NCBI GenBank assembly: GCA_019359125.1
Contig: JAHHHY010000007.1
Location: 23,355-87,354 of the forward strand
Reading direction: 5' to 3'
Length of the DNA stretch: 64,000 bases
Source: Pleurocapsa minor GSE-CHR-MK 17-07R
GTDB lineage: Bacteria; Chloroflexota; Anaerolineae; Aggregatilineales; Phototrophicaceae
Part shown: piece after piece, positions 1 through 64,000 of the stretch
Layout of the letters: each line of letters starts with the position of its first letter
How positions within the stretch are numbered: position 1 is the first letter of the stretch
Made by a program: the position numbers and the translations under genes
Notes under the pieces: generated by a model
Database searches by the model: none
What the model saw: the letters and a program-made list of their open reading frames with translations, nothing else
Told to the model about the DNA's origin: nothing

Positions 1-1
1 C

Positions 2-571
2 CTGCTGCTGACGACCGGGCTGGATGACAGTGCGCGGCTGTGGCGCTGGGCCGACCGGACGCAGATCGGTATGCTCAGCCTGGATGATTTGCAGGTCTAT
101 CGCGCCGTGTTTGCGCCGGACGACTCGCAGGTCGCGCTGGGCAGCCAGGTCGATATTCGCCTGTGGTCCACCGTGGACGACAGCCTGACGCGGCGGCTGG
201 CGGTGCCCGCGGGCGGCGCGGTCGATATCCTGGGCTATTCGCCTGCCGGAAGCTATCTGATCGGCGGCAACCCCGGCAGCGGCGCGCAGGTCTGGAATCC
301 GGTCACCAACAGCCCGGTCGCGGCCCTGCCAGAGCTGGTCGGCAGCCAGGTCAGCGCGGATTTTTCGCCTGACGGCGACCTGCTGCTCACGTCCGTGCTG
401 GACGGCGAAGTCGCGGTGTACAATCTTCCCGCGGCGTCCAATGGCAGCATCCCGCGCGGCGCTTTCCAGACGGGCGACGCGCAGATTTTCGCCGTCGAAT
501 GGACCAGCGACAGCCGCCTGATTCTGATGTTTGACGCCACCGGGCCGGTCTATGTGTGGGGTGTGGGCTGA
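2..571 (+). CDS. WD40/beta-propeller repeat protein, C-terminal part (5' end outside window)
   Basis: Open frame runs from the window edge to a stop at 571; repeats of type 'FSPDGDLLLTSVLDGEVAVYNL', 'DDSARLWRWADRTQIG'. Confidence 0.8.
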   Translation: MLLTTGLDDSARLWRWADRTQIGMLSLDDLQVYRAVFAPDDSQVALGSQVDIRLWSTVDDSLTRRLAVPAGGAVDILGYSPAGSYLIGGNPGSGAQVWNPVTNSPVAALPELVGSQVSADFSPDGDLLLTSVLDGEVAVYNLPAASNGSIPRGAFQTGDAQIFAVEWTSDSRLILMFDATGPVYVWGVG

Positions 572-647
572 TACCAGCCTTGACGCTATTCCCGTGACTG
601 GCCACAATTTTCTGTAAGCACCCCGGTTATCGTAAAGGCCGCTGACT

Positions 648-1511
648 ATGCGTTTACACCTCGGACTCGCGCAGATGGATCCCAAGCTGGGCGACGTGCA
701 GCGCAATCTTGAAAAACATCTCGCCTACATCGAGCAGGCCGCCGCGCAGGGCGTCGAGCTGCTCATCTTCCCTGAGCTGTCGATGACCGGCTATCAGGTC
801 AACGATCTGGTGCCGGAAGTGTCGATCCGCGCCAGCGCCGATGACCCGGTCTACGCGGCCATGCTGGATGCCAGCCGGCGCACGGGCATGGACATCATGT
901 TCGGCTTCGTGCATCAGGACCAGCGCCAGCGGTTCTACATCGCCGACGCGTATCTGTCGGGTGGCGAGACGCTGCACATCCACCACAAGGTCTATCTGTG
1001 CACCTACGGCATGTTTGACGAGGCGCGCTATTTCGATGCCGGCGACCAGGTGCGCGCCTTCGACACGCGCTTCGGCCGCGTCGGCATGGCCATCTGCGAG
1101 GACTTCTGGCATATCAGCACGCCATATCTGCTGTGGATGGACGGGGCAGACATCCTGCTGCTGAACAGCGCCAGCCCCAGCCGCGGCCTCGATGCCAGCG
1201 ACAAGTTCTCTGGCAGCCGCTGGGTGGAGCTGGTGAATATGGCCTATGCCAGCTTCTTCACCGGCTTTGTCGTCCACTGCAACCGCGTGGGCTATGAGGA
1301 CGGCAAGAATTTCTGGGGCGGCTCCAGCGTTGTCGACCCGAATGGCGAGATGCTGCTGGGCGGCGACTATTTCGATGAGTCGCTGCACACGATCACCATC
1401 GACCTGAACGAACTGCACCGCACCCGCAGCCGCCTGCCGCTGCTGCGCGATGAGCGCCCGGAGCTGGTGCAGCGTGAACTGGAACGTATTCTGGCGAGGA
1501 ACAACCGATGA
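648..1511 (+). CDS. Carbon-nitrogen hydrolase (nitrilase family), probable glutaminase partner of NAD+ synthase
   Basis: Nitrilase motifs (FPELSMTGY, HHKVYL, AICEDFW); 4-bp overlap with the downstream NAD+ synthase gene. Confidence 0.85.
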   Translation: MRLHLGLAQMDPKLGDVQRNLEKHLAYIEQAAAQGVELLIFPELSMTGYQVNDLVPEVSIRASADDPVYAAMLDASRRTGMDIMFGFVHQDQRQRFYIADAYLSGGETLHIHHKVYLCTYGMFDEARYFDAGDQVRAFDTRFGRVGMAICEDFWHISTPYLLWMDGADILLLNSASPSRGLDASDKFSGSRWVELVNMAYASFFTGFVVHCNRVGYEDGKNFWGGSSVVDPNGEMLLGGDYFDESLHTITIDLNELHRTRSRLPLLRDERPELVQRELERILARNNR

Positions 1512-2368
1512 GCGCCCACACCCCCTTTGAGGCCGAGCGCGCCCGTATCGCGCACAAGCTGACGATCAATCCCGACATCGCCACCAAAGTGCTGACCGGC
1601 TTCATCAAAGACGAGATTCACAAGGCGGGCATGAAGCGCGCCGTGCTGGGGCTGTCTGGCGGCATCGACTCCGCTGTGTCGGCCTACTTGTCGGCATTGG
1701 CGCTGGGCCCGGAGAACGTGCTGGCGGTGCGCATGCCGTACAAGTCCAGCAGCGCCGACAGCCTGAGCGATGCCGACGCGGTCATTCAGGCGCTGGGCTT
1801 GCAGCACCTCACCGTCGAGATTACCGGCATGGCCGACCCGCTGTTCGCGCAGTTCCCCGAGATGTCAAACGGGCGCAAGGGCAACATCATGGCGCGCCTG
1901 CGCATGACCGTGCTGTATGACCAGTCGGTCGCGTTTGGCGGGCTGGTGATGGGTACCAGCAACAAGACCGAGCTGCTGCTGGGCTATTCCACCGTGTATG
2001 GCGACAGCGGCGTGGCGCTTCAGCCCATCGGCGACCTGTACAAGACGCAGTTGCGCCAGCTGGCCGCCGCGCTGGGCGTGCCCCAGTCGCTTCAGGTCAA
2101 GCCGCCGTCCGCCGACCTGTGGGAAGGCCAGACCGACGAGGGCGAGCTGGGCTTCACCTATGCCGATGTCGACCAGGTGCTGTATCTGCTGGTGGATGAA
2201 CGTTATACGCTGGATGAAGTGGCCGAGGAAGGCTTTGACGCGAAGTTCGTGCGCGATGTGTGGCGGCGCGTGAAGGCCAACCACTACAAGCGCACGATGC
2301 CCAATATCGCCAAGCTGAGCCAGCGCACCATCGGGCATGACTTCCTGTTCCTGCGCGACTGGGCGTAG
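1508..2368 (+). CDS. nadE: NAD+ synthase
   Basis: PP-loop motif LGLSGGIDSAVSAYL, GTSNKTELLLGYST, PSADLWEGQTDEGELGF. Confidence 0.92.
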   Translation: MSAHTPFEAERARIAHKLTINPDIATKVLTGFIKDEIHKAGMKRAVLGLSGGIDSAVSAYLSALALGPENVLAVRMPYKSSSADSLSDADAVIQALGLQHLTVEITGMADPLFAQFPEMSNGRKGNIMARLRMTVLYDQSVAFGGLVMGTSNKTELLLGYSTVYGDSGVALQPIGDLYKTQLRQLAAALGVPQSLQVKPPSADLWEGQTDEGELGFTYADVDQVLYLLVDERYTLDEVAEEGFDAKFVRDVWRRVKANHYKRTMPNIAKLSQRTIGHDFLFLRDWA

Positions 2369-2449
2369 CCTCACCCCGTTTCGCGGTGCTCAACCGCCCC
2401 TCTCCATTTTATGGAGAGGGGCAAAAACCCGCAGGGTTTTGGGGTGAGG
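2369..2449. repeat. Intergenic hairpin repeat CCTCACCCC...GGGGTGAGG
   Basis: Outer IR 2369-2377/2441-2449; inner CCCCTCTCCA/TGGAGAGGGG (2397-2421); related units at 12471-12606 and 41760-41806. Confidence 0.75.
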
Positions 2450-2456
2450 TTTCCCT

Positions 2457-3722
2457 CTATTTCAAGCCCGTATTGGCGATGCCTTCGATGAAGTAGCGCT
2501 GGGCCAGCACGAACAGGATCAGCGGCGGCAGGATGGCGACCGCAGCACCCGTCAGCACGATATTCGGCTCGCTGGCGGCGGCATTGCGCAGCGTGATCAG
2601 GCTGAGCGTGAGCACATGATTCTCAATCGGGCTGTCGCCGATGATGATCAGCGGCCACACGAAGCTGTTCCACGCATACAGGAAGGTGATGATCGACTGT
2701 GTGGCGATAGCAGGGCCAGACAGCGGCACGAACACGCGCATGAGGATGCCCAGTCGGCTCAGCCCGTCCAGCGTGGCCGCTTCTTCCAGGTCCTTCGGGA
2801 TGCTCATGAAGAACTGGCGCATCAGGAAGGTGCCGTAAGCCGTGAAAATCCACGGCACGATCAGCGCCACCAGCCGGTCCTGCCAGCCGATCAGCACCAT
2901 GATCTGGTAGAGCGGGATGATGAGCACCACAAACGGGATCATGATCGTGCCCAGGTAGACCAGGAAGACGGCCGTCTGCCCGCGGAATTTCATGCGCGAG
3001 AAGGCATACCCGCCCAGCAGCGACGTTACCACCTGGCCGAACGTCACCGCGAAGGTGACGATGGTCGTGTTCACCAGTGAGCGGTCGAGGTTGCGCAGCG
3101 TCAGCACGGCCTCGTAGTTGGACCAGCGGAACTCGATGCGCTCCACTGTCGGCAGCGCCAGCGGATTCTCGAACGCCACAATTTCCGGGTTGTTCGGGTC
3201 CACCAGTCGCGACAGGCCGCCGCGGAATGCCAGCAGCAGCTCCTGTGTGCTGCCATCTTCCATCGGCACGCTGTACACGTCAAAGGCTTCGCCGCCAACG
3301 TCCTGCGTGGTGCCGGTGTCGGTGGCGCTGTCCAGCGGCACGCGCACGGTGATCGCGCTGTCACGCGGGGTATCCACGTTGATCAGGTCGGGCGTGGTGA
3401 AGAAGCCGTAACGCTCATTCTGGCCGGTGTTCACCATCTGCACGACCGAGCCATCTTCCATCGTCACTTCGTACAGCGGCAGTTCCTGGCCTTCGTAAAA
3501 GGCATTGATCGGCGTGAACGGCAGCAGGCGCGGGGGCGAACGGAACACGTCGGTGGCGGTCTTCAGCGAGGTCGTCACCATGTAGATGAACGGGAACAGC
3601 ATAATCAGCGAGGTGCTGCCCAGCACCAGATAAATCAGGATGCGCGGGCCCCAGATCTCCAGAAACGAGCGCTGGTCCTGGGGACGGGTGTTCGGTACGG
3701 TGGGTTGCGTGATTGCAGCCAT
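2457..3722 (-). CDS. Carbohydrate ABC transporter permease (MalG-like) with large extracytoplasmic insertion
   Basis: EAA-type motif EEAATLDGLSRLGILMRVFVPLSGPAIATQ; start MAAITQPTV at 3722; about 130-aa insert after the first TM. Confidence 0.88.
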   Translation of the reverse strand: MAAITQPTVPNTRPQDQRSFLEIWGPRILIYLVLGSTSLIMLFPFIYMVTTSLKTATDVFRSPPRLLPFTPINAFYEGQELPLYEVTMEDGSVVQMVNTGQNERYGFFTTPDLINVDTPRDSAITVRVPLDSATDTGTTQDVGGEAFDVYSVPMEDGSTQELLLAFRGGLSRLVDPNNPEIVAFENPLALPTVERIEFRWSNYEAVLTLRNLDRSLVNTTIVTFAVTFGQVVTSLLGGYAFSRMKFRGQTAVFLVYLGTIMIPFVVLIIPLYQIMVLIGWQDRLVALIVPWIFTAYGTFLMRQFFMSIPKDLEEAATLDGLSRLGILMRVFVPLSGPAIATQSIITFLYAWNSFVWPLIIIGDSPIENHVLTLSLITLRNAAASEPNIVLTGAAVAILPPLILFVLAQRYFIEGIANTGLK

Positions 3723-3733
3723 GTGAGGTCCCC

Positions 3734-5410
3734 TTAGTCGCGGTAGGCTTCGCTGCTGCGCGAAACACGGAACTGAATGACGGTAATGATGAAGATCACG
3801 ACAAACAGCACCCAGGCGGTGGCCGAGGCGAAGCCCATGTCGAACTGCTGGAAGCCGGACAGGTACAGGTAGTACACGACGGTCAGGCGGGCGTCGCTGG
3901 TGCTGACGCCGAACAGCGTATACATCTCGCTGAAGGCCTGCATACCGCTGATGAGCGTGGTCACGACGACGAAGAACGTGGTCGGCCCCAGCAGCGGCAG
4001 GATGATGCGGCGGAAGCGAATCCACGAATTGGCGCCGTCCACGGTGCTGGCCTCGATCAGGTCTTTGGGCACGCCCTGCAAACCAGCCAGCAGGATGACC
4101 GTGTTGAAGCCGATGACCTGCCACGCGGCCATGATGACCACCGAGAGCAGCATGACATTTTCGTCCGTCAGCCATTGGATATTCGGGTCGCTGACGGCCA
4201 GCCCCAGCCCGTTCAGCACATCGACAAAGCCGGAAATCCAGTAGTTGATGAAGCCGATGATCGGGTTATACAGCCACTGCCAGATCATCGCCACGCCCAC
4301 GACAGCAGCAATCGAAGGCAGGAAATACACGGCTCGAAAGAACTTGATGCCGGGTATTTTCGCATTGAGCAGCATCGCCAGCGCGAAGGCTGGTACGATG
4401 GCGAACGTTAACAAGAGGATGCAGTAACGGAACGTCGTCGCCAGCGTGCGCCAGAAACCGGGGCTTTCCGCCGCAATCACGATATCGTTAGCACCCACGG
4501 TGAAGCGTGACACCTCGAAATGGCGGTCGGCCAGGTCGGTGGGCGCTGTCCCTGTCGGCACGGTCTCGAAGTCGAGGCTGAGCAGGCGTCGGTAATTGTC
4601 AAAGCCGATCCAGTCGGCGCGGCTGATGGCGTTATAGTCGGTGAACGACAGATAGAACGACAGAATCAGCGGCATGGCGAAAAACAGCAGGAAGTTGACG
4701 AAGTTGGGCAGCAGGAACAGCCAGCCCTGCCAGGCCTCGCGTTCGAGGATGGTCTCGCCAAACAGCTCGCCGTTGCGCATGAAGATCGAGCCGACCACGC
4801 CGAAGATGATCGTGACCGCCACGGTGGCGATCGTCGGCAGGTTGAAGATCTGCCCCAGGCCCGCCCCCGGATTTTCAGCCACGTACTGCAACCAGCCGGA
4901 GGTGAGCAGGATGGCGATCAGCGCCACACCCATCACGGCCAGGCCAATTTTCTGCACGATGTCTTTGGCGCTGTTCAGGTCATCCATGCGCCCGCTGATC
5001 CACACCAGCACGTAGCCGATGGGGAAGCCCAGCAGCAGCCATGCGTTGCGGTAGATATTCAGCGCCAGCGTGTCGATGCCCAGAAACATGCCGGAGACAT
5101 GGCCGGTGTACAGGATGCCGAATCCCAGCCCGAAGAAATTCATGATCAGCGCGACGATGCGCCAGTTGTTGTTCAGCGTCCACAGGAAGGGCACAGTCAC
5201 CAGGCTGAGGATGCCCACCAGCCCCAGCACGATGCCGAGGAACTGCGGCACAAAGGTGCCCAGGTTGAAGAACGCCTCGATCTGGAACACCTGAGTCGCC
5301 AGAAACAGGGTGCCGATGCCAATGATGACCATCCACACCATTGCCAGCAGCAGAGAGACGGGGTGTTTGGGCTCGCCCCGTGCCATTTCCACACGTGCTG
5401 TCGTTGCCAT
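3734..5410 (-). CDS. Carbohydrate ABC transporter permease (MalF/UgpA-like) with additional N-terminal TM region
   Basis: EASTVDGANSWIRFRRIILPLLGPTTFF motif; start MATTARVEM at 5410 preceded by a GGAG RBS. Confidence 0.88.
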   Translation of the reverse strand: MATTARVEMARGEPKHPVSLLLAMVWMVIIGIGTLFLATQVFQIEAFFNLGTFVPQFLGIVLGLVGILSLVTVPFLWTLNNNWRIVALIMNFFGLGFGILYTGHVSGMFLGIDTLALNIYRNAWLLLGFPIGYVLVWISGRMDDLNSAKDIVQKIGLAVMGVALIAILLTSGWLQYVAENPGAGLGQIFNLPTIATVAVTIIFGVVGSIFMRNGELFGETILEREAWQGWLFLLPNFVNFLLFFAMPLILSFYLSFTDYNAISRADWIGFDNYRRLLSLDFETVPTGTAPTDLADRHFEVSRFTVGANDIVIAAESPGFWRTLATTFRYCILLLTFAIVPAFALAMLLNAKIPGIKFFRAVYFLPSIAAVVGVAMIWQWLYNPIIGFINYWISGFVDVLNGLGLAVSDPNIQWLTDENVMLLSVVIMAAWQVIGFNTVILLAGLQGVPKDLIEASTVDGANSWIRFRRIILPLLGPTTFFVVVTTLISGMQAFSEMYTLFGVSTSDARLTVVYYLYLSGFQQFDMGFASATAWVLFVVIFIITVIQFRVSRSSEAYRD

Positions 5411-5529
5411 AAAGAGAATCTCCGGTAAGAAAATTTTCGCGGATAACAACGTGCCTGCCAGCCGACATTCAGGGCGGCGCGCGCTATTGTAACGCGTTTC
5501 GGCGCATGTCGCGTGCCCTGTGTAAGCAA

Positions 5530-5562
5530 CAGGGGCGCTCAATTTTTCGTCGAGCGCCCCTG
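5530..5562 (-). terminator. Hairpin between solute-binding protein gene and permease genes
   Basis: CAGGGGCGCTC (5530-5540) / GAGCGCCCCTG (5552-5562), 11-bp perfect stem; weak U-tract on the minus strand. Confidence 0.5.
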
Positions 5563-5636
5563 TCAGAATCAGCTTTGCTGCGGGGCAGGTGGCCGGAGAA
5601 CCAACCTGCCCACCCCGCTTGTTGACGCGGGAACTA

Positions 5637-6929
5637 CTAGAACCCTGCGTTCACGACATCGCAGATGGTGGCGACGAAGTCTGCGGGAGCTTCGGCACCG
5701 CTGAGCACTGCGGTGATGCGCGATTCCACGCCACCCTCGGCCCAGTTGATCGCACCGAAGTCACCAGCCCACAGCGGGGCTTCCGGCACGGCGTAGTTGG
5801 CCATGGCGTTGGTGAAGGCGGCGTTGTTCAGTTCGGGGAATTCAGCGGCGACGCCGGCGAGCACTTCTTCACCGATGCGGCTGGGGAAGTTGGCGCCGAG
5901 CGAGGCGACCTGGCTCTGGACATCAGCGCTGGTCAGTTCCTGCATCAGCTGCCAGGCGGCTTCCGGATTGGCGGTGTTGGCATTGACGACATACGCGCCC
6001 CAGAACAGGAAGTTGCTCTGGCCAGCGGGGCCGGCTGGCACTTCTGCCACGTCCCAGTTGAAGGTGGCCTGCGCCAGCAGGTTGGGGGTCGCCCAACGGC
6101 CGTTCAGGAACATACCGACGGAACCGGCGACAAACGGAGCTTCGACGTCGCTGCCATAAGGCACGGCGACTTCCTGCTCGTACAGGGAGCGCATGAAGGT
6201 AAGCGCGTTTTCAACTTCGGGGCTGTTCAGGGCGCAGGCGGTGCGGTCAGCGTTGAAGTAGCTGCCACCGGCGGCGTTCACGAACAGTTCCCAGTTGCCC
6301 CACCAATTGCTCATGCCGAAACCGTAGGTCTCGTCACCGAGTTCGCTGATCGCGGCGGAGGTTTCCAGGAAGGTGTCCCAGTTCCATTCGCCGTTTTCCA
6401 GCTGCACGGTCGGGTTGTCGACACCAGCGGCGTCAAACAGGTCCTGGTTGTAGTACAGCGCCATCGCCGAGGCGTCGCGCGGCAGGCCCCACAGGGCGCC
6501 TTCCATCGAGCCGTCTTCGGGGTTGAACATGAGCTGTTCCATCTGCTGGGGATAGAACACGCTGCCGTCGAAGTTGGCGTCAGCGGCGGCCAGGTCGGCC
6601 AGGTTGAGGACGGTGCCTTCGCTCACAAAACGGGCCAGGTCGCTGCCGGGGATCCAGAAGACGTCCGGGGCGGTGCCAGCGGCAAATTCGGTGATGAGGG
6701 TGTTCTGGTAACCATCGGTTTCCGTGCCACCCGCCTGATACTGGAGGGTAACGCCTTCCAGCCGGGCATCCACGTCCGCGCTGATGGCGGTATACACGTC
6801 GATCTCAGCCTGATTGTCCGGGCGTGTACGCCAGGTGAGGGTGACCTCATCCTGAGCGCTCACGAATGCGACCGACGGCACAGCCATGAGGCTGGCAGCC
6901 AGCACGCCAAAAGCGAGCTTTTTGTTCAT
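5637..6929 (-). CDS. Extracellular sugar-binding protein of ABC transporter
   Basis: Signal peptide MNKKLAFGVLAASLMAVPSVAFVSAQ; family-1 solute-binding pattern (NGRWATPNLL, GLPRDASAMALYYNQDLFDAAG). Confidence 0.9.
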   Translation of the reverse strand: MNKKLAFGVLAASLMAVPSVAFVSAQDEVTLTWRTRPDNQAEIDVYTAISADVDARLEGVTLQYQAGGTETDGYQNTLITEFAAGTAPDVFWIPGSDLARFVSEGTVLNLADLAAADANFDGSVFYPQQMEQLMFNPEDGSMEGALWGLPRDASAMALYYNQDLFDAAGVDNPTVQLENGEWNWDTFLETSAAISELGDETYGFGMSNWWGNWELFVNAAGGSYFNADRTACALNSPEVENALTFMRSLYEQEVAVPYGSDVEAPFVAGSVGMFLNGRWATPNLLAQATFNWDVAEVPAGPAGQSNFLFWGAYVVNANTANPEAAWQLMQELTSADVQSQVASLGANFPSRIGEEVLAGVAAEFPELNNAAFTNAMANYAVPEAPLWAGDFGAINWAEGGVESRITAVLSGAEAPADFVATICDVVNAGF

Positions 6930-7142
6930 ATGGAACTCCTGTGGGTATGAATCTTTTATCAACGATTTTAGTACACTCACGACTATAGCCTAAACGCAAA
7001 GACTAAACAGATGTGACATCATATCTTTTCATAAGTTTGTTTGTTTTGCACAAGCAAATTGACAAATGAGGTGTTTATGGGGCGTTTGTGGCCCGGCATG
7101 GGCCGGAAGGCTCGAAAACCCTCCGGCCTGCGGAGTGAATCT

Positions 7143-8216
7143 CTAGCCGCCTGCTTCGGCGGTTTCGACGGGAGCCATGCCCATCTCGATCATGGCGTTC
7201 ATGCTGTATTCAACAGCGTTGTCCAGCCCGCGCACGACCACGCCTGCGCCGTCGCCTGAATAAGCCGAATTGAGCACGACATACAGCTCACTCTCGGCAT
7301 CCACTGCCAGGCCATAGGGCAGGTTCAGGCCGCTGGCATACGCTTCCCCGCTCAGCACGTCCACTACTGCGCCTGTAAACGGCGTCCAGCCCATCTCGCC
7401 AAATTCGGCAAACTGCACGGCATACAGCGTGTCGTTGGCAAACAGCAGGTCCACAATGGTGGTGAAACCTTCGAACGTCTCGGCCAGCGTGCCGTCAGGC
7501 AGATAATGCTCCACGCGCGAACCGCCCACCGGGAAGGGGAAGCCGGTCAGGAAGCCCACGTAGACCGTGCTGTCTGGCGTGACGGCCAGGCTGGTCGGCA
7601 CAGGATTGCCCTCCGGCCAGGTCGCGAACACTTCCAGCGTGGTGCCGTCGCTGGTTTTCCATACGGTATTGGCCCCGGCGTCAGCGATATAGATGATGTT
7701 CAAAGCAGAGTCCCAGGCGATATCGACCGGATTGCTGTCGATGATGTCGCCGTCAGGGTTCAGCTCGGTCTCAAAGGCCAGCGTGTCGATATCTTCCTGG
7801 GTATCGCCACTCGAGTCGACAGCGGTGACATAGGTGTTGGTGACCAGGTCGCGGCCGGAATACCACAGCAGATCCCCGGTGAACAACAGGCCGGTCACGC
7901 CGGTGACCTCGCCCCCTTCGTTCAGGCTGCCCAGATCGCCGATGGCTGTCTGCAGTTCGCCGTCCGACCCTACGCCAGTGATAGCGCCTGTATCGCCCAG
8001 CAGTGCCGGGCCAAACATGCCCTGGACTTCCTCATCGCCGCCCGTGCCCGATTCGGCAACGACCAGGATACCCTCCACGAAAGTGATGTGGCGCGGGTTA
8101 TTCAGCCCGCTGGCGACGACATAGTCGGGCATCTCCTGTGCGGCGATGAAGCCCGCGCCCGCAAGCATCAAACCAGCGGCCAACGAGGGGATCGCAAACC
8201 TGAGTCTGTGCATCAT
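7143..8216 (-). CDS. ScyD/ScyE-like secreted NHL/beta-propeller protein
   Basis: Signal peptide; VVASGLNNPRHITFVEGILVVAESG and PYGLAVDAESELYVV repeats. Confidence 0.75.
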   Translation of the reverse strand: MMHRLRFAIPSLAAGLMLAGAGFIAAQEMPDYVVASGLNNPRHITFVEGILVVAESGTGGDEEVQGMFGPALLGDTGAITGVGSDGELQTAIGDLGSLNEGGEVTGVTGLLFTGDLLWYSGRDLVTNTYVTAVDSSGDTQEDIDTLAFETELNPDGDIIDSNPVDIAWDSALNIIYIADAGANTVWKTSDGTTLEVFATWPEGNPVPTSLAVTPDSTVYVGFLTGFPFPVGGSRVEHYLPDGTLAETFEGFTTIVDLLFANDTLYAVQFAEFGEMGWTPFTGAVVDVLSGEAYASGLNLPYGLAVDAESELYVVLNSAYSGDGAGVVVRGLDNAVEYSMNAMIEMGMAPVETAEAGG

Positions 8217-8294
8217 AAAGCTCCTTTTTCTTTCACAAGGTGCACCTGTTGTGCAGTTTGCAGTGTAGCATCAAAGCAAATGTCCGCATGTATT

Positions 8295-8319
8295 TGAAAC
8301 GTTTCACGCAAAAATTGCG
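8295..8319. promoter_or_regulatory. Candidate operator: TGAAACGTTTCA palindrome plus adjacent CGCAA-AAA-TTGCG dyad
   Basis: Perfect 12-bp palindrome 8295-8306 and adjoining 5+5 dyad 8307-8319 in a divergent intergenic region. Confidence 0.45.
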
Positions 8320-8391
8320 CAAAACATTTCTCATGCGGTACACGAAACCTTAAACGATTTAGATACTTTGCATAGTCTTTGCCTCAATTGG

Positions 8392-8420
8392 TTGAATCCG
8401 GGATATGACGGTTTCATAAT
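8392..8420 (+). promoter_or_regulatory. Candidate sigma70-type promoter of sugar-binding protein gene
   Basis: TTGAAT (8392-8397), 17 bp, CATAAT (8415-8420). Confidence 0.5.
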
Positions 8421-8473
8421 AGGCTACGCTCTGATGCATTTAGGGCAATTGTTATTTTGGAGGATTTACTCAC

Positions 8474-9763
8474 ATGAAGAAGTTGTTTGCTGCAGCTGGA
8501 TTGCTGGCCCTCTCGGTCGGCGCATTCGGTGGTGTTGCTGCCCAGGACGGGTTCGCCTGTCCCGAAGGTGACGCCGAAATCGTTGTGGCCGCCGGCGCCG
8601 TTGGTGCCGAGCTCGAAGTGTTCAATGAGCAGGCCGCCCGTTACATGGAGCTGTGCCCGAATATCACCGTGACCGCCCTCGAGACGCCTGACCTGGCGAC
8701 CGACCGCCTCGGCCTGTACCAGCAGTTCTGGGAAGCGCAGTCGGCTGACGTCGACGTCTTCCAGGTGGACGTGATCTGGGCCGGTATCGCCGCCCCGCAC
8801 GCGGTGGACATGAACGAATACCTGTCGGATGAATATATCGCCCAGTTCTTCCCGGACATGATCGCTGGCCAGACGGTCGGTGACAAGCTGGTCGCGATTC
8901 CGTGGTTCACGGACGCCGCCGGTCTGTACTACCGCACCGACCTGCTGGAAAAGTATGGCGTCGAAGTCCCCACGACCTGGGATGAACTGACCGTCGCCGC
9001 GCAGACCATCGCTGATGGCGAGCGTGCCGAAGGCAACGCCGAATTCCAGGGCTACGTGTGGCAGGGCAACGCCTATGAAGGCCTGACCTGCGATGCGCAC
9101 GAATGGCTGGTTGCCGAAACCGGCGAAAGCTTCATCACCGCCGATGGCGAAGTGAACGTGAACAACGAAGCCTTCATCGCTGCCATTGAGCGCGCTGCTG
9201 GCTGGGTTGGCACGATCAGCCCCGAAGGCGTGACCACCTATGGCGAAGAAGACAGCCGCGAAGTGTGGCAGTCGGGCAACGCCGCCTTCATGCGCAACTG
9301 GCCGTATGCTTACGGTCTGGGCAATGGTGAAGACAGCGCCGTCGCCGGCCTGTTCGGCTACGCCCCGCTTCCGATGGGCGCCGTTCGCTCGGGTGCCTGC
9401 CTCGGTGGCTGGCAGCTGATGGCGAGCAGCTACTCCGACAACCCGGCCGCTGCCGCCAGCGTCGCTGAATTCCTGGCCTCGTATGACGAACAGATGGCTC
9501 GCGCTCTGAGCCCGCAGGGTGCCAACCCGACGATCCCCGCCCTGTACGAAACGGAAGAACTGCTGGCCAGCCCGCTGTTCGCCGCCATGGGCCCGATCCT
9601 CGAGACCGCTTACCCGCGTCCGAGCTCGATCACCGCTGAACGCTACAACACCGCTTCGACCATCTTCTTCAGCGGCGTGCACGATGTGCTGACCGGCGTC
9701 ACCGACGCCCAGACGGCCGTGGAAGACATGGAAGCCGACCTGATGGACCTGATGGCTGGCTAG
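8474..9763 (+). CDS. Extracellular sugar-binding protein (trehalose/maltose type) of ABC transporter
   Basis: Signal peptide MKKLFAAAGLLALSVGAFGGVAAQ; family-1 SBP motifs (WFTDAAGLYYRTDLLEKYGV, AFMRNWPYAY). Confidence 0.9.
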   Translation: MKKLFAAAGLLALSVGAFGGVAAQDGFACPEGDAEIVVAAGAVGAELEVFNEQAARYMELCPNITVTALETPDLATDRLGLYQQFWEAQSADVDVFQVDVIWAGIAAPHAVDMNEYLSDEYIAQFFPDMIAGQTVGDKLVAIPWFTDAAGLYYRTDLLEKYGVEVPTTWDELTVAAQTIADGERAEGNAEFQGYVWQGNAYEGLTCDAHEWLVAETGESFITADGEVNVNNEAFIAAIERAAGWVGTISPEGVTTYGEEDSREVWQSGNAAFMRNWPYAYGLGNGEDSAVAGLFGYAPLPMGAVRSGACLGGWQLMASSYSDNPAAAASVAEFLASYDEQMARALSPQGANPTIPALYETEELLASPLFAAMGPILETAYPRPSSITAERYNTASTIFFSGVHDVLTGVTDAQTAVEDMEADLMDLMAG

Positions 9764-9805
9764 TCAGCCGCCCGGGCCTTCAATGGCTGTGTAAGTTGTC
9801 ACACG

Positions 9806-9846
9806 GCGGGGGCACACTTTACGGTGCGCCCCCGCTTCTTTTTTTG
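9806..9846 (+). terminator. Intrinsic terminator-like hairpin after SBP gene, before permease genes
   Basis: GCGGGGGC / GCCCCCGC stem (plus CAC/GTG) followed by TTCTTTTTTTG. Confidence 0.75.
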
Positions 9847-9937
9847 CAGGGTCACCTGCAATGCGACATGATGAGGACGGTTCGTGCGCCAGCCGGCCGT
9901 TTTTCAAAAATAATTGTTCTTTGGGGGATCGTTTTCT

Positions 9938-11488
9938 ATGTCCGTGAATAGTCAGTCCCGTCCTGCCGATCAAGGGCTGAACGCGCTGGGGATTCCTCTG
10001 GTCGCGGCCCTGTTTGTGATCGCTGGCGCGGCAGCCTTCGCGCTGTTCGCCAGTAACATCACCGCCACCCTGTCGGCGGCATTGCCCGATGATCCGGGTG
10101 GCCAGACCCTGCTGAATTTCCTGTATACCTACGGCATCATTGTGCCGCTGCTGCTGGTTGGCATCGGCGCGTATATGCTGCTGCTGGGCGTGCGTCTGTT
10201 TCGCGCAGACCACAGGTCAGCGACCTGGGCCCGGCAGATTCTGCTGTGGCTGGCCATCGCCAGCGTCGTCTTCATCTTCCAGGGGCTGACCAGCGCACCC
10301 GTGCTGGGCCCGGCGCCCACCATGGACGAACGCATGCGCACTGTGCTGCCGCTGGCGGCCGTGCTGGTGGTCGCTGGCGCTGCCTGGTATTGGCTGGGCA
10401 AAAATGAGCATCTGTACACCGGCCAGGAGACACTGGAGCAGGCCAGTTCCCGCAGCGCGTGGAACCTGCTGCTGCCCACGATCGTCATCCTCATCATCGT
10501 GGCCATGCGCCCGCTGGAAAAGACCTTCATCGCCAGCCTGACGGACGATACCTTCGCCGCCGGCGCCGATGAAACCGTCAATTTCGTTGGCCTGGAAAAT
10601 TACAGCCGCCTGCTGGGCTTCCGCTTCGACAGCCTGCCGTGCGTGCGCGATGAAGCATCGGGCGCGTGTGCGGTGGATGCTTCAGGCGCGATTCAGTTTG
10701 CCCGCCCGCGTGACGTGCTGGACGAAAGCTATGCCGACCTGCGCTTCCGCGAGGTCAGCGGCGTGAATATCGGCGAGAACCGCCTCATCTTCAGCGGGCG
10801 CGACCGCGACTTCTGGGACAGCGTGACCAACACCATCACCTTCTCGATTGTCTCGGTGGTGCTGGAGCTGATCCTCGGCCTGTTCATCGCGCTCGTCATC
10901 AATTCGAAATTCCGCGGACGCGGCCTGCTGCGCACCGCCATGCTCATCCCGTGGGCGATTCCCACGGTGGTCTCTGCACGCCTGTGGGACCTGATGCTGC
11001 GCGACAGCTCATCGGGCATCATCAATGCCTTCCTGCTGTCGACCGGCATCGTCGATGCGCCGCAGGCGTGGCTGGCCAATCAGAGCCTGCAAATTCCGGC
11101 GATGATCGCCATCGACGTGTGGAAGACGACGCCCTTCATGGCGCTCATCCTGCTGGCCGGTTTGCAGGTCATCTCGGCCGAGATTTACGAGGCCGCCAAT
11201 GTAGACGGCGCGAACGGCATCCGCCAGTTCTTCAGCATCACGCTGCCGCTGCTGCGCCCCGCCATCACCATCGCGCTGGTCTTCCGCACGCTGGACGCTG
11301 TGCGCGTGTTCGACCTGTTCCAGGTCCTGTTAGGCAGAGGCCGGCTTAGTATGGCCACCTATAACTACGACACGCTCATCAACGCGCAAGACCTGGGGTA
11401 TGCCAGCGCCATCGGCGTGGTCATCTTTGCGCTGATCCTGGTATTTACCATCCTGTATGTCCGTATCCTGGGAGTGAAGGCCGAATGA
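9938..11488 (+). CDS. Carbohydrate ABC transporter permease (MalF/UgpA-like) with N-terminal extra TMs
   Basis: EAANVDGANGIRQFFSITLPLLRPAI motif; ATG at 9938 after GGGGGA (ORF track start 9914 is an upstream TTG). Confidence 0.88.
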   Translation: MSVNSQSRPADQGLNALGIPLVAALFVIAGAAAFALFASNITATLSAALPDDPGGQTLLNFLYTYGIIVPLLLVGIGAYMLLLGVRLFRADHRSATWARQILLWLAIASVVFIFQGLTSAPVLGPAPTMDERMRTVLPLAAVLVVAGAAWYWLGKNEHLYTGQETLEQASSRSAWNLLLPTIVILIIVAMRPLEKTFIASLTDDTFAAGADETVNFVGLENYSRLLGFRFDSLPCVRDEASGACAVDASGAIQFARPRDVLDESYADLRFREVSGVNIGENRLIFSGRDRDFWDSVTNTITFSIVSVVLELILGLFIALVINSKFRGRGLLRTAMLIPWAIPTVVSARLWDLMLRDSSSGIINAFLLSTGIVDAPQAWLANQSLQIPAMIAIDVWKTTPFMALILLAGLQVISAEIYEAANVDGANGIRQFFSITLPLLRPAITIALVFRTLDAVRVFDLFQVLLGRGRLSMATYNYDTLINAQDLGYASAIGVVIFALILVFTILYVRILGVKAE

Positions 11489-12396
11489 GCGCACAATCGA
11501 CCCTGTCCTCAGTTCAGGCAAACGAGAACGCAGGCGCGAAACAGGTGCTGCAAATTGCGCGGCGCGTGGGCTTCTGGCTGATCGTCATCCTGATTCTGAT
11601 TTACACGCTGTTTCCGTTTTACTGGATGATCGCCACCAGCCTGAAGACTGAAGCCGAGTTCTTCGGGCCGGCCAGCCTCATCCCGCAGACCCCGACGCTG
11701 AATAACTATGTGCAGGTCTTCAGCAATGTGAACGCGCAGGGCAACAACGAATTCCTCGCCGCGATGCTGAACAGCGCGATCGTGTCTGGCACCAGCGTGC
11801 TGCTGTCGCTGGCGATTGGCTCGTTTGCCGCCTACGCGCTCGGCCGTATGCAGTTTCGCGGGCGCATGGTGATGATGTATGCGGTGCTGGCGATGACCAT
11901 GTTCCCGCAGATCAGCATCCTGTCGGGTCTGTTCACGATCGTCAGCGACCTCGGCGTATATGGCTCACTGTCGTCGCTGATCGTCACCTATCCGCTGCTG
12001 ACGCTGCCGTTCACGGTGTGGACGCTGACCAGCTTCTTCCGCGGTCTGCCCGGCGAGCTGGAGCAGGCGGCGCTGGTGGACGGCGCGACCGTATTCCAGA
12101 CGTTCTACCGCATCCTGCTGCCGCTGACCGCGCCTGCGCTGGTCACGACCGGCCTGCTGGCGTTCATCAGCGCGTGGAATGAATACCTGTTCGCACTGAC
12201 CTTCACGGTCATCAACCCGGGTGCGCGCACCGTGCCCGTCGCGATTGCGCTGTTCTCTGGCGGTGTGCAGCGCCAGGATCCGGTGCTTCAGGTGATGGCT
12301 GGCGCGGTGATCGTCACGCTGCCGCTGGTGGTGCTGGTGCTGATTTTCCAGCGCCGCATCGTCGAAGGCCTGACGGCCGGCGCGGTCAAGGGCTAG
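11485..12396 (+). CDS. Carbohydrate ABC transporter permease (MalG-like)
   Basis: EQAALVDGATVFQTFYRILLPLTAPALVTT motif; ATGA overlap with the preceding permease. Confidence 0.9.
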   Translation: MSAQSTLSSVQANENAGAKQVLQIARRVGFWLIVILILIYTLFPFYWMIATSLKTEAEFFGPASLIPQTPTLNNYVQVFSNVNAQGNNEFLAAMLNSAIVSGTSVLLSLAIGSFAAYALGRMQFRGRMVMMYAVLAMTMFPQISILSGLFTIVSDLGVYGSLSSLIVTYPLLTLPFTVWTLTSFFRGLPGELEQAALVDGATVFQTFYRILLPLTAPALVTTGLLAFISAWNEYLFALTFTVINPGARTVPVAIALFSGGVQRQDPVLQVMAGAVIVTLPLVVLVLIFQRRIVEGLTAGAVKG

Positions 12397-12663
12397 GCGG
12401 GAACGGAAGTAAAAGTTAAAAGGTAAAAGGCGAAAGTTAAAAAGCCGACGCGTGCGAAACTGTGTTCCAGCCTCACCCTGCGTCGCTGCGCTCCGCCGTC
12501 CCTCTCCACTGCGTAGCGAGGGACAAAAGGCATACGCCGCTGGCCGAAAATAAGCCCTGAGTCATCCCCTCTTCCACGCAGTGGCTGAGGGGAATGAGGG
12601 GTGAGGCTGGTTCATGCGCCCTGCGGTTTTCATCTTAAGCCGCAGACCGGACGTGCCCCCTGA

Positions 12664-13899
12664 TTACACCAGCCTCATCAGCGCGTCGGCGGCGGCACGC
12701 GGACCACCCAGCGCGGCAAATTCAGCAGCCACGGCGCGGGCATTCTCCGCCACCCACGGGTCAGACAGCAGCGCCTGTGCCCCTTGCAGCAGGCCACCCC
12801 GACGCACGTCGATGGCCGTCAGATTGAAGCCGACTTTGGCCTGCGCCACGCGAACCGCATTCCCGCGCTGGTCGGCGGCGTGCGGCACGACGATCTGCAT
12901 CACACCATGCACGACCGCCGCGTGCGTCGTCCCCATGCCGCCATGATGAATCATTAACTGGCAGCGCGGCAGGACGTGGTCCAGCGGCGCAAAGTTGACC
13001 AGCCGTGCGCCTTTGGGCAGGGCGGCCACCAGTTTTTGTTTTTCCTCTGGCGGGATGGGATTCCAGCCCACGGCGACAATCGGCAGCAGACCGGCACGTG
13101 CCGCGGCCTGCGCCGCCCACGCATAAAAGCCATAGTCCCCGGTGAAGGTGGTGCCCAGCGTGACGAAGGCCAGCGGCGTCTCAGGCGGTATGTCGGCCAG
13201 CCAGCCCGGCGGATCACCCTGGGGCGGTGTGGGCATGCCGCCGACAAACAGCGTGTGGTCGAGCAGATTGGCCGCGTCGGCCAGATACCAGTTGGCGCTG
13301 AAATAGCTGATATGCAGATGCGGACTGAGCACGCTGGGGGTCGCGCCACCGGCGAAATTCTCGCCGCGCAGGTCAAAGGTCTCCAGCAGGCGGCTGATGC
13401 GCGCCTGGCTTTCCCCGGCCAGCGCCCGCTGAATCGGGAACAGCGAGTCTTCGTTCAGCTCGCGCTGGGCCACCCAGCCGCACACGGCCAGCGGCACGCC
13501 CAGCTTTTCAGCGGCCAGCGCGGCGGCCGTCAGAAACGGGTCCGTGACCAGCGCATCCGGCGGACCGATACGCTCGGCCAGCGCCAGCAGCTCGCGCACC
13601 GCGTCTGCCACCAACGATTCCGTCATCCAGGTATCCAGCGCGCGCCGATAGCGCAGCAGCACGGCCTCCTGCGGTGGCATGGTCGTCACATCGGGGACGG
13701 GCGGCGGCGGCCATAACCAGCCCGTCTGCGCCACCGGCTCAAAGCCGATGCCTGTGCTCGCCAGTGGCGCGCGCAGTGCCTCGCCGCTGACCCATGTCAC
13801 GCGGTGGCCAGATGCCTGCAAGGCTTGTGCTGTTTTCAGATAACCGCCCCAGTCTGTATGGCTGAACAGCGGCGCGGATGCAAACCAGTAGTGGCTCAA
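12664..13899 (-). CDS. Glycosyltransferase, UDP-glucuronosyl/macrolide-type (GT1)
   Basis: GT1 C-terminal signature FAPLDHVLPRCQLMIHHGGMGTTHAAVVHGVMQIVVPHAADQRGNAVRV. Confidence 0.88.
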   Translation of the reverse strand: MSHYWFASAPLFSHTDWGGYLKTAQALQASGHRVTWVSGEALRAPLASTGIGFEPVAQTGWLWPPPPVPDVTTMPPQEAVLLRYRRALDTWMTESLVADAVRELLALAERIGPPDALVTDPFLTAAALAAEKLGVPLAVCGWVAQRELNEDSLFPIQRALAGESQARISRLLETFDLRGENFAGGATPSVLSPHLHISYFSANWYLADAANLLDHTLFVGGMPTPPQGDPPGWLADIPPETPLAFVTLGTTFTGDYGFYAWAAQAAARAGLLPIVAVGWNPIPPEEKQKLVAALPKGARLVNFAPLDHVLPRCQLMIHHGGMGTTHAAVVHGVMQIVVPHAADQRGNAVRVAQAKVGFNLTAIDVRRGGLLQGAQALLSDPWVAENARAVAAEFAALGGPRAAADALMRLV

Positions 13900-13972
13900 T
13901 CACATCTTCCCCTGCATAGCGAGGGGTGCACCAGGGCGCGATTGGCACGCGTTGGGGCAACCCTCGATCAGA

Positions 13973-14044
13973 ATAACATAATATAACAACTTGTCACGGC
14001 GTGTTTGAACGATATAATTAATGTATTCTGTTATATTATGTGAT
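13973..14044 (+). promoter_or_regulatory. Promoter (TTGTCA-16-TATAAT) bracketed by 13-bp perfect inverted repeat; candidate autoregulatory operator
   Basis: ACATAATATAACA (13976-13988) and TGTTATATTATGT (14029-14041); -35 at 13991-13996, -10 at 14013-14018. Confidence 0.75.
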
Positions 14045-14053
14045 ATTTATCCC

Positions 14054-14650
14054 ATGAGCGGTATTCCACTGGGCAGGCACAGGAAGATTATACAGGCCGT
14101 GCGCGATCACGGCAGCGTAACCATCGAGCAATTGATGGCGCTGACGGGCGTCTCGCACATGACGATTCATCGCGACCTGCATGCGCTGGCGGCGCAGGGC
14201 CTGCTGCGCAAGACGCACGGCGGCGCGACCAGTCTCATCGAAGTTTTGCCAGGCGATGCGTCCCCTGGCGCAGAGTCTTCGGCGTGCGCGATGTGCGGGC
14301 AGGCTATTTCCCCGCGTGTCGGCTTCACCGTGCGCCTGACGTCCGGCCAGAGCATCGCTACCTGCTGCGCGCACTGCGGATTGTCGGGGATGCAGCACAC
14401 GCCTATGGACGATGTGCGCGCCATCCTCACGCGGGACTTTCTGTATCAGCAGACGCTGGATGCGCGTGATGCCTGGTTCGTCATCGACTCGCAGGTCGCG
14501 CTGTGCTGTCGGCCTGGCGTGCTGTGTTTCGCCACACGCGACGACGCGACGCGCTTTCAGGCCGGTTTCGGCGGCAGCGTGCATGCCTTCGCCGATGCGA
14601 TGCGCCGGCTGACAACGGGTCATGCGCGGCGTCATGCCCATTCTGGTTGA
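14054..14650 (+). CDS. DeoR-type HTH regulator fused to TRASH/NosL-like Cys-rich putative metal-sensing domain
   Basis: HTH 'VTIEQLMALTGVSHMTIHRDLHALAAQGLLRKTHGGA'; 'CAMC-X22-CCAHC' and a NosL-like C-terminus 'AWFVIDSQVALCCRPGVLCFATRDDATRFQAGFGGSVHAFADAM'; 14021 ATG rejected because it precedes the predicted TSS. Confidence 0.75.
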   Translation: MSGIPLGRHRKIIQAVRDHGSVTIEQLMALTGVSHMTIHRDLHALAAQGLLRKTHGGATSLIEVLPGDASPGAESSACAMCGQAISPRVGFTVRLTSGQSIATCCAHCGLSGMQHTPMDDVRAILTRDFLYQQTLDARDAWFVIDSQVALCCRPGVLCFATRDDATRFQAGFGGSVHAFADAMRRLTTGHARRHAHSG

Positions 14651-14722
14651 GCGGGCCCCATCCTTTTCACAGCATCACACCATTCGATCGTCATGTTTCA
14701 TTCATCTACAGGGAGCATCATC

Positions 14723-15280
14723 TTGAAAAAGCTGTTCGGACTGCTGGGATTGGCATTGACCGCTGGCGCGCTGATGATCGGGCCGGTGCTGGCGCATGAA
14801 GGTCGTGAAGTCGGGGACTATGAAATTAATTTTGGGTGGCGCAACGAACCGGCGTTCGCCGGACAATTGAACGGGCCTGAAGTGTATATCGGCCTGCACC
14901 ACGGCGATGAGGTCTCTGACCCACAGGCTGTGCTGGAAGCCCTGGAAATTACCTTGCAGGCAGAGATTACCTTTGGGCCGGAGACTGTGACCGTGCCGCT
15001 GGAACCTGCCTATCCGTACTATGCCGATGGGTCGCTTAACCTGGTGGCCGATATCATCCCCACGCTGCCCGGCGACTATGTATTCCGCATCTTCGGCACG
15101 ATCGGTGATGCAGAGGTGGATGAGACCTTTGACAGCGCGGATGGCGAATTCTCGTCGGTCGAGCCGACCAGCGACATTCTGTTCCCGGCGGCTGGTGCGG
15201 CAGACCTGGACGCCCTGCTGGCGCGCATCGCCGAGCTGGAAGCGCGTCTGTCAGCATTGGAAGCTGCATCCGGTTCGTAG
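14723..15280 (+). CDS. Secreted protein of unknown function in copper locus
   Basis: TTG start 8 nt after GGGAG, signal peptide MKKLFGLLGLALTAGALMIGPVLAHEG; C-terminal coiled-coil heptads. Confidence 0.7.
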   Translation: MKKLFGLLGLALTAGALMIGPVLAHEGREVGDYEINFGWRNEPAFAGQLNGPEVYIGLHHGDEVSDPQAVLEALEITLQAEITFGPETVTVPLEPAYPYYADGSLNLVADIIPTLPGDYVFRIFGTIGDAEVDETFDSADGEFSSVEPTSDILFPAAGAADLDALLARIAELEARLSALEAASGS

Positions 15281-15331
15281 TTTTCAGGAGTACACGCCCA
15301 GGGGAGGCTGACGGCCTTCCCTGGCACACCC

Positions 15332-17617
15332 ATGTCCCCAGCCACACGCCCCACCTTCATCCTGATCGCTGCTGCCCTGCTGTGGCTGTTATTCCTCCCG
15401 CCTCAGGCCGCCCATGCCCATGCCAATCTCGCCGAGTCCCAGCCCGCGCCGAATACGCGGCTGGAGGCCGCGCCCGCTGACATCCGCCTGCGCTTCACCG
15501 AGCCGCTGGAACCGGCCTTCAGCCGCATCACGCTGCGCGACAGCGCCGGACAGACCGTCGACGTGCCAGCCGCCGCCCTGGATCCAGCCGACCCGTATGT
15601 GCTCGTCAGCGGAGCGATTCCGGCGCTGGATGCAGGCGTGTACACCGTGGTGTGGAGCGTGGTCTCGGCGGCGGACGGGCATTATACGCGTGGCAGCTAT
15701 GGCTTCTCGGTCGGCACGGAAATGGACGTCGCCACATCCCTTAGCCCGACGCCAACCCCAATCCCCCTCGCAGACACGCTCGTTCGCGGGCTGAATCTGG
15801 CCGGGCTGACGCTGCTGCTGGGTGTGCTGGCGTTTCGCGTATGGGTGGCCAAACCAATATCGGGTGATCGCCCTGTCATCGAACATCGCCTCATCCGTCT
15901 GCATCGGGGCGCGTGGCTGCTGGCGGGCGTCGGCCTGATGGGCATGCTGCTGCTTCAGCTTCGCCTGATCGCCGGGGATGATGCCACGCTGGGGGCCCAG
16001 CTTGCCCTGCTGCCGGGCACGCTGACCGGCACCCGTTTCGGTGGGCTTTTTCTCGCCCGTGCCGCCTTGTGGCTGGCGCTGGCCGCGCTGATCTGGTGGG
16101 GCCTGACAAGCTGGCGCGCACGGCTTGCGCTCGTGCTCACCGCTGGCATGCTGCTCACACAAAGCCTGTTCAGCCATGCCAGCGCCGCGCCGGATGCCGC
16201 TGCGGTCGCCGCCGACTGGCTGCATTTGCTGGCAGCAGGGACATGGCTGGGCGGACTGGTCGCGTTTATCGTGGTGCTGGGCGTGCCCCTGCCCGACAGC
16301 ACACGGATCGCGAGCGCCCTGACGGCGCGCTTTTCCAACCTGGCGCGTGCGAGTGTGCTGCTGCTGGCCATCAGCGGGGCGTACAGCGCATGGCTGCATG
16401 TGGGCAGTCTCGACGCGCTGACCGGGACGCAGTATGGCCTCAGCCTGCTGGTCAAGCTGGCGCTGTTTGTGCCGTTATTGGGCATCGCCGCGGTCAATCT
16501 GCTGCTGACGGCGCGCGCGCTTCGCCGGGGCGAGGACGTCTGGGTGGGGCGGCTGCGCGGGCTGATCGGCGTTGAGCTGGCGCTGCTGGCGGGCACGCTG
16601 CTGGCCGTCGGCGCGATGACCAGCCTTCAGCCTGCCCGTGCCGAGCTGTCCGCGCTGCGGACGCAGATGGTCGCCGCCGAGCCAGCCCCGTATTTTGAGA
16701 TGCAGGTGGCGCCCGATGGCGTGATGGCGCATCTGGAAGTCGAGCCGGGCTGGGCGGGCGAAAACGAGTTCATCGTCACGCTGTTCGATGAGCGCGGCGC
16801 TGCCGTGGAAGATGCCTCGCTGCTGCGCCTGCGTTTTGAGAATCCGGGGCAGGGCATCAGCGAGAGTAACCTGCGGCTGGAGCCGGTCGACCGCGGGACA
16901 TATCGCGCTTCCGGGGCCAACCTCAGCGCGTCGGGCGACTGGCAGGTGCGCATGACCGTGCGCCGTCCCGGAGCCTTTGACACAGTGCTGGACTTTTCGC
17001 CAACGGTGACGACTCAGCCGCTGCCCCGGCTGGTGCAGCCTGATGATGCGCCCGACGCAGCCGGCCGATTTGCTACCGCCGCGCTGGCTGGCCTGGCGCT
17101 GGCTGGCGCAGGTGGCGGACTGATAGCGCCCGCGCTGATGCGCCGTCCCATGGGTGGATTCAGGCTGACTGCGGGTGGCCTGGCGCTGTTTACCGGCCTG
17201 CTGTTCATCGTCACGGCGGCCGGGCTGTGGTCCCCTGCGCCAGCGGCTGGCGTCACGGCTGAGTCGGGGTGGGCACTGCCTGCGCGGGCCGGGGCCAATT
17301 CCAGCGTGTACGTCGTTGTCCGCAATGCGGACACGGCGGATCGCGTCCTGACAAACGCATCGTCTGAGGCTGCTGCACGAGTCAGCCTGCACAGCACCAG
17401 CATGTCCGCCGATGGTGTGGCCGCGATGATGCAGGTGAATGAGATACGCATCCCGGCCGGGGAAGCTTTCGCGTTTGCGCCGGGCGAGTCGCATCTGATG
17501 CTGGAGCAGGTGGCGCGCCAGCTCAGCCCAGGGGATGAAATCGTGCTGACGCTGTCGTTTGATGATGGCACGCAGGCGACGGTGCCAGTGCTGATTACGC
17601 TGGAGCCGCCGTTTTAG
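15332..17617 (+). CDS. CopC-CopD-PCuAC fusion protein (copper resistance/transport)
   Basis: N-terminal CopC (HAHANLAESQPAPNTRLEAAPADIRLRFTEPLEP), multi-TM CopD, C-terminal PCuAC motif (VSLHSTSM...MMQVNEIRIPAGEAFAFAPGESHLML). Confidence 0.88.
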   Translation: MSPATRPTFILIAAALLWLLFLPPQAAHAHANLAESQPAPNTRLEAAPADIRLRFTEPLEPAFSRITLRDSAGQTVDVPAAALDPADPYVLVSGAIPALDAGVYTVVWSVVSAADGHYTRGSYGFSVGTEMDVATSLSPTPTPIPLADTLVRGLNLAGLTLLLGVLAFRVWVAKPISGDRPVIEHRLIRLHRGAWLLAGVGLMGMLLLQLRLIAGDDATLGAQLALLPGTLTGTRFGGLFLARAALWLALAALIWWGLTSWRARLALVLTAGMLLTQSLFSHASAAPDAAAVAADWLHLLAAGTWLGGLVAFIVVLGVPLPDSTRIASALTARFSNLARASVLLLAISGAYSAWLHVGSLDALTGTQYGLSLLVKLALFVPLLGIAAVNLLLTARALRRGEDVWVGRLRGLIGVELALLAGTLLAVGAMTSLQPARAELSALRTQMVAAEPAPYFEMQVAPDGVMAHLEVEPGWAGENEFIVTLFDERGAAVEDASLLRLRFENPGQGISESNLRLEPVDRGTYRASGANLSASGDWQVRMTVRRPGAFDTVLDFSPTVTTQPLPRLVQPDDAPDAAGRFATAALAGLALAGAGGGLIAPALMRRPMGGFRLTAGGLALFTGLLFIVTAAGLWSPAPAAGVTAESGWALPARAGANSSVYVVVRNADTADRVLTNASSEAAARVSLHSTSMSADGVAAMMQVNEIRIPAGEAFAFAPGESHLMLEQVARQLSPGDEIVLTLSFDDGTQATVPVLITLEPPF

Positions 17618-18042
17618 CCGCGCACGGATTCGCGGTACAGCCCCAGGTCATGCCGCGATACCTGGGTGATGGCAGCGGGCATGGCGTCCAGCGAAAACCA
17701 GCCAATCGCGGCGCACTTTTCCGGTTCCAGGATAACAGGCGCTCCTTCGACAATGCGGCAGACATACGAGGGCGATACCCAGTGCTGGCCTTCCTCCGGC
17801 AGGATGTGGTCGGTCACGGTCAGTAACGCGCCAACTTCGATGGTGACGCCAAATTCCTCGCGCATTTCGCGCACGAGCGCGTCGCGCAGCGTCTCGCCAA
17901 ATTCCACGGAGCCGCCCGGAAACTCCCACAGGCCGCGCTCGTTGCGCGCTTTCGGCCCGCGCTGCGCCATGAACACGCAGCCGTCCTCGCGCACGATAAT
18001 CGCGCCCACGCCCACCCCGATGTAATCCACGCCTCTACGCAT
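17614..18042 (-). CDS. Nudix hydrolase
   Basis: Nudix box GGSVEFGETLRDALVREMREEFGV. Confidence 0.92.
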   Translation of the reverse strand: MRRGVDYIGVGVGAIIVREDGCVFMAQRGPKARNERGLWEFPGGSVEFGETLRDALVREMREEFGVTIEVGALLTVTDHILPEEGQHWVSPSYVCRIVEGAPVILEPEKCAAIGWFSLDAMPAAITQVSRHDLGLYRESVRG

Positions 18043-18319
18043 ACGTCTCGCTCCTGTATCATTGCGCTGCGAGCGGGATTATAGCCGCAGTCTGACCTGA
18101 AAACCGACCAAGCTGACGCCTGACCACTGCCCGCTAAGATCGCCCAACACGCCTATATGATTCTTTCGAAAGCATGATAGTCTTAGCAGCATGGGCCGTG
18201 GGACCAGCATCGCCTTGATGCCCTCCCGCTGCCTGCCAATAGCACTATTTCTCCCGCGGCGCTGTCTTTCCCGCCCTTATTATCGCGGTGTCACAGGGCC
18301 TACTTCTGGAGCTGTCCTC

Positions 18320-19387
18320 ATGTTCTCAGCAGAGTTTATTTCGCGCATCCTTGGCATGATCGTGTTTGCAGTGCTCGGCGCTCAGCTTGGCACCGTTGTC
18401 GGCCAGTCGCTGCGCGTGGAAAGTTCGCTGGTCGTCTCCTTCTTCTTCGGCCTGACGGGCATCCTGTTCGGCCTGATTCTGACGCCGTGGCTGACGGTGC
18501 GCCCGGTGCGCTGGCTCAGCCGGTCTATTAACGAACAACCCATCGAAGTGCTGTTTACCACACTGATGGGCCTGCTGCTGGGCCTGGCACTGGGACTGCT
18601 GCTGGCCTATCCGCTGGCACAGCTTCCCCCGCCGCTCAATAACTGGGTGCCCGCGTTGATGTCGCTGTTGCTGGCCTATGTGATGACCAGCCTGTTCCGC
18701 AATCGCTCGCGCGAGGTGTGGGGCTTCATGAACGAATGGCTCGGCATCGGCTCGAAGTCGCTGGCCATGCCGGGCACTGCCAATGTCAAGCAGTTCCTGC
18801 TGGACACCAGCATCCTGATTGACGGCCGCATCGTCGATATTGCGCGCACCGGCTTCATCGCCGGCACATTGACGGTGCCGCGTTTCGTCATCAGTGAGCT
18901 GCACCGGGTGGCAGACAGCAGCGACCCGCAGCGACGCAACCGTGGCCGCCGTGGCCTGACCAAGCTGAACGATTTGCAGCGCGACCCGACGGTTTCGTTC
19001 CGCATCGTGGACGATGATTTTGAGGAAATCGCCGATGTGGACGACAAGCTGATCGCACTCGGCCTGAAGCTGGGCATGCCCATCCTGACGATCGATTTCC
19101 CGATGAACCAGGTGGCCAAGGCGCAGGGCGTGGAGGTGCTGAACATCAATGCGCTGTCGAACGCGGTGCGCAGCGCCTATATCCCTGGCGAGACTTTCGC
19201 GCTGCGCGTCTTGCAGGAAGGCCGCGAGGCCGGGCAGGGCGTGGGCTATCTGGAAGACGGCACGATGGTCATCGTGGAAAATGGCAAGCAGTACATGGAC
19301 CGCACGATCTACGTCGAAGTGACCAAGCTGATCAATAAAGAAGCCGGGCGCATCATTTTCGCCAAGCCCGCCGACGGCCGCAACTAG
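18320..19387 (+). CDS. PIN/TRAM domain membrane protein (YacL-like)
   Basis: TM region, PIN motif FLLDTSILIDGRIVDIARTGF, RRGLTKLNDLQRDPTV, C-terminal TRAM. Confidence 0.88.
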   Translation: MFSAEFISRILGMIVFAVLGAQLGTVVGQSLRVESSLVVSFFFGLTGILFGLILTPWLTVRPVRWLSRSINEQPIEVLFTTLMGLLLGLALGLLLAYPLAQLPPPLNNWVPALMSLLLAYVMTSLFRNRSREVWGFMNEWLGIGSKSLAMPGTANVKQFLLDTSILIDGRIVDIARTGFIAGTLTVPRFVISELHRVADSSDPQRRNRGRRGLTKLNDLQRDPTVSFRIVDDDFEEIADVDDKLIALGLKLGMPILTIDFPMNQVAKAQGVEVLNINALSNAVRSAYIPGETFALRVLQEGREAGQGVGYLEDGTMVIVENGKQYMDRTIYVEVTKLINKEAGRIIFAKPADGRN

Positions 19388-19460
19388 GTTAGCGATGACG
19401 ATATGAACCGCCACGACGCCAAGAGGGTGATGGCCTTTCCTGGCGGTTCAAAAAAGAGAC

Positions 19461-21158
19461 TTACAGCCGCCGGCTTGATTTGTCTTTGTTCAGGCTGGGC
19501 GTATAGCCCTCCAGCACATCCCCCGACAACAGCTTCTGCATATCGGTATAGAACTGCTGGCCATATTCGCGCGTCTTGATGACGACCGGCATCGGCACGG
19601 CATGGCCCATGATGATCGCCTGCTGTTTGGTGTCCAGGCGCGCCAGCACCTCGCGCAGGCCGGCCGCCCCGCTGATGCCGTTCAGCACCGCCGAGATATC
19701 TTTCTCGTTGTCCAGCAGGGCGGTGACGCGTGTGCCGATCTGGCTCATGACCTCATCGTCGATGCCGCTGGGGCGCTGGTCCACGATCAGCAGCGTGACG
19801 TTATACTTGCGCAGCTCGCGCGCGATGATGCCAAAAATCGTCTGATTGGCGATCTTCGGGTCCAGGAATTTGTGCGCTTCCTCAATCACGATCAGCAGCT
19901 GGCGCGGCTCCGGCGCGGACTTGTCGCCCAGCGCGCGCTCCATCTTCTGCACATACACCTCGTGGATGCGCCGCGTCAGGTAATTGGCCACCAGAATGTA
20001 CGCTTCCAGCGAATTGCCGTAGCGGCCAAATTCCAGCACCACGCTCTGGCCCTGTTCGAGGAAGCCCATCAGCGTCTTGATGCTTTCTTCGGCGGCTTCC
20101 TCCACCAGGAAGTCCCAGCGGCCGAAACGCTCCAGGCGGCGCTGGAGTGCCTTCAGCGTGCCTGCCCGGGTATTGCCGTCCGCCTCAAACTCGTCGAAGC
20201 CATCGGCGCGCATGTCCAGCAGCGACTGTACCCAGCGATCCTTGAATTTCTTCTCAAGCTGATAGGCCGCGTCGATCATCGCGTCGCTCAGGTTCATCGT
20301 CTCGCGCAGCATTTCCAGGTCGGCGGGCTCGATGGCGCTGTAGGGCAGCTTGACATCCATGTCGCGGTTGACGCCGCGATTGGCCGACGATTCCGGGTCG
20401 AGCGTACACACTTTCACGCGCCCGCGCCCCAGGATATCAACCAGGCCCTTGGCCTGACCCTGCTTCTCGTCTTTGACCACGCCGCCGTAATCGCCATGCA
20501 TGTCAAAAATCAGGCAGCTGGCCTTGTCGCGCGCGATCACGCCGGCCAGCAGCAGGCGCGTGAGGAAGCTCTTGCCGGTGCCGCTTTTGCCGAACACGCC
20601 GATCGAACGCTCCACCAGCCGCGACAGGTTCAGGTTCACGCTCACGTTGTCGCGTTCCATTTCCAGCGGGCTGCCCACGTTGAAATGCTGCGCGTCATCC
20701 ACGCCAAACACATCGTTCACGTCCTGCACGCTGGCATTGCGCACGCGGGTGAAATGCCCCGGAATCGTCTTGACCGGCTTGGGCACGGTATGCGCCGCGC
20801 TGCTCTCCAGCGACAGCATCGGCTGGATGCTCACCTTGCCATAGGCCGAGGTGCCGATATACACATCGCGGAAGAAGATGTTGGTGATGTCGGGCGGGTT
20901 GTTCTGGATATCGGGATTGCTGTTGTCGAGGATGACATCGGTCACCATGCAGAAGAAACGCTGCTGGGCGGCCCCTTCCACCACGACGTAACGGCCGACC
21001 GCCAGCGACTCTACGCTGACATGCGGATGCAGGCGCACCGTCAGCCCCTTGCTGAGCGAACCGCCCACGATCACGCCGATGGTCTCGGCAGGCGCCAGCG
21101 ATGCGGGGATCATCGTATCGAATTCGGCGTCGGCAGACAGGGGTCGGTTGGTGGTCAT
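19461..21158 (-). CDS. HerA-like/DUF87 ATPase
   Basis: Walker A GVFGKSGTGKSFLTRLL, Walker B LLIVIEEAHKFLDP, VDQRPSGIDDEVMSQIGTRV. Confidence 0.88.
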   Translation of the reverse strand: MTTNRPLSADAEFDTMIPASLAPAETIGVIVGGSLSKGLTVRLHPHVSVESLAVGRYVVVEGAAQQRFFCMVTDVILDNSNPDIQNNPPDITNIFFRDVYIGTSAYGKVSIQPMLSLESSAAHTVPKPVKTIPGHFTRVRNASVQDVNDVFGVDDAQHFNVGSPLEMERDNVSVNLNLSRLVERSIGVFGKSGTGKSFLTRLLLAGVIARDKASCLIFDMHGDYGGVVKDEKQGQAKGLVDILGRGRVKVCTLDPESSANRGVNRDMDVKLPYSAIEPADLEMLRETMNLSDAMIDAAYQLEKKFKDRWVQSLLDMRADGFDEFEADGNTRAGTLKALQRRLERFGRWDFLVEEAAEESIKTLMGFLEQGQSVVLEFGRYGNSLEAYILVANYLTRRIHEVYVQKMERALGDKSAPEPRQLLIVIEEAHKFLDPKIANQTIFGIIARELRKYNVTLLIVDQRPSGIDDEVMSQIGTRVTALLDNEKDISAVLNGISGAAGLREVLARLDTKQQAIIMGHAVPMPVVIKTREYGQQFYTDMQKLLSGDVLEGYTPSLNKDKSSRRL

Positions 21159-21371
21159 CGAATGCGCCTCGCTGTGCGTCGAAAAGTGCGATAATTATAC
21201 ACGATTTCCGTTCAGATTACGAACTTTTGTTCGCAATTTATGCCATCAAAACAGCCCGTCTGAAGCACGTAACCGGGCCATGATGTATGTCCACTATACC
21301 CGATTGTGGGGCGCACGCTCAAACGCCGATGGTACACTCTGCGGCATGATTGGCGCGCTGTGGGGAACACC

Positions 21372-22148
21372 ATGGAAATCGGGCTGCTGATACTGGGATT
21401 GGCCGCGGGCGTATTGTCCGGCATGTTTGGCATCGGCGGAGGTGTGGTCATCGTGCCGGTCATGACGGCGCTGTTTGGCTATTCGCTGCAGGCCGCCGTG
21501 GGCACCTCGCTGGCCGCGCTGCTGATGCCGGTCGGGATTTTCGCCTGCATCGCCTATTATCGCGCGGGCAAGCTGCGCCTGAAAGTGGCCGCGCTGGTGG
21601 CGCTGGGGCTGACGGTCGGCGCGCTGGGCGGGGCGCAGCTGGCGCTCAATCTTCCGACCGACACGCTGCGCCAGTTGTACGGCGCGTTTCTGCTGTTTGC
21701 GGCATGGCGCTTCACCGAGCCGATCAAATGGGTCCAGGAACGGCGCGGACAGCGCGCCCCGGCCGCAGAGTCTGTGGCCAGCACCGATTTCCAGCCCCTC
21801 CCGCTGCTGATTGTCGGGCTGGTGGCCGGGGTGATTTCCGGCATGTTCGGCGTGGGCGGCGGTATCGTCATTGTGCCGGCGCTGGTGGGCCTGCTGAAAT
21901 TTGACCAGAAGCTGGCGGTGGGTACGTCGCTGGGGGCGCTGCTGCTGCCCGTCAGCGCGGGCGCGGTCATCTCATACTACAGCGAAGGCCTGCTGAATAT
22001 TGGCGCGGCTGCCCTGGTGGCCATCGGTCTGGCCGGCGGCGCGTTCCTGGGCGCACGCATCGCGCTCGGCCTGCCCGGCGCCACGATCAAACGCCTGTAC
22101 GGCATCTTCCTGCTGGTCGTCGGCCTGCGCTTCCTGCTGGGCGGGTAA
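21372..22148 (+). CDS. Sulfite exporter TauE/SafE family protein
   Basis: Two internally repeated GLxAGxxSGMFGxGGGxVIVP motifs. Confidence 0.9.
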   Translation: MEIGLLILGLAAGVLSGMFGIGGGVVIVPVMTALFGYSLQAAVGTSLAALLMPVGIFACIAYYRAGKLRLKVAALVALGLTVGALGGAQLALNLPTDTLRQLYGAFLLFAAWRFTEPIKWVQERRGQRAPAAESVASTDFQPLPLLIVGLVAGVISGMFGVGGGIVIVPALVGLLKFDQKLAVGTSLGALLLPVSAGAVISYYSEGLLNIGAAALVAIGLAGGAFLGARIALGLPGATIKRLYGIFLLVVGLRFLLGG

Positions 22149-22259
22149 TCCACACCCGCCAGCCCAAAACACCTCGCCTCAAAAATCCCGCGCGCGGGGG
22201 ATATGCGCCCGCCTGATCACAGGTATCATGTGGTCAGTGAGTCATTCTGCGAGGCGCAT

Positions 22260-24053
22260 ATGGCAGCAATTTCTACCTCATCAACTGGCGAATCCGCACC
22301 CGTAAAGGGAATGTCCTACTGGGCGCTGATGACCATTTTTATGGCTTTCTCCACCGGCATCAGCATGATCATCGTGCCTGTGTCTGTGGCGCTGGCCCAG
22401 CGCCTCGGCGCTGACCCCGGCGTGACCGTGCTGATCTTCACTGTGATTGCCGGGCCGATGCAGTACGCGCTGTTCCGTAACATGGCCAACCGCAATATCG
22501 ACTTCAGCCAGCGGTTCATCGCGCTGGTGCGCAATCAGCCGGTGCGCGAGGCGGAAATTTCGTCCTCGGATGTGTTCGCGCCGCTGTACGACCAGCTCAA
22601 TGTGCTGATCCGCGAGCGTGCCGACCTGAAGACCATGCGCGGCACACTGGTCGAGCAGATCAGCGAGGCGGCGGCGCAGGAAGAGCGCAAGCGCCTCGCC
22701 CGCGACCTGCACGACTCGATCAAGCAGCAGGTCTTCAGCATGAGCGTGAGCGCATCGGCCGCCTACGCGCATCTGGAGGGCAATCCCACAGCCGCCCGCG
22801 CCGCTTTGCTGGATGTGAAGCAGAGCGCGCAGGAGGCGATGGTGGAGATGCGCGCGCTCTTGCAGCAGTTATCGCCCGCGCCGCTGGAAAAGTCCGGGCT
22901 GGTGCAGGCGCTGCGCGAACAGTGCGAGGCATTGGCCTATCGCACAGGCGCGAAAGTGGAAACGCAGTTTGGCACGCTGCCGCCTGATGACCGCCTGCCC
23001 ATCGGCGCGCAGGAGACGATCTTCCGCATCGCCCAGGAGGCGCTGTCGAATATTGCCCGCCACGCCCGCGCCATGCACGTCACGCTGGCGCTGACCACCG
23101 AAGACGAGGCGGTCACGCTGAAAATCACCGATAACGGACAAGGCTTTGATATTTCAAAGGCGCCGGAAGGCATGGGGCTGGGCAATATTCGCACCCGTGC
23201 CCAGGCCATCGGCGCGACTATTGCACTCGAGAGTGAGACAGGGAAAGGAACCATGCTCAACGTCAGAATCCCCCAGATTCAACCCATGCCTGAGGAGCCG
23301 CCGGTCAACCCGGAGGTCGAACGCCTGAGCAAGTCAGTCGTGCGCGATACCTACATCGTCGCCGGCGCGGCGTCGGTGCTGCTGCTGGTGGTGTCGCTGT
23401 TCGCTTACCGGCTGTTCAACCGGCCGGACTTCTTTGGTGAAGGCGATCCGGTGATGGTTGTCATCTTCGTGGCGATGGTAGCCGCTGTGGTCGTGTCAGC
23501 ACCGCTGGCCGTGCTGCGCTGGCGCGATGCCATCCGTGGCCGCCAGCAGCTGCTGGCGCTGGCCGGGCCGGGCAGCTTTGTCGACCTGCACGTGCGCCGC
23601 CATGCCCTGGCGGGTGGACTGCTGTTCTTCTCTGTAGTGGCCTGGCTTGCCCCGCTCATGCTCATCCGCGACAACGACCCGAACTGGGCGCCAGTCGTGC
23701 TCAGCGTATTTGGCATTGCGGTTGGCGGCCGTCTGTACTACCTGATGATGCGCACCTACCAGCGTGAGCTGTTGCTGATGCCGCTGTCGCGCCGCATCGA
23801 GGCACTGAATAATCGCCTGAAGGAAGTGCGTACGGCCTGGCTGAGCGTCGTCTTCGTCATTGCCGTGCAGATTTTCTCGGTGCTGATCGGCGGCGGATTC
23901 AATGGCCAACTGCCCCCGGCCGAGGCCGACCACTGGATGCAGATGCTGCAAGTGGGGATCGTCATTTTCCTCATTGGCAACCAGGTGATCTCGCTGGTCG
24001 TGTATCGCCGCTGGATGCGCGAGGCCGTGGCGGCCGAAGGGGGCATGCTATGA
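22260..24053 (+). CDS. Sensor histidine kinase (HisKA_3/HATPase) with C-terminal membrane region
   Basis: ERKRLARDLHDSIKQQVFSMSV; NIARHARA, DNGQGFD, GMGLGNIRTRAQAIGA; followed by about 200 aa with several TM stretches. Confidence 0.9.
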   Translation: MAAISTSSTGESAPVKGMSYWALMTIFMAFSTGISMIIVPVSVALAQRLGADPGVTVLIFTVIAGPMQYALFRNMANRNIDFSQRFIALVRNQPVREAEISSSDVFAPLYDQLNVLIRERADLKTMRGTLVEQISEAAAQEERKRLARDLHDSIKQQVFSMSVSASAAYAHLEGNPTAARAALLDVKQSAQEAMVEMRALLQQLSPAPLEKSGLVQALREQCEALAYRTGAKVETQFGTLPPDDRLPIGAQETIFRIAQEALSNIARHARAMHVTLALTTEDEAVTLKITDNGQGFDISKAPEGMGLGNIRTRAQAIGATIALESETGKGTMLNVRIPQIQPMPEEPPVNPEVERLSKSVVRDTYIVAGAASVLLLVVSLFAYRLFNRPDFFGEGDPVMVVIFVAMVAAVVVSAPLAVLRWRDAIRGRQQLLALAGPGSFVDLHVRRHALAGGLLFFSVVAWLAPLMLIRDNDPNWAPVVLSVFGIAVGGRLYYLMMRTYQRELLLMPLSRRIEALNNRLKEVRTAWLSVVFVIAVQIFSVLIGGGFNGQLPPAEADHWMQMLQVGIVIFLIGNQVISLVVYRRWMREAVAAEGGML

Positions 24054-24700
24054 CCGGCCTGAATGTGGTGCTGGTGGACGATCATCATGTCGTGCGGCGT
24101 GGCATCCAGAGCTTCCTGAGCGCCATGCCCGATATGCAGGTGGTGGGCACGGCGGCCAGCGGCGAAGAACTGCTGACCAATATCGAAACCTGGCTGCCGG
24201 ACGTGGTGGTGATGGACCTGTATATGCCGGGCGGCATCGATGGCATCGAGACGACGCGCCGCCTGCGCGAAATCACGCCGCACACCGAGGTTGTCGTGCT
24301 GACGGCGCATACAGACGATGAGCGCGTGATTGCCGCGCTGCGCAGCGGGGCCATCGGCTACATCCGCAAGGAAAGCGACCCGCTGCTGCTGGTGGAGGCG
24401 ATCCGCGCGGCGGCCCGCGGCCAGAGCATGGTCGATCCCTCGGTGGCCGGGGCGATGCTGCGCGACATGACCGGCTCCAAAGCCGCTGGCAGTGGCCTGA
24501 CCGAGCGCGAGCGCGAAATCCTGCTGGAGCTGGCGCGTGGTATGAGCAACAAGGAAATCGCCGCCAAGCTGGTCATCAGCGAGGAGACCGTCAAGACGCA
24601 TGTGGGCAATGTGCTGTCGAAGCTGCACCTGCGCCAGCGCCATCAGACGATGGTGTATGCGCTGAAGAAGGGGCTGATTACTTTAGAGGAATTGGAGTAA
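24050..24700 (+). CDS. NarL/LuxR-type response regulator
   Basis: Receiver VVLVDDHHVVRRGIQ, DVVVMDLYMPG; LuxR HTH LTEREREILLELARGMSNKEIAAKLVISEETVKTHVGNVLSKL; ATGA overlap with kinase. Confidence 0.95.
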   Translation: MTGLNVVLVDDHHVVRRGIQSFLSAMPDMQVVGTAASGEELLTNIETWLPDVVVMDLYMPGGIDGIETTRRLREITPHTEVVVLTAHTDDERVIAALRSGAIGYIRKESDPLLLVEAIRAAARGQSMVDPSVAGAMLRDMTGSKAAGSGLTEREREILLELARGMSNKEIAAKLVISEETVKTHVGNVLSKLHLRQRHQTMVYALKKGLITLEELE

Positions 24701-24801
24701 GCACCGCCGCCCTTGCGCGAAGTTTACGCGTACGCGATATAATCACGTCTGGTGGGTGAAGGTTCGCCCCACACGCAGCGCACAGCAGGCATGACGCTCG
24801 C

Positions 24802-26985
24802 ATGACAGACGATTTGATCGGCAAGCACATTGGCGACTATGAAATACTGGGCGAAATCGGGCGCGGGGGCATGGCCACCGTGTACCGGGCGCGCCAGACG
24901 TCGATGCTTAACCGTATCGTCGCCCTGAAGCTGCTTCCCAGACACCTGATGAGTGACACGACCTACCTTCAGCGTTTCGAGCGCGAGGTGGAGATCGTGT
25001 CGCGCCTTGAACACCGCAGCATCGTGCCGGTGTACGCGTATGGCGAGCATGAAGGCCAGCCGTATATCGTCATGCGCTATATGGCGGGCGGGTCGATTGA
25101 CCAGCGGCTGAACGCCGGGCCGATGTCCCCTGCCATGATTATCAGTATTTTTGAGCAGATTTGCCCCGCGCTGGACCATGCCCACGCCAAAGACGTGCTG
25201 CACCGCGACCTGAAGCCGTCGAACGTGCTGCTGGATGAAAGCGGCGGCGCTTTCCTGACCGACTTCGGCATCGCCCGCGTGCTGGGCGAAAACAACGCCG
25301 GGACGATCACTACCCAGGGCGTCGTCGGCACGCCCAGCTATATGAGCCCGGAACAGGCGCAGGGCAAGCCGCTCGATAACCGCAGCGACCTGTATTCGAT
25401 GGGCGTGATGCTGTTCGAGATGGCCACCGGCCGCCGCCCGTTTGAGGCCGACACGCCGTATGGCATCGCGGTGGCCCAGGTGACCGAACCGCCGCCGACG
25501 CCGCGCAGTATTCACCCGGACGTGCCGCCGCCGCTGGAAAGCGTCATCCTGACCTCGCTGAGCAAGAACCGCGATCAGCGTTACGAGAGCGCGGCCGCCC
25601 TCATGGACGCGCTGAAGAAAGCGGTGCAGGCGGCCGAAATGGGCATCCATGACACCCAGCCCGGCATGGCGCGCCCGCCGCTGCCCGCCGACGAACCGCC
25701 CGTCTCGCTGGAAGCCACGATTCCACTGACCGCCACGCCCCCGCCCGTGATTCCCGCGCCGCCGCCGCAGACGCCGTCCGAAGTGGTAAACGCCTATGTG
25801 CCGCCGATGTATGCCCAGACCGGGCAGATGACCAGCGGCAATTATGGCCAGGTGCCCAGCGGCACCTTCACTGGCGTGCCGTCTGGCGGGCTGCGCCGCC
25901 GTGTGCGCCAGAGCAACCTGTGGATGAGCGCCGCCCTGGGCGGGCTGATCGGCTGTGGCCTGTTCACCGTGATTGCTATTGTGGCGGTGCTGCTCATCAG
26001 CAGCGCGGCCGATGGCCTGCCTGCTGCCCCGACTGCACCGGCTGATGACGGCGTGCCTGCCCTGCCGACCAATACTGCGCCCGCGCTGGCCAGCACCAAT
26101 ACCCCCCAGCCGGATGCCACGCCTACGCCTGTAGGGGCGACGCCGGACCTGATTCCGGTGGGCGTTGTCGTCAATGGCGAGGCCGTGGCCGGCACACTGG
26201 TTTATTCCGCCGAACGCGCCGGTAATTTTGACATCTATCTGCTCGACCTGGCGACTGGCGCAGAGACGCGCCTGACCGAAAATCCTTCAGCCGATGTCTC
26301 GCCGTATCCATCGCCGGATGGCGAGTCGGTCGTGTTTGCCAGCGACCGCGATGGCGATTTTGAGCTGTATCTGCTTACGCTGGACAGCGGCAGCTTGCGC
26401 GCGCTGACCGATAACGCCGTGGATGACGTGATGCCGTCCTTCAGCCCACAGGGAAGCTGGATCGTGTTTGCCAGCGACACCAGCGGCGATGGCTATTACG
26501 ACCTGTTTCGCGTGGGGCTGAATGGCGCTGCGCCAGAGCGCCTGTTCAGCAGCACCAGCCGCAATGCCGATCCGTACTGGTCTGCAACCGACAACAGCAT
26601 CTATTTTTCAGCGGGAGAGCCGGGCGATGCCCGCACCTGGGAGCTGCGCCGCCTCGACCTGGATGTGGGGGCCGCCGAGACGCTGACCGAGAACAGCGTG
26701 CGCGATCGTGCGCCTGCGCTGGGTGCCGATGGTGCGCTGCTGTTTGAAACCGAAGGCGAAGGCTACGGCGCGATTGCCGTGTTCAATGCTGCCACGCGCG
26801 ACCAGGTCGTACTGTATGACGGCGCCGGTTTTGACTGGGGGCCATCGCTCAGCCCGGATGGCCGCTTCATCGCGTTTACCTCGGATGTCAGCGGGCGCGA
26901 TGAACTGTATGTGATGACCTCGGCTGGAGAAGATGTGACGCTGGTCACAACCACTGGCGGAATGGGTGGCGTATGGATGCCGTGA
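24802..26985 (+). CDS. Ser/Thr protein kinase, TM, C-terminal PD40/TolB-like beta-propeller
   Basis: VLHRDLKPSNVLL, DFGIA, GTPSYMSPEQAQG; single TM; SPDGESVVFASDRDGDFELY repeats. Confidence 0.93.
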   Translation: MTDDLIGKHIGDYEILGEIGRGGMATVYRARQTSMLNRIVALKLLPRHLMSDTTYLQRFEREVEIVSRLEHRSIVPVYAYGEHEGQPYIVMRYMAGGSIDQRLNAGPMSPAMIISIFEQICPALDHAHAKDVLHRDLKPSNVLLDESGGAFLTDFGIARVLGENNAGTITTQGVVGTPSYMSPEQAQGKPLDNRSDLYSMGVMLFEMATGRRPFEADTPYGIAVAQVTEPPPTPRSIHPDVPPPLESVILTSLSKNRDQRYESAAALMDALKKAVQAAEMGIHDTQPGMARPPLPADEPPVSLEATIPLTATPPPVIPAPPPQTPSEVVNAYVPPMYAQTGQMTSGNYGQVPSGTFTGVPSGGLRRRVRQSNLWMSAALGGLIGCGLFTVIAIVAVLLISSAADGLPAAPTAPADDGVPALPTNTAPALASTNTPQPDATPTPVGATPDLIPVGVVVNGEAVAGTLVYSAERAGNFDIYLLDLATGAETRLTENPSADVSPYPSPDGESVVFASDRDGDFELYLLTLDSGSLRALTDNAVDDVMPSFSPQGSWIVFASDTSGDGYYDLFRVGLNGAAPERLFSSTSRNADPYWSATDNSIYFSAGEPGDARTWELRRLDLDVGAAETLTENSVRDRAPALGADGALLFETEGEGYGAIAVFNAATRDQVVLYDGAGFDWGPSLSPDGRFIAFTSDVSGRDELYVMTSAGEDVTLVTTTGGMGGVWMP

Positions 26986-27638
26986 ATCTGACCCGCGCCG
27001 AGCTGGCCGCGGAAGAAATTCGCCGGAATATCATCGCCGGGGGCTATCTGTCGGGCGAACGGCTGGTCGAAATGACCCTGGCGCGCCGCCTCGGCATCAG
27101 CCAGATCACCGTGCGTGACGCGCTGCGCGTGCTGGAGCAGCAGGGCTGGGTGGTGAAGCAGCCCCGGCGCGGCGTCTACGTGCGCGACTTCACGCCGGAA
27201 ACCGCCAGCGAGCTGTATATCCTGTTTGGCGCGATCGAGCGCACCGTGATCGACGCCCTGTGCAGCCTGTCCTCGCGCAAGACCATCCTGAAGCCTGCCT
27301 ATGCCTGCCTGGACGCCGCCGAGGCGCATTTCCTGCGCGGCCAGCGCCGCGAGGGCATCGGCCAGTTGTTCGATACGCATGTTACGCTGGCCGAGGCCAC
27401 CCGCCGCGAACAGACGATGCAACTGCTGAAAGGCATCATCAACCAGGCGCGCCTGCTGGAGGCGATGCGTCAGTCGCGCATTCCCAGCAATGCTAATGAA
27501 TTCAATCAGTACGTGGCCGCGCACCGGACGATGTTCCTGCATATCGAGCACGGGGCCGTCGCCGAGGCACATCAGCAGCTTGGGCTGATTCTGAACACGT
27601 ATACGCAGAATGTGCTGGACGCGCTGACCGTGCGCTGA
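26973..27638 (+). CDS. GntR family transcriptional regulator (FadR subgroup)
   Basis: wHTH ERLVEMTLARRLGISQITVRDALRVLEQQGWVVKQPRRGVYVRDF, FCD-like C-terminus. Confidence 0.9.
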   Translation: MDAVNLTRAELAAEEIRRNIIAGGYLSGERLVEMTLARRLGISQITVRDALRVLEQQGWVVKQPRRGVYVRDFTPETASELYILFGAIERTVIDALCSLSSRKTILKPAYACLDAAEAHFLRGQRREGIGQLFDTHVTLAEATRREQTMQLLKGIINQARLLEAMRQSRIPSNANEFNQYVAAHRTMFLHIEHGAVAEAHQQLGLILNTYTQNVLDALTVR

Positions 27639-27744
27639 GGTGGCAGCGCGTAAGATGGGCCGTGCGCGGCACGTCTGAAAACTAATGCGCGGTAACGCCT
27701 GCGCGTCCTGGCTGAGGATTCGCTAAACAATCCTGGCCGATACG

Positions 27745-27773
27745 TTGACAATCTTCTCTGGATAGCGTACATT
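27745..27773 (+). promoter_or_regulatory. Promoter of Cys-leader/cysteine synthase transcript
   Basis: TTGACA (27745-27750), 17-bp spacer, TACATT (27768-27773); predicted TSS near 27780. Confidence 0.7.
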
Positions 27774-27780
27774 CAGAAGC

Positions 27781-27888
27781 ATGAGACACATGAGCACTTC
27801 CACCATCAATCATTCTGTGAACGCCTGTTGTTGTTGTTGTCCGGCAAGCGGGGTTACCCCTTACCTTCACGACGGCACGCGCGTTTAA
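27781..27888 (+). CDS. Leader peptide MRHMSTSTINHSVNACCCCCPASGVTPYLHDGTRV with five consecutive Cys codons
   Basis: In-frame ATGs at 27781 and 27790, TGT x5 at 27826-27840, TAA at 27886-27888; upstream of cysteine synthase; too short for the ORF track. Confidence 0.8.
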   Translation: MRHMSTSTINHSVNACCCCCPASGVTPYLHDGTRV

Positions 27889-27910
27889 GCAGCACACACG
27901 ACAAACGAAG

Positions 27911-27979
27911 CGCAGCCAGAAGGCAGGACGCCCCGAGGACTACTCCGACGGGCGTTTTGTTTTTCTGGCTGCGTTTTTT
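27911..27979 (+). terminator. Nested intrinsic terminator/attenuator upstream of cysteine synthase
   Basis: Outer stem CGCAGCCAGAA (27911-27921)/TTCTGGCTGCG (27963-27973) then T6; inner stem ACGCCC (27928-27933)/GGGCGT (27950-27955) then TTTTGTTTTT. Confidence 0.8.
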
Positions 27980-28012
27980 AGTGCATAAGCACAATGAGGA
28001 GTATCAGGCAAG

Positions 28013-28981
28013 ATGATGCTGACCCCGATGACCATGACTGCTGCACCTTCTGCCACCACCCAGGCCGCGCGCCTGGAATCGCTGATTGGCAATACGCCGC
28101 TGCTGGCGTTCCGCAGCATCACGGCCCACCTGCCGGAGACGGTGCAGGTGTTCGCCAAGGCGGAATGGACCAATCCCGGTGGCAGCGTGAAGGACCGCGC
28201 AGCCGCCAATATCGTGCGCCAGGCCGAGGCATCCGGCCGGCTGGGCAAGGGCCAGATTCTGCTGGACAGCACGAGCGGCAACACCGGCATCGCGTATGCC
28301 ATGCTGGGTGCCGCCAAAGGCTTCAAGGTGAAGCTGTTCCTGCCGGCCAATGCCAGCCCGGAGCGCATCGCCATCCTGCGCGCCTATGGCGCCGAGCTGG
28401 TGCTGACCGACCCGCTGGAAGGCTCTGACGGCGCGATTCGTGCCGTGCGCGAACTGGTCGCGTCTGACCCGGACACCTATTTCTATGCCGACCAGTACAA
28501 CAATCCGGCCAACTGGCAGGCCCACTACAACAGCACCGGCGTGGAAATCTGGAATCAGACCGATGGCCAGGTGACTCATTTCATCGCCGGGCTGGGCACC
28601 AGCGGCACCATGATGGGCACCGGCCGCCGCCTGAAGGATTACGCGGCCGACGTGCAGATCATCGCCATCCAGCCGGATTCACCATTCCACGGGCTGGAAG
28701 GCCTGAAGCACATGCCCACGGCCATCAAGCCTGGCATCTATGACGAATTTTTCCCGGATCGCCAGATGGGCATCTCCACCGAGGACACGTACGTCATGGC
28801 GCGCCGCCTCGCCCGCGAAGAAGGCTACCTGGTTGGCATCAGCTCCGCGTCGGCCATGGTGGGCGCGCTGCAGGTGGCCGAAGAGCTGGCCGGACGCGGG
28901 GAATCCGGCACGATCGTGACGCTGTTCCCCGACAACGCCTATAAGTACCTGAGCGACAAGGCGGTGTGGGGCACGGCGTAG
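28013..28981 (+). CDS. Cysteine synthase (PLP-dependent, CysK/CysM family)
   Basis: LIGNTPLLAF, NPGGSVKDRAAANIV, STSGNTGIAYAMLGAAKGFKVKLFLP, GLGTSGTMMGTGR. Confidence 0.93.
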   Translation: MMLTPMTMTAAPSATTQAARLESLIGNTPLLAFRSITAHLPETVQVFAKAEWTNPGGSVKDRAAANIVRQAEASGRLGKGQILLDSTSGNTGIAYAMLGAAKGFKVKLFLPANASPERIAILRAYGAELVLTDPLEGSDGAIRAVRELVASDPDTYFYADQYNNPANWQAHYNSTGVEIWNQTDGQVTHFIAGLGTSGTMMGTGRRLKDYAADVQIIAIQPDSPFHGLEGLKHMPTAIKPGIYDEFFPDRQMGISTEDTYVMARRLAREEGYLVGISSASAMVGALQVAEELAGRGESGTIVTLFPDNAYKYLSDKAVWGTA

Positions 28982-29097
28982 GTTTCTCTTTGCCAGACAT
29001 ATACAGCCCCGTCGGGAATGCTGTTGATACCGCTAGGCGCGTCGCGACGCGCCCACTGGCACTGAATATCAGGCTGCCCCCAAAATACTTCATCAAC

Positions 29098-29128
29098 AAA
29101 AACGGCGACCTGTGAAGGTCGCCGTTTT
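29098..29128. terminator. Bidirectional intrinsic terminator between convergent genes
   Basis: AAAAACGGCGACC TGTGAA GGTCGCCGTTTTTT. Confidence 0.88.
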
Positions 29129-29134
29129 TTGTTA

Positions 29135-31228
29135 TCAGCCGAGGCAGTCGTCTGGACAGGTTGCAAAGTCTTCCGTCGGCCCGCAGATGAGGTCACCGCA
29201 GAAATCTCCTGGCGGGGTTATCTCCGGCGTGGTGGGGAAGCAGTCTTCGGGACAATATGTGCCTTCGTAAAAGTCCTCATCTTCGAACGGAGACACACAG
29301 ATGCCATCTCCGCACACAATGCAGTCGGAACACGTATTCTGATCTTCGCCACGGCCGGGCTCGCAGATGTCGTTGAAATTGCAGCCACAGTCTTCGTAGC
29401 AGCTTTCAGAGTTTTCGCCAGAGCGTCCGTCACACACGTTATCGCCGCAGAACGATGGAATCGGCGTTGAGGTGGGCAAGTCGGTGGGCACGGAAGTGGG
29501 CTGTGGCGTCGGCCATGGGGTTTCGGTGACGCTGGGCGTTGCCGTCGGCACCAGGCTGGGCGTAAAGGTGATACGCACACGCGTCGCGGTCGGCGAGGGC
29601 GTGGGTGTGCCGGTGCGCGTGGGCGGCGGCGGCAGCGGACGTTCTTCCAGCGGCTCGAACAGCTCGCACAGGACGGCCTCGCCCGCGCAGGTGGTGCGAT
29701 ACGAGAGCTGACCGCGCGCATTTGGCTCCGCGGCCAGCACTTCCACCACGAACGTGCCGCTGTTGGGCGCCACAATCACGCGGTTTTCCGTCTGACGCCC
29801 GCCGATCATCTGCGCGATGATCAGGCCATCTTCGTCGCGCACCGAGAACTTGAACGGGAAGGTGAACGGGTCGCCCTCGCTCAGGTTGGTGAATACCAGC
29901 GTGGTCGGGCAGTCGCCGCGGCTGTCAAACTGGAAATACTGTGGCGGATTCGGCTGGGCAACCGAGGCATCGCGCGGGGGCGCTTCAAAATTGATCACGT
30001 CCCCGAAGGCCAGCGACTGCGGCGAGAAGAACGGGATGCTGTTCACGCGCACCAGGAAGGTGCCGCCGGTGCCATTTTCCCCGCCCACCAGCACGTTATA
30101 CACGCCGTCCAGCGGCAGGTACAGGTCCACCGAGGCGTCGGTGGCGTTGAAGCTGAACTGGTCGTCGGCATTCTGCGTGACGACCGCGCCATTCGGCCCG
30201 ATCACGGTGAGCTGCGGGTCAAAGCCGAAGCTGATGCCGATCACCTGCACGCTGACGAGCTGGCCTGCCGAGCCGGCAAACTGGTAATTGAGCAGCGGCG
30301 AGCCTTCCCCGATGACGCCCAGCGAAGTCTGGAAGAAGTCCAGCGTGCCCGCCTGCTGAATGAATGCAAGCTGGCCACTTGATGGCGTGGGTGACGGCGT
30401 CGGTGTGGCGATGCGCGGCGGCGGCAGCACGGGCAGCTCGCAGGTCGGCTGAGTCTCGAAGCAGGTCACCGAGACGAGCAGATTGCCATCTTCCAGCGCC
30501 TCGCCGGAAATAGCGGACAGCTCCACTTCGTAGGTGCCGCTCTCGGCGAAGAAGCTGATGCGGTCTTCCAGCTGGCGGCCGCCGCGCATCTGGCCGACGA
30601 GCTGGCCGTTGGTGTCGCGCACGCGAATCAGATACGGGAACGAGAACGGCGTGCCAGCGGTGCGGTTGGTCACCGTCAGCGTGGTCGGGCACGATTCGGT
30701 GCTGGTGAATTTGGTCACGACAGGCGCGCCAGACTGCGGCACGGTCACGGTCGAGCCCAGCTCACGCGGCAGGTCGATGCGCGGAATGGCCAGTCGCGCC
30801 GTAATCTGCAGCAGGTATTCGCCGGTGGTGCCGCCCGCCGCGCTGACGATCAGCGTGTAGGTGCCCGTTTCCGGCAGGTAATAGGACAGCGCGGCGTCCG
30901 TGGACTGGCTGCTGTACAGGTCGGTTGTGCCGGTAATCAGCGGCTGCTGGTTCGGCCCGATCAGCGACAGGTCGGGGTTCAGGCTGCCGGAAGTCGCGAT
31001 GGCGCGGATGTGCACCAGGTCTTCCTGCGATCCCTCGAAGGTGTAGATGCTGCTGGCGAAGCCCTGTCCCAGCGAGGCGATCAGGCTGGTGCCATAGGTG
31101 ATAGGCTGGCCAAACTGCGCCGCCGGTGCGGCCGGAGCAGCCTGTCTGGCTGCCGCTGGCAGGATGCCCAACGAGAGAAAGAGTGCTGCGAGCAGCAGGG
31201 TCAAGCGGAAAGGTGTGCGTTTGGACAT
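29135..31228 (-). CDS. Secreted protein with PPC-like beta-sandwich repeats, low-complexity PT linker and four CGD-x2-C cysteine-rich modules
   Basis: Signal peptide MSKRTPFRLTLLLAALFLSLGILPAAA; C-terminal FCGDNVCDG..., VCGDGICV..., FCGDLICG... with 16 Cys. Confidence 0.78.
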   Translation of the reverse strand: MSKRTPFRLTLLLAALFLSLGILPAAARQAAPAAPAAQFGQPITYGTSLIASLGQGFASSIYTFEGSQEDLVHIRAIATSGSLNPDLSLIGPNQQPLITGTTDLYSSQSTDAALSYYLPETGTYTLIVSAAGGTTGEYLLQITARLAIPRIDLPRELGSTVTVPQSGAPVVTKFTSTESCPTTLTVTNRTAGTPFSFPYLIRVRDTNGQLVGQMRGGRQLEDRISFFAESGTYEVELSAISGEALEDGNLLVSVTCFETQPTCELPVLPPPRIATPTPSPTPSSGQLAFIQQAGTLDFFQTSLGVIGEGSPLLNYQFAGSAGQLVSVQVIGISFGFDPQLTVIGPNGAVVTQNADDQFSFNATDASVDLYLPLDGVYNVLVGGENGTGGTFLVRVNSIPFFSPQSLAFGDVINFEAPPRDASVAQPNPPQYFQFDSRGDCPTTLVFTNLSEGDPFTFPFKFSVRDEDGLIIAQMIGGRQTENRVIVAPNSGTFVVEVLAAEPNARGQLSYRTTCAGEAVLCELFEPLEERPLPPPPTRTGTPTPSPTATRVRITFTPSLVPTATPSVTETPWPTPQPTSVPTDLPTSTPIPSFCGDNVCDGRSGENSESCYEDCGCNFNDICEPGRGEDQNTCSDCIVCGDGICVSPFEDEDFYEGTYCPEDCFPTTPEITPPGDFCGDLICGPTEDFATCPDDCLG

Positions 31229-31429
31229 AAGCGCGCTCCATTTGCGAATAATCGGCTGCGATGAGTCGTGTATAGCTGTGAGTATAGTGGTTTCACAAAT
31301 CACTGCCAGCGCGCCCGGCCTGGGGTCGGCTGCGCATGGCCCTGGCTGCCCCGAAAGGTTTCCGGTCTCTGCCGCGTCTCGCATGTGCACCAGCATACGA
31401 CCGTAAAAGACAGCACGAGGACGTTCATT

Positions 31430-31792
31430 GTGAGTGATGTGATCAATATCGCCGAAAAATTTACACAATTTTCAGACCAGTGGAGCCCCAAGATCGTCGC
31501 TGACCTGAATGATTCGCATATCAAGCTGGCGAAGATCGAAGGCGAATTTGTCTGGCACCATCATGAACACGAAGATGAGATGTTCCTGATTATCAAAGGC
31601 ACGCTGCATATGCAGTATCGCGACCGCACGGTGACCGCCCGCGAAGGCGAATTTATCGTGGTGCCGAAGGGGGTAGAGCACTGCCCGAAAACCGAGGGCG
31701 AGGTGCACATTATGCTGATCGAGCCAAAGTCGACCCTGCATACCGGCGACACCGTCTCCGAGCGCACGGTGAAGGAATACCAGCGCATCTGA
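31430..31792 (+). CDS. Cupin domain protein
   Basis: GTG start; FVWHHHEHEDEMFLIIKGTLHMQYRDRTVTAREGEFIVVPKGVEHCP. Confidence 0.88.
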   Translation: MSDVINIAEKFTQFSDQWSPKIVADLNDSHIKLAKIEGEFVWHHHEHEDEMFLIIKGTLHMQYRDRTVTAREGEFIVVPKGVEHCPKTEGEVHIMLIEPKSTLHTGDTVSERTVKEYQRI

Positions 31793-31803
31793 TCCGCGCT
31801 GTC

Positions 31804-31831
31804 TTGACATTTAACATCCCGTCCGTATGAT
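31804..31831 (+). promoter_or_regulatory. Promoter of T-box/pheS transcript
   Basis: TTGACA (31804-31809), 16 bp, TATGAT (31826-31831). Confidence 0.65.
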
Positions 31832-31837
31832 TGACAT

Positions 31838-32103
31838 GACGTGATGCGAAGACAAGTACGCGTGACCAGCCACAGCCAGGGAGCGGCCGCCGCAGATTGA
31901 GAGCGACCGCATGTGTGCCCCGCCGAAATTCACTTCGCGGATGGCGAATATAATGGCCATCACACGGAAGCTAACGAAGCGGCGCGGCCCCCGGACGGCG
32001 GGCGCGCAAGCAGGGTGGTACCGCGGGATCGTATTTCAATACGCTCTCGTCCCTGAAGATGACGCCTGAATCAGGCACACACAGGGACGAGAGCGTTTTT
32101 ATT
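31838..32103 (+). promoter_or_regulatory. T-box leader (Phe) upstream of pheS
   Basis: T-box sequence AGGGTGGTACCGCG (32012-32025); candidate specifier GAAA-TTC-AC (TTC 31929-31931, Phe); AGTA bulge motif; terminator ACGCTCTCGTCCCTG/CAGGGACGAGAGCG + T5 (32041-32100). Confidence 0.9.
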
Positions 32104-32119
32104 TGCTGAGGGAACGGGC

Positions 32120-33154
32120 ATGTTTGAACAACTGGAAGCACTGCTGAAAGAAGCGTCTGCTGCGCTGGCGGCCGTGAGCGACGGCGAGGCGCTGCGGGCG
32201 TGGGAGCTGGCCTGGATTGGCAAGAAGGGGCGCGTGACCGAGGCCGTGCGCGGCGTCAGCGCGCTGCCCAAAGAAGAACGCGCCGCCTATGGCAAGCGCG
32301 CCAATGAAATCAAGGTCGCGCTGGAATCGGCCTATGCCGAGGCCGAGACGCAGGTGCGCGAACGCGAGCTGACGGCCAGCCTGGCGCAGGGCGAAATTGA
32401 TATCACGCTGCCCGGTCGGCCGCTGACGCAGGGCGGGCTGCACCCCAGCACGCAGACGCTGCGCGATTTCTATCGCATCTGGGCGACGATGGGCTTTCAG
32501 GTGTATCACTCGCGCGATGTCGAGGATGACGACACCAATTTCACGCTGCTGAATATTCCGCCGCATCACCCGGCCCGCGAGATGCAGGACACGTTCTACA
32601 CCACGAAGCCGAATGTTATCCTGCGCACGCACACGTCGCCCGGCCAGATCCGCGCGATGCGCCAGCTGGGCGAAAACGGCACCAGGCCGATCCGCGTGAT
32701 TCTGCCCGGCATGTGCTACCGCTTCGAGCAGATTACCGCCCGCAGCGAAGTGCAGTTCCACCAGATGGAAGGCATTTGCGTGGGGCGCAATATCCACATG
32801 ACCGACCTGAAGGGGACGGTGGCTGAATTCGCCCGCATGATGTTCGGCGCCAATGCGAAGGTGCGCTTCCGCAGCAGCTACTTCCCGTTCACCGAGCCGA
32901 GCATGGAAATCGACGTGGAATGCTTCCTGTGCGGGGGCGAGGGCTGCCGCATCTGCAAGTACAGCGGCTGGCTGGAAATCGCAGGCAGCGGCATGATTCA
33001 CCCGACCGTGCTGGAAAATGGCGGCTATGACCCGAACGAGTGGTCGGGCTTCGCCTTCGGCATGGGGCCGGAGCGTATCACCATGCTCAAGCATGCCATC
33101 AGCGATATTCGCTATTTCTGGGCCAATGACCTGCGTTTCCTGAGCCAGTTCTAG
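32120..33154 (+). CDS. pheS: Phenylalanine--tRNA ligase alpha subunit
   Basis: HPARDMQDTFY-like HHPAREMQDTFYTT, LRTHTSPGQIRAM, GFAFGMGPERITMLKH. Confidence 0.97.
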   Translation: MFEQLEALLKEASAALAAVSDGEALRAWELAWIGKKGRVTEAVRGVSALPKEERAAYGKRANEIKVALESAYAEAETQVRERELTASLAQGEIDITLPGRPLTQGGLHPSTQTLRDFYRIWATMGFQVYHSRDVEDDDTNFTLLNIPPHHPAREMQDTFYTTKPNVILRTHTSPGQIRAMRQLGENGTRPIRVILPGMCYRFEQITARSEVQFHQMEGICVGRNIHMTDLKGTVAEFARMMFGANAKVRFRSSYFPFTEPSMEIDVECFLCGGEGCRICKYSGWLEIAGSGMIHPTVLENGGYDPNEWSGFAFGMGPERITMLKHAISDIRYFWANDLRFLSQF

Positions 33155-33576
33155 ATGGGCTTTGAATCACCGGGGGGCGTTTCAGGATGCGTTTTCGCGT
33201 AATTGGCCACCAGTTTGTAGGCGTCTTCAAAAGTGGCCGCGGCCGCGGTGTGGGCGCCTGCGCCACGCGAATACGTCTTGGCGAAGATGTTCACCAGCGT
33301 CTTGATGAACATGTTGCTGCTGACGATGATCAGCAGGCCCCAGTTGTCGGGATAGTACTGGGTGACGGTGCGCGCCTGCGAGACTGCGCCGCCCAGCGGC
33401 AGCGATCCGCTTTCGCTGTAGTCGGCAAGGATATGCACGGTGTGCGGGACCGTTTTCATCAGACCGGCGGACTGCTTGGTGCAGGCGTCAAAAAACTCGT
33501 CCCAGGTCCATTTGCCGACGTATTTCTGGCGGATGATGGTCTTTTCCGGATTGTCCCATTCAACAATGATTGGCAT
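33151..33576 (-). CDS. Hypothetical protein between pheS and pheT, opposite strand
   Basis: Complete 141-aa ORF with normal composition; MPIIVEWDNPEKTIIRQKYVGKWTWDEFFDA. Confidence 0.7.
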   Translation of the reverse strand: MPIIVEWDNPEKTIIRQKYVGKWTWDEFFDACTKQSAGLMKTVPHTVHILADYSESGSLPLGGAVSQARTVTQYYPDNWGLLIIVSSNMFIKTLVNIFAKTYSRGAGAHTAAAATFEDAYKLVANYAKTHPETPPGDSKPI

Positions 33577-33658
33577 GTGTCAGCTCCTGACCAGCCCGAG
33601 TGTGTAACTAGAGCTTAAGACAAGAATGTCCTGAGCGCAAGAAAGGATTCCCTGAACT

Positions 33659-36229
33659 ATGCGTGTACCCCTCTCGTGGTTGAAAGACTACGTCGATATC
33701 GAGATTCCGGCGGAGCTGCTGGCCGAAACGCTGACCGCTGCCGGCCTGGAAGTCGCCAAAATTGAGTACATCGGCCTGCCGCAGGCGGTCGTGCCCGGCC
33801 TGCGCTATCCCAAAAGCGATCATCTGGTGTGGGATGATGGGCGCATCCTGCTGGGCAAAATCACCGAGGTGAAGGCCCACCCGAACGCCGAGCGTCTGGT
33901 GCTGGCGATGGTCGAGATTGCCGATGGCGTCATCGAGCAGTGCGTCACCGGCGCGCCCAACCTGTTCGAGTACAAAGACCAGGGCCCGCTGAACCCGCCG
34001 GTGTGGACGGCCTTTGCCGCCGAGGGCGCCGAGGTATGGGACGGCCACAGCGAAGAACGCAAGCGCATGATCCTGAAAGAGAAGCCCCTGCGCGGCATCC
34101 CCAACCGGTCGATGGTGTGCAGCGAGAAAGAGCTGGGCATCAGCGACGAGCATGAGGGCATCATCCTCATGCGCCAGCAGCCGCTGAACCTGACCACGCA
34201 CCAACCGGCCACGCCGGGTGCGCCGTTCAGCCAGGTGATGGGCGATATCGTCTTCGAGATTGAATTCACGCCCAATCTGGCGCGCGCGATCAGCGTGTAT
34301 GGCATCGCCCGCGAAATCTCCGCGCTGCTGAACCTGCCGCTGCGCCCGCCGTCGTTCGAGGTGCTGATGACCGGCGCGCCGTTTGCCGATGCCGCCAGCG
34401 TGACCATCACCGAGCCGGCGCTCAATCCGCGCTTCACGCTGGCGCTGCTGCGCGGCACCAAAGTGCAGCCCGCGCCCGAATGGATGCAGACGCGCCTGCG
34501 CCTGGTGGGGCAGCGCCCGATCAACAACATCGTCGATGTGACCAACTACCTGACGTTTGAGCTGGGCCAGCCGCTGCATGCCTTCGACTATGACAAGCTG
34601 GTCGCGCGCGCCGGGGCGGGCAATGCGCCGCACATCATCACGCGGCTGGCGCAGCCGGGCGAACGTCTGCTCACGCTGGACGGGCAGGATCGCGCGCTGG
34701 ACCCACACAATATCCTCGTATGCGACGAACGCGGCGCGCTGGGCATCGGCGGCGTCATGGGCGGCCAGGAAAGCGAAATTGACGAGGGTACGACGACCGT
34801 GCTGCTGGAGGCCGCTGCCTGGGACTTCATCAATATCCGCCGAACGATGACCTCGCAGAAGGTGCGCACCGAAGCGGGCTATCGGTTCAGCCGCGGCGTG
34901 CATCCCTCGCAGGCGATGCTGGGCCTGAAGCGCGGTATCGAGCTGATGCGCCAGACCGGCGGCGGAGAAATAGCGCAGGGTCTGTACGACAATTACCCGA
35001 ACCCGCCTAAAACCGTCACCGTCGACCTGACCGAGGCCGAGATTTTCCGCGTGCTGGGCATCCGGATGGCGGCGGCCGATGCTGCGGCCATGCTGCGCCG
35101 GGCCGATTTCGGCGTCGAACAGCAGGGGACCACGCTGCTGGTCACCGCGCCCGACTGGCGCATGGACATCGGCGCAGGCACGGTGGGCCGCGCCGACGTG
35201 ACGGAAGAACTGGCGCGCCTGTATGGCTACGACCGCATCCCGACCACGATTATCACCGACGAGATGCCGCCGCAGTTCCCCAACCAGGCCTTCCTGCGCG
35301 AGGAAATCGCCCGTGATGCGCTGGCGTCGCTGGGCCTGCGCGAGGTCATCAGCTATCGCTTCACCACGCCAGAGCGCGAGGCCTCGCTCACGCCGCCCGG
35401 CGCAGCGTCCGCCTTGCCTGACGGGGACTATGTGGTGATGGCCAACCCGATCTCGCCAGACAAGACCGTGCTGCGCAAAAGCATCCTGACTGGCCTGCTG
35501 GAGGCGGCGCGCAACAACCAGCGTTATGCCTCGCGCCAGCTGTTGTTCGAGCTGGGCAGCATCTATCTGGAGCGCGAAAATCAGCTGCTGCCCGACGAGC
35601 CGAAGCGTCTGGGCATCCTCATGCTGGGGCAGCGTGCCGTGCCGGTCTGGCAGGGCGCCGATAATGCCGCTATGGATTTCTATGACCTCAAGGGGCTGGT
35701 CGAGGCGCTGCTGGCCGCGCTGCACGTCAGCGGGACGAGCGTCACGCGGGCAGCGCATGCCAGCTTCCATCCGGGCCGTTCCGCGCAGGTCAGCGTGAAG
35801 GGTGCCGTGCTGGGCGTTTTTGGCGAGCTGCATCCGCAGGTGAGCGCGGCCTTCGGCCTGGAAGTCACCGTGCTGGCCGCCGACTTCGACCTGGGCGCGC
35901 TGATCGGGCTGATGGACGAGCTGTACCCGGCCAGGTCATTGCCCACGACGCCGGGCATCGTGCATGACATCGCGCTGGTGGTGAAGGAAAGCGTGACCCA
36001 TGCCGAGGTCGAGGCGGTCATCCGCAAGGCGGGCGGCCAGCTGCTCAAGTCGGTGCGCCTGTTCGACGTGTATCGCGGCGCAAACCTGCCCGAAGGCCAC
36101 AAGAATATGGCCTATAGTGTGGTCTATCAGACCGACGAGCGCACGCTGACCGAGGCCGAGGCGATCAAGATCCGCGAGAAGATCACCAAGCTGGCCGAGC
36201 GCGAACTGGGCGGCACGCTGCGCGGGTAG
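33659..36229 (+). CDS. pheT: Phenylalanine--tRNA ligase beta subunit
   Basis: MRVPLSWLKDYVDIEIPAELLAETLTAAGLEV; tRNA-binding, B3/B4, B5 and FDX-ACB regions. Confidence 0.97.
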   Translation: MRVPLSWLKDYVDIEIPAELLAETLTAAGLEVAKIEYIGLPQAVVPGLRYPKSDHLVWDDGRILLGKITEVKAHPNAERLVLAMVEIADGVIEQCVTGAPNLFEYKDQGPLNPPVWTAFAAEGAEVWDGHSEERKRMILKEKPLRGIPNRSMVCSEKELGISDEHEGIILMRQQPLNLTTHQPATPGAPFSQVMGDIVFEIEFTPNLARAISVYGIAREISALLNLPLRPPSFEVLMTGAPFADAASVTITEPALNPRFTLALLRGTKVQPAPEWMQTRLRLVGQRPINNIVDVTNYLTFELGQPLHAFDYDKLVARAGAGNAPHIITRLAQPGERLLTLDGQDRALDPHNILVCDERGALGIGGVMGGQESEIDEGTTTVLLEAAAWDFINIRRTMTSQKVRTEAGYRFSRGVHPSQAMLGLKRGIELMRQTGGGEIAQGLYDNYPNPPKTVTVDLTEAEIFRVLGIRMAAADAAAMLRRADFGVEQQGTTLLVTAPDWRMDIGAGTVGRADVTEELARLYGYDRIPTTIITDEMPPQFPNQAFLREEIARDALASLGLREVISYRFTTPEREASLTPPGAASALPDGDYVVMANPISPDKTVLRKSILTGLLEAARNNQRYASRQLLFELGSIYLERENQLLPDEPKRLGILMLGQRAVPVWQGADNAAMDFYDLKGLVEALLAALHVSGTSVTRAAHASFHPGRSAQVSVKGAVLGVFGELHPQVSAAFGLEVTVLAADFDLGALIGLMDELYPARSLPTTPGIVHDIALVVKESVTHAEVEAVIRKAGGQLLKSVRLFDVYRGANLPEGHKNMAYSVVYQTDERTLTEAEAIKIREKITKLAERELGGTLRG

Positions 36230-36383
36230 AATGGCTACGGCGGAGTAATCAAGTGAGCGTAGAGGGGCTTGGCATGCCAGGCCCCTCTCACTAACTCTCG
36301 CCCCGGCAGCACTCCCTCATGCTTCAGAATCTCAACCTTCGTTATCCCATTGCTGACGCATAATTTCAGTTAAGCCAGGCGCA

Positions 36384-36441
36384 CTGAAACAGTTCATGCT
36401 GACGACTCAACTTTATATAGATGTCGCGGTCACTGTTTCAG
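36384..36441 (+). promoter_or_regulatory. Inverted repeat CTGAAACAGT/ACTGTTTCAG flanking AT-rich core upstream of lipoprotein gene
   Basis: 10-bp perfect IR at 36384-36393 and 36432-36441 around TTTATATAG. Confidence 0.4.
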
Positions 36442-36472
36442 CAGTTGCGCTTATTGCATCAGGGAGAGAACG

Positions 36473-37255
36473 ATGTTTTCATTATTCAGGAAAGCCATGC
36501 TGTCTGTCGCGCTGGCCGTCACCATGTTCGTGGTTGCTGCGTGCGATGATATTTATGACGGGATTCTGGGCTACGAAGCCAGTTTCAGCTGCGAGGACAT
36601 GCTGCTCACGATTTATGTCGATGAGGAATTCTTTACACCAGTCGATCCGGCGTCTGCACTGACATTTGATGCCTCGACGTATGACGTCTTCATGCCCTTC
36701 CGTCTTTTCGATGGTGCCGGAAACAGCCTGCTGGATATCGATGGCACGTTTCCTGTGGATGGCGGGGACGACTATGTTACCTTAGGCTTCCCGTACCTGG
36801 TTCCGCCTCAGGCCAATCCGATCACGTTTGAGCTTGTCGCCCCGGCTGGGACCTATGACGAGGAAGAAGTGCTGCTGTTCAGCGTGTCTGGCGACTGCGC
36901 CGATCTGGTTTCCGCTGCCGTCTTCACCGATGGCCGCGTGAACAACAGCCTGGATGTGGATGCTGGCGCGCCAGTGGCCATCTATATCAATGACAGCCTG
37001 GGCACGATCGATATCTATGCCATCAACCCGGAGACGGGCGCAGGCACGCTGGTCCTGCGCCAGCCGCTGAGCACCGATGCGCCGCCCGCCGAAAACGAAC
37101 TCGTCGCTGAAGCGACCAATCCGTTCACGACGGCATTCATCCGCATCTACCGCCTCACCAGCGGTGAATATCAGGTTGTCGCCGGTTATGATGACAAGGA
37201 ATACTCGGTGCTGTTCCCGGCGGACGGAACCAGTATCACGCACATCGCCGGGTAA
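36473..37255 (+). CDS. Putative lipoprotein of unknown function
   Basis: Lipobox-like MFSLFRKAMLSVALAVTMFVVAAC. Confidence 0.72.
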   Translation: MFSLFRKAMLSVALAVTMFVVAACDDIYDGILGYEASFSCEDMLLTIYVDEEFFTPVDPASALTFDASTYDVFMPFRLFDGAGNSLLDIDGTFPVDGGDDYVTLGFPYLVPPQANPITFELVAPAGTYDEEEVLLFSVSGDCADLVSAAVFTDGRVNNSLDVDAGAPVAIYINDSLGTIDIYAINPETGAGTLVLRQPLSTDAPPAENELVAEATNPFTTAFIRIYRLTSGEYQVVAGYDDKEYSVLFPADGTSITHIAG

Positions 37256-37301
37256 GGGGAACTGAGGATGGGCCATGCCTGCATGACCCATCCCGCGACA
37301 C

Positions 37302-38117
37302 TCAGGCCTCGTCGCTGCCGTTGAGCAGGGCGAGGTCTTCTTTTGACATGGTCATGCCGAGGATGTTGAAGCCGGCGTCGATGTGGATAATTTCGCCGGT
37401 AATCTTGCGGCTCAGGTCGCTGGCCAGGAAGAAAGCCAGGTCGCCCACATCCTCCTGCGAGACCAGCGTGCGCAGCGGGCTGGCTTCCTCGGAATACTTC
37501 AGCATCATGCGGATGCCGGGTACGCCGGCGGCGGCCAGCGTCTTGATCGGGCCGGCGCTGATGCTGTTCACGCGGATGCCCTTCGGCCCCATATCGGCGG
37601 CCAGATAGCGCGTGATCGTCTCCAGCGCGCTCTTGGCCACGGCCATCACATGATACTTCGGCATCACCTTCTCAGACGCATAATACGTCAGGCTCATGAT
37701 GCTGCCGCCTTCGGTCATCAGCGGCTCGGCGCGCTTTGCCATCGCGATCAGGCTAAACGCGCTGATATCCAGCGCCAGCTTGAAGCCATCCCGCGAGATA
37801 TTGGTGAAGCGGCCACCCAGGTCTTCGCGGTTGGCATAGGCCACGCTGTGCACCAGCGTATCCAGCCGACCGTATTCTTCCTTCACACGCGCAAACACGC
37901 GGTCAAGCGCGGCATCATCGGTCACGTCGGCTTCTTCCACGAACGTGCAGCCGATTTCTTCGGCCAGCGGCCTGACGCGTTTTTCCAGCACGCCCCCCGC
38001 ATACGAGAGCAAAATGGTCGCACCTTCAGCATGGAGTTTCTTTGTGATGCCCCACGCGATAGAATTTTTATTGGCCAAACCAAAAATCAAAACGACTTTA
38101 CCGTCGAGCATGCCCAT
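37302..38117 (-). CDS. fabI: Enoyl-[acyl-carrier-protein] reductase (NADH)
   Basis: GKVVLIFGLANKNSIAWGITKKL, SVAYANREDLGGRF, RVNSISAGPIKTLAAAGV; GGAGG upstream of ATG at 38117. Confidence 0.93.
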   Translation of the reverse strand: MGMLDGKVVLIFGLANKNSIAWGITKKLHAEGATILLSYAGGVLEKRVRPLAEEIGCTFVEEADVTDDAALDRVFARVKEEYGRLDTLVHSVAYANREDLGGRFTNISRDGFKLALDISAFSLIAMAKRAEPLMTEGGSIMSLTYYASEKVMPKYHVMAVAKSALETITRYLAADMGPKGIRVNSISAGPIKTLAAAGVPGIRMMLKYSEEASPLRTLVSQEDVGDLAFFLASDLSRKITGEIIHIDAGFNILGMTMSKEDLALLNGSDEA

Positions 38118-38212
38118 AGCACAGGCCTCCTTCTTAAGTGACGGATACTCTAACACCGTGGCATGGCTGACGCTACGAATCCGCTGGACCGATGCACACA
38201 GGGGAATGACCT

Positions 38213-39232
38213 ATGACCTTTTCGCCCAATGACCCGCACCGACCGATTCATGTCGTGGTATCGATGGACTTCACCGATGCGCAGATCGACCAGTTAAAGG
38301 CAGTCTCTCCGCGCCTGAAAATCGAGCGCCACTTCCCGACCGTGCCGGATAAAGTGTGGGCCGAGACCGAAGTGCTGTATACCATGAACACGTTCCCGAA
38401 CCCGGAACAGGCGCCGCGCCTGCGCTGGATGCAGATGCACATGGCCGGGCTGGACTGGATGGTGAAACAGCCGATCATGCAGGCGCAGGACGTGGAAATC
38501 ACCACGGCCAGCGGCATTCATGCGGTGCCGATGGCCGAGTTCTGCATCATGACGATGCTGGCATTTGCCTATCACCTGCCAGAGCTGATGCGCGAACAAA
38601 CCGCTGGTAAATGGGCCGAGCGGCTCCGCGGTACGCCGCTGCGCGGGCGCACGCTGGGTATCGTCGGTTATGGCAGCATCGGGCGCGAGCTTGGGCGCAT
38701 GGCGGATGCGCTGGGCATGACCGTGCTGGCCGCCAAGCGCGATGCCATGACGACCGAGGAATCGACCAGCTACAGCGAAGACGGCACGGGTGACCCGGCC
38801 GGCGAGATTCCGCGCCGGATTTATCCGTTCCAGGCGCTGCCGATGATGGTGGGCGAGTGTGATTTCGTGGTCGTGACCGCGCCGCTGACCAGCGAGACGC
38901 GCGGCATGATCGGGGACGCTGTGTTTTCAGCGATGAAGAAGACGGCCGTGCTGGTCAATGTGGGGCGCGGGCCGGTGGTGGACGAAGCCGCGCTGATTTC
39001 GGCGCTGTCGGCCGGGAAGCTGGCGGGTGCCGCGCTGGACGTGTTTGCTGAGGAACCGCTGCCGTCGGGCAGCCCGCTGTGGAACATGGAAAACGTGATC
39101 ATCACGCCGCATGTGTCCGGCGAGCCGACCGACCATCATCAGCGGCTGGTGACGCTGTTTGCCGAAAACCTGCGCCGCTACATCGACAATCGCCCGCTGA
39201 TGAATGTCTACCGCCGCGACCTGGGGTATTAA
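38213..39232 (+). CDS. D-2-hydroxyacid dehydrogenase
   Basis: LGIVGYGSIGRELGRMADALGM, NVGRGPVVDEAALISAL. Confidence 0.92.
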   Translation: MTFSPNDPHRPIHVVVSMDFTDAQIDQLKAVSPRLKIERHFPTVPDKVWAETEVLYTMNTFPNPEQAPRLRWMQMHMAGLDWMVKQPIMQAQDVEITTASGIHAVPMAEFCIMTMLAFAYHLPELMREQTAGKWAERLRGTPLRGRTLGIVGYGSIGRELGRMADALGMTVLAAKRDAMTTEESTSYSEDGTGDPAGEIPRRIYPFQALPMMVGECDFVVVTAPLTSETRGMIGDAVFSAMKKTAVLVNVGRGPVVDEAALISALSAGKLAGAALDVFAEEPLPSGSPLWNMENVIITPHVSGEPTDHHQRLVTLFAENLRRYIDNRPLMNVYRRDLGY

Positions 39233-39360
39233 GCGCCGGGCTGGATTTTTCTTTCACTATGAGGGCGGACACGCAGGTTCGCCCTGCTACAAACCCGACC
39301 TCTCCGGGCAAAGACACGGTTGGTTTTCAGCACTAAAGACATTAATACATCTGTGCCTTT

Positions 39361-39388
39361 GTAGGGGCAAGGCATGCCTTGCCCCTAC
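39361..39388. repeat. 28-bp perfect palindrome GTAGGGGCAAGGCATGCCTTGCCCCTAC
   Basis: Exact self-complementarity; related elements at 36261-36288 and 59596-59636. Confidence 0.85.
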
Positions 39389-39450
39389 TGAACCGCGCTC
39401 CTGTCAATTTAATCACCTGCACAAGATGAGCGAATCGCAGCCGCGCCGGC

Positions 39451-40290
39451 CTATTTCCCCGACGCCCCCGTCTCCAGCCATGACTGCGTCAGGCGGCCCC
39501 ATTCTTCCAGGGTCAGGGTTTCGGCGCGGCGCATCGGGTCGATGTCCGCCCGCGCCAACATCTCGCTCGTTAGCTCGCCGGACAGGTTCAGGCCGGAAGC
39601 CAGCGAGTTCTTGATCTGCTTGCGTTTCTGGCCGAAGCCAGCCCGCGCCACCCGAAAGAATTCCTTCTCCGGCACATCGACTACGGGCTGCGGGAACACG
39701 TCCAGCCGGACGACCGCGCTGGTCACATCCGGGCGCGGATAAAACACGCCCGGCGACAGCCGGAAGGCGATTTTGGCTTTGGCATAGAGCTGAATACTCA
39801 CGCTGAGCAGGCTCATGTCGCCCGGTTTGGAGATCAGCTTCTCGGCCACCTCAAGCTGCATCAGGATGGTCAGCGCGCGCGGGCGGGCGGGTGTCTCCAG
39901 CAGATGACGCAGGATGGCGCTGGTGATGTAGTAGGGCACATTGGCCGCCACGACATAATTTCCCGCGTCCGGGCCCATCAGCACGGCCGGATCGGTATTC
40001 AGGATGTCGGCATACACGATCTCGACATTGTCATACGGGGCCAGCCGTCCATTCAGGATCGGCCGCATGCGCTGGTCCAGCTCCACCCCCACGACGCGGC
40101 GTGCGCGGCGGGCCAATGCCTCGGTCAGGCCGCCTGTGCCGGGGCCAACCTCCAGCACGGCGTCGTCGGCCGACACAGCCGCCACCCCGGCGATACGCTC
40201 CAGCGCGTTCGGGTCGTGCAGAAAATTCTGGCCCAGGCTTTTCTTGGGTTCCAGGCCATACAGCGCCAGTATCTCACGCGGATTCGTCAT
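39451..40290 (-). CDS. rsmA: 16S rRNA (adenine1518-N6/adenine1519-N6)-dimethyltransferase
   Basis: KKSLGQNFLHDPNALERI, LEVGPGTGGLTEAL, ANVPYYITSAILRHLL. Confidence 0.95.
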   Translation of the reverse strand: MTNPREILALYGLEPKKSLGQNFLHDPNALERIAGVAAVSADDAVLEVGPGTGGLTEALARRARRVVGVELDQRMRPILNGRLAPYDNVEIVYADILNTDPAVLMGPDAGNYVVAANVPYYITSAILRHLLETPARPRALTILMQLEVAEKLISKPGDMSLLSVSIQLYAKAKIAFRLSPGVFYPRPDVTSAVVRLDVFPQPVVDVPEKEFFRVARAGFGQKRKQIKNSLASGLNLSGELTSEMLARADIDPMRRAETLTLEEWGRLTQSWLETGASGK

Positions 40291-40312
40291 GCCATCTCAG
40301 TCTGTTTACGGA

Positions 40313-41686
40313 TTACCACGAGCTGCGCACGGTATAGGTCAGCACGGTTTCGCCTTTGGGGGGCACGGTCAGCCTGAACTCGCACATGCTCTGGTCGATT
40401 TTATCATACGGATGTGTCGCCTGAGTAATGCGCCACTCGCTGTAGCCGCTGAAATTCTCCAGCAGGCGCACCTCGACCGGCTTTTCCGCCTTGCGGTTGC
40501 GCACGGTGATTTTATAGCTATGCTCAGCGCCGGAATTGCCCAGTCTGCGGAAATTGGTGTGCGCGCGTTCGCCCACGATATCGAACGGCTTGCCCAACAC
40601 CAGCGAGACTTTCTCGCCTTTCGCGGTGTGGTCCAGCCGATCCTCGCCAACCAGCAGCGGCGCGCCATCGGTATCCTTCTGGTAAATGCGCACGCGCCCG
40701 GCGGGCAGGGCCGCATCCATGCCGCGCTCGTCGGTTTCAAATTCAAGGAACTGGCGGAAATTGAGCGACTGCGTGTCGTTGGGCGCAAAGTCTGCCTTGG
40801 GGTGCCAGTACAGGCTGCTGGTCGCCTTGTATTCCAGTTTTGCCGGGATGCCGGGCTTGTGGATGAACTCGACCTGCTTCTGTTCGTTTGCGCTTAAGTT
40901 GACACTGCGTTCAATTTCGTACAGTTTGTACTCTGAAAATTCGCGCTGGGCCACCTTCGGCGCGCCGCCCATGGCGCGGGCGGGCATCGGCGCAGACTGC
41001 ATGATGACCATTGGCGGCGGTTCTGGCAGGCGATTGACCTCTCCGGCGATCAGCTTCACGCGGGCATTCTCAAAGCTGGCGCTGCTGCTGTTGTCAAACG
41101 TGACCATGCCCGTCGCATCCAAGGCATCGCTGCCATCCGCCACCAGCAGCACATAATCCGCTGTCCAGGTGATGCCCCCGGCCAGATAGGTCAGCTCCAG
41201 CTCCTGCTGGCCCGAGGCCGTGCTGTCCAGCAGCCAGCGCAGGGTGGGACGCGTCAGCAGGCCGCCGGGAAGCTGGGGAAAGCGCATATCGCGCACCTTG
41301 TCCTGGCGCACGACGATCACCTGGCCGTCGCCCGTCCGCAGGATGATGTCGCCGCCCTGGCCGCTGAGCAGCGCCCCTTCGTAAAAGGTGCCGTCCTCGG
41401 TGATGATGCCCACCACCTGGTCGATGTAGCGTTTCAGCAGGGCATAGCTGTCCACCAGGTCGTAGGCATAGCTCTGCTCGACGACGCCGACACTGCCCGG
41501 CGCGGTGCGCGAGGCCAGCTGAATCGAGGTGCGGTCGATCTGCTCGCTCACATCGGTGAAGTCCAGCCTGTTTTCGCCCTCGGCCAGCGTGAACAGACGC
41601 CGGTCCTGCACCAGCGCGGTGCCGATGTTATACACGGTGAGGGCGACATGCGTGCGCTCTCCACTGCCCTGTACGGTATGCATCAT
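40313..41686 (-). CDS. DUF4139-type protein (no signal peptide)
   Basis: LTYLAGGITWTADYVLLV, paralogous to 41835..43316. Confidence 0.78.
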   Translation of the reverse strand: MMHTVQGSGERTHVALTVYNIGTALVQDRRLFTLAEGENRLDFTDVSEQIDRTSIQLASRTAPGSVGVVEQSYAYDLVDSYALLKRYIDQVVGIITEDGTFYEGALLSGQGGDIILRTGDGQVIVVRQDKVRDMRFPQLPGGLLTRPTLRWLLDSTASGQQELELTYLAGGITWTADYVLLVADGSDALDATGMVTFDNSSSASFENARVKLIAGEVNRLPEPPPMVIMQSAPMPARAMGGAPKVAQREFSEYKLYEIERSVNLSANEQKQVEFIHKPGIPAKLEYKATSSLYWHPKADFAPNDTQSLNFRQFLEFETDERGMDAALPAGRVRIYQKDTDGAPLLVGEDRLDHTAKGEKVSLVLGKPFDIVGERAHTNFRRLGNSGAEHSYKITVRNRKAEKPVEVRLLENFSGYSEWRITQATHPYDKIDQSMCEFRLTVPPKGETVLTYTVRSSW

Positions 41687-41834
41687 TCATGCTCCTTGGG
41701 TGCAAATGCTTTCAAACATCATACATCGTCCGGCAGCTTGCCGGGCGAACAAACAGAAACCTCATCGCGTAACCCCTCTCTGGCTGAGCGGGGCTGCGGG
41801 ATGAGGCTTCGTCACAGGTGAAGCGTAATCGTGC

Positions 41835-43316
41835 TTACCAGCTGTAGCGCACCGTGTAGGTGATGACAGTCTCGCCCTGGGGCGGCACATCCACGCGGTA
41901 CTCAATCGTGTTGCTGTTCAGCTGCGTATAGGGCGCGCTCGATTCCAGGATTTCCCATTCGCTCCAGCGGAACAGGTTCTCCGGCACGCGGATCTGCACG
42001 GCCTGGTCGTCCTTGCGGTTGCGCAGGCGAATCTCGTAGGTTTCCTCGATCGTGCGGTCGCCGATCATGCGGAAGGCCGTCTGTGTGCGCTCGCCCACCA
42101 GGTCAAACGCGTTGCCCAGGTAGATTTCAACTTCTTCGCCCTGCGGCGTGTGCTCGATGGTGTTCTCGCCGATCAGCAGCGCCGTGCCGTCCACGTCTTC
42201 CTGATATACGCGGATGCGTCCGGAGGGCAGGTCTGCACCGAGGCCGCCTTCTTCATCGGTCGTGAAGGTGAGGAAATTCTGCACGTCGGTGATGCCGGTC
42301 GCACCATAGTACTGGTCGCTCTGCACATAACCGTAGTACAGCGGGCTGCCGTCATAGACGTAGAAGGTGCTGGCCGGCACGCCTGACCCGCTGACAAACT
42401 CGACCTGCTTGGTCTCGTTGTCCAGCACAGTCACCGGGCGGCCGATTTCATAGAGCTGGTATTCGCTGAATTCGCGCTGTTCCACCTGGGGAGCGGGCAC
42501 GGCGCTGGCCACCGCGTCGTACATCATTTCTTCTGCCCGCAGCATCTGTTCCATGTCGGGCAGGCGGTTCACGTCGCCCGCAATCAGCTTGACGATGGCG
42601 TTCTCAAAGCTGGCGCCGCTGGTATTGTTCAGCGTGATCCAGCCGTTCAGGTCCAGCCCGCTGTTGTCCGGGTTAACCAGCACCACATAGTCGGCGCTCC
42701 AGTTCATGCCGCTCGTCAGATAGGTCAGCTCCAGCGACTGATCGCCGGAGGCATCGCTGTCCAGCAGCCAGCGCAGGGTGGGGCGTGTGATCAGGCCGCC
42801 GGGCAGTTCAGGGAAGCGCAGGTCGCGCACGTTGCTGATATTCACTACCAGCACCTGGCCTTCGTCATCGCGCAGGATGATGTCGCCGGTGCGCCCGCTC
42901 AGCAGCTCGCCGGCAAACACTTCGCCGTCATTGGTCGTCAGCTCGATGCGCTGGTCCAGATAGCGGTTGAGCAGGGCGAAGCTGTCCACCAGGTCATACA
43001 CATAGCTCTGTTCCAGCACGCTCAGGCCGTCGGGCGAGGTCGCGCTGTCAAACTGCACGCTGGTCGGGTCGATGCCCGCCGCTACGTCGGTGAAGTTCAG
43101 GATGTTGATGCCTTCGCCCAGCGTATACGAACGGCTGTCGCGCACCAGCGCGGTGCCCTGGTTGTAGATGGTCAGCGCGACACTCTCGCGGGTGCCGCCG
43201 GTGGCCGGCAGCGGATTGTCCAGGTCCTGGGCATAGACGATGGTGGTGCTGGCCAGCAGCAGGGAGGCTGCGGCGATGGCGGCAGTGCGCCGGAATGAAA
43301 ATCGCAAACGAGTCAT
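41835..43316 (-). CDS. DUF4139-type secreted protein
   Basis: Signal peptide MTRLRFSFRRTAAIAAASLLLASTTIVYAQ; LTYLTSGMNWSADYVVLV. Confidence 0.8.
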   Translation of the reverse strand: MTRLRFSFRRTAAIAAASLLLASTTIVYAQDLDNPLPATGGTRESVALTIYNQGTALVRDSRSYTLGEGINILNFTDVAAGIDPTSVQFDSATSPDGLSVLEQSYVYDLVDSFALLNRYLDQRIELTTNDGEVFAGELLSGRTGDIILRDDEGQVLVVNISNVRDLRFPELPGGLITRPTLRWLLDSDASGDQSLELTYLTSGMNWSADYVVLVNPDNSGLDLNGWITLNNTSGASFENAIVKLIAGDVNRLPDMEQMLRAEEMMYDAVASAVPAPQVEQREFSEYQLYEIGRPVTVLDNETKQVEFVSGSGVPASTFYVYDGSPLYYGYVQSDQYYGATGITDVQNFLTFTTDEEGGLGADLPSGRIRVYQEDVDGTALLIGENTIEHTPQGEEVEIYLGNAFDLVGERTQTAFRMIGDRTIEETYEIRLRNRKDDQAVQIRVPENLFRWSEWEILESSAPYTQLNSNTIEYRVDVPPQGETVITYTVRYSW

Positions 43317-43558
43317 GATGATGCTCCTTAATGGGTTAAATGACGGCCAAGACGTGTCTGGTAATCTGGTGCCGGGGGAGCGCCTTGCGAGGCGCCCCTG
43401 CAAACCCCAACCGCGTTGGGCAGAAACTAACACGTCTGATGCTCAACCTGCGGACTACCCCGGATAACCTGCCCAATCCGCCGTGGCAGGGGCGCCTCGC
43501 GAGGCGTCCGCTGTTTGTGAAGCCTGCTTCGCCAGCCGGAATTGTGCGAACGTCCATA

Positions 43559-44296
43559 TTAGCTCTGCACCTCGACGCCGTTGACGATGATCGTCACCGG
43601 GGTGTCAAACTGTCCGTCCAGTTGAATCGTTTCCTCGTAGGGAATCAGCATCATGGTGCAGATCTGGCCTTCTGGCACGACCTGATTGATCGACACGTAC
43701 ACGGCGCTGCCTTCGCGGTACTGCTGAATTTCGACCGGCAGTTCTTCGCAGCCGGTGGGCAGCGAGCCGGTCACGGTAATAGTGATGTCCCAGGGGGTGC
43801 TGCGCGTCTGTACTGCGGTCACAGCATCCACCACGATCGGCATCAGATTCACGGCCTGTGCAGGGGCCGCGTCCTGGTTGGCGACGATGCCGTTGACGAT
43901 CACGGTCACGCCCAGGGGGTAGTTGCCTTCAAGCTGCACGGTCTCGATGTAGGGCACCAGCATCATCGGGCAGTTGGGCGCGCCGACGACGACCTGGCCG
44001 ATGCTCACGAAGACGGTGTTGCCCTCCTGAAATTCGACTGTTTCGATGTCCAGATCGGTGCAGCCGGTCGGCAGCGTGCCGTTCACGATCAGGCTGATGC
44101 GCGCGGGCACTTCCGACGTGAAGTAGGCAACCGCGCTCTCCACGTCCACCGGGAAGACCTGGGCATCCGTGAAGATGATTTCCGGCGTCGGCGTCGGCGT
44201 CATCATCATCTGGACAGGTTCCGGGTTGCTCTCGACCCGCACAGGTGTCGTGATGCCGAAAAACAGCAGCAACAGCAGCAGGATTAATTCCAACAT
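43559..44296 (-). CDS. Membrane-anchored/secreted protein with tandem duplicated domain
   Basis: Two copies of [GTLPTGCxxLxxExxxxxEGxxVxVSIxQVVxxxxxCxMMLxPYxETxQLxGxxxxxVTxIVNG]. Confidence 0.72.
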   Translation of the reverse strand: MLELILLLLLLFFGITTPVRVESNPEPVQMMMTPTPTPEIIFTDAQVFPVDVESAVAYFTSEVPARISLIVNGTLPTGCTDLDIETVEFQEGNTVFVSIGQVVVGAPNCPMMLVPYIETVQLEGNYPLGVTVIVNGIVANQDAAPAQAVNLMPIVVDAVTAVQTRSTPWDITITVTGSLPTGCEELPVEIQQYREGSAVYVSINQVVPEGQICTMMLIPYEETIQLDGQFDTPVTIIVNGVEVQS

Positions 44297-44433
44297 TGAT
44301 TCATTCTCCACATCTTGCGTCTGATATAACCTTACATGGATAAGACGCCGATGCGTGCGGATTGGTTCCATGCCTGCTGCATGAATTTCGGAATTTGTTT
44401 CGCGCCCCTGAAAAGACGCCGGGCGGCAGCGGG

Positions 44434-45591
44434 TTACCCTGACGCGGGCAGTCTGCGCCACACCTGCACATCCGGGCTGCCGATGCGCACGACATAGCGA
44501 TACGCGCCCCAGTCCACCCAGCTCACGCCTGTGCGCGCCACCCGGTCTTCAATCTCGTCGCGGCAGGCGGCGATCATGACATCGGCCTGCGCCGCGGCCC
44601 GGGCAAACTGCGCGTCTGATTCGGCGCGGGTACGGGCAGTCGCATTCAGCGGACGGCACAAGACGCTGGCCGTGCCGATCGGGTCGGCGGGGATATTGAG
44701 CGAGTAATGCAGATGGCGCTCGATCACGGCGCGCACGTCTTCGGGTGTGAACACGGGCGGGCACTGTTTGTACAGCGCCGGATCGTCTATATACAGCGCG
44801 CGCGGGGGAGCGCCCACCTCGCGCAGCACGCGGTCGATTTCCTTGTCATCTTCCCACACCGCATACGAGGCGTGCGCGAGCAGTTCTCCGCACAGCGCAT
44901 AGGGCGTCAGGCTCATTTTGCCCCAGAAGCCCTGCACCTCGTCGCGTGATATCCTCCCGGCCATGTCGTCGTCGCGGGCAAAGGCGGCATTCAGCAGGTC
45001 GATCACCCCCGCGTCGATATCCACGCCCGTCATTGCGGCGTGCTGGTTTGGCGCGTAGGGGCTGACCGCCGCCGGTCGGCCAGCGGCATCGTGGACGCGC
45101 ACGCTCTCGGCTTTCAGGCGTTCCAGCAGCGGGCGCCCGTATACGGCATCGTGCGCGGGCATGACCAGCCAGCCCTGTTTGCCCGTGCCCGCGATCGTTG
45201 AGCAGATAAAGGTCGCACCCTCGATGCGGATCCAGCGGTCAGACTTCTCGGCCATCACCCAGGCGTCGGGTGACTCCCAGCCCCAGGCATACGGCGCCTC
45301 GCTGTTGAAGGAGACGGCAGTGTGCTGCGGCGTAATCATGCTGACCAGCTTGAGCTGCGGATAGGCGTCGGTCAGCTCGCGCAGGCTGGCGATGGTGGCG
45401 AAGCCATCAGCCGAGAACACCACCCCGTCCCCAGCCTGCAAGGCATCCAGCCGGGCGCGCAGGCAGGCGTCGAACAGCGCGCGAGCGGGCGCGGCTTCCG
45501 GGCGCGGGCGATAAATCATTTCCAGGCTGATCACCGGGCAGTCTGCCAGGTATTCAGCGGCATCTTCAGCAAAATAGGCGTGTTTGATCAT
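44434..45591 (-). CDS. Hypothetical protein (386 aa)
   Basis: Start MIKHAYFAEDAAEYLADCPVISLEMIYRPRPE; divergent from P450; N-terminal extension of the track ORF overlaps the P450 gene and is rejected. Confidence 0.68.
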   Translation of the reverse strand: MIKHAYFAEDAAEYLADCPVISLEMIYRPRPEAAPARALFDACLRARLDALQAGDGVVFSADGFATIASLRELTDAYPQLKLVSMITPQHTAVSFNSEAPYAWGWESPDAWVMAEKSDRWIRIEGATFICSTIAGTGKQGWLVMPAHDAVYGRPLLERLKAESVRVHDAAGRPAAVSPYAPNQHAAMTGVDIDAGVIDLLNAAFARDDDMAGRISRDEVQGFWGKMSLTPYALCGELLAHASYAVWEDDKEIDRVLREVGAPPRALYIDDPALYKQCPPVFTPEDVRAVIERHLHYSLNIPADPIGTASVLCRPLNATARTRAESDAQFARAAAQADVMIAACRDEIEDRVARTGVSWVDWGAYRYVVRIGSPDVQVWRRLPASG

Positions 45592-45660
45592 GTTGGATAG
45601 TGTAATCTCTTGGGGCGGCGCTGCCAACCGCGCCGAATCTGCCGACAGGAGGACACCCTG

Positions 45661-46998
45661 ATGCCCACCCATCCGCCCGGCCCGCCCAATGCGTGGGCCT
45701 TTCTGGGAGACATTCGCGAGCCGTCGCAGCGCCGACTCGATGCCATGCGGTCGGCTGTCGAGACATATGGCAATATCGTCTCGGTGCGGCTGCTGGGCCG
45801 GCGCTATTACCTGATCAATCATCCCGACCTGACGCGTGCCGTGCTGGTGGACGATGCGGCGCATTATCATCGCACGCCCGGCCAGCAGGCTGACCGCGCC
45901 CGCGTGCTGGAGATGGGCAAAGTCACCCACGAGCGCGAGGACCACCGGCGCATCCGGCGCATCATTCAGCCAGCCATGACCCCGGCGCGCATGAGCGTGC
46001 ACGTCGAGCCGATGCGTATGATGGCCAGTGAGCACATGGACAAATGGCAGCCCGGCCAGTCCATCGACATCGCCGAAGACTTGTCGCGCCTGACGATTCG
46101 CATCGCGGCCCGCTGCCTGTTCGACGCGGAGACCGGGGTGACATTCGATGAGTTTGGCGCGGTGCTCAAGCTGGCGCAGGATTACCTGAGCAACATGAAC
46201 CGCGCGATAAAGCTGCCGATCTGGGTGCCCACGCGCGACCATATGCGCCTGTGGAGTGCGTGGGGCACGCTGACAAAATCGATCCGCAGCATGATCGCTG
46301 CCCGGCGGGCTGCACCGGGCCAGCATCACGATATGCTCGAAAATATCCTGGCCGCGGCCGATGAATCCGACGGCGCCCGCCTGACCGACAAAGAAGTCGA
46401 AGACACCATGATCGGCCTGCTGATCGCCGGGCATGAAACGACCGCCACGCTGCTGACCTGGACCCTGTATCTGCTGGCCGAACATCCTGACGCGGAAGCC
46501 GCGCTGCACCGTGAGCTTGACAACGTGCTGGGTGGGCGCGCGGTCACGCCTGATGACCTGCCGCGCCTGCCGTACGTCGATGCGGTCATCCGCGAGTCGA
46601 TGCGCCTGTATCCGCCGGCCTGGGCGCTGACCCGGCGGGCGCTGGCCGGCGCCAATCTGGGCGGCTATGCCATCGACGAGGGCGCGCATGTGTTCATGAG
46701 CCCGTATCTGGCCCAGCGCGATGCCCGTTTTTACGACGATCCGGATACTTTTCGCCCGGAACGCTGGCTGGATGGCCTGGAAAAACGCATCCCGCGCTAT
46801 GCCTATTTTCCCTTTGGCGGCGGCAGCCACATCTGCACCGGCCAGTTTTTCGCGTGGATCGAGGCGCAGACGCTGCTGGCGGCGCTGTGCGCGCGCTGGC
46901 GTTTCGTGCGTGCGGATGATGCCCCGGTCAGGCCGCGCCCGCTGATTACCATGTTCCCTGCGGATCCGCTGCTGATGCTGCCCATGCAGCGCGCATGA
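45661..46998 (+). CDS. Cytochrome P450
   Basis: I-helix AGHETTATLLTW, ExxR ESMRLYP, heme motif FPFGGGSHICTGQFFA; GGAGGACACCCTG-ATG. Confidence 0.96.
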   Translation: MPTHPPGPPNAWAFLGDIREPSQRRLDAMRSAVETYGNIVSVRLLGRRYYLINHPDLTRAVLVDDAAHYHRTPGQQADRARVLEMGKVTHEREDHRRIRRIIQPAMTPARMSVHVEPMRMMASEHMDKWQPGQSIDIAEDLSRLTIRIAARCLFDAETGVTFDEFGAVLKLAQDYLSNMNRAIKLPIWVPTRDHMRLWSAWGTLTKSIRSMIAARRAAPGQHHDMLENILAAADESDGARLTDKEVEDTMIGLLIAGHETTATLLTWTLYLLAEHPDAEAALHRELDNVLGGRAVTPDDLPRLPYVDAVIRESMRLYPPAWALTRRALAGANLGGYAIDEGAHVFMSPYLAQRDARFYDDPDTFRPERWLDGLEKRIPRYAYFPFGGGSHICTGQFFAWIEAQTLLAALCARWRFVRADDAPVRPRPLITMFPADPLLMLPMQRA

Positions 46999-47042
46999 GA
47001 CGCCATTCAGCCAGTATTAAACAAGCTCTCAGCTACGGCATA

Positions 47043-47071
47043 TTGACGCTTTTCAACACGGGTCGTATAGT
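47043..47071 (+). promoter_or_regulatory. Promoter of marR-ABC operon
   Basis: TTGACG (47043-47048), 17 bp, TATAGT (47066-47071). Confidence 0.6.
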
Positions 47072-47079
47072 TAGCACAT

Positions 47080-47106
47080 CAAATGGTTAGAGATACTAAT
47101 CATTTG
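47080..47106. promoter_or_regulatory. Candidate MarR-type operator
   Basis: CAAATGGTTAG-AGATA-CTAATCATTTG, 10/11 matching arms, immediately downstream of the promoter. Confidence 0.65.
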
Positions 47107-47121
47107 GAAGGCAAAGTAATC

Positions 47122-47595
47122 ATGACCGAACAGCAGTACCAAAGTGATGCGGAGGTTTACGCGCTGGCACGCAAAACGCTGCAGATATTTCCCTTGCTCA
47201 TGCGTTTGATGAGCGGAGAGATGCGCAGTGATGACCGCAAGATGGATGCGGGACTGATGGCCCTTCTGGGGTCACTTCAGTTTCGCCCGCACTCGCTGAG
47301 CGAGCTGGCAGAACGCATGAATGTCAGCCTGCCGACGATGTCCAGCACTGTAAGCACGGCGGAATCTCGCGGATGGGTCACACGGACGCGCTCTGAGAAA
47401 GACCGGCGCATCGTGTGGATTACGATCAATCCCGAGGGGGACCGCGTGCTTGAAGAAGCGCAGCACGAAATCGCGGGGCGCATCGCACGCATTATCGAGG
47501 CGATGCCGCCTGAACAGCGTGGCCAGCTGGATAACGGGATGGATGCCCTGGCCGGGGCCTTCGCCCGCTACCTGGCGGAACACGCAGAGTCATAA
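47122..47595 (+). CDS. MarR family transcriptional regulator
   Basis: LSELAERMNVSLPTMSSTVSTAESRGWVTRTRSEKDRRIVWITINPEG. Confidence 0.92.
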   Translation: MTEQQYQSDAEVYALARKTLQIFPLLMRLMSGEMRSDDRKMDAGLMALLGSLQFRPHSLSELAERMNVSLPTMSSTVSTAESRGWVTRTRSEKDRRIVWITINPEGDRVLEEAQHEIAGRIARIIEAMPPEQRGQLDNGMDALAGAFARYLAEHAES

Positions 47596-47668
47596 TCAGC
47601 AGCACCTGTCGTTACCGACCACTACCCAGCAGCACAGCACGTCACCGAGATGCACGGAGAGATTCAAC

Positions 47669-48646
47669 ATGTCACAATCCAGAGAAATTATCGCGCACGA
47701 CCTGGTCAAGCGTTATGGCGATTTTGCCGCCGTCGACAACATATCCTTCAAGGTCAACGCTGGCGAAGTCTACGGCTTCCTGGGCCCCAACGGCGCGGGC
47801 AAGAGCACGACCGTCACCATGCTGACGACGCTCAGCCTGCCCACCAGCGGCACGGCCACCGTCGGCGGCTTCGACATCACGCGCCAGGCCAATGACGTGC
47901 GCCGTATCAGCGGCGTCACGCTGCAGGATGTCGGCCTCGATCCGCTGATGACCAGCCTGGAGCTGCTCACGATTCAGTCGCGCCTGTTTGGCATGAACAG
48001 CAAGCAGGCCAAAGACCGCGCCATGGAGCTACTGGCGATTGTCAAGCTGAACGAACCCGGCGTGATCAAGCGCCCGGTGGGCAAGTACAGCGGTGGTATG
48101 CGCCGCCGCCTCGACCTGGCGATGGGACTGGCCCATGAGCCGGAAATCCTGTTCCTGGACGAGCCGACGACCGGCCTCGACCCGGCCAGCCGTCGCGACA
48201 TCTGGGCCGAAGTGCGCCGCCTGAACCGCGAGCTGGGCATGACGATCTTCTTGACCACGCAGTATCTGGAAGAAGCCGACGAACTGGCCGACCGGATCGC
48301 CATCATGGTGAAGGGCAAAATCGCCATCGAAGGCCAGCCCGAAGCCCTGAAGTCGTCGCTGGGCAGCGAATCGATCAATGTCACCTTCAAAGATGCCGAT
48401 TCCGCCGCCAGCGCCAAAGATGAACTGGCCGAGATGTTCGACCGTGTGCAGCTGGACCGCCGCATGGTGCGTTTGTACAAGAACGGCGCGGCCCAGGTCG
48501 TGCCGGCTGTTGTCAACCGCCTGAACGAGCGCGCCCTGGTGCCCACGTCGCTGACGCTGACCACGCCCACGCTGGACGATGTGTTCCTGCAGGTGACCGG
48601 CCAGACGATCAACAACGATACCGAAGAAGACGAACCTGCCGCCTGA
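47669..48646 (+). CDS. Daunorubicin/multidrug-type ABC transporter ATP-binding protein (DrrA-like)
   Basis: GFLGPNGAGKSTTVTML, YSGGMRRRLDLAMGLAHEPEILFLDEPTTGLDP. Confidence 0.94.
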   Translation: MSQSREIIAHDLVKRYGDFAAVDNISFKVNAGEVYGFLGPNGAGKSTTVTMLTTLSLPTSGTATVGGFDITRQANDVRRISGVTLQDVGLDPLMTSLELLTIQSRLFGMNSKQAKDRAMELLAIVKLNEPGVIKRPVGKYSGGMRRRLDLAMGLAHEPEILFLDEPTTGLDPASRRDIWAEVRRLNRELGMTIFLTTQYLEEADELADRIAIMVKGKIAIEGQPEALKSSLGSESINVTFKDADSAASAKDELAEMFDRVQLDRRMVRLYKNGAAQVVPAVVNRLNERALVPTSLTLTTPTLDDVFLQVTGQTINNDTEEDEPAA

Positions 48647-48803
48647 GAAGAAAGGGAAGTTAAAAGTTAAAAGGTGAAAGGCGAAAAGAGCCATTCCATG
48701 CTTCGGAAGCTCACAGGCTACACAACACATCGCCCTTTTTAACTTTTAACTCTCCCCTTTTAACGACTCTCTCTGCCTGAACCAGTAAAAGGACTCTACG
48801 CCA

Positions 48804-49640
48804 ATGACCTCTGTAAGCACAGCACCCAGCGCCCTAACGCGCGCCAGCGAGACTGATCACCCGTCGATGCCGTTCGTCAGCCAGGTCGTCATGATGACGC
48901 GCCGCAGCCTGATGACCTCGTTCCGCGATCCGGTCGCCATCCTGCCCGGCTTCTTCATCAACATGTTCTTCCTGTTCATCTACACCGGGTCGCTGGGCAC
49001 GGCGTCCAACTTCCTGCCTGGCCTGGCCGGGCAAAGCTATCTCGGCTTCATCCTGCCGTTCTCGGTCATCAGCGCATCGCTGGGCACGTCGGGCATCGCC
49101 GGCCAGAGCATCGTGCGCGATATCGAGCGCGGCTACTTCGACAAGCTGCTGCTCACGCCGATCAACCGCTGGGCGCTGCTGCTGGGCCCGATGATCTCGG
49201 CCTCGTTCATCCTCGTGCTGCAAACGCTGCTGGTGGTGGGCGTCGCGGTGCTGATGGGCCTGCGCCCCGAAACCGGCATCCCCGGCGTGGCCGCCCTGCT
49301 GGTGCTGTCACTGCTGACGGGTATCGCCTTTGCCGGCTTCACGGTTGCCATCGCCCTGCGCACGGGCAGCGCGGCAGCCACCCAGGGCGCGGGCTTCCTG
49401 TTCTTCCCGCTCTCGTTCCTGACGGCGACGTTTGTGCCCCTCAGCCTGCTGAGCGGCTGGATCCGCACCGCGGCTGAAATCAACCCGATCACCTATATCA
49501 TCGATGCAGGCCGCGCCGTGCTGAATACAGGCTGGGACAACGACATCATGATTCGTGCGCTGATTGCCTGCTTCGTGCTCGGCGGCATCACCTTCACCTT
49601 CGCGCTCACCAGCCTGCGCGCCCGCGCCCGCCGCAAGTAA
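48804..49640 (+). CDS. ABC-2 type transporter permease (DrrB-like)
   Basis: ABC-2 membrane protein with DIERGYFDKLLLTPINRWALLLG, adjacent to DrrA-like ATPase. Confidence 0.9.
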   Translation: MTSVSTAPSALTRASETDHPSMPFVSQVVMMTRRSLMTSFRDPVAILPGFFINMFFLFIYTGSLGTASNFLPGLAGQSYLGFILPFSVISASLGTSGIAGQSIVRDIERGYFDKLLLTPINRWALLLGPMISASFILVLQTLLVVGVAVLMGLRPETGIPGVAALLVLSLLTGIAFAGFTVAIALRTGSAAATQGAGFLFFPLSFLTATFVPLSLLSGWIRTAAEINPITYIIDAGRAVLNTGWDNDIMIRALIACFVLGGITFTFALTSLRARARRK

Positions 49641-49668
49641 TCGGTAACGCCAGCCAGACATCCAAAAC

Positions 49669-49702
49669 AAAAAGGCGCATCCATAACCGGTGCGCCTTTT
49701 TT
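49669..49702. terminator. Bidirectional intrinsic terminator between convergent genes
   Basis: AAAAAGGCGCA ... TGCGCCTTTTTT. Confidence 0.85.
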
Positions 49703-49730
49703 CGTGCCTTCGGCGGGTGTGTGGCCGACG

Positions 49731-50498
49731 TTACAGAATCTGGCTGAGGAACAGCTTGGTGCGCGGGTGCTGCGGATTGTCGAACAGCTGCTCCGGCGTG
49801 CCCGTCTCGACGATGCGGCCCTGGTCGAAAAACAGGATACGGTCGGCCACTTCGCGGGCGAAACCCATCTCGTGGGTCACGCAGACCATCGTCATGCCGC
49901 TGCTGGTCACTTCTTTCATCACGTCCAGCACTTCTTTCACCATTTCCGGGTCCAGCGCCGACGTCGGTTCGTCAAACAGCATGATCTTCGGCTCCATCGC
50001 CAGCGCACGGGCGATAGCGACGCGCTGCTGCTGCCCGCCGGAAAGCTGGCCGGGATACTTTTCGGCCTGTTCAGGGATGCCGACGCGGTCGAGCAGCTCG
50101 CGCGCCTTCTGCTCGGCTTTCTCTTTGCTCCAGCGGCGCACATTCATCGGCGCCAGCATGACATTGTTCAGCACCGTCAGGTGCGGAAACAGGTTGAACT
50201 GCTGGAACACCATGCCGATTTCGCGGCGGATGGCGGCGATATTGCGGATGTCGTGGCCCATCGTGATATTGTCCACGATGATCTCGCCTTCCTGATGTTC
50301 CTCCAGCCGGTTGATGCAGCGGATGAAGGTCGATTTGCCAGAGCCGGACGGCCCGATGACCACCACCACCTCGCGCGGCATCACATCCACAGTCACATCG
50401 CGCAGCACATGAAACTCGCCAAACCACTTGTTCACCTTGCGGCAGATGATGATCGGTTCTGCCGAGGCCGTGTTTTCTGAATGCGTCACATCGCTCAT
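49731..50498 (-). CDS. Polar amino acid ABC transporter ATP-binding protein (GlnQ/AapP-like)
   Basis: [63 protein letters not shown]. Confidence 0.95.
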
Positions 50499-50508
50499 AG
50501 GATTTCTC

Positions 50509-52968
50509 TCACCCGAAACGGCGCACTGCGCCCGAACCGCTGGCCTCGATGCGGCGGCTGATAAAGGCCATAAAGTAGCTCACGATAAAGTACACGACGG
50601 TGATATACACGTAGGTTTCGCTTTGCGTGCCCACAAATTCGCTCTGCGCGGTGATCGACTTCGCCATGCCGGTCAGGTCCAGCAGGCCCACCAGCGCCAC
50701 CAGCGACGTATCCTTGAACAGCGCGATACACTGGCCCACCAGCGCCGGAATCACGGCGCGCAATGCCTGCGGCAGCGTGATGAACAGGGTGATCTGGATG
50801 CTGCCCATGCCCAGTGCACGCGCTGCTTCATCCTGGCCGGGCGGCACGCTTTGCAGGCCGCCGCGCACATTTTCCGCCAGATAGGCCGCGCTGAACAGCG
50901 TCAGGCCGACCATGGCGCGGATGGCATTCTCGACATTGGCCAGGCCGGGGTTGATCAGCGGCACCAGTAATTGCGCCATGAACAGCACGGTGATGAGCGG
51001 CACGCCGCGCACCAGCTCGATAAACAGCGTGCAGACCACGCGCACCAGTGGCAGCGAGCTGCGCCGCCCCAAGGCCAGCAGCACGCCCAGCGGGAAACTG
51101 GCCAGAATGGCGACGACCGTCAGCACCATCGTCAGCAGCAGGCCGCCCCAGCGGCGCGTCTCCACGATGCCAATGACGTTTTCCTGGGCCAGCGCGGGTA
51201 TCAGCCCCAGGCTGGAAGCAGCATTCAGCAGCAGCGGCACGATCAGGAACAATGCCAGCCAGATCAGGCTGCTGACGCCGAACCCGATCACCGATTCCCG
51301 AAACGAGAAACGCTGGCTGTTGATGTAGCCCTGGCGGGCAGCCAGCAGGCCAATCGTCATCCACACCAGCGAACCGAGGAGAATGCCGCTCACGTTGTCG
51401 CTGGTATCCCCGTGCAGCAGCACGACCTGCGCGATGCCAGTGAGCGCGACCGATGCAAACAGCGGCCTGCCCCATGACGCACGGTTCAGCGTGATGCCGG
51501 CGAAGAACATCCAGCCGACCCACGCGAACGAGGCAAACATGAAGGCAAAGTCGAGTGTGCTGTAGCCGTTCACGCCGTAAATCAGGACGAAAAACAGCGT
51601 CAGCACGACTGCCCACAAGGGGCCGACCAGCGCACGTGCCGGCGCGTGTGCCGACTGGTTGCGCGGGGCACGCGGGCGCAGCTGCACCAGCGCGTATCCG
51701 GCGCCATAGCCGACGGCCAGCAGCCCGATGAACGGAATCAGCCCGCGCCCCAGCAGCGCCAGAATCGGCCCGGCAAACAGGCTCATATAATCTGGCAGGC
51801 TGCGTTCGCCACGATACAGATTATCGGTCATGCTGATGAAGGGAATCTGCGAATCCTCAAACATCGGGCGGCCGCCGACCACGGTGAAGTCGTCGGTGAT
51901 GCGCACATATTCGTTATAGCCGGTGAAGTTGCGCTCCAGAATCGGCGGGATGCCGCGCACATCCAGAATGCCCACCGTCTCGCTGCCTTCCGGCAGGCTT
52001 TTCTCCAGCACGTACCAGCCATCGGCCGGCGCGACAAATTCGTAGACGGGATATTCAATCGGCTGGCCGCTGTTGGTGCGCTCCCCGGCCTGGGCGTCGC
52101 GCGCCTGGGCGATATCCAGCACCGCGCTGCTCACCTGGGCCAGCGTCGCCCCATCCAGGATCCGGATCGAGATTGATTCGGTATTCACCTGATAGGTCGC
52201 GGTGGTTTCCTCTGGCATGCTCAGGCCGTCGCGGCTGTCCTGGGCGGCGGCGCGCTGGCGTTCTGTCAGCGTGTCGCCCGCCAGCAGGGCATCCAGCCGG
52301 GCGATTTCTGCCTCGGTGCGGAAGCGCGCGCGGGCCGCGTTATACACGCCGCTGGCCGCCCGGTCCATGAAGCCAGACATCCCCACCAGGTCAGTATCGT
52401 TGAGCGCATCAAGCGCAATCTCAAAGCGGACGGTGTCGCCCTGGCGCGCCAGAAAGGCCGCACGCGGCTGTGGCAGTTCACTGATGGTGCCGCTTTGCAC
52501 CTCCACCGCGCCCACGGCCAGAAAGCTGGGCGGCGTGGAAAACAGCAGGGCGGACGCGGCGGGCACCACCATCATCGTCAGCACCAGCCCGATCAGGGCG
52601 GCCTGCACGAAACGGGACACGCGAATATAGGCATAGATGCTGTAGCCGAGGGCGAAGGCCACGAACAGCACGGCCAGGTTGACGCGCCACACCTGGTCGA
52701 TGGGGAACAGGCCCACCATCAGCAGGCGCAGGTTGCGCGTGATGACCAGCCAGTTCGCCTGGGCGATCACCCAGTTGGCCAGCGCCAGCGTGAATACCAC
52801 CAGCAGGATGGTGGTCACGATCGTCAGCACCGTGTCGAAGCGCGATTTGAACAGGTTTTCGCGCATCCAGGCCAGCGGCCCGCTGACGAGCATCGGAGCC
52901 GGGCGCGCAGGAATTTCCTCGTAAACGGTGCCAGTGGTGCGCGGGAAAAGGTCAGGAGCGGTCGTCAT
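50509..52968 (-). CDS. Amino acid ABC transporter permease (AapM-like) with large extracytoplasmic insert
   Basis: [45 protein letters not shown]. Confidence 0.88.
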
Positions 52969-52984
52969 CAGGGGTCCTTTTCCG

Positions 52985-54694
52985 TCACCGCGTCACAAGC
53001 TGGAAGCGGGCATTGATCCAGTTCATGATGCCAGAAATCACCAGGCTGAGCACCAGATACGTCACCATGACGATGATGATCGTGGTCACGCTCTGGCCGC
53101 TCTGGTTGCCCACGGTGAACATCACCTGATACACGTCGGCAAACGAGATCGCGACGGCCAGGCTGGAATTTTTGGCCAGGTTGAGATACTGATTGGTCAT
53201 CGGTGGGATAATCACGCGCAGCGCCTGCGGCAGGATAATCATGCGCAGCAGCTGGTTGTAGCTCAGCCCCAGCGCGCGCGCCGCCTCAAGCTGTCCACGC
53301 GGCACCGCCAGGATGCCTGCGCGCACAATTTCGGCGATGAAGGCTGCTGTGTAGATGACCAGCGCCAGCAGCAGCGCCACGTATTCGGGCGACAGCGTAT
53401 CGCCGGACCCCATACGCAGGCCCTGCCGCTCTGGCAGCACGATTTCCAGCGGGGCCGTCGCGTAGGCCAGCGCCTGTTCGCGGGTCATCAGGTCTTCTTC
53501 CAGCGCCTGCGCGACCGGCATTTCGATCAGCGCGCCGTCCTGCTGCACGATGATCGTCGCCGGAACAGGCTCGGACGACACGATCACCCAGCCGACCACG
53601 GTGAAGATCACGGCGGCCAGCACGGCGATGCGCACGCGCGGATACGGCTTGCCCGTCATTTCGGTCTGGCGGCGCAGATAGAAAAAGATGGCCACCGCGA
53701 AGCCCAGCCCGATGGTGATGAACGCGGCCCATTCGGCAAAGCGGCCAGTGGCCCAGATTTCCGGATACGTCAGCCCGCGATTATTCAGCCAGATGATCGG
53801 GCGCGTCTCAAAGCGCAGACCGCCGTTCGGCAGCACGCCGAAGTAATAGACCGCCAGCCCGGCGGCGACACCAGCCAGCACGGCCAGCGCCGCGTCGCGG
53901 GCCTCATCTTTCATGAATACCAGAATGGCGGCCAGCCCGCCGCCCACGGCCAGCGCCGCGACCAGGAAACGCACGTCCAGCAGCGCGCCCAGGCCGTTCA
54001 ATTCACCCCAGGTATCCGGATTGGCGCCCCCCAGCGTATGCAGCACGATCAGCGTGACCAGCGCGCTGGCAAACAGCGTCCACCAGAACTGGCGTTTAGC
54101 GGCGTCGGCCCGGCGCAGCCAGACCCACATCCCCAGCGCGATTACGCCGAGCAGGATCCAACTGGTGGGTAGCGTGGCGATGGCCTCCTGCGGAAAAGTC
54201 AGGCTGTCGCGCAGCTGTGGCAGCGAGAGCACCACCACGAAAAACATCACAAAGATGACGACCAGCAGGGGGGAATTACGCAGGATTTCGACGAAGAAGC
54301 GGGTGATATTTTGCAGCAGCCAGTTGCGGCTGAGCAGCAGGATGCCGGCCAGGATGCCCAGCAGCGTCGCGCCCACCAGCCCGGCAAGCACCACGCTCAG
54401 CGTGTTTTCCAGGCCGACGCGAAAGGCCTCCCAGTACGAGTCGTTCGCGCTGTAGTCGCCCGCGCCGCCAATCTCGAAACCGGCACGGTTCTGCATAAAT
54501 TCGAGGTTGGGATTGAGGTTGTTGGCTTCCAGCGCCGAAAGGATATTGTTCCACACCTGTGCCAGCAGGAACACCAGCAGGGCCAGAAACACCAGCTGCC
54601 CGACGACACGCAGGAAGCGGATATCTGTCAGCAGGCTGAGCGCACGTTGCAGTACTGGTTTTTTCGCGCCAGAAGCGGCGTCGGCGGTTCGCAT
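52985..54694 (-). CDS. Amino acid ABC transporter permease (AapQ-like) with insert
   Basis: QLEAARALGLSYNQLLRMIILPQALRVIIPPMTNQYLNLAKNSSLAVAI. Confidence 0.88.
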   Translation of the reverse strand: MRTADAASGAKKPVLQRALSLLTDIRFLRVVGQLVFLALLVFLLAQVWNNILSALEANNLNPNLEFMQNRAGFEIGGAGDYSANDSYWEAFRVGLENTLSVVLAGLVGATLLGILAGILLLSRNWLLQNITRFFVEILRNSPLLVVIFVMFFVVVLSLPQLRDSLTFPQEAIATLPTSWILLGVIALGMWVWLRRADAAKRQFWWTLFASALVTLIVLHTLGGANPDTWGELNGLGALLDVRFLVAALAVGGGLAAILVFMKDEARDAALAVLAGVAAGLAVYYFGVLPNGGLRFETRPIIWLNNRGLTYPEIWATGRFAEWAAFITIGLGFAVAIFFYLRRQTEMTGKPYPRVRIAVLAAVIFTVVGWVIVSSEPVPATIIVQQDGALIEMPVAQALEEDLMTREQALAYATAPLEIVLPERQGLRMGSGDTLSPEYVALLLALVIYTAAFIAEIVRAGILAVPRGQLEAARALGLSYNQLLRMIILPQALRVIIPPMTNQYLNLAKNSSLAVAISFADVYQVMFTVGNQSGQSVTTIIIVMVTYLVLSLVISGIMNWINARFQLVTR

Positions 54695-54834
54695 GCACGC
54701 GCTCCTGTAAGGGATAATAAGCGTTCAGAATAACGATGCACTAGGATAGACGAATACGGGGTGGGGCGCAAAAACTGTGCGAGGTTTTGAGAGGGTTCGC
54801 GCCAGATCCATCTAATGCCACCGCATTGGGCGGC

Positions 54835-55689
54835 TCATTTCCCGTGTTCGATCTGGCGCACGGCCAGCCAGAAGCACAGCGGAATCAGCAGCAGGGGCAG
54901 CACCAGCGGTGGCACCAGCTCCACCAGCAGGCGAATTTCTGTGGGCCACGGGGGAATCCGAATCAGATTGATGGCCGCAATATAGCCCACCCCCAGCAGC
55001 GCGGTCGTCATGATGGCGGCCCCGCGCAGCCTGACGGTGGTGCCCACCAGCACGCCAAAGGCGGCCATCAGCGCGCATTCCAGCGGGATGCGCACCACCG
55101 AAATGACCAGCGCCGCGCTGATCGCGATGCGCGACAGCACTGGCTGTTCATTGGTGCCCACCCAGTTGTCGAACAGGATGACGAGCAGCGGCAGCGTGGT
55201 CAGCGCGGCGGCGAACATCACCATGCTGATATTTTCCACATTGCGCCACACCCCGGCCGCCGCCTTGCTGTACATGATGTGATGCAGCGGGCGCGGGCAC
55301 AGGCGCAGCAGATCGAGCGAGTCGTTGCGCACTTCGTCCAGCACGCTCATCGAGGTCATCGAGCCGATGCGAAACAGGGATTGCACGTGCAGTACGAAGG
55401 CCACCGGCAGCACCACCAGCGAGACGGTCGCGGCGGGCATGAACACGGTCAGCAGAAAGGGCAGCGCGATCGACAGCACCAGCAGGATCAGCTGATAGCC
55501 GACATAGCGGCCCAGCAGCCAGAAATCAGGCGGCATCAGCTTCCAGTAAATGCCCAGCTGACGGCGCACGATCGGGTTTGAGCGGCGCGCCCATTCCGGC
55601 CAGGCGCGATCCAGCTCGCGCGGCATTGTCATCACCGGGACGGGGGGCGGGTTTGGTTGTGTCATGAGGGTTTTGGGCTGTGCATTCAT
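54835..55689 (-). CDS. Multi-pass membrane protein of unknown function
   Basis: Six-plus hydrophobic segments; LDLLRLCPRPLHHIMYSKAAAGVWRNVENI resembles ABC-2 permease-like coupling region. Confidence 0.65.
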   Translation of the reverse strand: MNAQPKTLMTQPNPPPVPVMTMPRELDRAWPEWARRSNPIVRRQLGIYWKLMPPDFWLLGRYVGYQLILLVLSIALPFLLTVFMPAATVSLVVLPVAFVLHVQSLFRIGSMTSMSVLDEVRNDSLDLLRLCPRPLHHIMYSKAAAGVWRNVENISMVMFAAALTTLPLLVILFDNWVGTNEQPVLSRIAISAALVISVVRIPLECALMAAFGVLVGTTVRLRGAAIMTTALLGVGYIAAINLIRIPPWPTEIRLLVELVPPLVLPLLLIPLCFWLAVRQIEHGK

Positions 55690-55848
55690 AGCGATAGTAT
55701 GCGTTATGGGCGGGTTTTGTTCAAAAGTGGTTGCCTCACGCGAAGATGATGCCGATGAGTTTGCCCTATAGCACAGCGGACGCCTTTATGTTTTCACTGG
55801 CCCCGTGGCATAATGCAGCGCAATGACGACACATGCAGAAGCCTCCCT

Positions 55849-57819
55849 ATGAGCCTGTTTACGCCCGCCCAGCAGCGCACGCTAAGTCTTGTCTGTGACA
55901 CCCTGGTTCCGCATCTGGACGCGCCAGACTCGCCGCTCTATCGCGTCTCTGCGTCGGATACCGGGCTGGCCGACGCGCTGGCGGCGGCGCTGGAGCGCGT
56001 CGCTGACCAGGCCGACAAGCTGGCGCTGCGCGCCTTTCTCATGCTGATCGAGACGGCTCCGTTTAACGCGCTGGCCTGTGGCATCCCGCGTGCCTTCTCG
56101 GCTATGACCGGGGACCAGCGCGAACATCTGCTGCGCGCCTGCGCCCACAGCCAGATTCCCCAGGCGCGCCAGCTGTTCCAGAGCCTGAAACGCCTCGGCC
56201 TGTTCATCTTTTACAGCGCCGCCGATGCCGATAACCACAATCCGGCCTGGCCCGCCATCCACTATCGCATCCCGGATTTTCAGACCGCGCCCAGGCCGTC
56301 GCCCCTGACGACACTAACGGTGACGCCGGGCATGCGCCTGAGCTGTGACGCGCTGGTGATCGGCAGCGGGGCGGGCGGCGGTGTGGCCGCGGCAGAGCTG
56401 GCGGCCGCCGGACTCGACGTGCTGGTGATCGAGAAGGGTGAAAGCCGCGCCGACCACGAATTCAATGGTCGCGAGCTGGATGCCACCGAAAAGTTATACG
56501 AGAAGCACGGCGCGCTGACCACCCGCGACAAAGGCATCGTCGTGCTGGCGGGCAGCACGCTGGGCGGCGGCACCACCATCAACTGGACCGGGTCGCTGCG
56601 CACGCCCGATTACGTGCTGCGCGAATGGGCCAGCCACGGACTGACAGAAGCGACGACGCCCGCGTATCAGGCCAGCCTGGATGCTGTGTTTGCGCGTCTG
56701 AACATTGACTATACGCCTGCCGCCACCCCGCAGAATCAGATGCTGGAGCGCGGTTGCGCGGCGCTGGGCTATGACTGCGCGCCGATTCCGCGCAATGCGG
56801 TCGGCTGCGAGGACTGCGGCTTCTGCAATTTTGGCTGCGCGTTCGGACAGAAGCAGAGCATCGCCAAAACATTCCTGGCCGATGCTGCTGCGAACGGGGC
56901 GCGCTTTCTGGTGCGTGCTGATGCCCGCCGCATCCTGATTGAAAATGGGACGGCGGTCGGCGCGCTGGTGGAGGCACGCGATGGCGACGGCCGCATCTAT
57001 ACGCTCGAGATTCGCGCAAAGCTGGTGATCGCCGCGGGCGGGGCGCTCAATACCCCGGCACTGCTGCTGCGTTCCGGTCTGGCCAGCCCGCAGATCGGCG
57101 CGAACCTGCGCCTGCATCCGACGACCGTCGTGTTCGGCGTGTTCGATGATGTCGTGCGCGGCTGGCAGGGCGCGCCGATGACGCGCGTCTCCAGCGAATT
57201 CGCCAATCTGGATGGCGACGGCTATGGCGTGCGACTGGAATGTGCGCCGGTGCATCCGGGCATCGCCGCGCTCAGCGTGCCGTGGGAAAGCGGCCGCCAG
57301 CACAAAGACGTAATGGCCGGGCTGGAGCACCTGTCGAATATCATCATCCTCTCGCGTGACCGCTACGGCGGCCGCGTGCGTATCGACAAGGCGGGCGGCC
57401 TGCTGATCGACTACGCGCTGCACCCATATGACGCGGGGCATCTGCGGCGCGGCATCGTCGAGGCGCTGCGCGTGCTGGATGCGGCGGGTGCCAACAGCCT
57501 GAGCGTGCCGCACATCCGCAGCAAGCCGTATGTCCGGGGCAGGTCGGGCGCGCTGGCGGAGTTTCTGGAGGCTGTCGAACGGGCGCCGATGGGATCGAAT
57601 CAGTTTGGCCTGTTCAGCGCGCATCAGATGGGCTCGTGCCGCATCGGCCCCACGCGCGCGACGGGCGCTTTGCAGCCGAATGGCGAGGTATACGACGTGA
57701 AGAACTGTTATGTGCTGGACGCCAGCGCCATGCCGACGTGCAGCGGCGTCAATCCGATGATGAGCATCATGGGGCTGGCGCATTATCTGGCCCAGGGCAT
57801 CAAGGCGGCGCACGCATGA
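55849..57819 (+). CDS. GMC family FAD-dependent oxidoreductase, long-chain alcohol oxidase-like
   Basis: DALVIGSGAGGGVAAAELAAAGLDVLVIEKG; GCEDCGFCNFGCAFGQKQS; C-terminal GMC motif NCYVLDASAMPTCSGVNPMMSIMGLA. Confidence 0.88.
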   Translation: MSLFTPAQQRTLSLVCDTLVPHLDAPDSPLYRVSASDTGLADALAAALERVADQADKLALRAFLMLIETAPFNALACGIPRAFSAMTGDQREHLLRACAHSQIPQARQLFQSLKRLGLFIFYSAADADNHNPAWPAIHYRIPDFQTAPRPSPLTTLTVTPGMRLSCDALVIGSGAGGGVAAAELAAAGLDVLVIEKGESRADHEFNGRELDATEKLYEKHGALTTRDKGIVVLAGSTLGGGTTINWTGSLRTPDYVLREWASHGLTEATTPAYQASLDAVFARLNIDYTPAATPQNQMLERGCAALGYDCAPIPRNAVGCEDCGFCNFGCAFGQKQSIAKTFLADAAANGARFLVRADARRILIENGTAVGALVEARDGDGRIYTLEIRAKLVIAAGGALNTPALLLRSGLASPQIGANLRLHPTTVVFGVFDDVVRGWQGAPMTRVSSEFANLDGDGYGVRLECAPVHPGIAALSVPWESGRQHKDVMAGLEHLSNIIILSRDRYGGRVRIDKAGGLLIDYALHPYDAGHLRRGIVEALRVLDAAGANSLSVPHIRSKPYVRGRSGALAEFLEAVERAPMGSNQFGLFSAHQMGSCRIGPTRATGALQPNGEVYDVKNCYVLDASAMPTCSGVNPMMSIMGLAHYLAQGIKAAHA

Positions 57820-58376
57820 AAAGCCCGATTAGCCTGAACGACCGCCTGCGCAGCTACGCGCTGCTGTTTCCGTTGGCCATTGGCGTGCTGCTGATCGACC
57901 AGCTCACCAAGTCGGCTGTCATGCGCAGCATGCGCCTGGGCGAAAGCATCTCGATCATCGACCCGGTGTTTTCGATCACCTACAGCGAGAATACCGGATC
58001 GGCATTTGGGCTGCTGCCACAGGCCGGCAGCGTGTTTCTGGTGCTGGCGGTGATCATCTGCACCCTGATGCTGATCTTCTATCCGCGTATCGACCGGTCG
58101 CTGGTGCTCACGCGCATCGGCGTGGCGCTGGTGCTGGGCGGCGCGCTGGGCAATGCCTACGACCGGGCGACCATTGGTGCGGTGATCGACTTCATCCATT
58201 ACACGCTGCCCAATGTCATCTCGAATGTCTCCAATCTGGCCGACCATGCGATTGTCGGCGGGGTCATCCTCATCCTGATCGACAGCTGGATCACCGAGCC
58301 GCGTCGCAGGGCGAAGGAGAAAGCGCAGGCCGAGTCCATGTCTCCCGCGGATGCGCCGCCGACGGAGGGTGCATGA
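57816..58376 (+). CDS. lspA: Lipoprotein signal peptidase (signal peptidase II)
   Basis: IDQLTKSAVMRSM, ENTGSAFGLL, GGALGNAYDRATIGAVIDFIHY. Confidence 0.92.
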   Translation: MKSPISLNDRLRSYALLFPLAIGVLLIDQLTKSAVMRSMRLGESISIIDPVFSITYSENTGSAFGLLPQAGSVFLVLAVIICTLMLIFYPRIDRSLVLTRIGVALVLGGALGNAYDRATIGAVIDFIHYTLPNVISNVSNLADHAIVGGVILILIDSWITEPRRRAKEKAQAESMSPADAPPTEGA

Positions 58377-59176
58377 CCGTCCGGCCGATCATGCGCGGCG
58401 GCGGGACGTTGTTCTGGCGCGGCGGGACGGCCATCGGCGTGCTGGGGCTGCATGGCTTCACCGCGACGCCATCGGAAATAGGCTGGCTGGGGGCCGACCT
58501 GCATGGCGCGGGGCATACCGTACTGCTGCCGCGCCTGTTTGCCCACGGCACCGACCCGCGCGATATGGCGCGCGCCCGCTGGAAAGACTGGCTGGCCTCG
58601 GCCTGTGACGGGCTGGCGGTGCTGTCCGCCAGCTGTGAGCGCGTGATCGTGGTCGGGCACTCGATGGGCGGGATGCTGGCCATGCTGCTGGCCGCCCATG
58701 CCCAGCCGCAGGACAGGCTGGCGGGCGCGGCGGTGCTGGCGTCACCGATTCCGCTGCCTGATGCGCTGCTGCGGACGACCCGGCTGGGCAAGCGACTGCG
58801 TCCGTATACGCAGCAGCCGGACACCAGCGATCTGGGTGAAGTGGTGCGTGAGGAACAGGGCCGCCGGGGCGATCCGGTCGTCGGGCGTGTGCGCTATGAC
58901 CTGTGGAGCACGTCCGCGCTGGAACAGCTCGTGCTGCTGAGTAAAGCCGCCGATGCCGCCCTGCCGCAGGTGAGTCTGCCATTGCTGCTGCTGTACAGCA
59001 CGCGGGACGAGACAGCGCCAGCGGTATTTGGCGAGCGCATCGCCGCCCGCGCTGCAACTTCTGACATCACCCTGCGTATATCAGACTACAGGGGACATAT
59101 TGTCACCCAGGATCGCGCCCGTGATGCGGTATTTGCGGAAGTGCGCGAATTTGTCACTCATGCCGCTGGCAGGTGA
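58373..59176 (+). CDS. Alpha/beta hydrolase (carboxylesterase Est30-like)
   Basis: VLGLHGFTATPSEIGWLG, VVGHSMGGMLAMLLA; 4-bp overlap with lspA. Confidence 0.9.
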   Translation: MTVRPIMRGGGTLFWRGGTAIGVLGLHGFTATPSEIGWLGADLHGAGHTVLLPRLFAHGTDPRDMARARWKDWLASACDGLAVLSASCERVIVVGHSMGGMLAMLLAAHAQPQDRLAGAAVLASPIPLPDALLRTTRLGKRLRPYTQQPDTSDLGEVVREEQGRRGDPVVGRVRYDLWSTSALEQLVLLSKAADAALPQVSLPLLLLYSTRDETAPAVFGERIAARAATSDITLRISDYRGHIVTQDRARDAVFAEVREFVTHAAGR

Positions 59177-59206
59177 AATGGCCTTAACAGGCGAGGTAAA
59201 AACCCT

Positions 59207-59545
59207 ATGAAAGCTCTCGATGGTGTCATCGATCAGGCGCTGCTGACCTGGAAACTGTTTTTCGACGCGCGCGTGCCCATTCACGCCAAGCTGGTGCTGG
59301 TGCTGGCCGCGGTCTATGTGATTTCGCCCATCGACCTGGTGCCCGATATCATCCCGATTCTGACCCAGCTGGATGACCTCGGCATCCTGGTGGCCAGCGT
59401 GAAGTTCATGGAAATGCTGGCGCCCGACTATGTCGTCAGCGAGCACAAGGCGGGCATTGAGCGCCGCCGCGCCGGCAAGGACGCCGAAGTGGTGGACGCG
59501 CCCGGCTTCCGCAATATGGACGAGGAAAAGCCGAAGAATCACTAG
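59207..59545 (+). CDS. DUF1232 (YkvA-like) membrane protein
   Basis: AKLVLVLAAVYVISPIDLVPDIIPILTQLDDLGIL. Confidence 0.92.
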   Translation: MKALDGVIDQALLTWKLFFDARVPIHAKLVLVLAAVYVISPIDLVPDIIPILTQLDDLGILVASVKFMEMLAPDYVVSEHKAGIERRRAGKDAEVVDAPGFRNMDEEKPKNH

Positions 59546-59594
59546 TTCCCACGCGATATTCAGGCGCAAGGCGTACACTCAGCCCCATACGAAA

Positions 59595-59637
59595 ACAAAC
59601 AGCCCCTCGCAGGCATGCCTGCCGAGGGGCTGTTTGT
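59595..59637. terminator. Bidirectional terminator / palindromic repeat between convergent genes
   Basis: ACAAACAGCCCCTCG / CGAGGGGCTGTTTGT 15-bp stem with CAGGCATGCCTG core. Confidence 0.75.
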
Positions 59638-59663
59638 AAGGGGGGGGAGGGAAGGAATCGAAG

Positions 59664-60791
<1,128 letters not shown>

Positions 60792-60916
60792 GATACCTGT
60801 CCGTTTACTCGTGCTGCCCGACGTCATGCCATTCATTGTGAGCCACAAAAGTTAGCTGTGCATTGGTGAACTGTAAAATCTCACTTTACAGATTCTTCCC
60901 GTGCTGAGGGGAAATA

Positions 60917-60950
60917 AAACGGGGACTGACGAATCATCAGCCCCCGTTTT
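60917..60950 (-). terminator. Intrinsic terminator of ftsH
   Basis: Minus strand ACGGGGGCTGATGATTCGTCAGTCCCCGTTTTATTT. Confidence 0.8.
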
Positions 60951-60975
60951 TATGCGATTTTTACACGCGCCTGGA

Positions 60976-62898
60976 TTAGACGGGCGTGCCTGCCGGTTCG
61001 CTGTTCTCGCTCAGGCCATTCATCAGCTTCTCGAACGCGGCGCGGTCCAGCGTCTCGATTTCAATCAGCGTGGTGGCCAGCTCGTCCAGCTTGGCGCGAT
61101 GCTCGGTCAGCGTGGACTTGGCGCGCTGGTAAGCCGTCTGCAGGATGCGCTTGACTTCGTTGTCGATGTCTTCAGCGGCCTGTTCGCTGTAGTCGCGCTG
61201 TTCATACAGGTCGCGGCCCAGGAACAGCGATCCGCTGCCACCGCCAAATGCGCGCGGGCCCAGCATTTCGCTCATGCCAAACTGCGTCACCATCATGCGC
61301 GCGCGGGCCGTGGCCTGCTGCAGGTCATTGCTGGCGCCGGTGGTGAACTGGTTGAAGATGATTTCTTCAGCCGCACGGCCGCCCATCATGCCGGCGATTT
61401 CGTCTTCAAACTGCTCGCGGCTCTTGAGGAACACGTCCTCGTCGGGCAGGCTCATCACGTAGCCACCCGCACGTCCGCGCGGGATGATGGTGATCTTGTG
61501 CACCGGATTCGAGTTTTCCAGGAAGTGCTGCACCACCGCGTGGCCAGCCTCGTGGAAGGCGATCTTGCGCTTCTCGCTCTCGCTCATCACGCGGGTCTTG
61601 CGTTCCGGCCCCATGATGACGCGCTCCATGCTTTCCTGGATTTCGCTCATGCCGATGGTCTTCTTGTTACGGCGGGCTGCCAGAATCGCCGCTTCGTTGA
61701 CCAGGTTTTCCAGGTCAGCACCGCTGAAGCCGGGGGTGATGCGCGCAATCGTCTCGATTTCCACATCCGGGGCGATCGGCTTGCCCTTGGTGTGCACCTT
61801 CAGGATTTCGGCGCGGCCCTTCACATCCGGGTTGTCCATGATGACCTTGCGGTCAAAGCGGCCGGGACGCAGCAGCGCCGGGTCGAGGATGTCGGGGCGG
61901 TTGGTGGCCGCGATGATAATCACGTTGGTGCCCTGTTCGAAACCGTCCATCTCGACGAGGATCTGGTTCAGGGTCTGTTCGCGTTCGTCATGACCGCCGC
62001 CCAGGCCGGCCCCACGGTGACGGCCCACAGCGTCGATTTCGTCGACGAAGATGATGGCCGGGGCTTCCGTCTTGGCGCGCTCGAACAGGTCGCGCACGCG
62101 GCTGGCGCCCACGCCGACGAACATTTCGACGAATTCCGAGCCGGAGATGCTGAAGAAGGGCACGCCCGCTTCACCAGCCACAGCACGCGCCATCAGGGTC
62201 TTGCCGGTGCCCGGAGGGCCAACCATCAGCACGCCCTTGGGGATGCGCGCACCGAGGCGGATGAACTTGTCCGGTTCTTTCAGGAATTCGACCACTTCGG
62301 CCAGTTCCTGCTTGGCTTCCTCGCTGCCGGCCACGTCCGCAAAGGTGACCTGCGGGCGCTCCATATCACGCACGACGCGGGCCCGGCTGCGGCCAAAGCT
62401 CATCGCCTGGTCCTGGCTGCCACGCACGCTGCGCATCATACGCCACAGCAGCCACACGATGATGAGCGTGGGCACCACGGCGATGAGAAGCTGCACGATG
62501 AAGCCGGTCGTGTTGTCGCCCTGCTGCTCGCTGAACTGAATGGCGGCCAGCGCGCTGGGAGACACGCCAAAGGCCTCCAGATAAATCAGCAGGTTGGTCT
62601 CGCGTTCCTTATAGTAGTAGCCGCTGGTTCCATTGCGGAAGACGATGAAGACGTCATTGCCGCCGCGGATGGTGACTTCGGCCACGTTGCCTTCGTCAAT
62701 CTGCGCCGCGAGCTGGTCCAGCGTGAGCCGGTTGCCACGGGGCATACTGTTGGGCTGGCCGAAGATGATGATGAACAGCACCAGGACGACGACGCCCAGG
62801 ACAATCCAGAGGCGCTGCGCGTTCCTGTTTGCGAACGGCGAATTGCCGCCGCCGTTGTTTGAATCTTTGTTATTGGAAGAATCCGGCTTGTTATTCAC
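60976..62898 (-). CDS. ftsH: ATP-dependent zinc metalloprotease FtsH
   Basis: [55 protein letters not shown]. Confidence 0.98.
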
Positions 62899-63267
62899 AA
62901 CAAGACAACTCCAGACTGATGAACGATGTGGGATATCGGTGACATTGAGGATGCGTCGGTTTGACGAATGCGTGGTGTCATAGCGCCCTGATTATACGTC
63001 ATTATACGCCCGCGGCTATAAAATCCTCATTAGAGGGTCCTGCCAAACTGCTGAGTATCTGCGCTGCGCCCGTCGGCCTGCCCAAACGGTCAGGGTGCAG
63101 CCACGTGCTGGCAGGGCATCGGCCTGCGCTGGCCTGTACTCTCCATCCGGCTGGTGAGTTTCTTATGAAATCTCGCGTATGTTAACGCAACAGAATAGTT
63201 TATGCCGTGCTACAATATGGGGTGTATTCATAGCGTTTGTAATGCACTCATTTCGACTGGGGTAGAC

Positions 63268-63774
63268 ATGATCGACTGCCCGTGTGGGAAGCACAAGATT
63301 TCCCCCGCGACCAAGATTTGCCCGTACTGCGGCGAGCTGGTCATCAAACCGAAGCACACAGCGACGCGCGCCCTGGGCGATGCGGATGATGAAGACACCA
63401 TTCCTCGCTGGGGCACAGCGCGCCTGACCGGGCGCATGAGCCTGGTGCTGCGTGTGCGTGGCGCCGACCGCAAGTTCATCTATGATCCGACCGAAATTAC
63501 CACGCTGGTGATCGGCCGCAAGGACCCGGATACCGGCGAAGTGCCGGAAATCGACCTGAGCGAAAATCAGGCCGGCGAGCTGGGCGTCTCGCGCAAGCAC
63601 GCCTCAATCGTGCGCAAAGACAGCGCCTCGCTGCAGCTGGTGGATCGCGGCAGCCCGAACGGCACCTACCTCAACGGCCAGCGCCTGATTCCCAATCAGC
63701 CGCGCATCCTGCGCGACGGTGACGAAATCCGCCTGGGCAAGCTGGTGCTGCTGGTCTTTTTTGAGAGAACTTAA
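63268..63774 (+). CDS. Zinc-ribbon + FHA domain protein
   Basis: CPCGKHKISPATKICPYCG; FHA GVSRKHASIV...LVDRGSPNGTYLNGQRL. Confidence 0.9.
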   Translation: MIDCPCGKHKISPATKICPYCGELVIKPKHTATRALGDADDEDTIPRWGTARLTGRMSLVLRVRGADRKFIYDPTEITTLVIGRKDPDTGEVPEIDLSENQAGELGVSRKHASIVRKDSASLQLVDRGSPNGTYLNGQRLIPNQPRILRDGDEIRLGKLVLLVFFERT

Positions 63775-63873
63775 AGGAAAGTACTGAGTACTGAGTGCTG
63801 AGCAATGAGTGAAGGATGAGGAGAGGCGTCAAAGTGGGTATGGCAACGAGTGTATGCCCATGTACCATATTCC

Positions 63874-64000
63874 CAGCACTCAGCACTCAGCACTCAGCAC
63901 TCAGCACTCAGCACTCAGCACTCAGCACTCAGCACTCAGCACTCAGCACTCAGCACTCAGCACTCAGCACTCAGCACTCAGCACTCAGCACTCAGCACTC
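63874..64000. repeat. Heptanucleotide tandem repeat (GCACTCA)n, about 18 copies, running off the window
   Basis: Perfect 7-bp periodicity from about 63874 to the window end. Confidence 0.97.

Follow-up and report, generated by a model that had tools for sequence, protein, structure and literature searches.

How bacteria import copper and how they control this import is poorly understood. One regulator in this field is YcnK, which we take to combine an HTH of the DeoR type with a domain resembling NosL, and whose two primary descriptions are reportedly those of Chillappagari 2009 and Hirooka 2012. Within the literature covered here, YcnK has been studied only in Bacillus subtilis, where this HTH protein represses ycnKJI in a copper-dependent manner (PMC8424229, PMC12362106, PMC13344008), and the expression of ycnKJI is higher in copper starvation and lower in copper sufficiency (PMC12362106). 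A 2026 paper, however, describes cytosolic Cu+ as 'proposed to antagonize' YcnK, a wording by which the metal would act with the opposite sign (PMC13344008). The window analyzed here, i.e., the whole stretch of 64,000 nucleotides from a 4.85-Mb genome assembly of 23 contigs, encodes at positions 14054–14650 (+) a YcnK-like regulator of 198 residues that combines a DeoR-type winged helix with a NosL-type Cys-rich sensor domain, as evidenced by Pfam and by an alignment of 30 sequences. We conclude that this gene probably encodes a YcnK-type copper-responsive repressor of its own copper-acquisition operon, with Cu(I) as co-repressor. The initial annotation, whose list of bacterial copper sensors (CueR, CsoR, CopY, and CusRS) left out YcnK, had claimed a distinct class of sensor for this protein, and this claim had to be given up in view of the already known YcnK: the regulator exists and shows good conservation, yet it does not constitute a sensor class of its own. 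What is added here is modest and concerns the distribution of the regulator in this phylum, a candidate operator code, a set of invariant candidate ligands, and the association with PCuAC and with MbnP/MauG.

The reading frame at 14054–14650 is open, and a longer version begins at ATG 14021. ATG 14054 is the better start, as a promoter-like pair that ends at 14018 sets the transcription start near 14025. The DeoR-like HTH that had been recognized before is found at residues 8–61 (14075–14236, +; PF08220, E=3e-18, 66 bits versus a Pfam cut-off of 21), and the NosL-like segment is recovered as the second half of a NosL domain at residues 131–182 (14444–14599, +; PF05573, E ~1e-7, 33 bits versus a cut-off of 24), with the invariant C151-C152-x-P154 and a GFGG motif. 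The C-terminal sugar-sensor domain of classical DeoR/GlpR regulators has no Pfam match in the window protein, and the NCBIfam DeoR-family models cover only its HTH part. The protein begins straight with the HTH and is thus not built like the NosL chaperone, a secreted lipoprotein, and a signal sequence is absent from the whole family in the 30-sequence alignment, which comprises relatives from the genome survey, database loci, and one plasmid record. All 30 sequences match both HTH_DeoR and NosL at E≤1 (Pfam).

The candidate metal ligands C78-x2-C81 ... C104-C105-x-H107-C108 (14285–14377, +) are invariant in 30/30 sequences, as are C151, C152, and P154, the HTH residues R8, S34, T37, and R40, and the residues G171, F172, and G174; for these putative cysteine ligands and H107, the invariance over 30 sequences is far beyond chance. 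The CAMC sequence corresponds to C78-x2-C81, and with the spacings C81-x22-C104 and C104-x3-C108 the arrangement CAMC-X22-CCAHC indeed fits the C-X19-22-C-X3-C pattern cited for TRASH domains. This fit favors the earlier reading of the protein as a new copper-sensor class, unlike the known bacterial sensors, in which a DeoR-type HTH is fused to TRASH. However, while the NosL part of the proposed TRASH/NosL-like domain is borne out by profiles, the TRASH part has the spacing but no profile match: profiles of the TRASH/YHS/MYM type are missing both from the listing of 17 Pfam families that the window protein matches at E≤1 and from the 25 Pfam families that the 30 sequences hit most frequently. 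As NosL is matched by 30/30 members, and as YcnK appears to be a regulator of this sort in a similar operon, a new class of this type is extremely improbable.

The relation to NosL was further seen in a search against solved structures, in which the family profile matched NosL (7osf) with E=8e-6; no PDB chain matched the regulator family over its full length in this profile search. In the HMM alignment to the crystallized NosL, C151-C152 come to lie over the 'AM' of '..KGAMGAS..', in agreement with the initial view that Cys replaces a Met of NosL at the CC-RPG sequence, and the segment C78/C81 ... C104-C108 falls on the NosL motif CxxCG, a correspondence of motifs only. One homologue spans the NosL profile positions 5–127, which places its Cys-rich first part inside a NosL-type domain. 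For the C-terminal half, the structure prediction is of intermediate confidence (mean pLDDT 67.8, pTM 0.47), and Foldseek with the whole-protein model gave mainly HTH-type matches, none of them below E=0.001, with NosL being absent from the 50 listed matches; the model thus speaks neither for nor against an assignment to NosL. The search against solved structures also gave weak CTCF matches over the family-profile positions 70–111, and the spacing of C-x2-C and C-C-x-H-C is zinc-finger-like, as would be expected if these residues held Zn(II) in a structural role while C151-C152 alone responded, in this case to another thiophilic metal, e.g., Ag(I) or Hg(II), or to redox changes, e.g., oxidation. 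A structural homology of NosL to MerB of mercury resistance, as stated in the title of reference 341 of PMC7558416, would also be in line with such a sensor. Against this, the gene neighborhoods are copper-specific and the established relative YcnK is copper-dependent, and we regard the sensing of another metal or of redox as quite unlikely.

Downstream of the regulator and on the same strand, the window encodes a 761-aa fusion (15332–17617, +), a YcnJ-like CopC-CopD-YtkA protein with a C-terminal PCuAC domain, in which PF04234, PF05425, PF13115, and PF04314 all score above the Pfam cut-off. The CopC, CopD, and PCuAC functions that had been noticed downstream thus sit in one protein, together with YtkA. 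The gene of a small exported protein (14693–15280, +; its start may be TTG 14723) lies in between, separated by 42 nt from the regulator and by 51 nt from the 761-aa protein, and from these short gaps we infer that the three genes form one operon with a single transcript, with the small exported protein as probable second and the fusion as probable third gene product.

In the relatives, the gene after the regulator encodes a PCuAC protein, a CopC-CopD(-YtkA) protein, MbnP with a MauG-type protein, a DsbD_2/cupredoxin protein, or the small exported protein. PCuAC, CopC, or MbnP genes are found within 5.5 kb of 15/28 regulators, versus 0.20 expected from copper-family gene numbers and genome sizes (27 genomes, 28 loci), and the corresponding Poisson tail of 2.5e-23 is to be taken as an order of magnitude only, as the genomes are related and not independent. 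The association of the regulator with copper genes is not due to chance. The 13/28 loci without PCuAC, CopC, or MbnP within 5.5 kb include several on short contigs; four of the 13 have the small exported protein instead, and two have an MFS transporter downstream. With a C-terminus that matches NosL and a copper-gene association that is present, the copper-linked DeoR-HTH/NosL regulator is supported at the sequence level by the profiles, the invariant cysteines, and the neighborhoods. In two genomes that belong to one genus, the regulator is followed by genes for MFS-type proteins (L038:4603-5880 (-) and L043:64-1401 (-)) and not by a known copper gene; these proteins may be copper transporters. 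At L041:6594-9135 and L044:2888-5924, MbnP and a di-heme MauG-type partner are encoded directly downstream of the regulator, which suggests that these pairs, termed 'mysterious partners' in a 2013 paper (PMC3621798), are under copper control.

The small exported protein of 195 residues belongs to a family without a name and matches no Pfam family except for a weak coiled-coil tail; apart from this tail, it also has no PDB match, and its structural model is poor (mean pLDDT 56). Homologues adjoin the regulator in 6 other loci (L039:1791-2342; L042:2672-3262 (-); L050:6639-7157; L051:2457-2933; L053:6595-7095; L054:5324-5815 (-)). The family shares a signal-like N-terminus that is followed by an invariant Ala-His-x-Gly-Arg-Glu, and W49, E52, and E63 are likewise invariant. 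Cleavage at the Ala-His position would leave an N-terminal His. YcnI binds Cu(II) through its N-terminal His, a Glu, and a Trp (PMC12362106), and because the would-be N-terminal His, the Glu, and the Trp of the small protein parallel these ligands, it might take the place of YcnI functionally, the shared role being a guess.

The nearest named relatives of the regulator come from Anaerolineae metagenome assemblies, which makes a host from the Chloroflexota likely. Full-length relatives are present in 18/98 genomes of the same family and in 10/400 genomes sampled across the phylum, with the own genome counted in both cases, and 22/98 genomes of the family match at E≤1e-8, four of these 22 mainly via the HTH. 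With this locus and its relatives, regulators of the YcnK kind are seen in several families of a phylum other than that of B. subtilis. Relatives were found neither in viral contigs nor in phages. DeoR/GlpR regulators of Klebsiella plasmids were excluded, since they vanish when the C-terminal part alone is used as query; with this query, only a Stenotrophomonas plasmid protein stays among the plasmid matches. The large plasmid CP031730.1, labelled Stenotrophomonas rhizophila, encodes a YcnK-like regulator (L065:7983-8552) in the neighborhood of DsbD_2, cupredoxin, CopC, CopD, CcdA, DsbA, and cadmium/arsenic genes. Two YcnK-like regulators are encoded in genome G488 (L058 and L059), each with a PCuAC gene at a distance of less than 0.7 kb, and the regulator of L059 also adjoins a DsbD_2-cupredoxin fusion.

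Upstream of the window gene, a candidate sigma-70 promoter TTGTCA-16-TATAAT (13991–14018, +; 11/12 consensus positions) is flanked by the exact 12-mer ACATAATATAAC at 13976–13987 and its reverse complement at 14030–14041. These inverted-repeat arms belong to two candidate operators that each contain tandem half-sites 10 bp apart, the left one (13966–13989) being oriented leftward and abutting the -35 box, the right one (14026–14051) being oriented rightward and located at the expected transcription start. At ≤1 mismatch, TTGTTATATTATGT occurs only at those two places in the 4.85-Mb genome. The half-site TGTKATA is present in 29 copies upstream of 31 regulators (window included), in 18 loci, versus 2.0 +/- 1.3 in dinucleotide shuffles, and same-strand TTGTKATA pairs (≤2 mismatches) exactly 10 bp apart occur 34 times versus a mean of 1.6 and a maximum of 5 in 100 shuffles; these counts are descriptive and not an independent test, as the motif and the 10-bp step were first spotted by eye in the same sequences, and kinship of the loci inflates both counts. 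No upstream half-site was found at ≤1 mismatch for 9/31 regulators. The TTGTKATA arrays may represent a new candidate operator code. Tandem half-sites on one helix face and inverted pairs around the promoter would suit an oligomeric repressor, and the regulator presumably binds DNA as an oligomer.

According to the model that we prefer, the N-terminal DeoR-type winged helix would bind the TTGTKATA half-site arrays around the operon promoter, and the NosL-type C-terminal domain would bind Cu(I) via C78, C81, C104, C105, H107, C108, C151, and C152. With enough copper in the cytosol, the metal-loaded protein would sit on the operators to the left and right of the promoter and switch off its own operon, whose products, the small exported protein and the YcnJ-like CopC-CopD-YtkA-PCuAC protein, would serve copper acquisition and delivery; in copper starvation, the repressor would leave the DNA, and the operon would be switched on. 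That the metal is copper, that it acts as co-repressor, and that the regulator represses rather than activates would follow by analogy from YcnK and from the neighboring genes. The position of the left operator next to the -35 box is one used by activators, and the same family and operon could also function with opposite logic, the regulator being an activator, or Cu(I) releasing it from the DNA, with induction of the operon by excess copper. The proposed antagonism of Cu+ and YcnK (PMC13344008) would agree with this, as would archaeal CopR, another protein with HTH and Cys domain that is a proposed activator on metal binding (PMC7830388). Such a reversal is nevertheless unlikely, as the right operator overlaps the expected transcription start, ycnKJI expression rises when copper is scarce and falls when it is sufficient (PMC12362106), and the neighbors are trafficking or acquisition genes (CopC-CopD, PCuAC, MbnP/MauG), with no P1B-type copper exporter seen among those scanned. 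A rather doubtful but conceivable further reading is that the two NosL half-domains bring the clusters of the eight invariant Cys/His residues together into a polynuclear Cu(I) site that differs from the site in NosL, and that with an oligomer on 10-bp-phased half-sites the number of half-sites would tune the copper threshold for each operon. The proposed ligand set and operator code are explicit and testable.

Among the known systems, NosL, the periplasmic Cu(I) chaperone for nitrous oxide reductase, shares its domain family with the regulator, as judged by Pfam and by the HMM comparison with solved structures. In contrast to NosL, the regulator is without signal peptide or lipobox, its domain is fused to an HTH, CC replaces the Met of NosL, and there is an extra C-C-x-H-C. 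Archaeal CopR/CopT resemble the regulator in having an N-terminal HTH, a C-terminal Cys-rich metal domain, and copper genes close by (PMC7830388). They differ in that their HTH is of the Lrp type according to the initial annotation, their metal domain is TRASH and not NosL, and they are linked to the exporter CopA, whereas the window regulator is linked to CopC/CopD/PCuAC. The closest likeness is to YcnK and ycnKJI, where an HTH copper repressor likewise shares its operon with an importer-like protein of the CopC-CopD-YtkA type. A provisional, approximate YcnK sequence could be aligned almost end to end, with 33% identity over 194 positions (E=2e-32) and all Cys clusters kept, and this alignment is to be taken as a lead and not as proof. 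Among the control genomes, B. subtilis has a NosL-family match above the cut-off and also a CopC match, and the NosL match agrees with the NosL-like domain that we assume for YcnK. The operon order in the window mirrors ycnKJI, with regulator, small exported protein, and CopC-CopD-YtkA protein, but the small exported protein is without Pfam family where B. subtilis has the DUF1775 protein YcnI, the YcnJ-like protein has an extra PCuAC domain, and the host belongs to another phylum.

Follow-up and report, generated by a model that had tools for sequence, protein, structure and literature searches.

The cysteine synthase gene described here is very probably controlled by a ribosome-mediated transcription attenuator that senses the supply of cysteinyl-tRNA. 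In the window (the whole stretch of 64,000 nucleotides analysed), computational analysis of the DNA upstream of this gene found a short leader ORF containing a run of the cognate codon, an intrinsic terminator, and an antiterminator that excludes the terminator and is freed when the first leader region (region 1) is covered. A cysteine attenuator had been proposed at this site in an earlier note made from the letters alone; conservation of the leader, co-variation of three competing helices (1:2, 2:3 and 3:4) and the terminator now support that reading, all on computational grounds. From these features we infer ribosome stalling, the direction of the response and termination in vivo.

The leader and terminator upstream of cysteine synthase

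The features of the locus are collected in Table 1. The promoter, the 35-codon ORF, the five consecutive TGT codons and the start of the cysteine synthase ORF all lie exactly where the earlier note had placed them. The product of the gene scored 350 bits with the NCBIfam profile cysM and 331 bits with cysKM, both values being below the curated cut-offs. The promoter is the sole sigma-70-like site between positions 27600 and 28100 (shuffled sequences give 0.3), and in nearly all relatives a TTGACA-16/18-TANNNT promoter precedes the leader. Five TGT codons in a row occur once in the 4.85-Mb genome, counting both strands; among long ORFs in the window, Cys accounts for 0.73% of codons, with TGC used over TGT at 99:31. 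Strings of codons resembling a poly-Cys run are also present in the window at 41083, at 58983 and on the minus strand near 44283.

Table 1. Coordinates of the leader, its predicted RNA elements and the downstream gene (window numbering)
Feature	Positions	Strand	Remarks
Sigma-70-like promoter TTGACA-17-TACATT	27745–27773	+	TTGACA 27745–27750; TACATT 27768–27773; 17-nt spacer
35-codon leader peptide ORF	27781–27888	+	MRHMSTSTINHSVNACCCCCPASGVTPYLHDGTRV, then stop; probably leaderless in the window subclade
1:2 hairpin	27815–27892	+	Core 27835–27841 with 27871–27877; spans the final two Cys codons; in competition with the antiterminator
TGT x5, five Cys codons	27826–27840	+	Putative sensing stretch; position of Cys cluster conserved
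Region 2, antiterminator 5′ arm	27849–27868	+	CGGGGT, CCT, CCTTC
Outer terminator stem	27907–27979	+	27907–27923 with 27961–27977; encloses the inner hairpin; second U-tract TTTTTT 27974–27979
Region 3, antiterminator 3′ arm	27919–27935	+	GAAGG, AGG, GCCCCG; also part of the terminator 5′ arm
Inner terminator hairpin	27924–27964	+	27924–27933 with 27950–27959; first U-tract TTTTGTTTTT 27955–27964
Shine-Dalgarno-like GAGGAG of cysteine synthase	27996–28001	+	From sequence; terminator lies upstream, not overlapping
Cysteine synthase, CysK/CysM-like PLP enzyme (PF00291)	28013–28981	+	Putative regulated gene

Transcription of the window leader is expected to start at about 27779–27781, practically at the ATG. 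The suggestion that the leader ORF is leaderless has partial support from promoter spacing: the ATG lies about 5–7 nt from the -10 element, a distance that favours leaderless initiation, both in the window and in two of its close relatives (L002, L012, L018), but in most relatives this distance is about 30 nt or more. Leaderless initiation would thus be a trait of the subclade, outside the core device.

The terminator between the leader and cysteine synthase is real and more elaborate than had been noted, since it is nested and carries two U-tracts. The sequence 27781–28012 folds with an energy of -88.1 kcal/mol (z = -4.3), and none of 200 shuffled sequences folded as well. A simple terminator scan gave no call at this locus, where the stem is both long and nested. 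By a simple rule, two U-tracts 11–45 nt apart were found in 45 of 64 relatives. The two nested terminators may provide a second chance to stop transcription.

Conservation of the leader among relatives

Orthologous cysK genes were collected with their upstream DNA, those from named relatives belonging to Anaerolineae or to Aggregatilineales MAGs (Chloroflexota). The earlier note had made its case depend on conservation of the Cys run and the terminator in homologous loci, and both proved to be conserved: of 67 distinct regions upstream of cysK in Chloroflexota, 64 have, at the same position, a leader with a cluster of two or more Cys codons, together with a complementary antiterminator and a terminator. 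The exceptions were L015 and L041, with a single Cys, and L031, with none. L031 and L046 represent one genome, in which the DNA before the cysK orthologue lacks a leader and consists of GC-rich repetitive sequence along with the last part of a different reading frame; judging from this sequence, regulation of the gene may have been replaced there. Under a stricter rule (at least three Cys within six codons), 56 of 78 loci, some of them the same genome taken from two collections, had a leader on the sense strand as against five on the antisense strand, with 4.3 as the mean for dinucleotide shuffles. The automated procedure picked a chance ORF at a few loci, L029, L039, L042, L065, L077 and L090 among them, and there the true leader was identified separately.

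This class-wide conservation of leader and helices bears on the simplest alternative, namely that the hairpin terminates transcription of the GntR-type gene upstream and that the ORF arose by chance. That gene does lie on the same strand and ends at 27638. A strong promoter, however, stands between it and the hairpin, and the conservation contradicts a chance ORF, so that this explanation is hardly credible.

The Cys clusters themselves vary among relatives, examples being MQLCLCCCCLKCGR.., MFVCACCCLKRGR, MNTMRQNCMCCMCEKRGR, MKHLTCCCCCCQTR, MNTFTYCLCLRRGS and CICPGRGR. The frequent occurrence of CxC or CCCC, motifs which could bind metals, would suit a sensor consisting of the Cys-rich peptide itself, responding to metals, thiols or oxidants instead of to cysteinyl-tRNA supply. 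This is improbable, since the number of Cys per leader ranges from 2 to 6 and their spacing differs, whereas the last Cys codons keep their place relative to helix 1:2; moreover, the targets are cysteine and sulfur-assimilation genes. A riboswitch for cysteine or a sulfur metabolite, or a T-box, with the short ORF incidental, would present a similar terminator and antiterminator, but is more improbable still. At the gathering threshold, Rfam gave no match in 12 relatives, and the scan of the window gave only a sub-threshold match to a eukaryotic IRES. A conserved unpaired core was not seen, and it is the Cys codons and their reading frame that are conserved while the sequence drifts.

Outside Chloroflexota, 4 of 27 loci passed under the strict rule. 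L097 (bacterium HR08) and L108 (an Acidobacteriota MAG) appear genuine; the other two resemble chance hits. In L097 and L108 the Cys-run leaders (MARLCCCRRMRGGSPAVAPTLVS and MAMCCCRRTWDGSPAVAFVS) stand upstream of cysK and are followed by a terminator-like hairpin; from their sequence, they look like genuine instances of the same device, acquired by transfer or convergence.

Three competing helices and the proposed switch

On the 3′ side of the Cys codons, the relatives share the pattern TGTCTGAAGCGGGGCGTTAG..CTTCAGACA and, further on, TGAAGCGCGGAACGCCCC....CCGCGCTTTTTT. Four regions can be delimited: region 1 (TGTCTGAAG with the last Cys codons), region 2 (GGGGCGTTAG..CTTCAGACA), region 3 (TGAAGCGCGG..CGCCCC) and region 4 (CCGCGCTTTT). 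The predicted pairings 1:2, 2:3 (antiterminator) and 3:4 (terminator) are mutually exclusive, which is the geometry of a classical attenuator. Inspection by eye had earlier revealed no long antiterminator, but one exists, 27849–27868 pairing with 27919–27935; the short CGGGG/CCCCG match recorded in the earlier note is the core of this helix.

Co-variation was examined by a partner-swap test on unaligned sequence from 29 leaders, in which each leader's region was paired with the regions of other leaders. According to the fold model, the 1:2 duplex had an energy of -12.5 kcal/mol with its own partner and -9.5 kcal/mol with swapped partners (own better by 3.0), the 2:3 duplex -25.9 and -20.0 kcal/mol (better by 5.9), and the 3:4 duplex -24.9 and -17.4 kcal/mol (better by 7.5); in each case, none of 5000 permutations did as well. 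The control pairings 1:3 and 2:4 in these 29 leaders showed no own-partner gain. In a held-out set of 37 leaders, which included those of other genes, the 2:3 values were -34.3 versus -28.6 kcal/mol (0/5000). In the alignment columns of 1:2 and 3:4, double changes were seen in 18 of 22 pairs and 80% of cells were paired, a result equalled by none of 500 shuffles; these shuffle tests are inflated by the kinship of the sequences, an effect that the swap controls and the held-out set reduce but do not remove. Fixed-column statistics for the GC-rich half of 2:3 were modest (51/500 shuffles for paired cells, 8/500 for the covariation score), probably due to register shifts that blur the columns, and it is because of this weakness that unaligned sequence was used in the partner-swap test.

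Folding with and without occlusion of part of the leader, a kind of check that the earlier note called for, gave a switch. When left unmasked, 27781–27938 folded into the 1:2 hairpin without 2:3, while masking 27781–27848, mimicking a stalled ribosome, changed the fold to 2:3, including the pairing of 27849–27868 with 27919–27935. The full transcript of the window leader folded into the terminator (27907–27977). Across the set of leaders, the full-length RNA folded into 3:4 in 29 of 29 and, with region 1 removed, the intermediate folded into 2:3 (13–23 bp), also in 29 of 29. Even where two of the Cys codons in region 1 were left free, 2:3 outcompeted 1:2 on thermodynamic grounds in 23 of 29 leaders, so that in many relatives the off state would have to depend either on the order of folding or on a ribosome positioned at the stop codon.

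The proposed mechanism is as follows. When cysteine is scarce, the ribosome would stall on the TGT run and cover region 1 (27835–27848), leaving region 2 free to pair with region 3 once this has been transcribed; the terminator would then be blocked and the polymerase would read through into cysK. When cysteine is plentiful, the ribosome would clear the Cys codons. Roughly two leaders in three have their stop codon no more than eight codons past the last Cys, often within region 2, and in most relatives a ribosome at this stop codon would block the antiterminator. The leader ORF of the window extends through region 2 to 27888; the ribosome of this subclade would therefore read through region 2, after which the 1:2 hairpin could re-form, and the off state should lean more on that hairpin. 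In the off state region 3 would pair with region 4, and transcription would stop at either of the nested U-tracts.

Alternatively, the poly-Cys leader might control translation or Rho action, ribosome stalling exposing the Shine-Dalgarno sequence of the next gene or blocking Rho. The nearest described poly-Cys leaders, which are mycobacterial, offer a precedent: actinobacterial cys leader peptides were reported to contain Cys codons with no obvious terminators (Seliverstov et al. 2005, PMC1262725), and later papers call the mycobacterial polycysteine ORFs translation attenuators (PMC13236596, PMC9031893). The present leaders, however, share a strong intrinsic terminator that is nested, has U-tracts and co-varies with the antiterminator, while the cysK Shine-Dalgarno sequence lies downstream of the terminator and takes no part in the switch helices. 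We thus consider control of translation or Rho unlikely, and transcription attenuation remains the preferred reading.

Other genes with the leader, and relation to known systems

A covariance model of the leader was searched over 299 genomes of the class. Leaders were found in 22 of these 299, and in 9 of 399 genomes of the phylum, both figures being undercounts because the strict filters drop leaders that are seen upstream of cysK. Besides classical CysK (L128, L129), the leader preceded genes for ATP sulfurylase (L130, L131; VCCCLTRGCATPR), a rhodanese-type sulfurtransferase (L122, L136) and a DUF4395 protein (L127). That these targets belong to sulfur assimilation is a separate argument for cysteine being the signal. 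In the upstream regions of ATP sulfurylase and DUF4395 genes across the class the leader was not general, with one further clear case, the additional DUF4395 gene L181 (MRFVCSCLRRGR). L130 and L131 belong to one ATP sulfurylase family (f40), and the leader is absent from the majority of the class's ATP sulfurylase genes; another DUF4395 gene, L179, adjoins cysK in genome G086. In the organism's own genome, searched at E ≤ 10, the cysteine synthase locus was the one real leader, L139–L141 having none. Matches L125, L132 and L133, and L124, L134, L137 and L138 in genome G251, were rejected as false, with no Cys leader. The four in G251 are near-identical copies of a dispersed repeat whose core is GCTGTTTCTNGCCGGGG.

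A wider reading, to which we incline slightly, is that these leaders form an uncatalogued, class-wide family of cysteine attenuators. It would comprise a small Anaerolineae regulon for cysteine and sulfur (cysteine synthase, ATP sulfurylase, rhodanese and DUF4395), a nested two-step terminator allowing graded shut-off, and counterparts outside the phylum (bacterium HR08 and Acidobacteriota) that arose by transfer or convergence.

The leader resembles the mycobacterial and actinobacterial poly-Cys leaders in having a short ORF with a Cys run before cysteine or sulfur genes, for which sensing through ribosome speed has been proposed. Polycysteine-encoding short ORFs of mycobacteria, described by Canestrari et al. 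(2020, doi 10.1111/mmi.14498), are reportedly leaderless, and promoter spacing suggests the same for the leader of the window subclade; most Chloroflexota relatives do not look leaderless. The two groups differ in phylum, and while the actinobacterial leaders lack a conserved terminator hairpin and have been described as acting translationally or possibly through Rho, that of Chloroflexota has a nested intrinsic terminator with a co-varying antiterminator. The cognate-codon leader peptide and the exclusive helices 1:2, 2:3 and 3:4 are shared with the trp, his and leu operons of Proteobacteria and with ilvB and trp of Actinobacteria; the cysteine specificity, the nested double terminator, the stop codon often within region 2 and the occurrence in Chloroflexota set it apart from these classical attenuators. 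According to a broad terminator survey of 2010, which does not mention Chloroflexi, leader-peptide systems were previously known from Proteobacteria and Actinobacteria only, the survey adding Firmicutes (PMC2965389). The literature search found no cysteine leader in Chloroflexota, a mention in Lopatovskaya et al. (2010) or Canestrari et al. (2020) being possible. Since the known poly-Cys leaders lack a terminator and no paper on Chloroflexota was found, terminator-based, cysteine-specific, ribosome-mediated attenuation in this phylum would be new within the literature searched.

The leader accounts for a conserved, unannotated short ORF and offers a model with which a new RNA family can be searched for; through shared regulation, it also connects the functionally uncharacterised DUF4395 family with cysteine or sulfur metabolism. 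If the reading is correct, classical ribosome-mediated attenuation would extend to Chloroflexota, the terminator-based form of cysteine attenuation, so far missing, would be supplied, and a clue would be gained to the sensing of cysteine and sulfur supply in uncultured Anaerolineae.

Follow-up and report, generated by a model that had tools for sequence, protein, structure and literature searches.

What does a 35-codon open reading frame (ORF) with five consecutive cysteine codons do between a promoter and a gene for cysteine synthase? The arrangement lies in the window, the whole stretch of 64,000 nucleotides that was analysed, and an earlier note had proposed that it is a cysteine-responsive attenuator. 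The coordinates given there for the promoter, the ORF, the TGT run, the terminator and the cysteine synthase ORF can all be read directly in the sequence. A cysteine-responsive attenuator also emerges here as the best reading, with the Cys leader, an antiterminator and the terminator co-varying class-wide and marking sulfur genes, and with cysteine as the presumed signal. More precisely, the element is very probably a ribosome-mediated transcription attenuator of the classical type, sensing charged tRNA-Cys ahead of cysteine synthase. The whole analysis is sequence-based, with loci taken mostly from metagenome-assembled genomes, and from it are drawn the parts of the element, their conservation and covariation, the predicted switch and the association with genes. 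The features of the window are as follows.

27745–27773, forward strand: sigma-70 type promoter TTGACA-17-TACATT (direct reading and promoter scan)
27745–27750, forward strand: TTGACA, with a 17-nt spacer to TACATT at 27768–27773
27781–27888, forward strand: leader ORF of 35 codons, MRHMSTSTINHSVNACCCCCPASGVTPYLHDGTRV, with ATG at 27781 and TAA at 27886–27888
27826–27840, forward strand: five consecutive TGT control codons (direct reading)
27818–27887, forward strand: predicted protector hairpin, pairing 1:2 (folds and covariation)
27849–27868, forward strand: predicted antiterminator 5' strand, region 2, with CGGGGT, CCT and CCTTC (duplex, covariation and masked fold)
27919–27935, forward strand: predicted antiterminator 3' strand and terminator 5' arm, region 3, with GAAGG, AGG and GCCCCG
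27907–27977, forward strand: nested intrinsic terminator (fold and covariation)
27924–27933/27950–27959, forward strand: terminator inner stem
27907–27923/27961–27977, forward strand: terminator outer stem
27955–27964, forward strand: inner U tract (sequence)
27974–27979, forward strand: outer U tract (sequence)
28013–28981, forward strand: regulated gene, cysteine synthase of the CysK/CysM type (PALP, 1.1e-66; TIGR01138, 8.6e-105)

Against the CysK/CysM models, TIGR01138 included, the ORF at 28013–28981 scores slightly under the curated cut-offs. Directly upstream of the attenuator is a GntR-family regulator gene (26973–27638, forward strand), the start of which overlaps by 13 nt with a gene for a fusion of a Ser/Thr kinase with a WD40-like propeller (24802–26985, forward strand). 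The product of the neighbour convergent with cysteine synthase (29135–31468, reverse strand) looks secreted and combines PPC domains with a Cys-rich tail of CGDxxC-type repeats.

The promoter scan returned TTGACA-17-TACATT as its sole match, and in 60 of the 68 related loci an exact TTGACA is found no more than 150 nt ahead of the leader. The earlier suggestion of a leaderless leader ORF stands for the window genome, where the ORF is probably leaderless, and for two congeners (L019 and L025); in all three the predicted transcription start site coincides with the leader ATG, at 27781 in the window. It does not extend to the family, since in the majority of orthologues the leader ORF starts ~20–50 nt past the predicted start site, and many of them have a short Shine-Dalgarno-like element. 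An apparent change to leaderless initiation is thus seen within one genus, in the window genome, L019 and L025, against a 5' leader elsewhere.

Cysteine accounts for 0.7% of the codons in the long ORFs of the window, and five consecutive Cys codons are expected ~2e-6 times in it; coincidence is ruled out because the run is conserved in orthologues. Orthologous loci were fetched with the cysteine synthase protein of the window as the query, and a Cys-codon leader precedes the orthologous cysteine synthases at most Anaerolineae (Chloroflexota) loci. The earlier note had named a lack of conservation of the Cys run or the terminator in homologous loci as the outcome that would speak against it; the opposite was found, with both conserved. 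In Aggregatilineales and other Anaerolineae there are, for example, leader peptides that begin with MQLCLCCCCLKCGR, MIQQACLCLKQGR or MKPFTHCLC or that read, up to the stop codon, MLFQHCCCCLKRGR and MKYLTCCCCCCQMR, and the control codons are either consecutive (CCC to CCCCCC) or alternating (CLC, CMC, CIC). The L022 and L048 leaders have just one Cys codon, the leader is diverged in L020, L048 and L059, and none was found upstream of the orthologous cysteine synthase at L038. The poly-Cys leaders (n = 38) contain 136 TGT and 19 TGC codons, the opposite of the preference in the long ORFs of the window (28 TGT and 93 TGC).

The other poly-TGY sites of this genome (L001–L008) were also considered, and no second leader was found among them. 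At most of these sites TGY occurs only on the strand opposite to the scanned one or inside coding sequence. The CCCCC stretch of L003 is not in the context of a cysteine gene, and L004, which falls within a regulator-like gene, has no start codon.

The terminator consists of two nested stems with one U tract for each, and its fold of -47.8 kcal/mol (z = -8.6) was matched by 0/200 shuffles. The inner U tract is present in 32/32 aligned leaders and the outer one in 29/32. A consensus terminator scan of the window missed the terminator at 27907–27977, probably because of its loop limit of 8 nt. In the modelled structures the outer 5' arm lies inside the antiterminator loop, and the nested stems may serve as a two-stage lock.

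The best-surviving rival explanation is translational attenuation as in mycobacteria. Stalling of the ribosome would then expose a ribosome-binding site of cysteine synthase that is otherwise sequestered, and control would not be exerted on transcription. The window leader is likely leaderless, as in mycobacteria, and the account in PMC9031893 has the poly-Cys leaderless ORFs of M. smegmatis controlling downstream translation. However, the conserved structure ends in U tracts ahead of the gene, and in L030 and L042 the U tract is ~280–290 nt before the matched gene start, too distant for masking of the ribosome-binding site. In the minimum free energy fold of the window, the Shine-Dalgarno region of cysteine synthase is also outside the terminator stem. 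We consider control at translation very unlikely, and transcription attenuation is the reading pursued below.

The earlier note had seen no long convincing antiterminator and had pointed to a short complementarity between CGGGG and CCCCG. That complementarity is part of a 14-bp antiterminator formed by 27849–27868 with 27919–27935, which has two more segments. In the protector hairpin, the Cys codons are paired with 27870–27887, and a small inner hairpin is found at 27846–27862. A MAFFT alignment of 32 leaders was the basis for the conserved order and for covariation. The 5' part of the conserved order comprises the Cys codons, a CTGAAG-like segment, a GGGGCG-like block with a nearby stop codon and a CTTCAG-like segment; the 3' part comprises a variable linker, a GAAG..CGCCCC-like block, the terminator 3' arm, a U tract, the outer arm and a further U tract. 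In this alignment, region 2 is the GGGGCG/CTTCAG part and region 3 the GAAG/CGCCCC part, and the 2:3 pairing has a counterpart in 32/32 leaders.

Pairing specificity was assessed by comparing the duplex energies of matched region pairs with those of pairs swapped between sequences. Over the 32 leaders, the z-scores are -9.4 for 2:3 (0/20000), -8.4 for 3:4, -13.3 for the outer stem and -3.1 for 1:2, and the control regions are flat (-0.5 for linker:3 and 0.1 for 2:4). The 2:3 signal holds at z = -7.3 with one sequence per clade (0/20000) and at z = -2.5 within the genus. These values come from fixed, double-centred regions, which replaced an initial duplex comparison of complete, unaligned segments (z = -5.0) that was confounded by length and GC. 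Pair counting on the trimmed alignment agrees: 65.8% of cells pair, against 39–51% after a slide of 1–3 columns, and 15/19 pairs have changes on both sides. A one-column slippage of the GGGGCG block among the leaders makes these counts weaker. For covariation only MAFFT alignments were used, since those behind a second covariance model had been fitted to the structure of that model.

The covariation bears on the proposal that the ORF encodes a small functional Cys-rich peptide (e.g., metal- or thiol-binding) followed by an ordinary terminator, with a metabolic and not a regulatory linkage to cysteine synthase. Conservation of the ORF agrees with this proposal. However, what is conserved is the RNA complementarity and not the peptide, which, outside the Cys codons and the part that region 2 encodes, varies in sequence, start and stop, and a terminator behind a peptide gene needs no co-varying antiterminator. 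A functional peptide is even less probable than translational attenuation. A ligand-binding riboswitch or T-box governing the terminator, with an incidental ORF, has an equally slim chance: an alternative structure with a terminator is likewise riboswitch-like, but Rfam covariance models at gathering score give no match in the window or 14 related loci, the leader alignment has no conserved aptamer-like block beyond the ORF and its complements, and no coding feature is more constant than the Cys codons.

For a transcription attenuator, folding of the leader with and without an occluded Cys region, as the earlier note had proposed, does predict a switch. With the window RNA ending at region 3, the ribosome-free fold holds the Cys codons in a hairpin and the 2:3 helix has 0.0 expected bp; masking of these codons, in imitation of a stalled ribosome, raises this to 13.6 expected bp. 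Masking increases 2:3 pairing by at least 2 bp in 16/32 leaders and reverses it in none (Wilcoxon p = 3e-9). In the other 16/32 leaders, folding favours the antiterminator with no ribosome present, so there the stop codon inside region 2 would have to act. This suggests a second route, in which a ribosome at the stop codon inside region 2, as found in many of the remaining leaders, would cover region 2. The stop codon of the window is past region 2, and a terminating ribosome would therefore cover it poorly.

In the proposed mechanism, RNA polymerase would start near 27780 and a ribosome would follow on the leader ORF. When Cys-tRNA is sufficient, the ribosome would clear the five Cys codons and depart, and the Cys segment would refold with 27870–27887 into the protector hairpin, keeping region 2 from region 3. 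The nested terminator (27907–27979) would then halt transcription ahead of the cysteine synthase gene. Under a shortage of Cys-tRNA, the ribosome would stall on the TGT run and the protector hairpin would be opened, so that region 2 could capture region 3 as it emerges, the terminator would come too late and cysteine synthase would be transcribed. In equilibrium folding of the window, the terminator beats the antiterminator once the RNA passes ~27954, so readthrough would need kinetic switching; persistence of the antiterminator until the polymerase clears the U tracts is plausible in this model. Ribosome stalling, the Cys signal and this kinetic escape from termination are the steps that we infer.

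A covariance model built from the Cys codons and the 2:3 helix recovers 85 of 97 Anaerolineae loci, and several of the 12 missed show the leader by eye. The model was run on whole genomes without regard to genes and matches 101/151 genomes of the order. It also matches 38/399 genomes drawn from the phylum, 36 of them in the same class, and the element is present in loci of Thermoflexus, which NCBI taxonomy places in a class of its own, Thermoflexia. The window genome has one model site only, that of the window. Among 96 fetched sites (a few fetched under two locus names; L158 and L160, in-coding sites of an earlier model, excluded), 91 are located just upstream of sulfur genes. By Pfam, the majority of these genes are cysteine synthases, and the others are ATP sulfurylase, sulfite reductase, O-acetylhomoserine sulfhydrylase-like, rhodanese and DUF4395 genes. 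The remaining five sites are L171, at a contig end, and the four weakest (E 0.004 to 0.05), inside coding sequence, two of which are the sole matches outside the class. The out-of-class L220 and L221 and the weak in-class L158, L160, L223 and L232 fall within coding sequence and were discarded as false positives.

The presence of homologous leaders before other sulfur genes points to a Cys-controlled regulon in the class. We think it likely that Anaerolineae have a class-wide cysteine regulon that operates through ribosomes translating homologous Cys leader ORFs and through nested two-stage terminators, an independent transcription-level counterpart of the mycobacterial Cys-ORFs, and that it takes in sulfate assimilation, thiosulfate/rhodanese, DUF4395-thioredoxin and cysteine synthase genes.

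Genes for DUF4395 membrane proteins carry the same Cys attenuator at L147, L153, L189, L194, L206, L225, L238 and L239, with a thioredoxin-like gene after the DUF4395 gene where checked (L147 and L153). This suggests that DUF4395 contributes to the supply of sulfur or cysteine. At L152, L154, L163, L164, L166, L226, L227, L229, L230 and L233, a CxC leader of its own precedes a gene with a rhodanese domain (thiosulfate sulfurtransferase-like), a hint that cysteine is made with sulfur from thiosulfate.

Outside Chloroflexota, a CCC leader (beginning MARLCCCRRMRGG and MAMCCCRRTWDGS) precedes cysteine synthase in Bacterium HR08 and an Acidobacteriota MAG (L104:1757–1877 and L115:1771–1884). In this type, the terminator 5' arm contains CCACTGCCGGAGAG, with which CTCTCCGGCGGTGG pairs at -30.4 kcal/mol. 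The leader sequence is unrelated and the logic equal, which looks like convergent evolution.

The attenuator predicts control of sulfur assimilation in a large, mostly uncultured class, and it links DUF4395 and a rhodanese to cysteine supply. It also supplies the missing terminator and antiterminator for Cys-codon leaders, the mechanism of which was open in Actinobacteria (PMC1262725). The covariance model makes the regulon searchable. No earlier description of the element was found in Rfam or in the literature; subscription journals were mostly outside the search, so one is possible.

The element shares its logic with the trp, his and leu attenuators. Its sequence has a cognate-codon ORF, an intrinsic terminator between the ORF and the gene and a predicted mutually exclusive antiterminator. 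Like the trp, his, leu and thr attenuators of enterobacteria and the ilvB and trp attenuators of Actinobacteria, it combines a cognate-codon leader ORF, an intrinsic terminator and a cognate-pathway gene with overlapping 1:2, 2:3 and 3:4 pairings. It differs from them in having cysteine as the cognate amino acid, a nested double terminator, several unlinked sulfur genes and no match to Rfam leader families, and in occurring in Chloroflexota.

In 2005, short ORFs that contain Cys runs and precede cys operons or cbs were proposed as candidate Cys leaders in Mycobacterium, Propionibacterium acnes and Bifidobacterium longum (PMC1262725); their authors detected no conservation of terminator hairpins and did not commit to a mechanism. 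By comparison, terminator and antiterminator are conserved and co-varying in the Anaerolineae leaders. In M. smegmatis, leaderless poly-Cys ORFs regulate translation of downstream genes (Canestrari et al. 2020, as cited in PMC9031893 and PMC9094748). As far as those citing accounts go, both systems have contiguous Cys codons before genes of Cys metabolism and several loci per organism that presumably respond together, and the window genome shares the leaderless start. Cys leader ORFs recur in a second phylum, where the output step is probably a different one. The mycobacterial ORFs are described there as acting on downstream translation, whereas the Anaerolineae members are mostly not leaderless (the window, L019 and L025 are the likely exceptions) and end in conserved intrinsic terminators, well ahead of the gene in L030 and L042. 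On the sequence evidence, the majority of Anaerolineae members are closer to the trp, his and leu attenuators than to the mycobacterial leaderless ORFs, and the element is classed as a variant of the leader-peptide attenuator and not as a member of the mycobacterial leaderless type.
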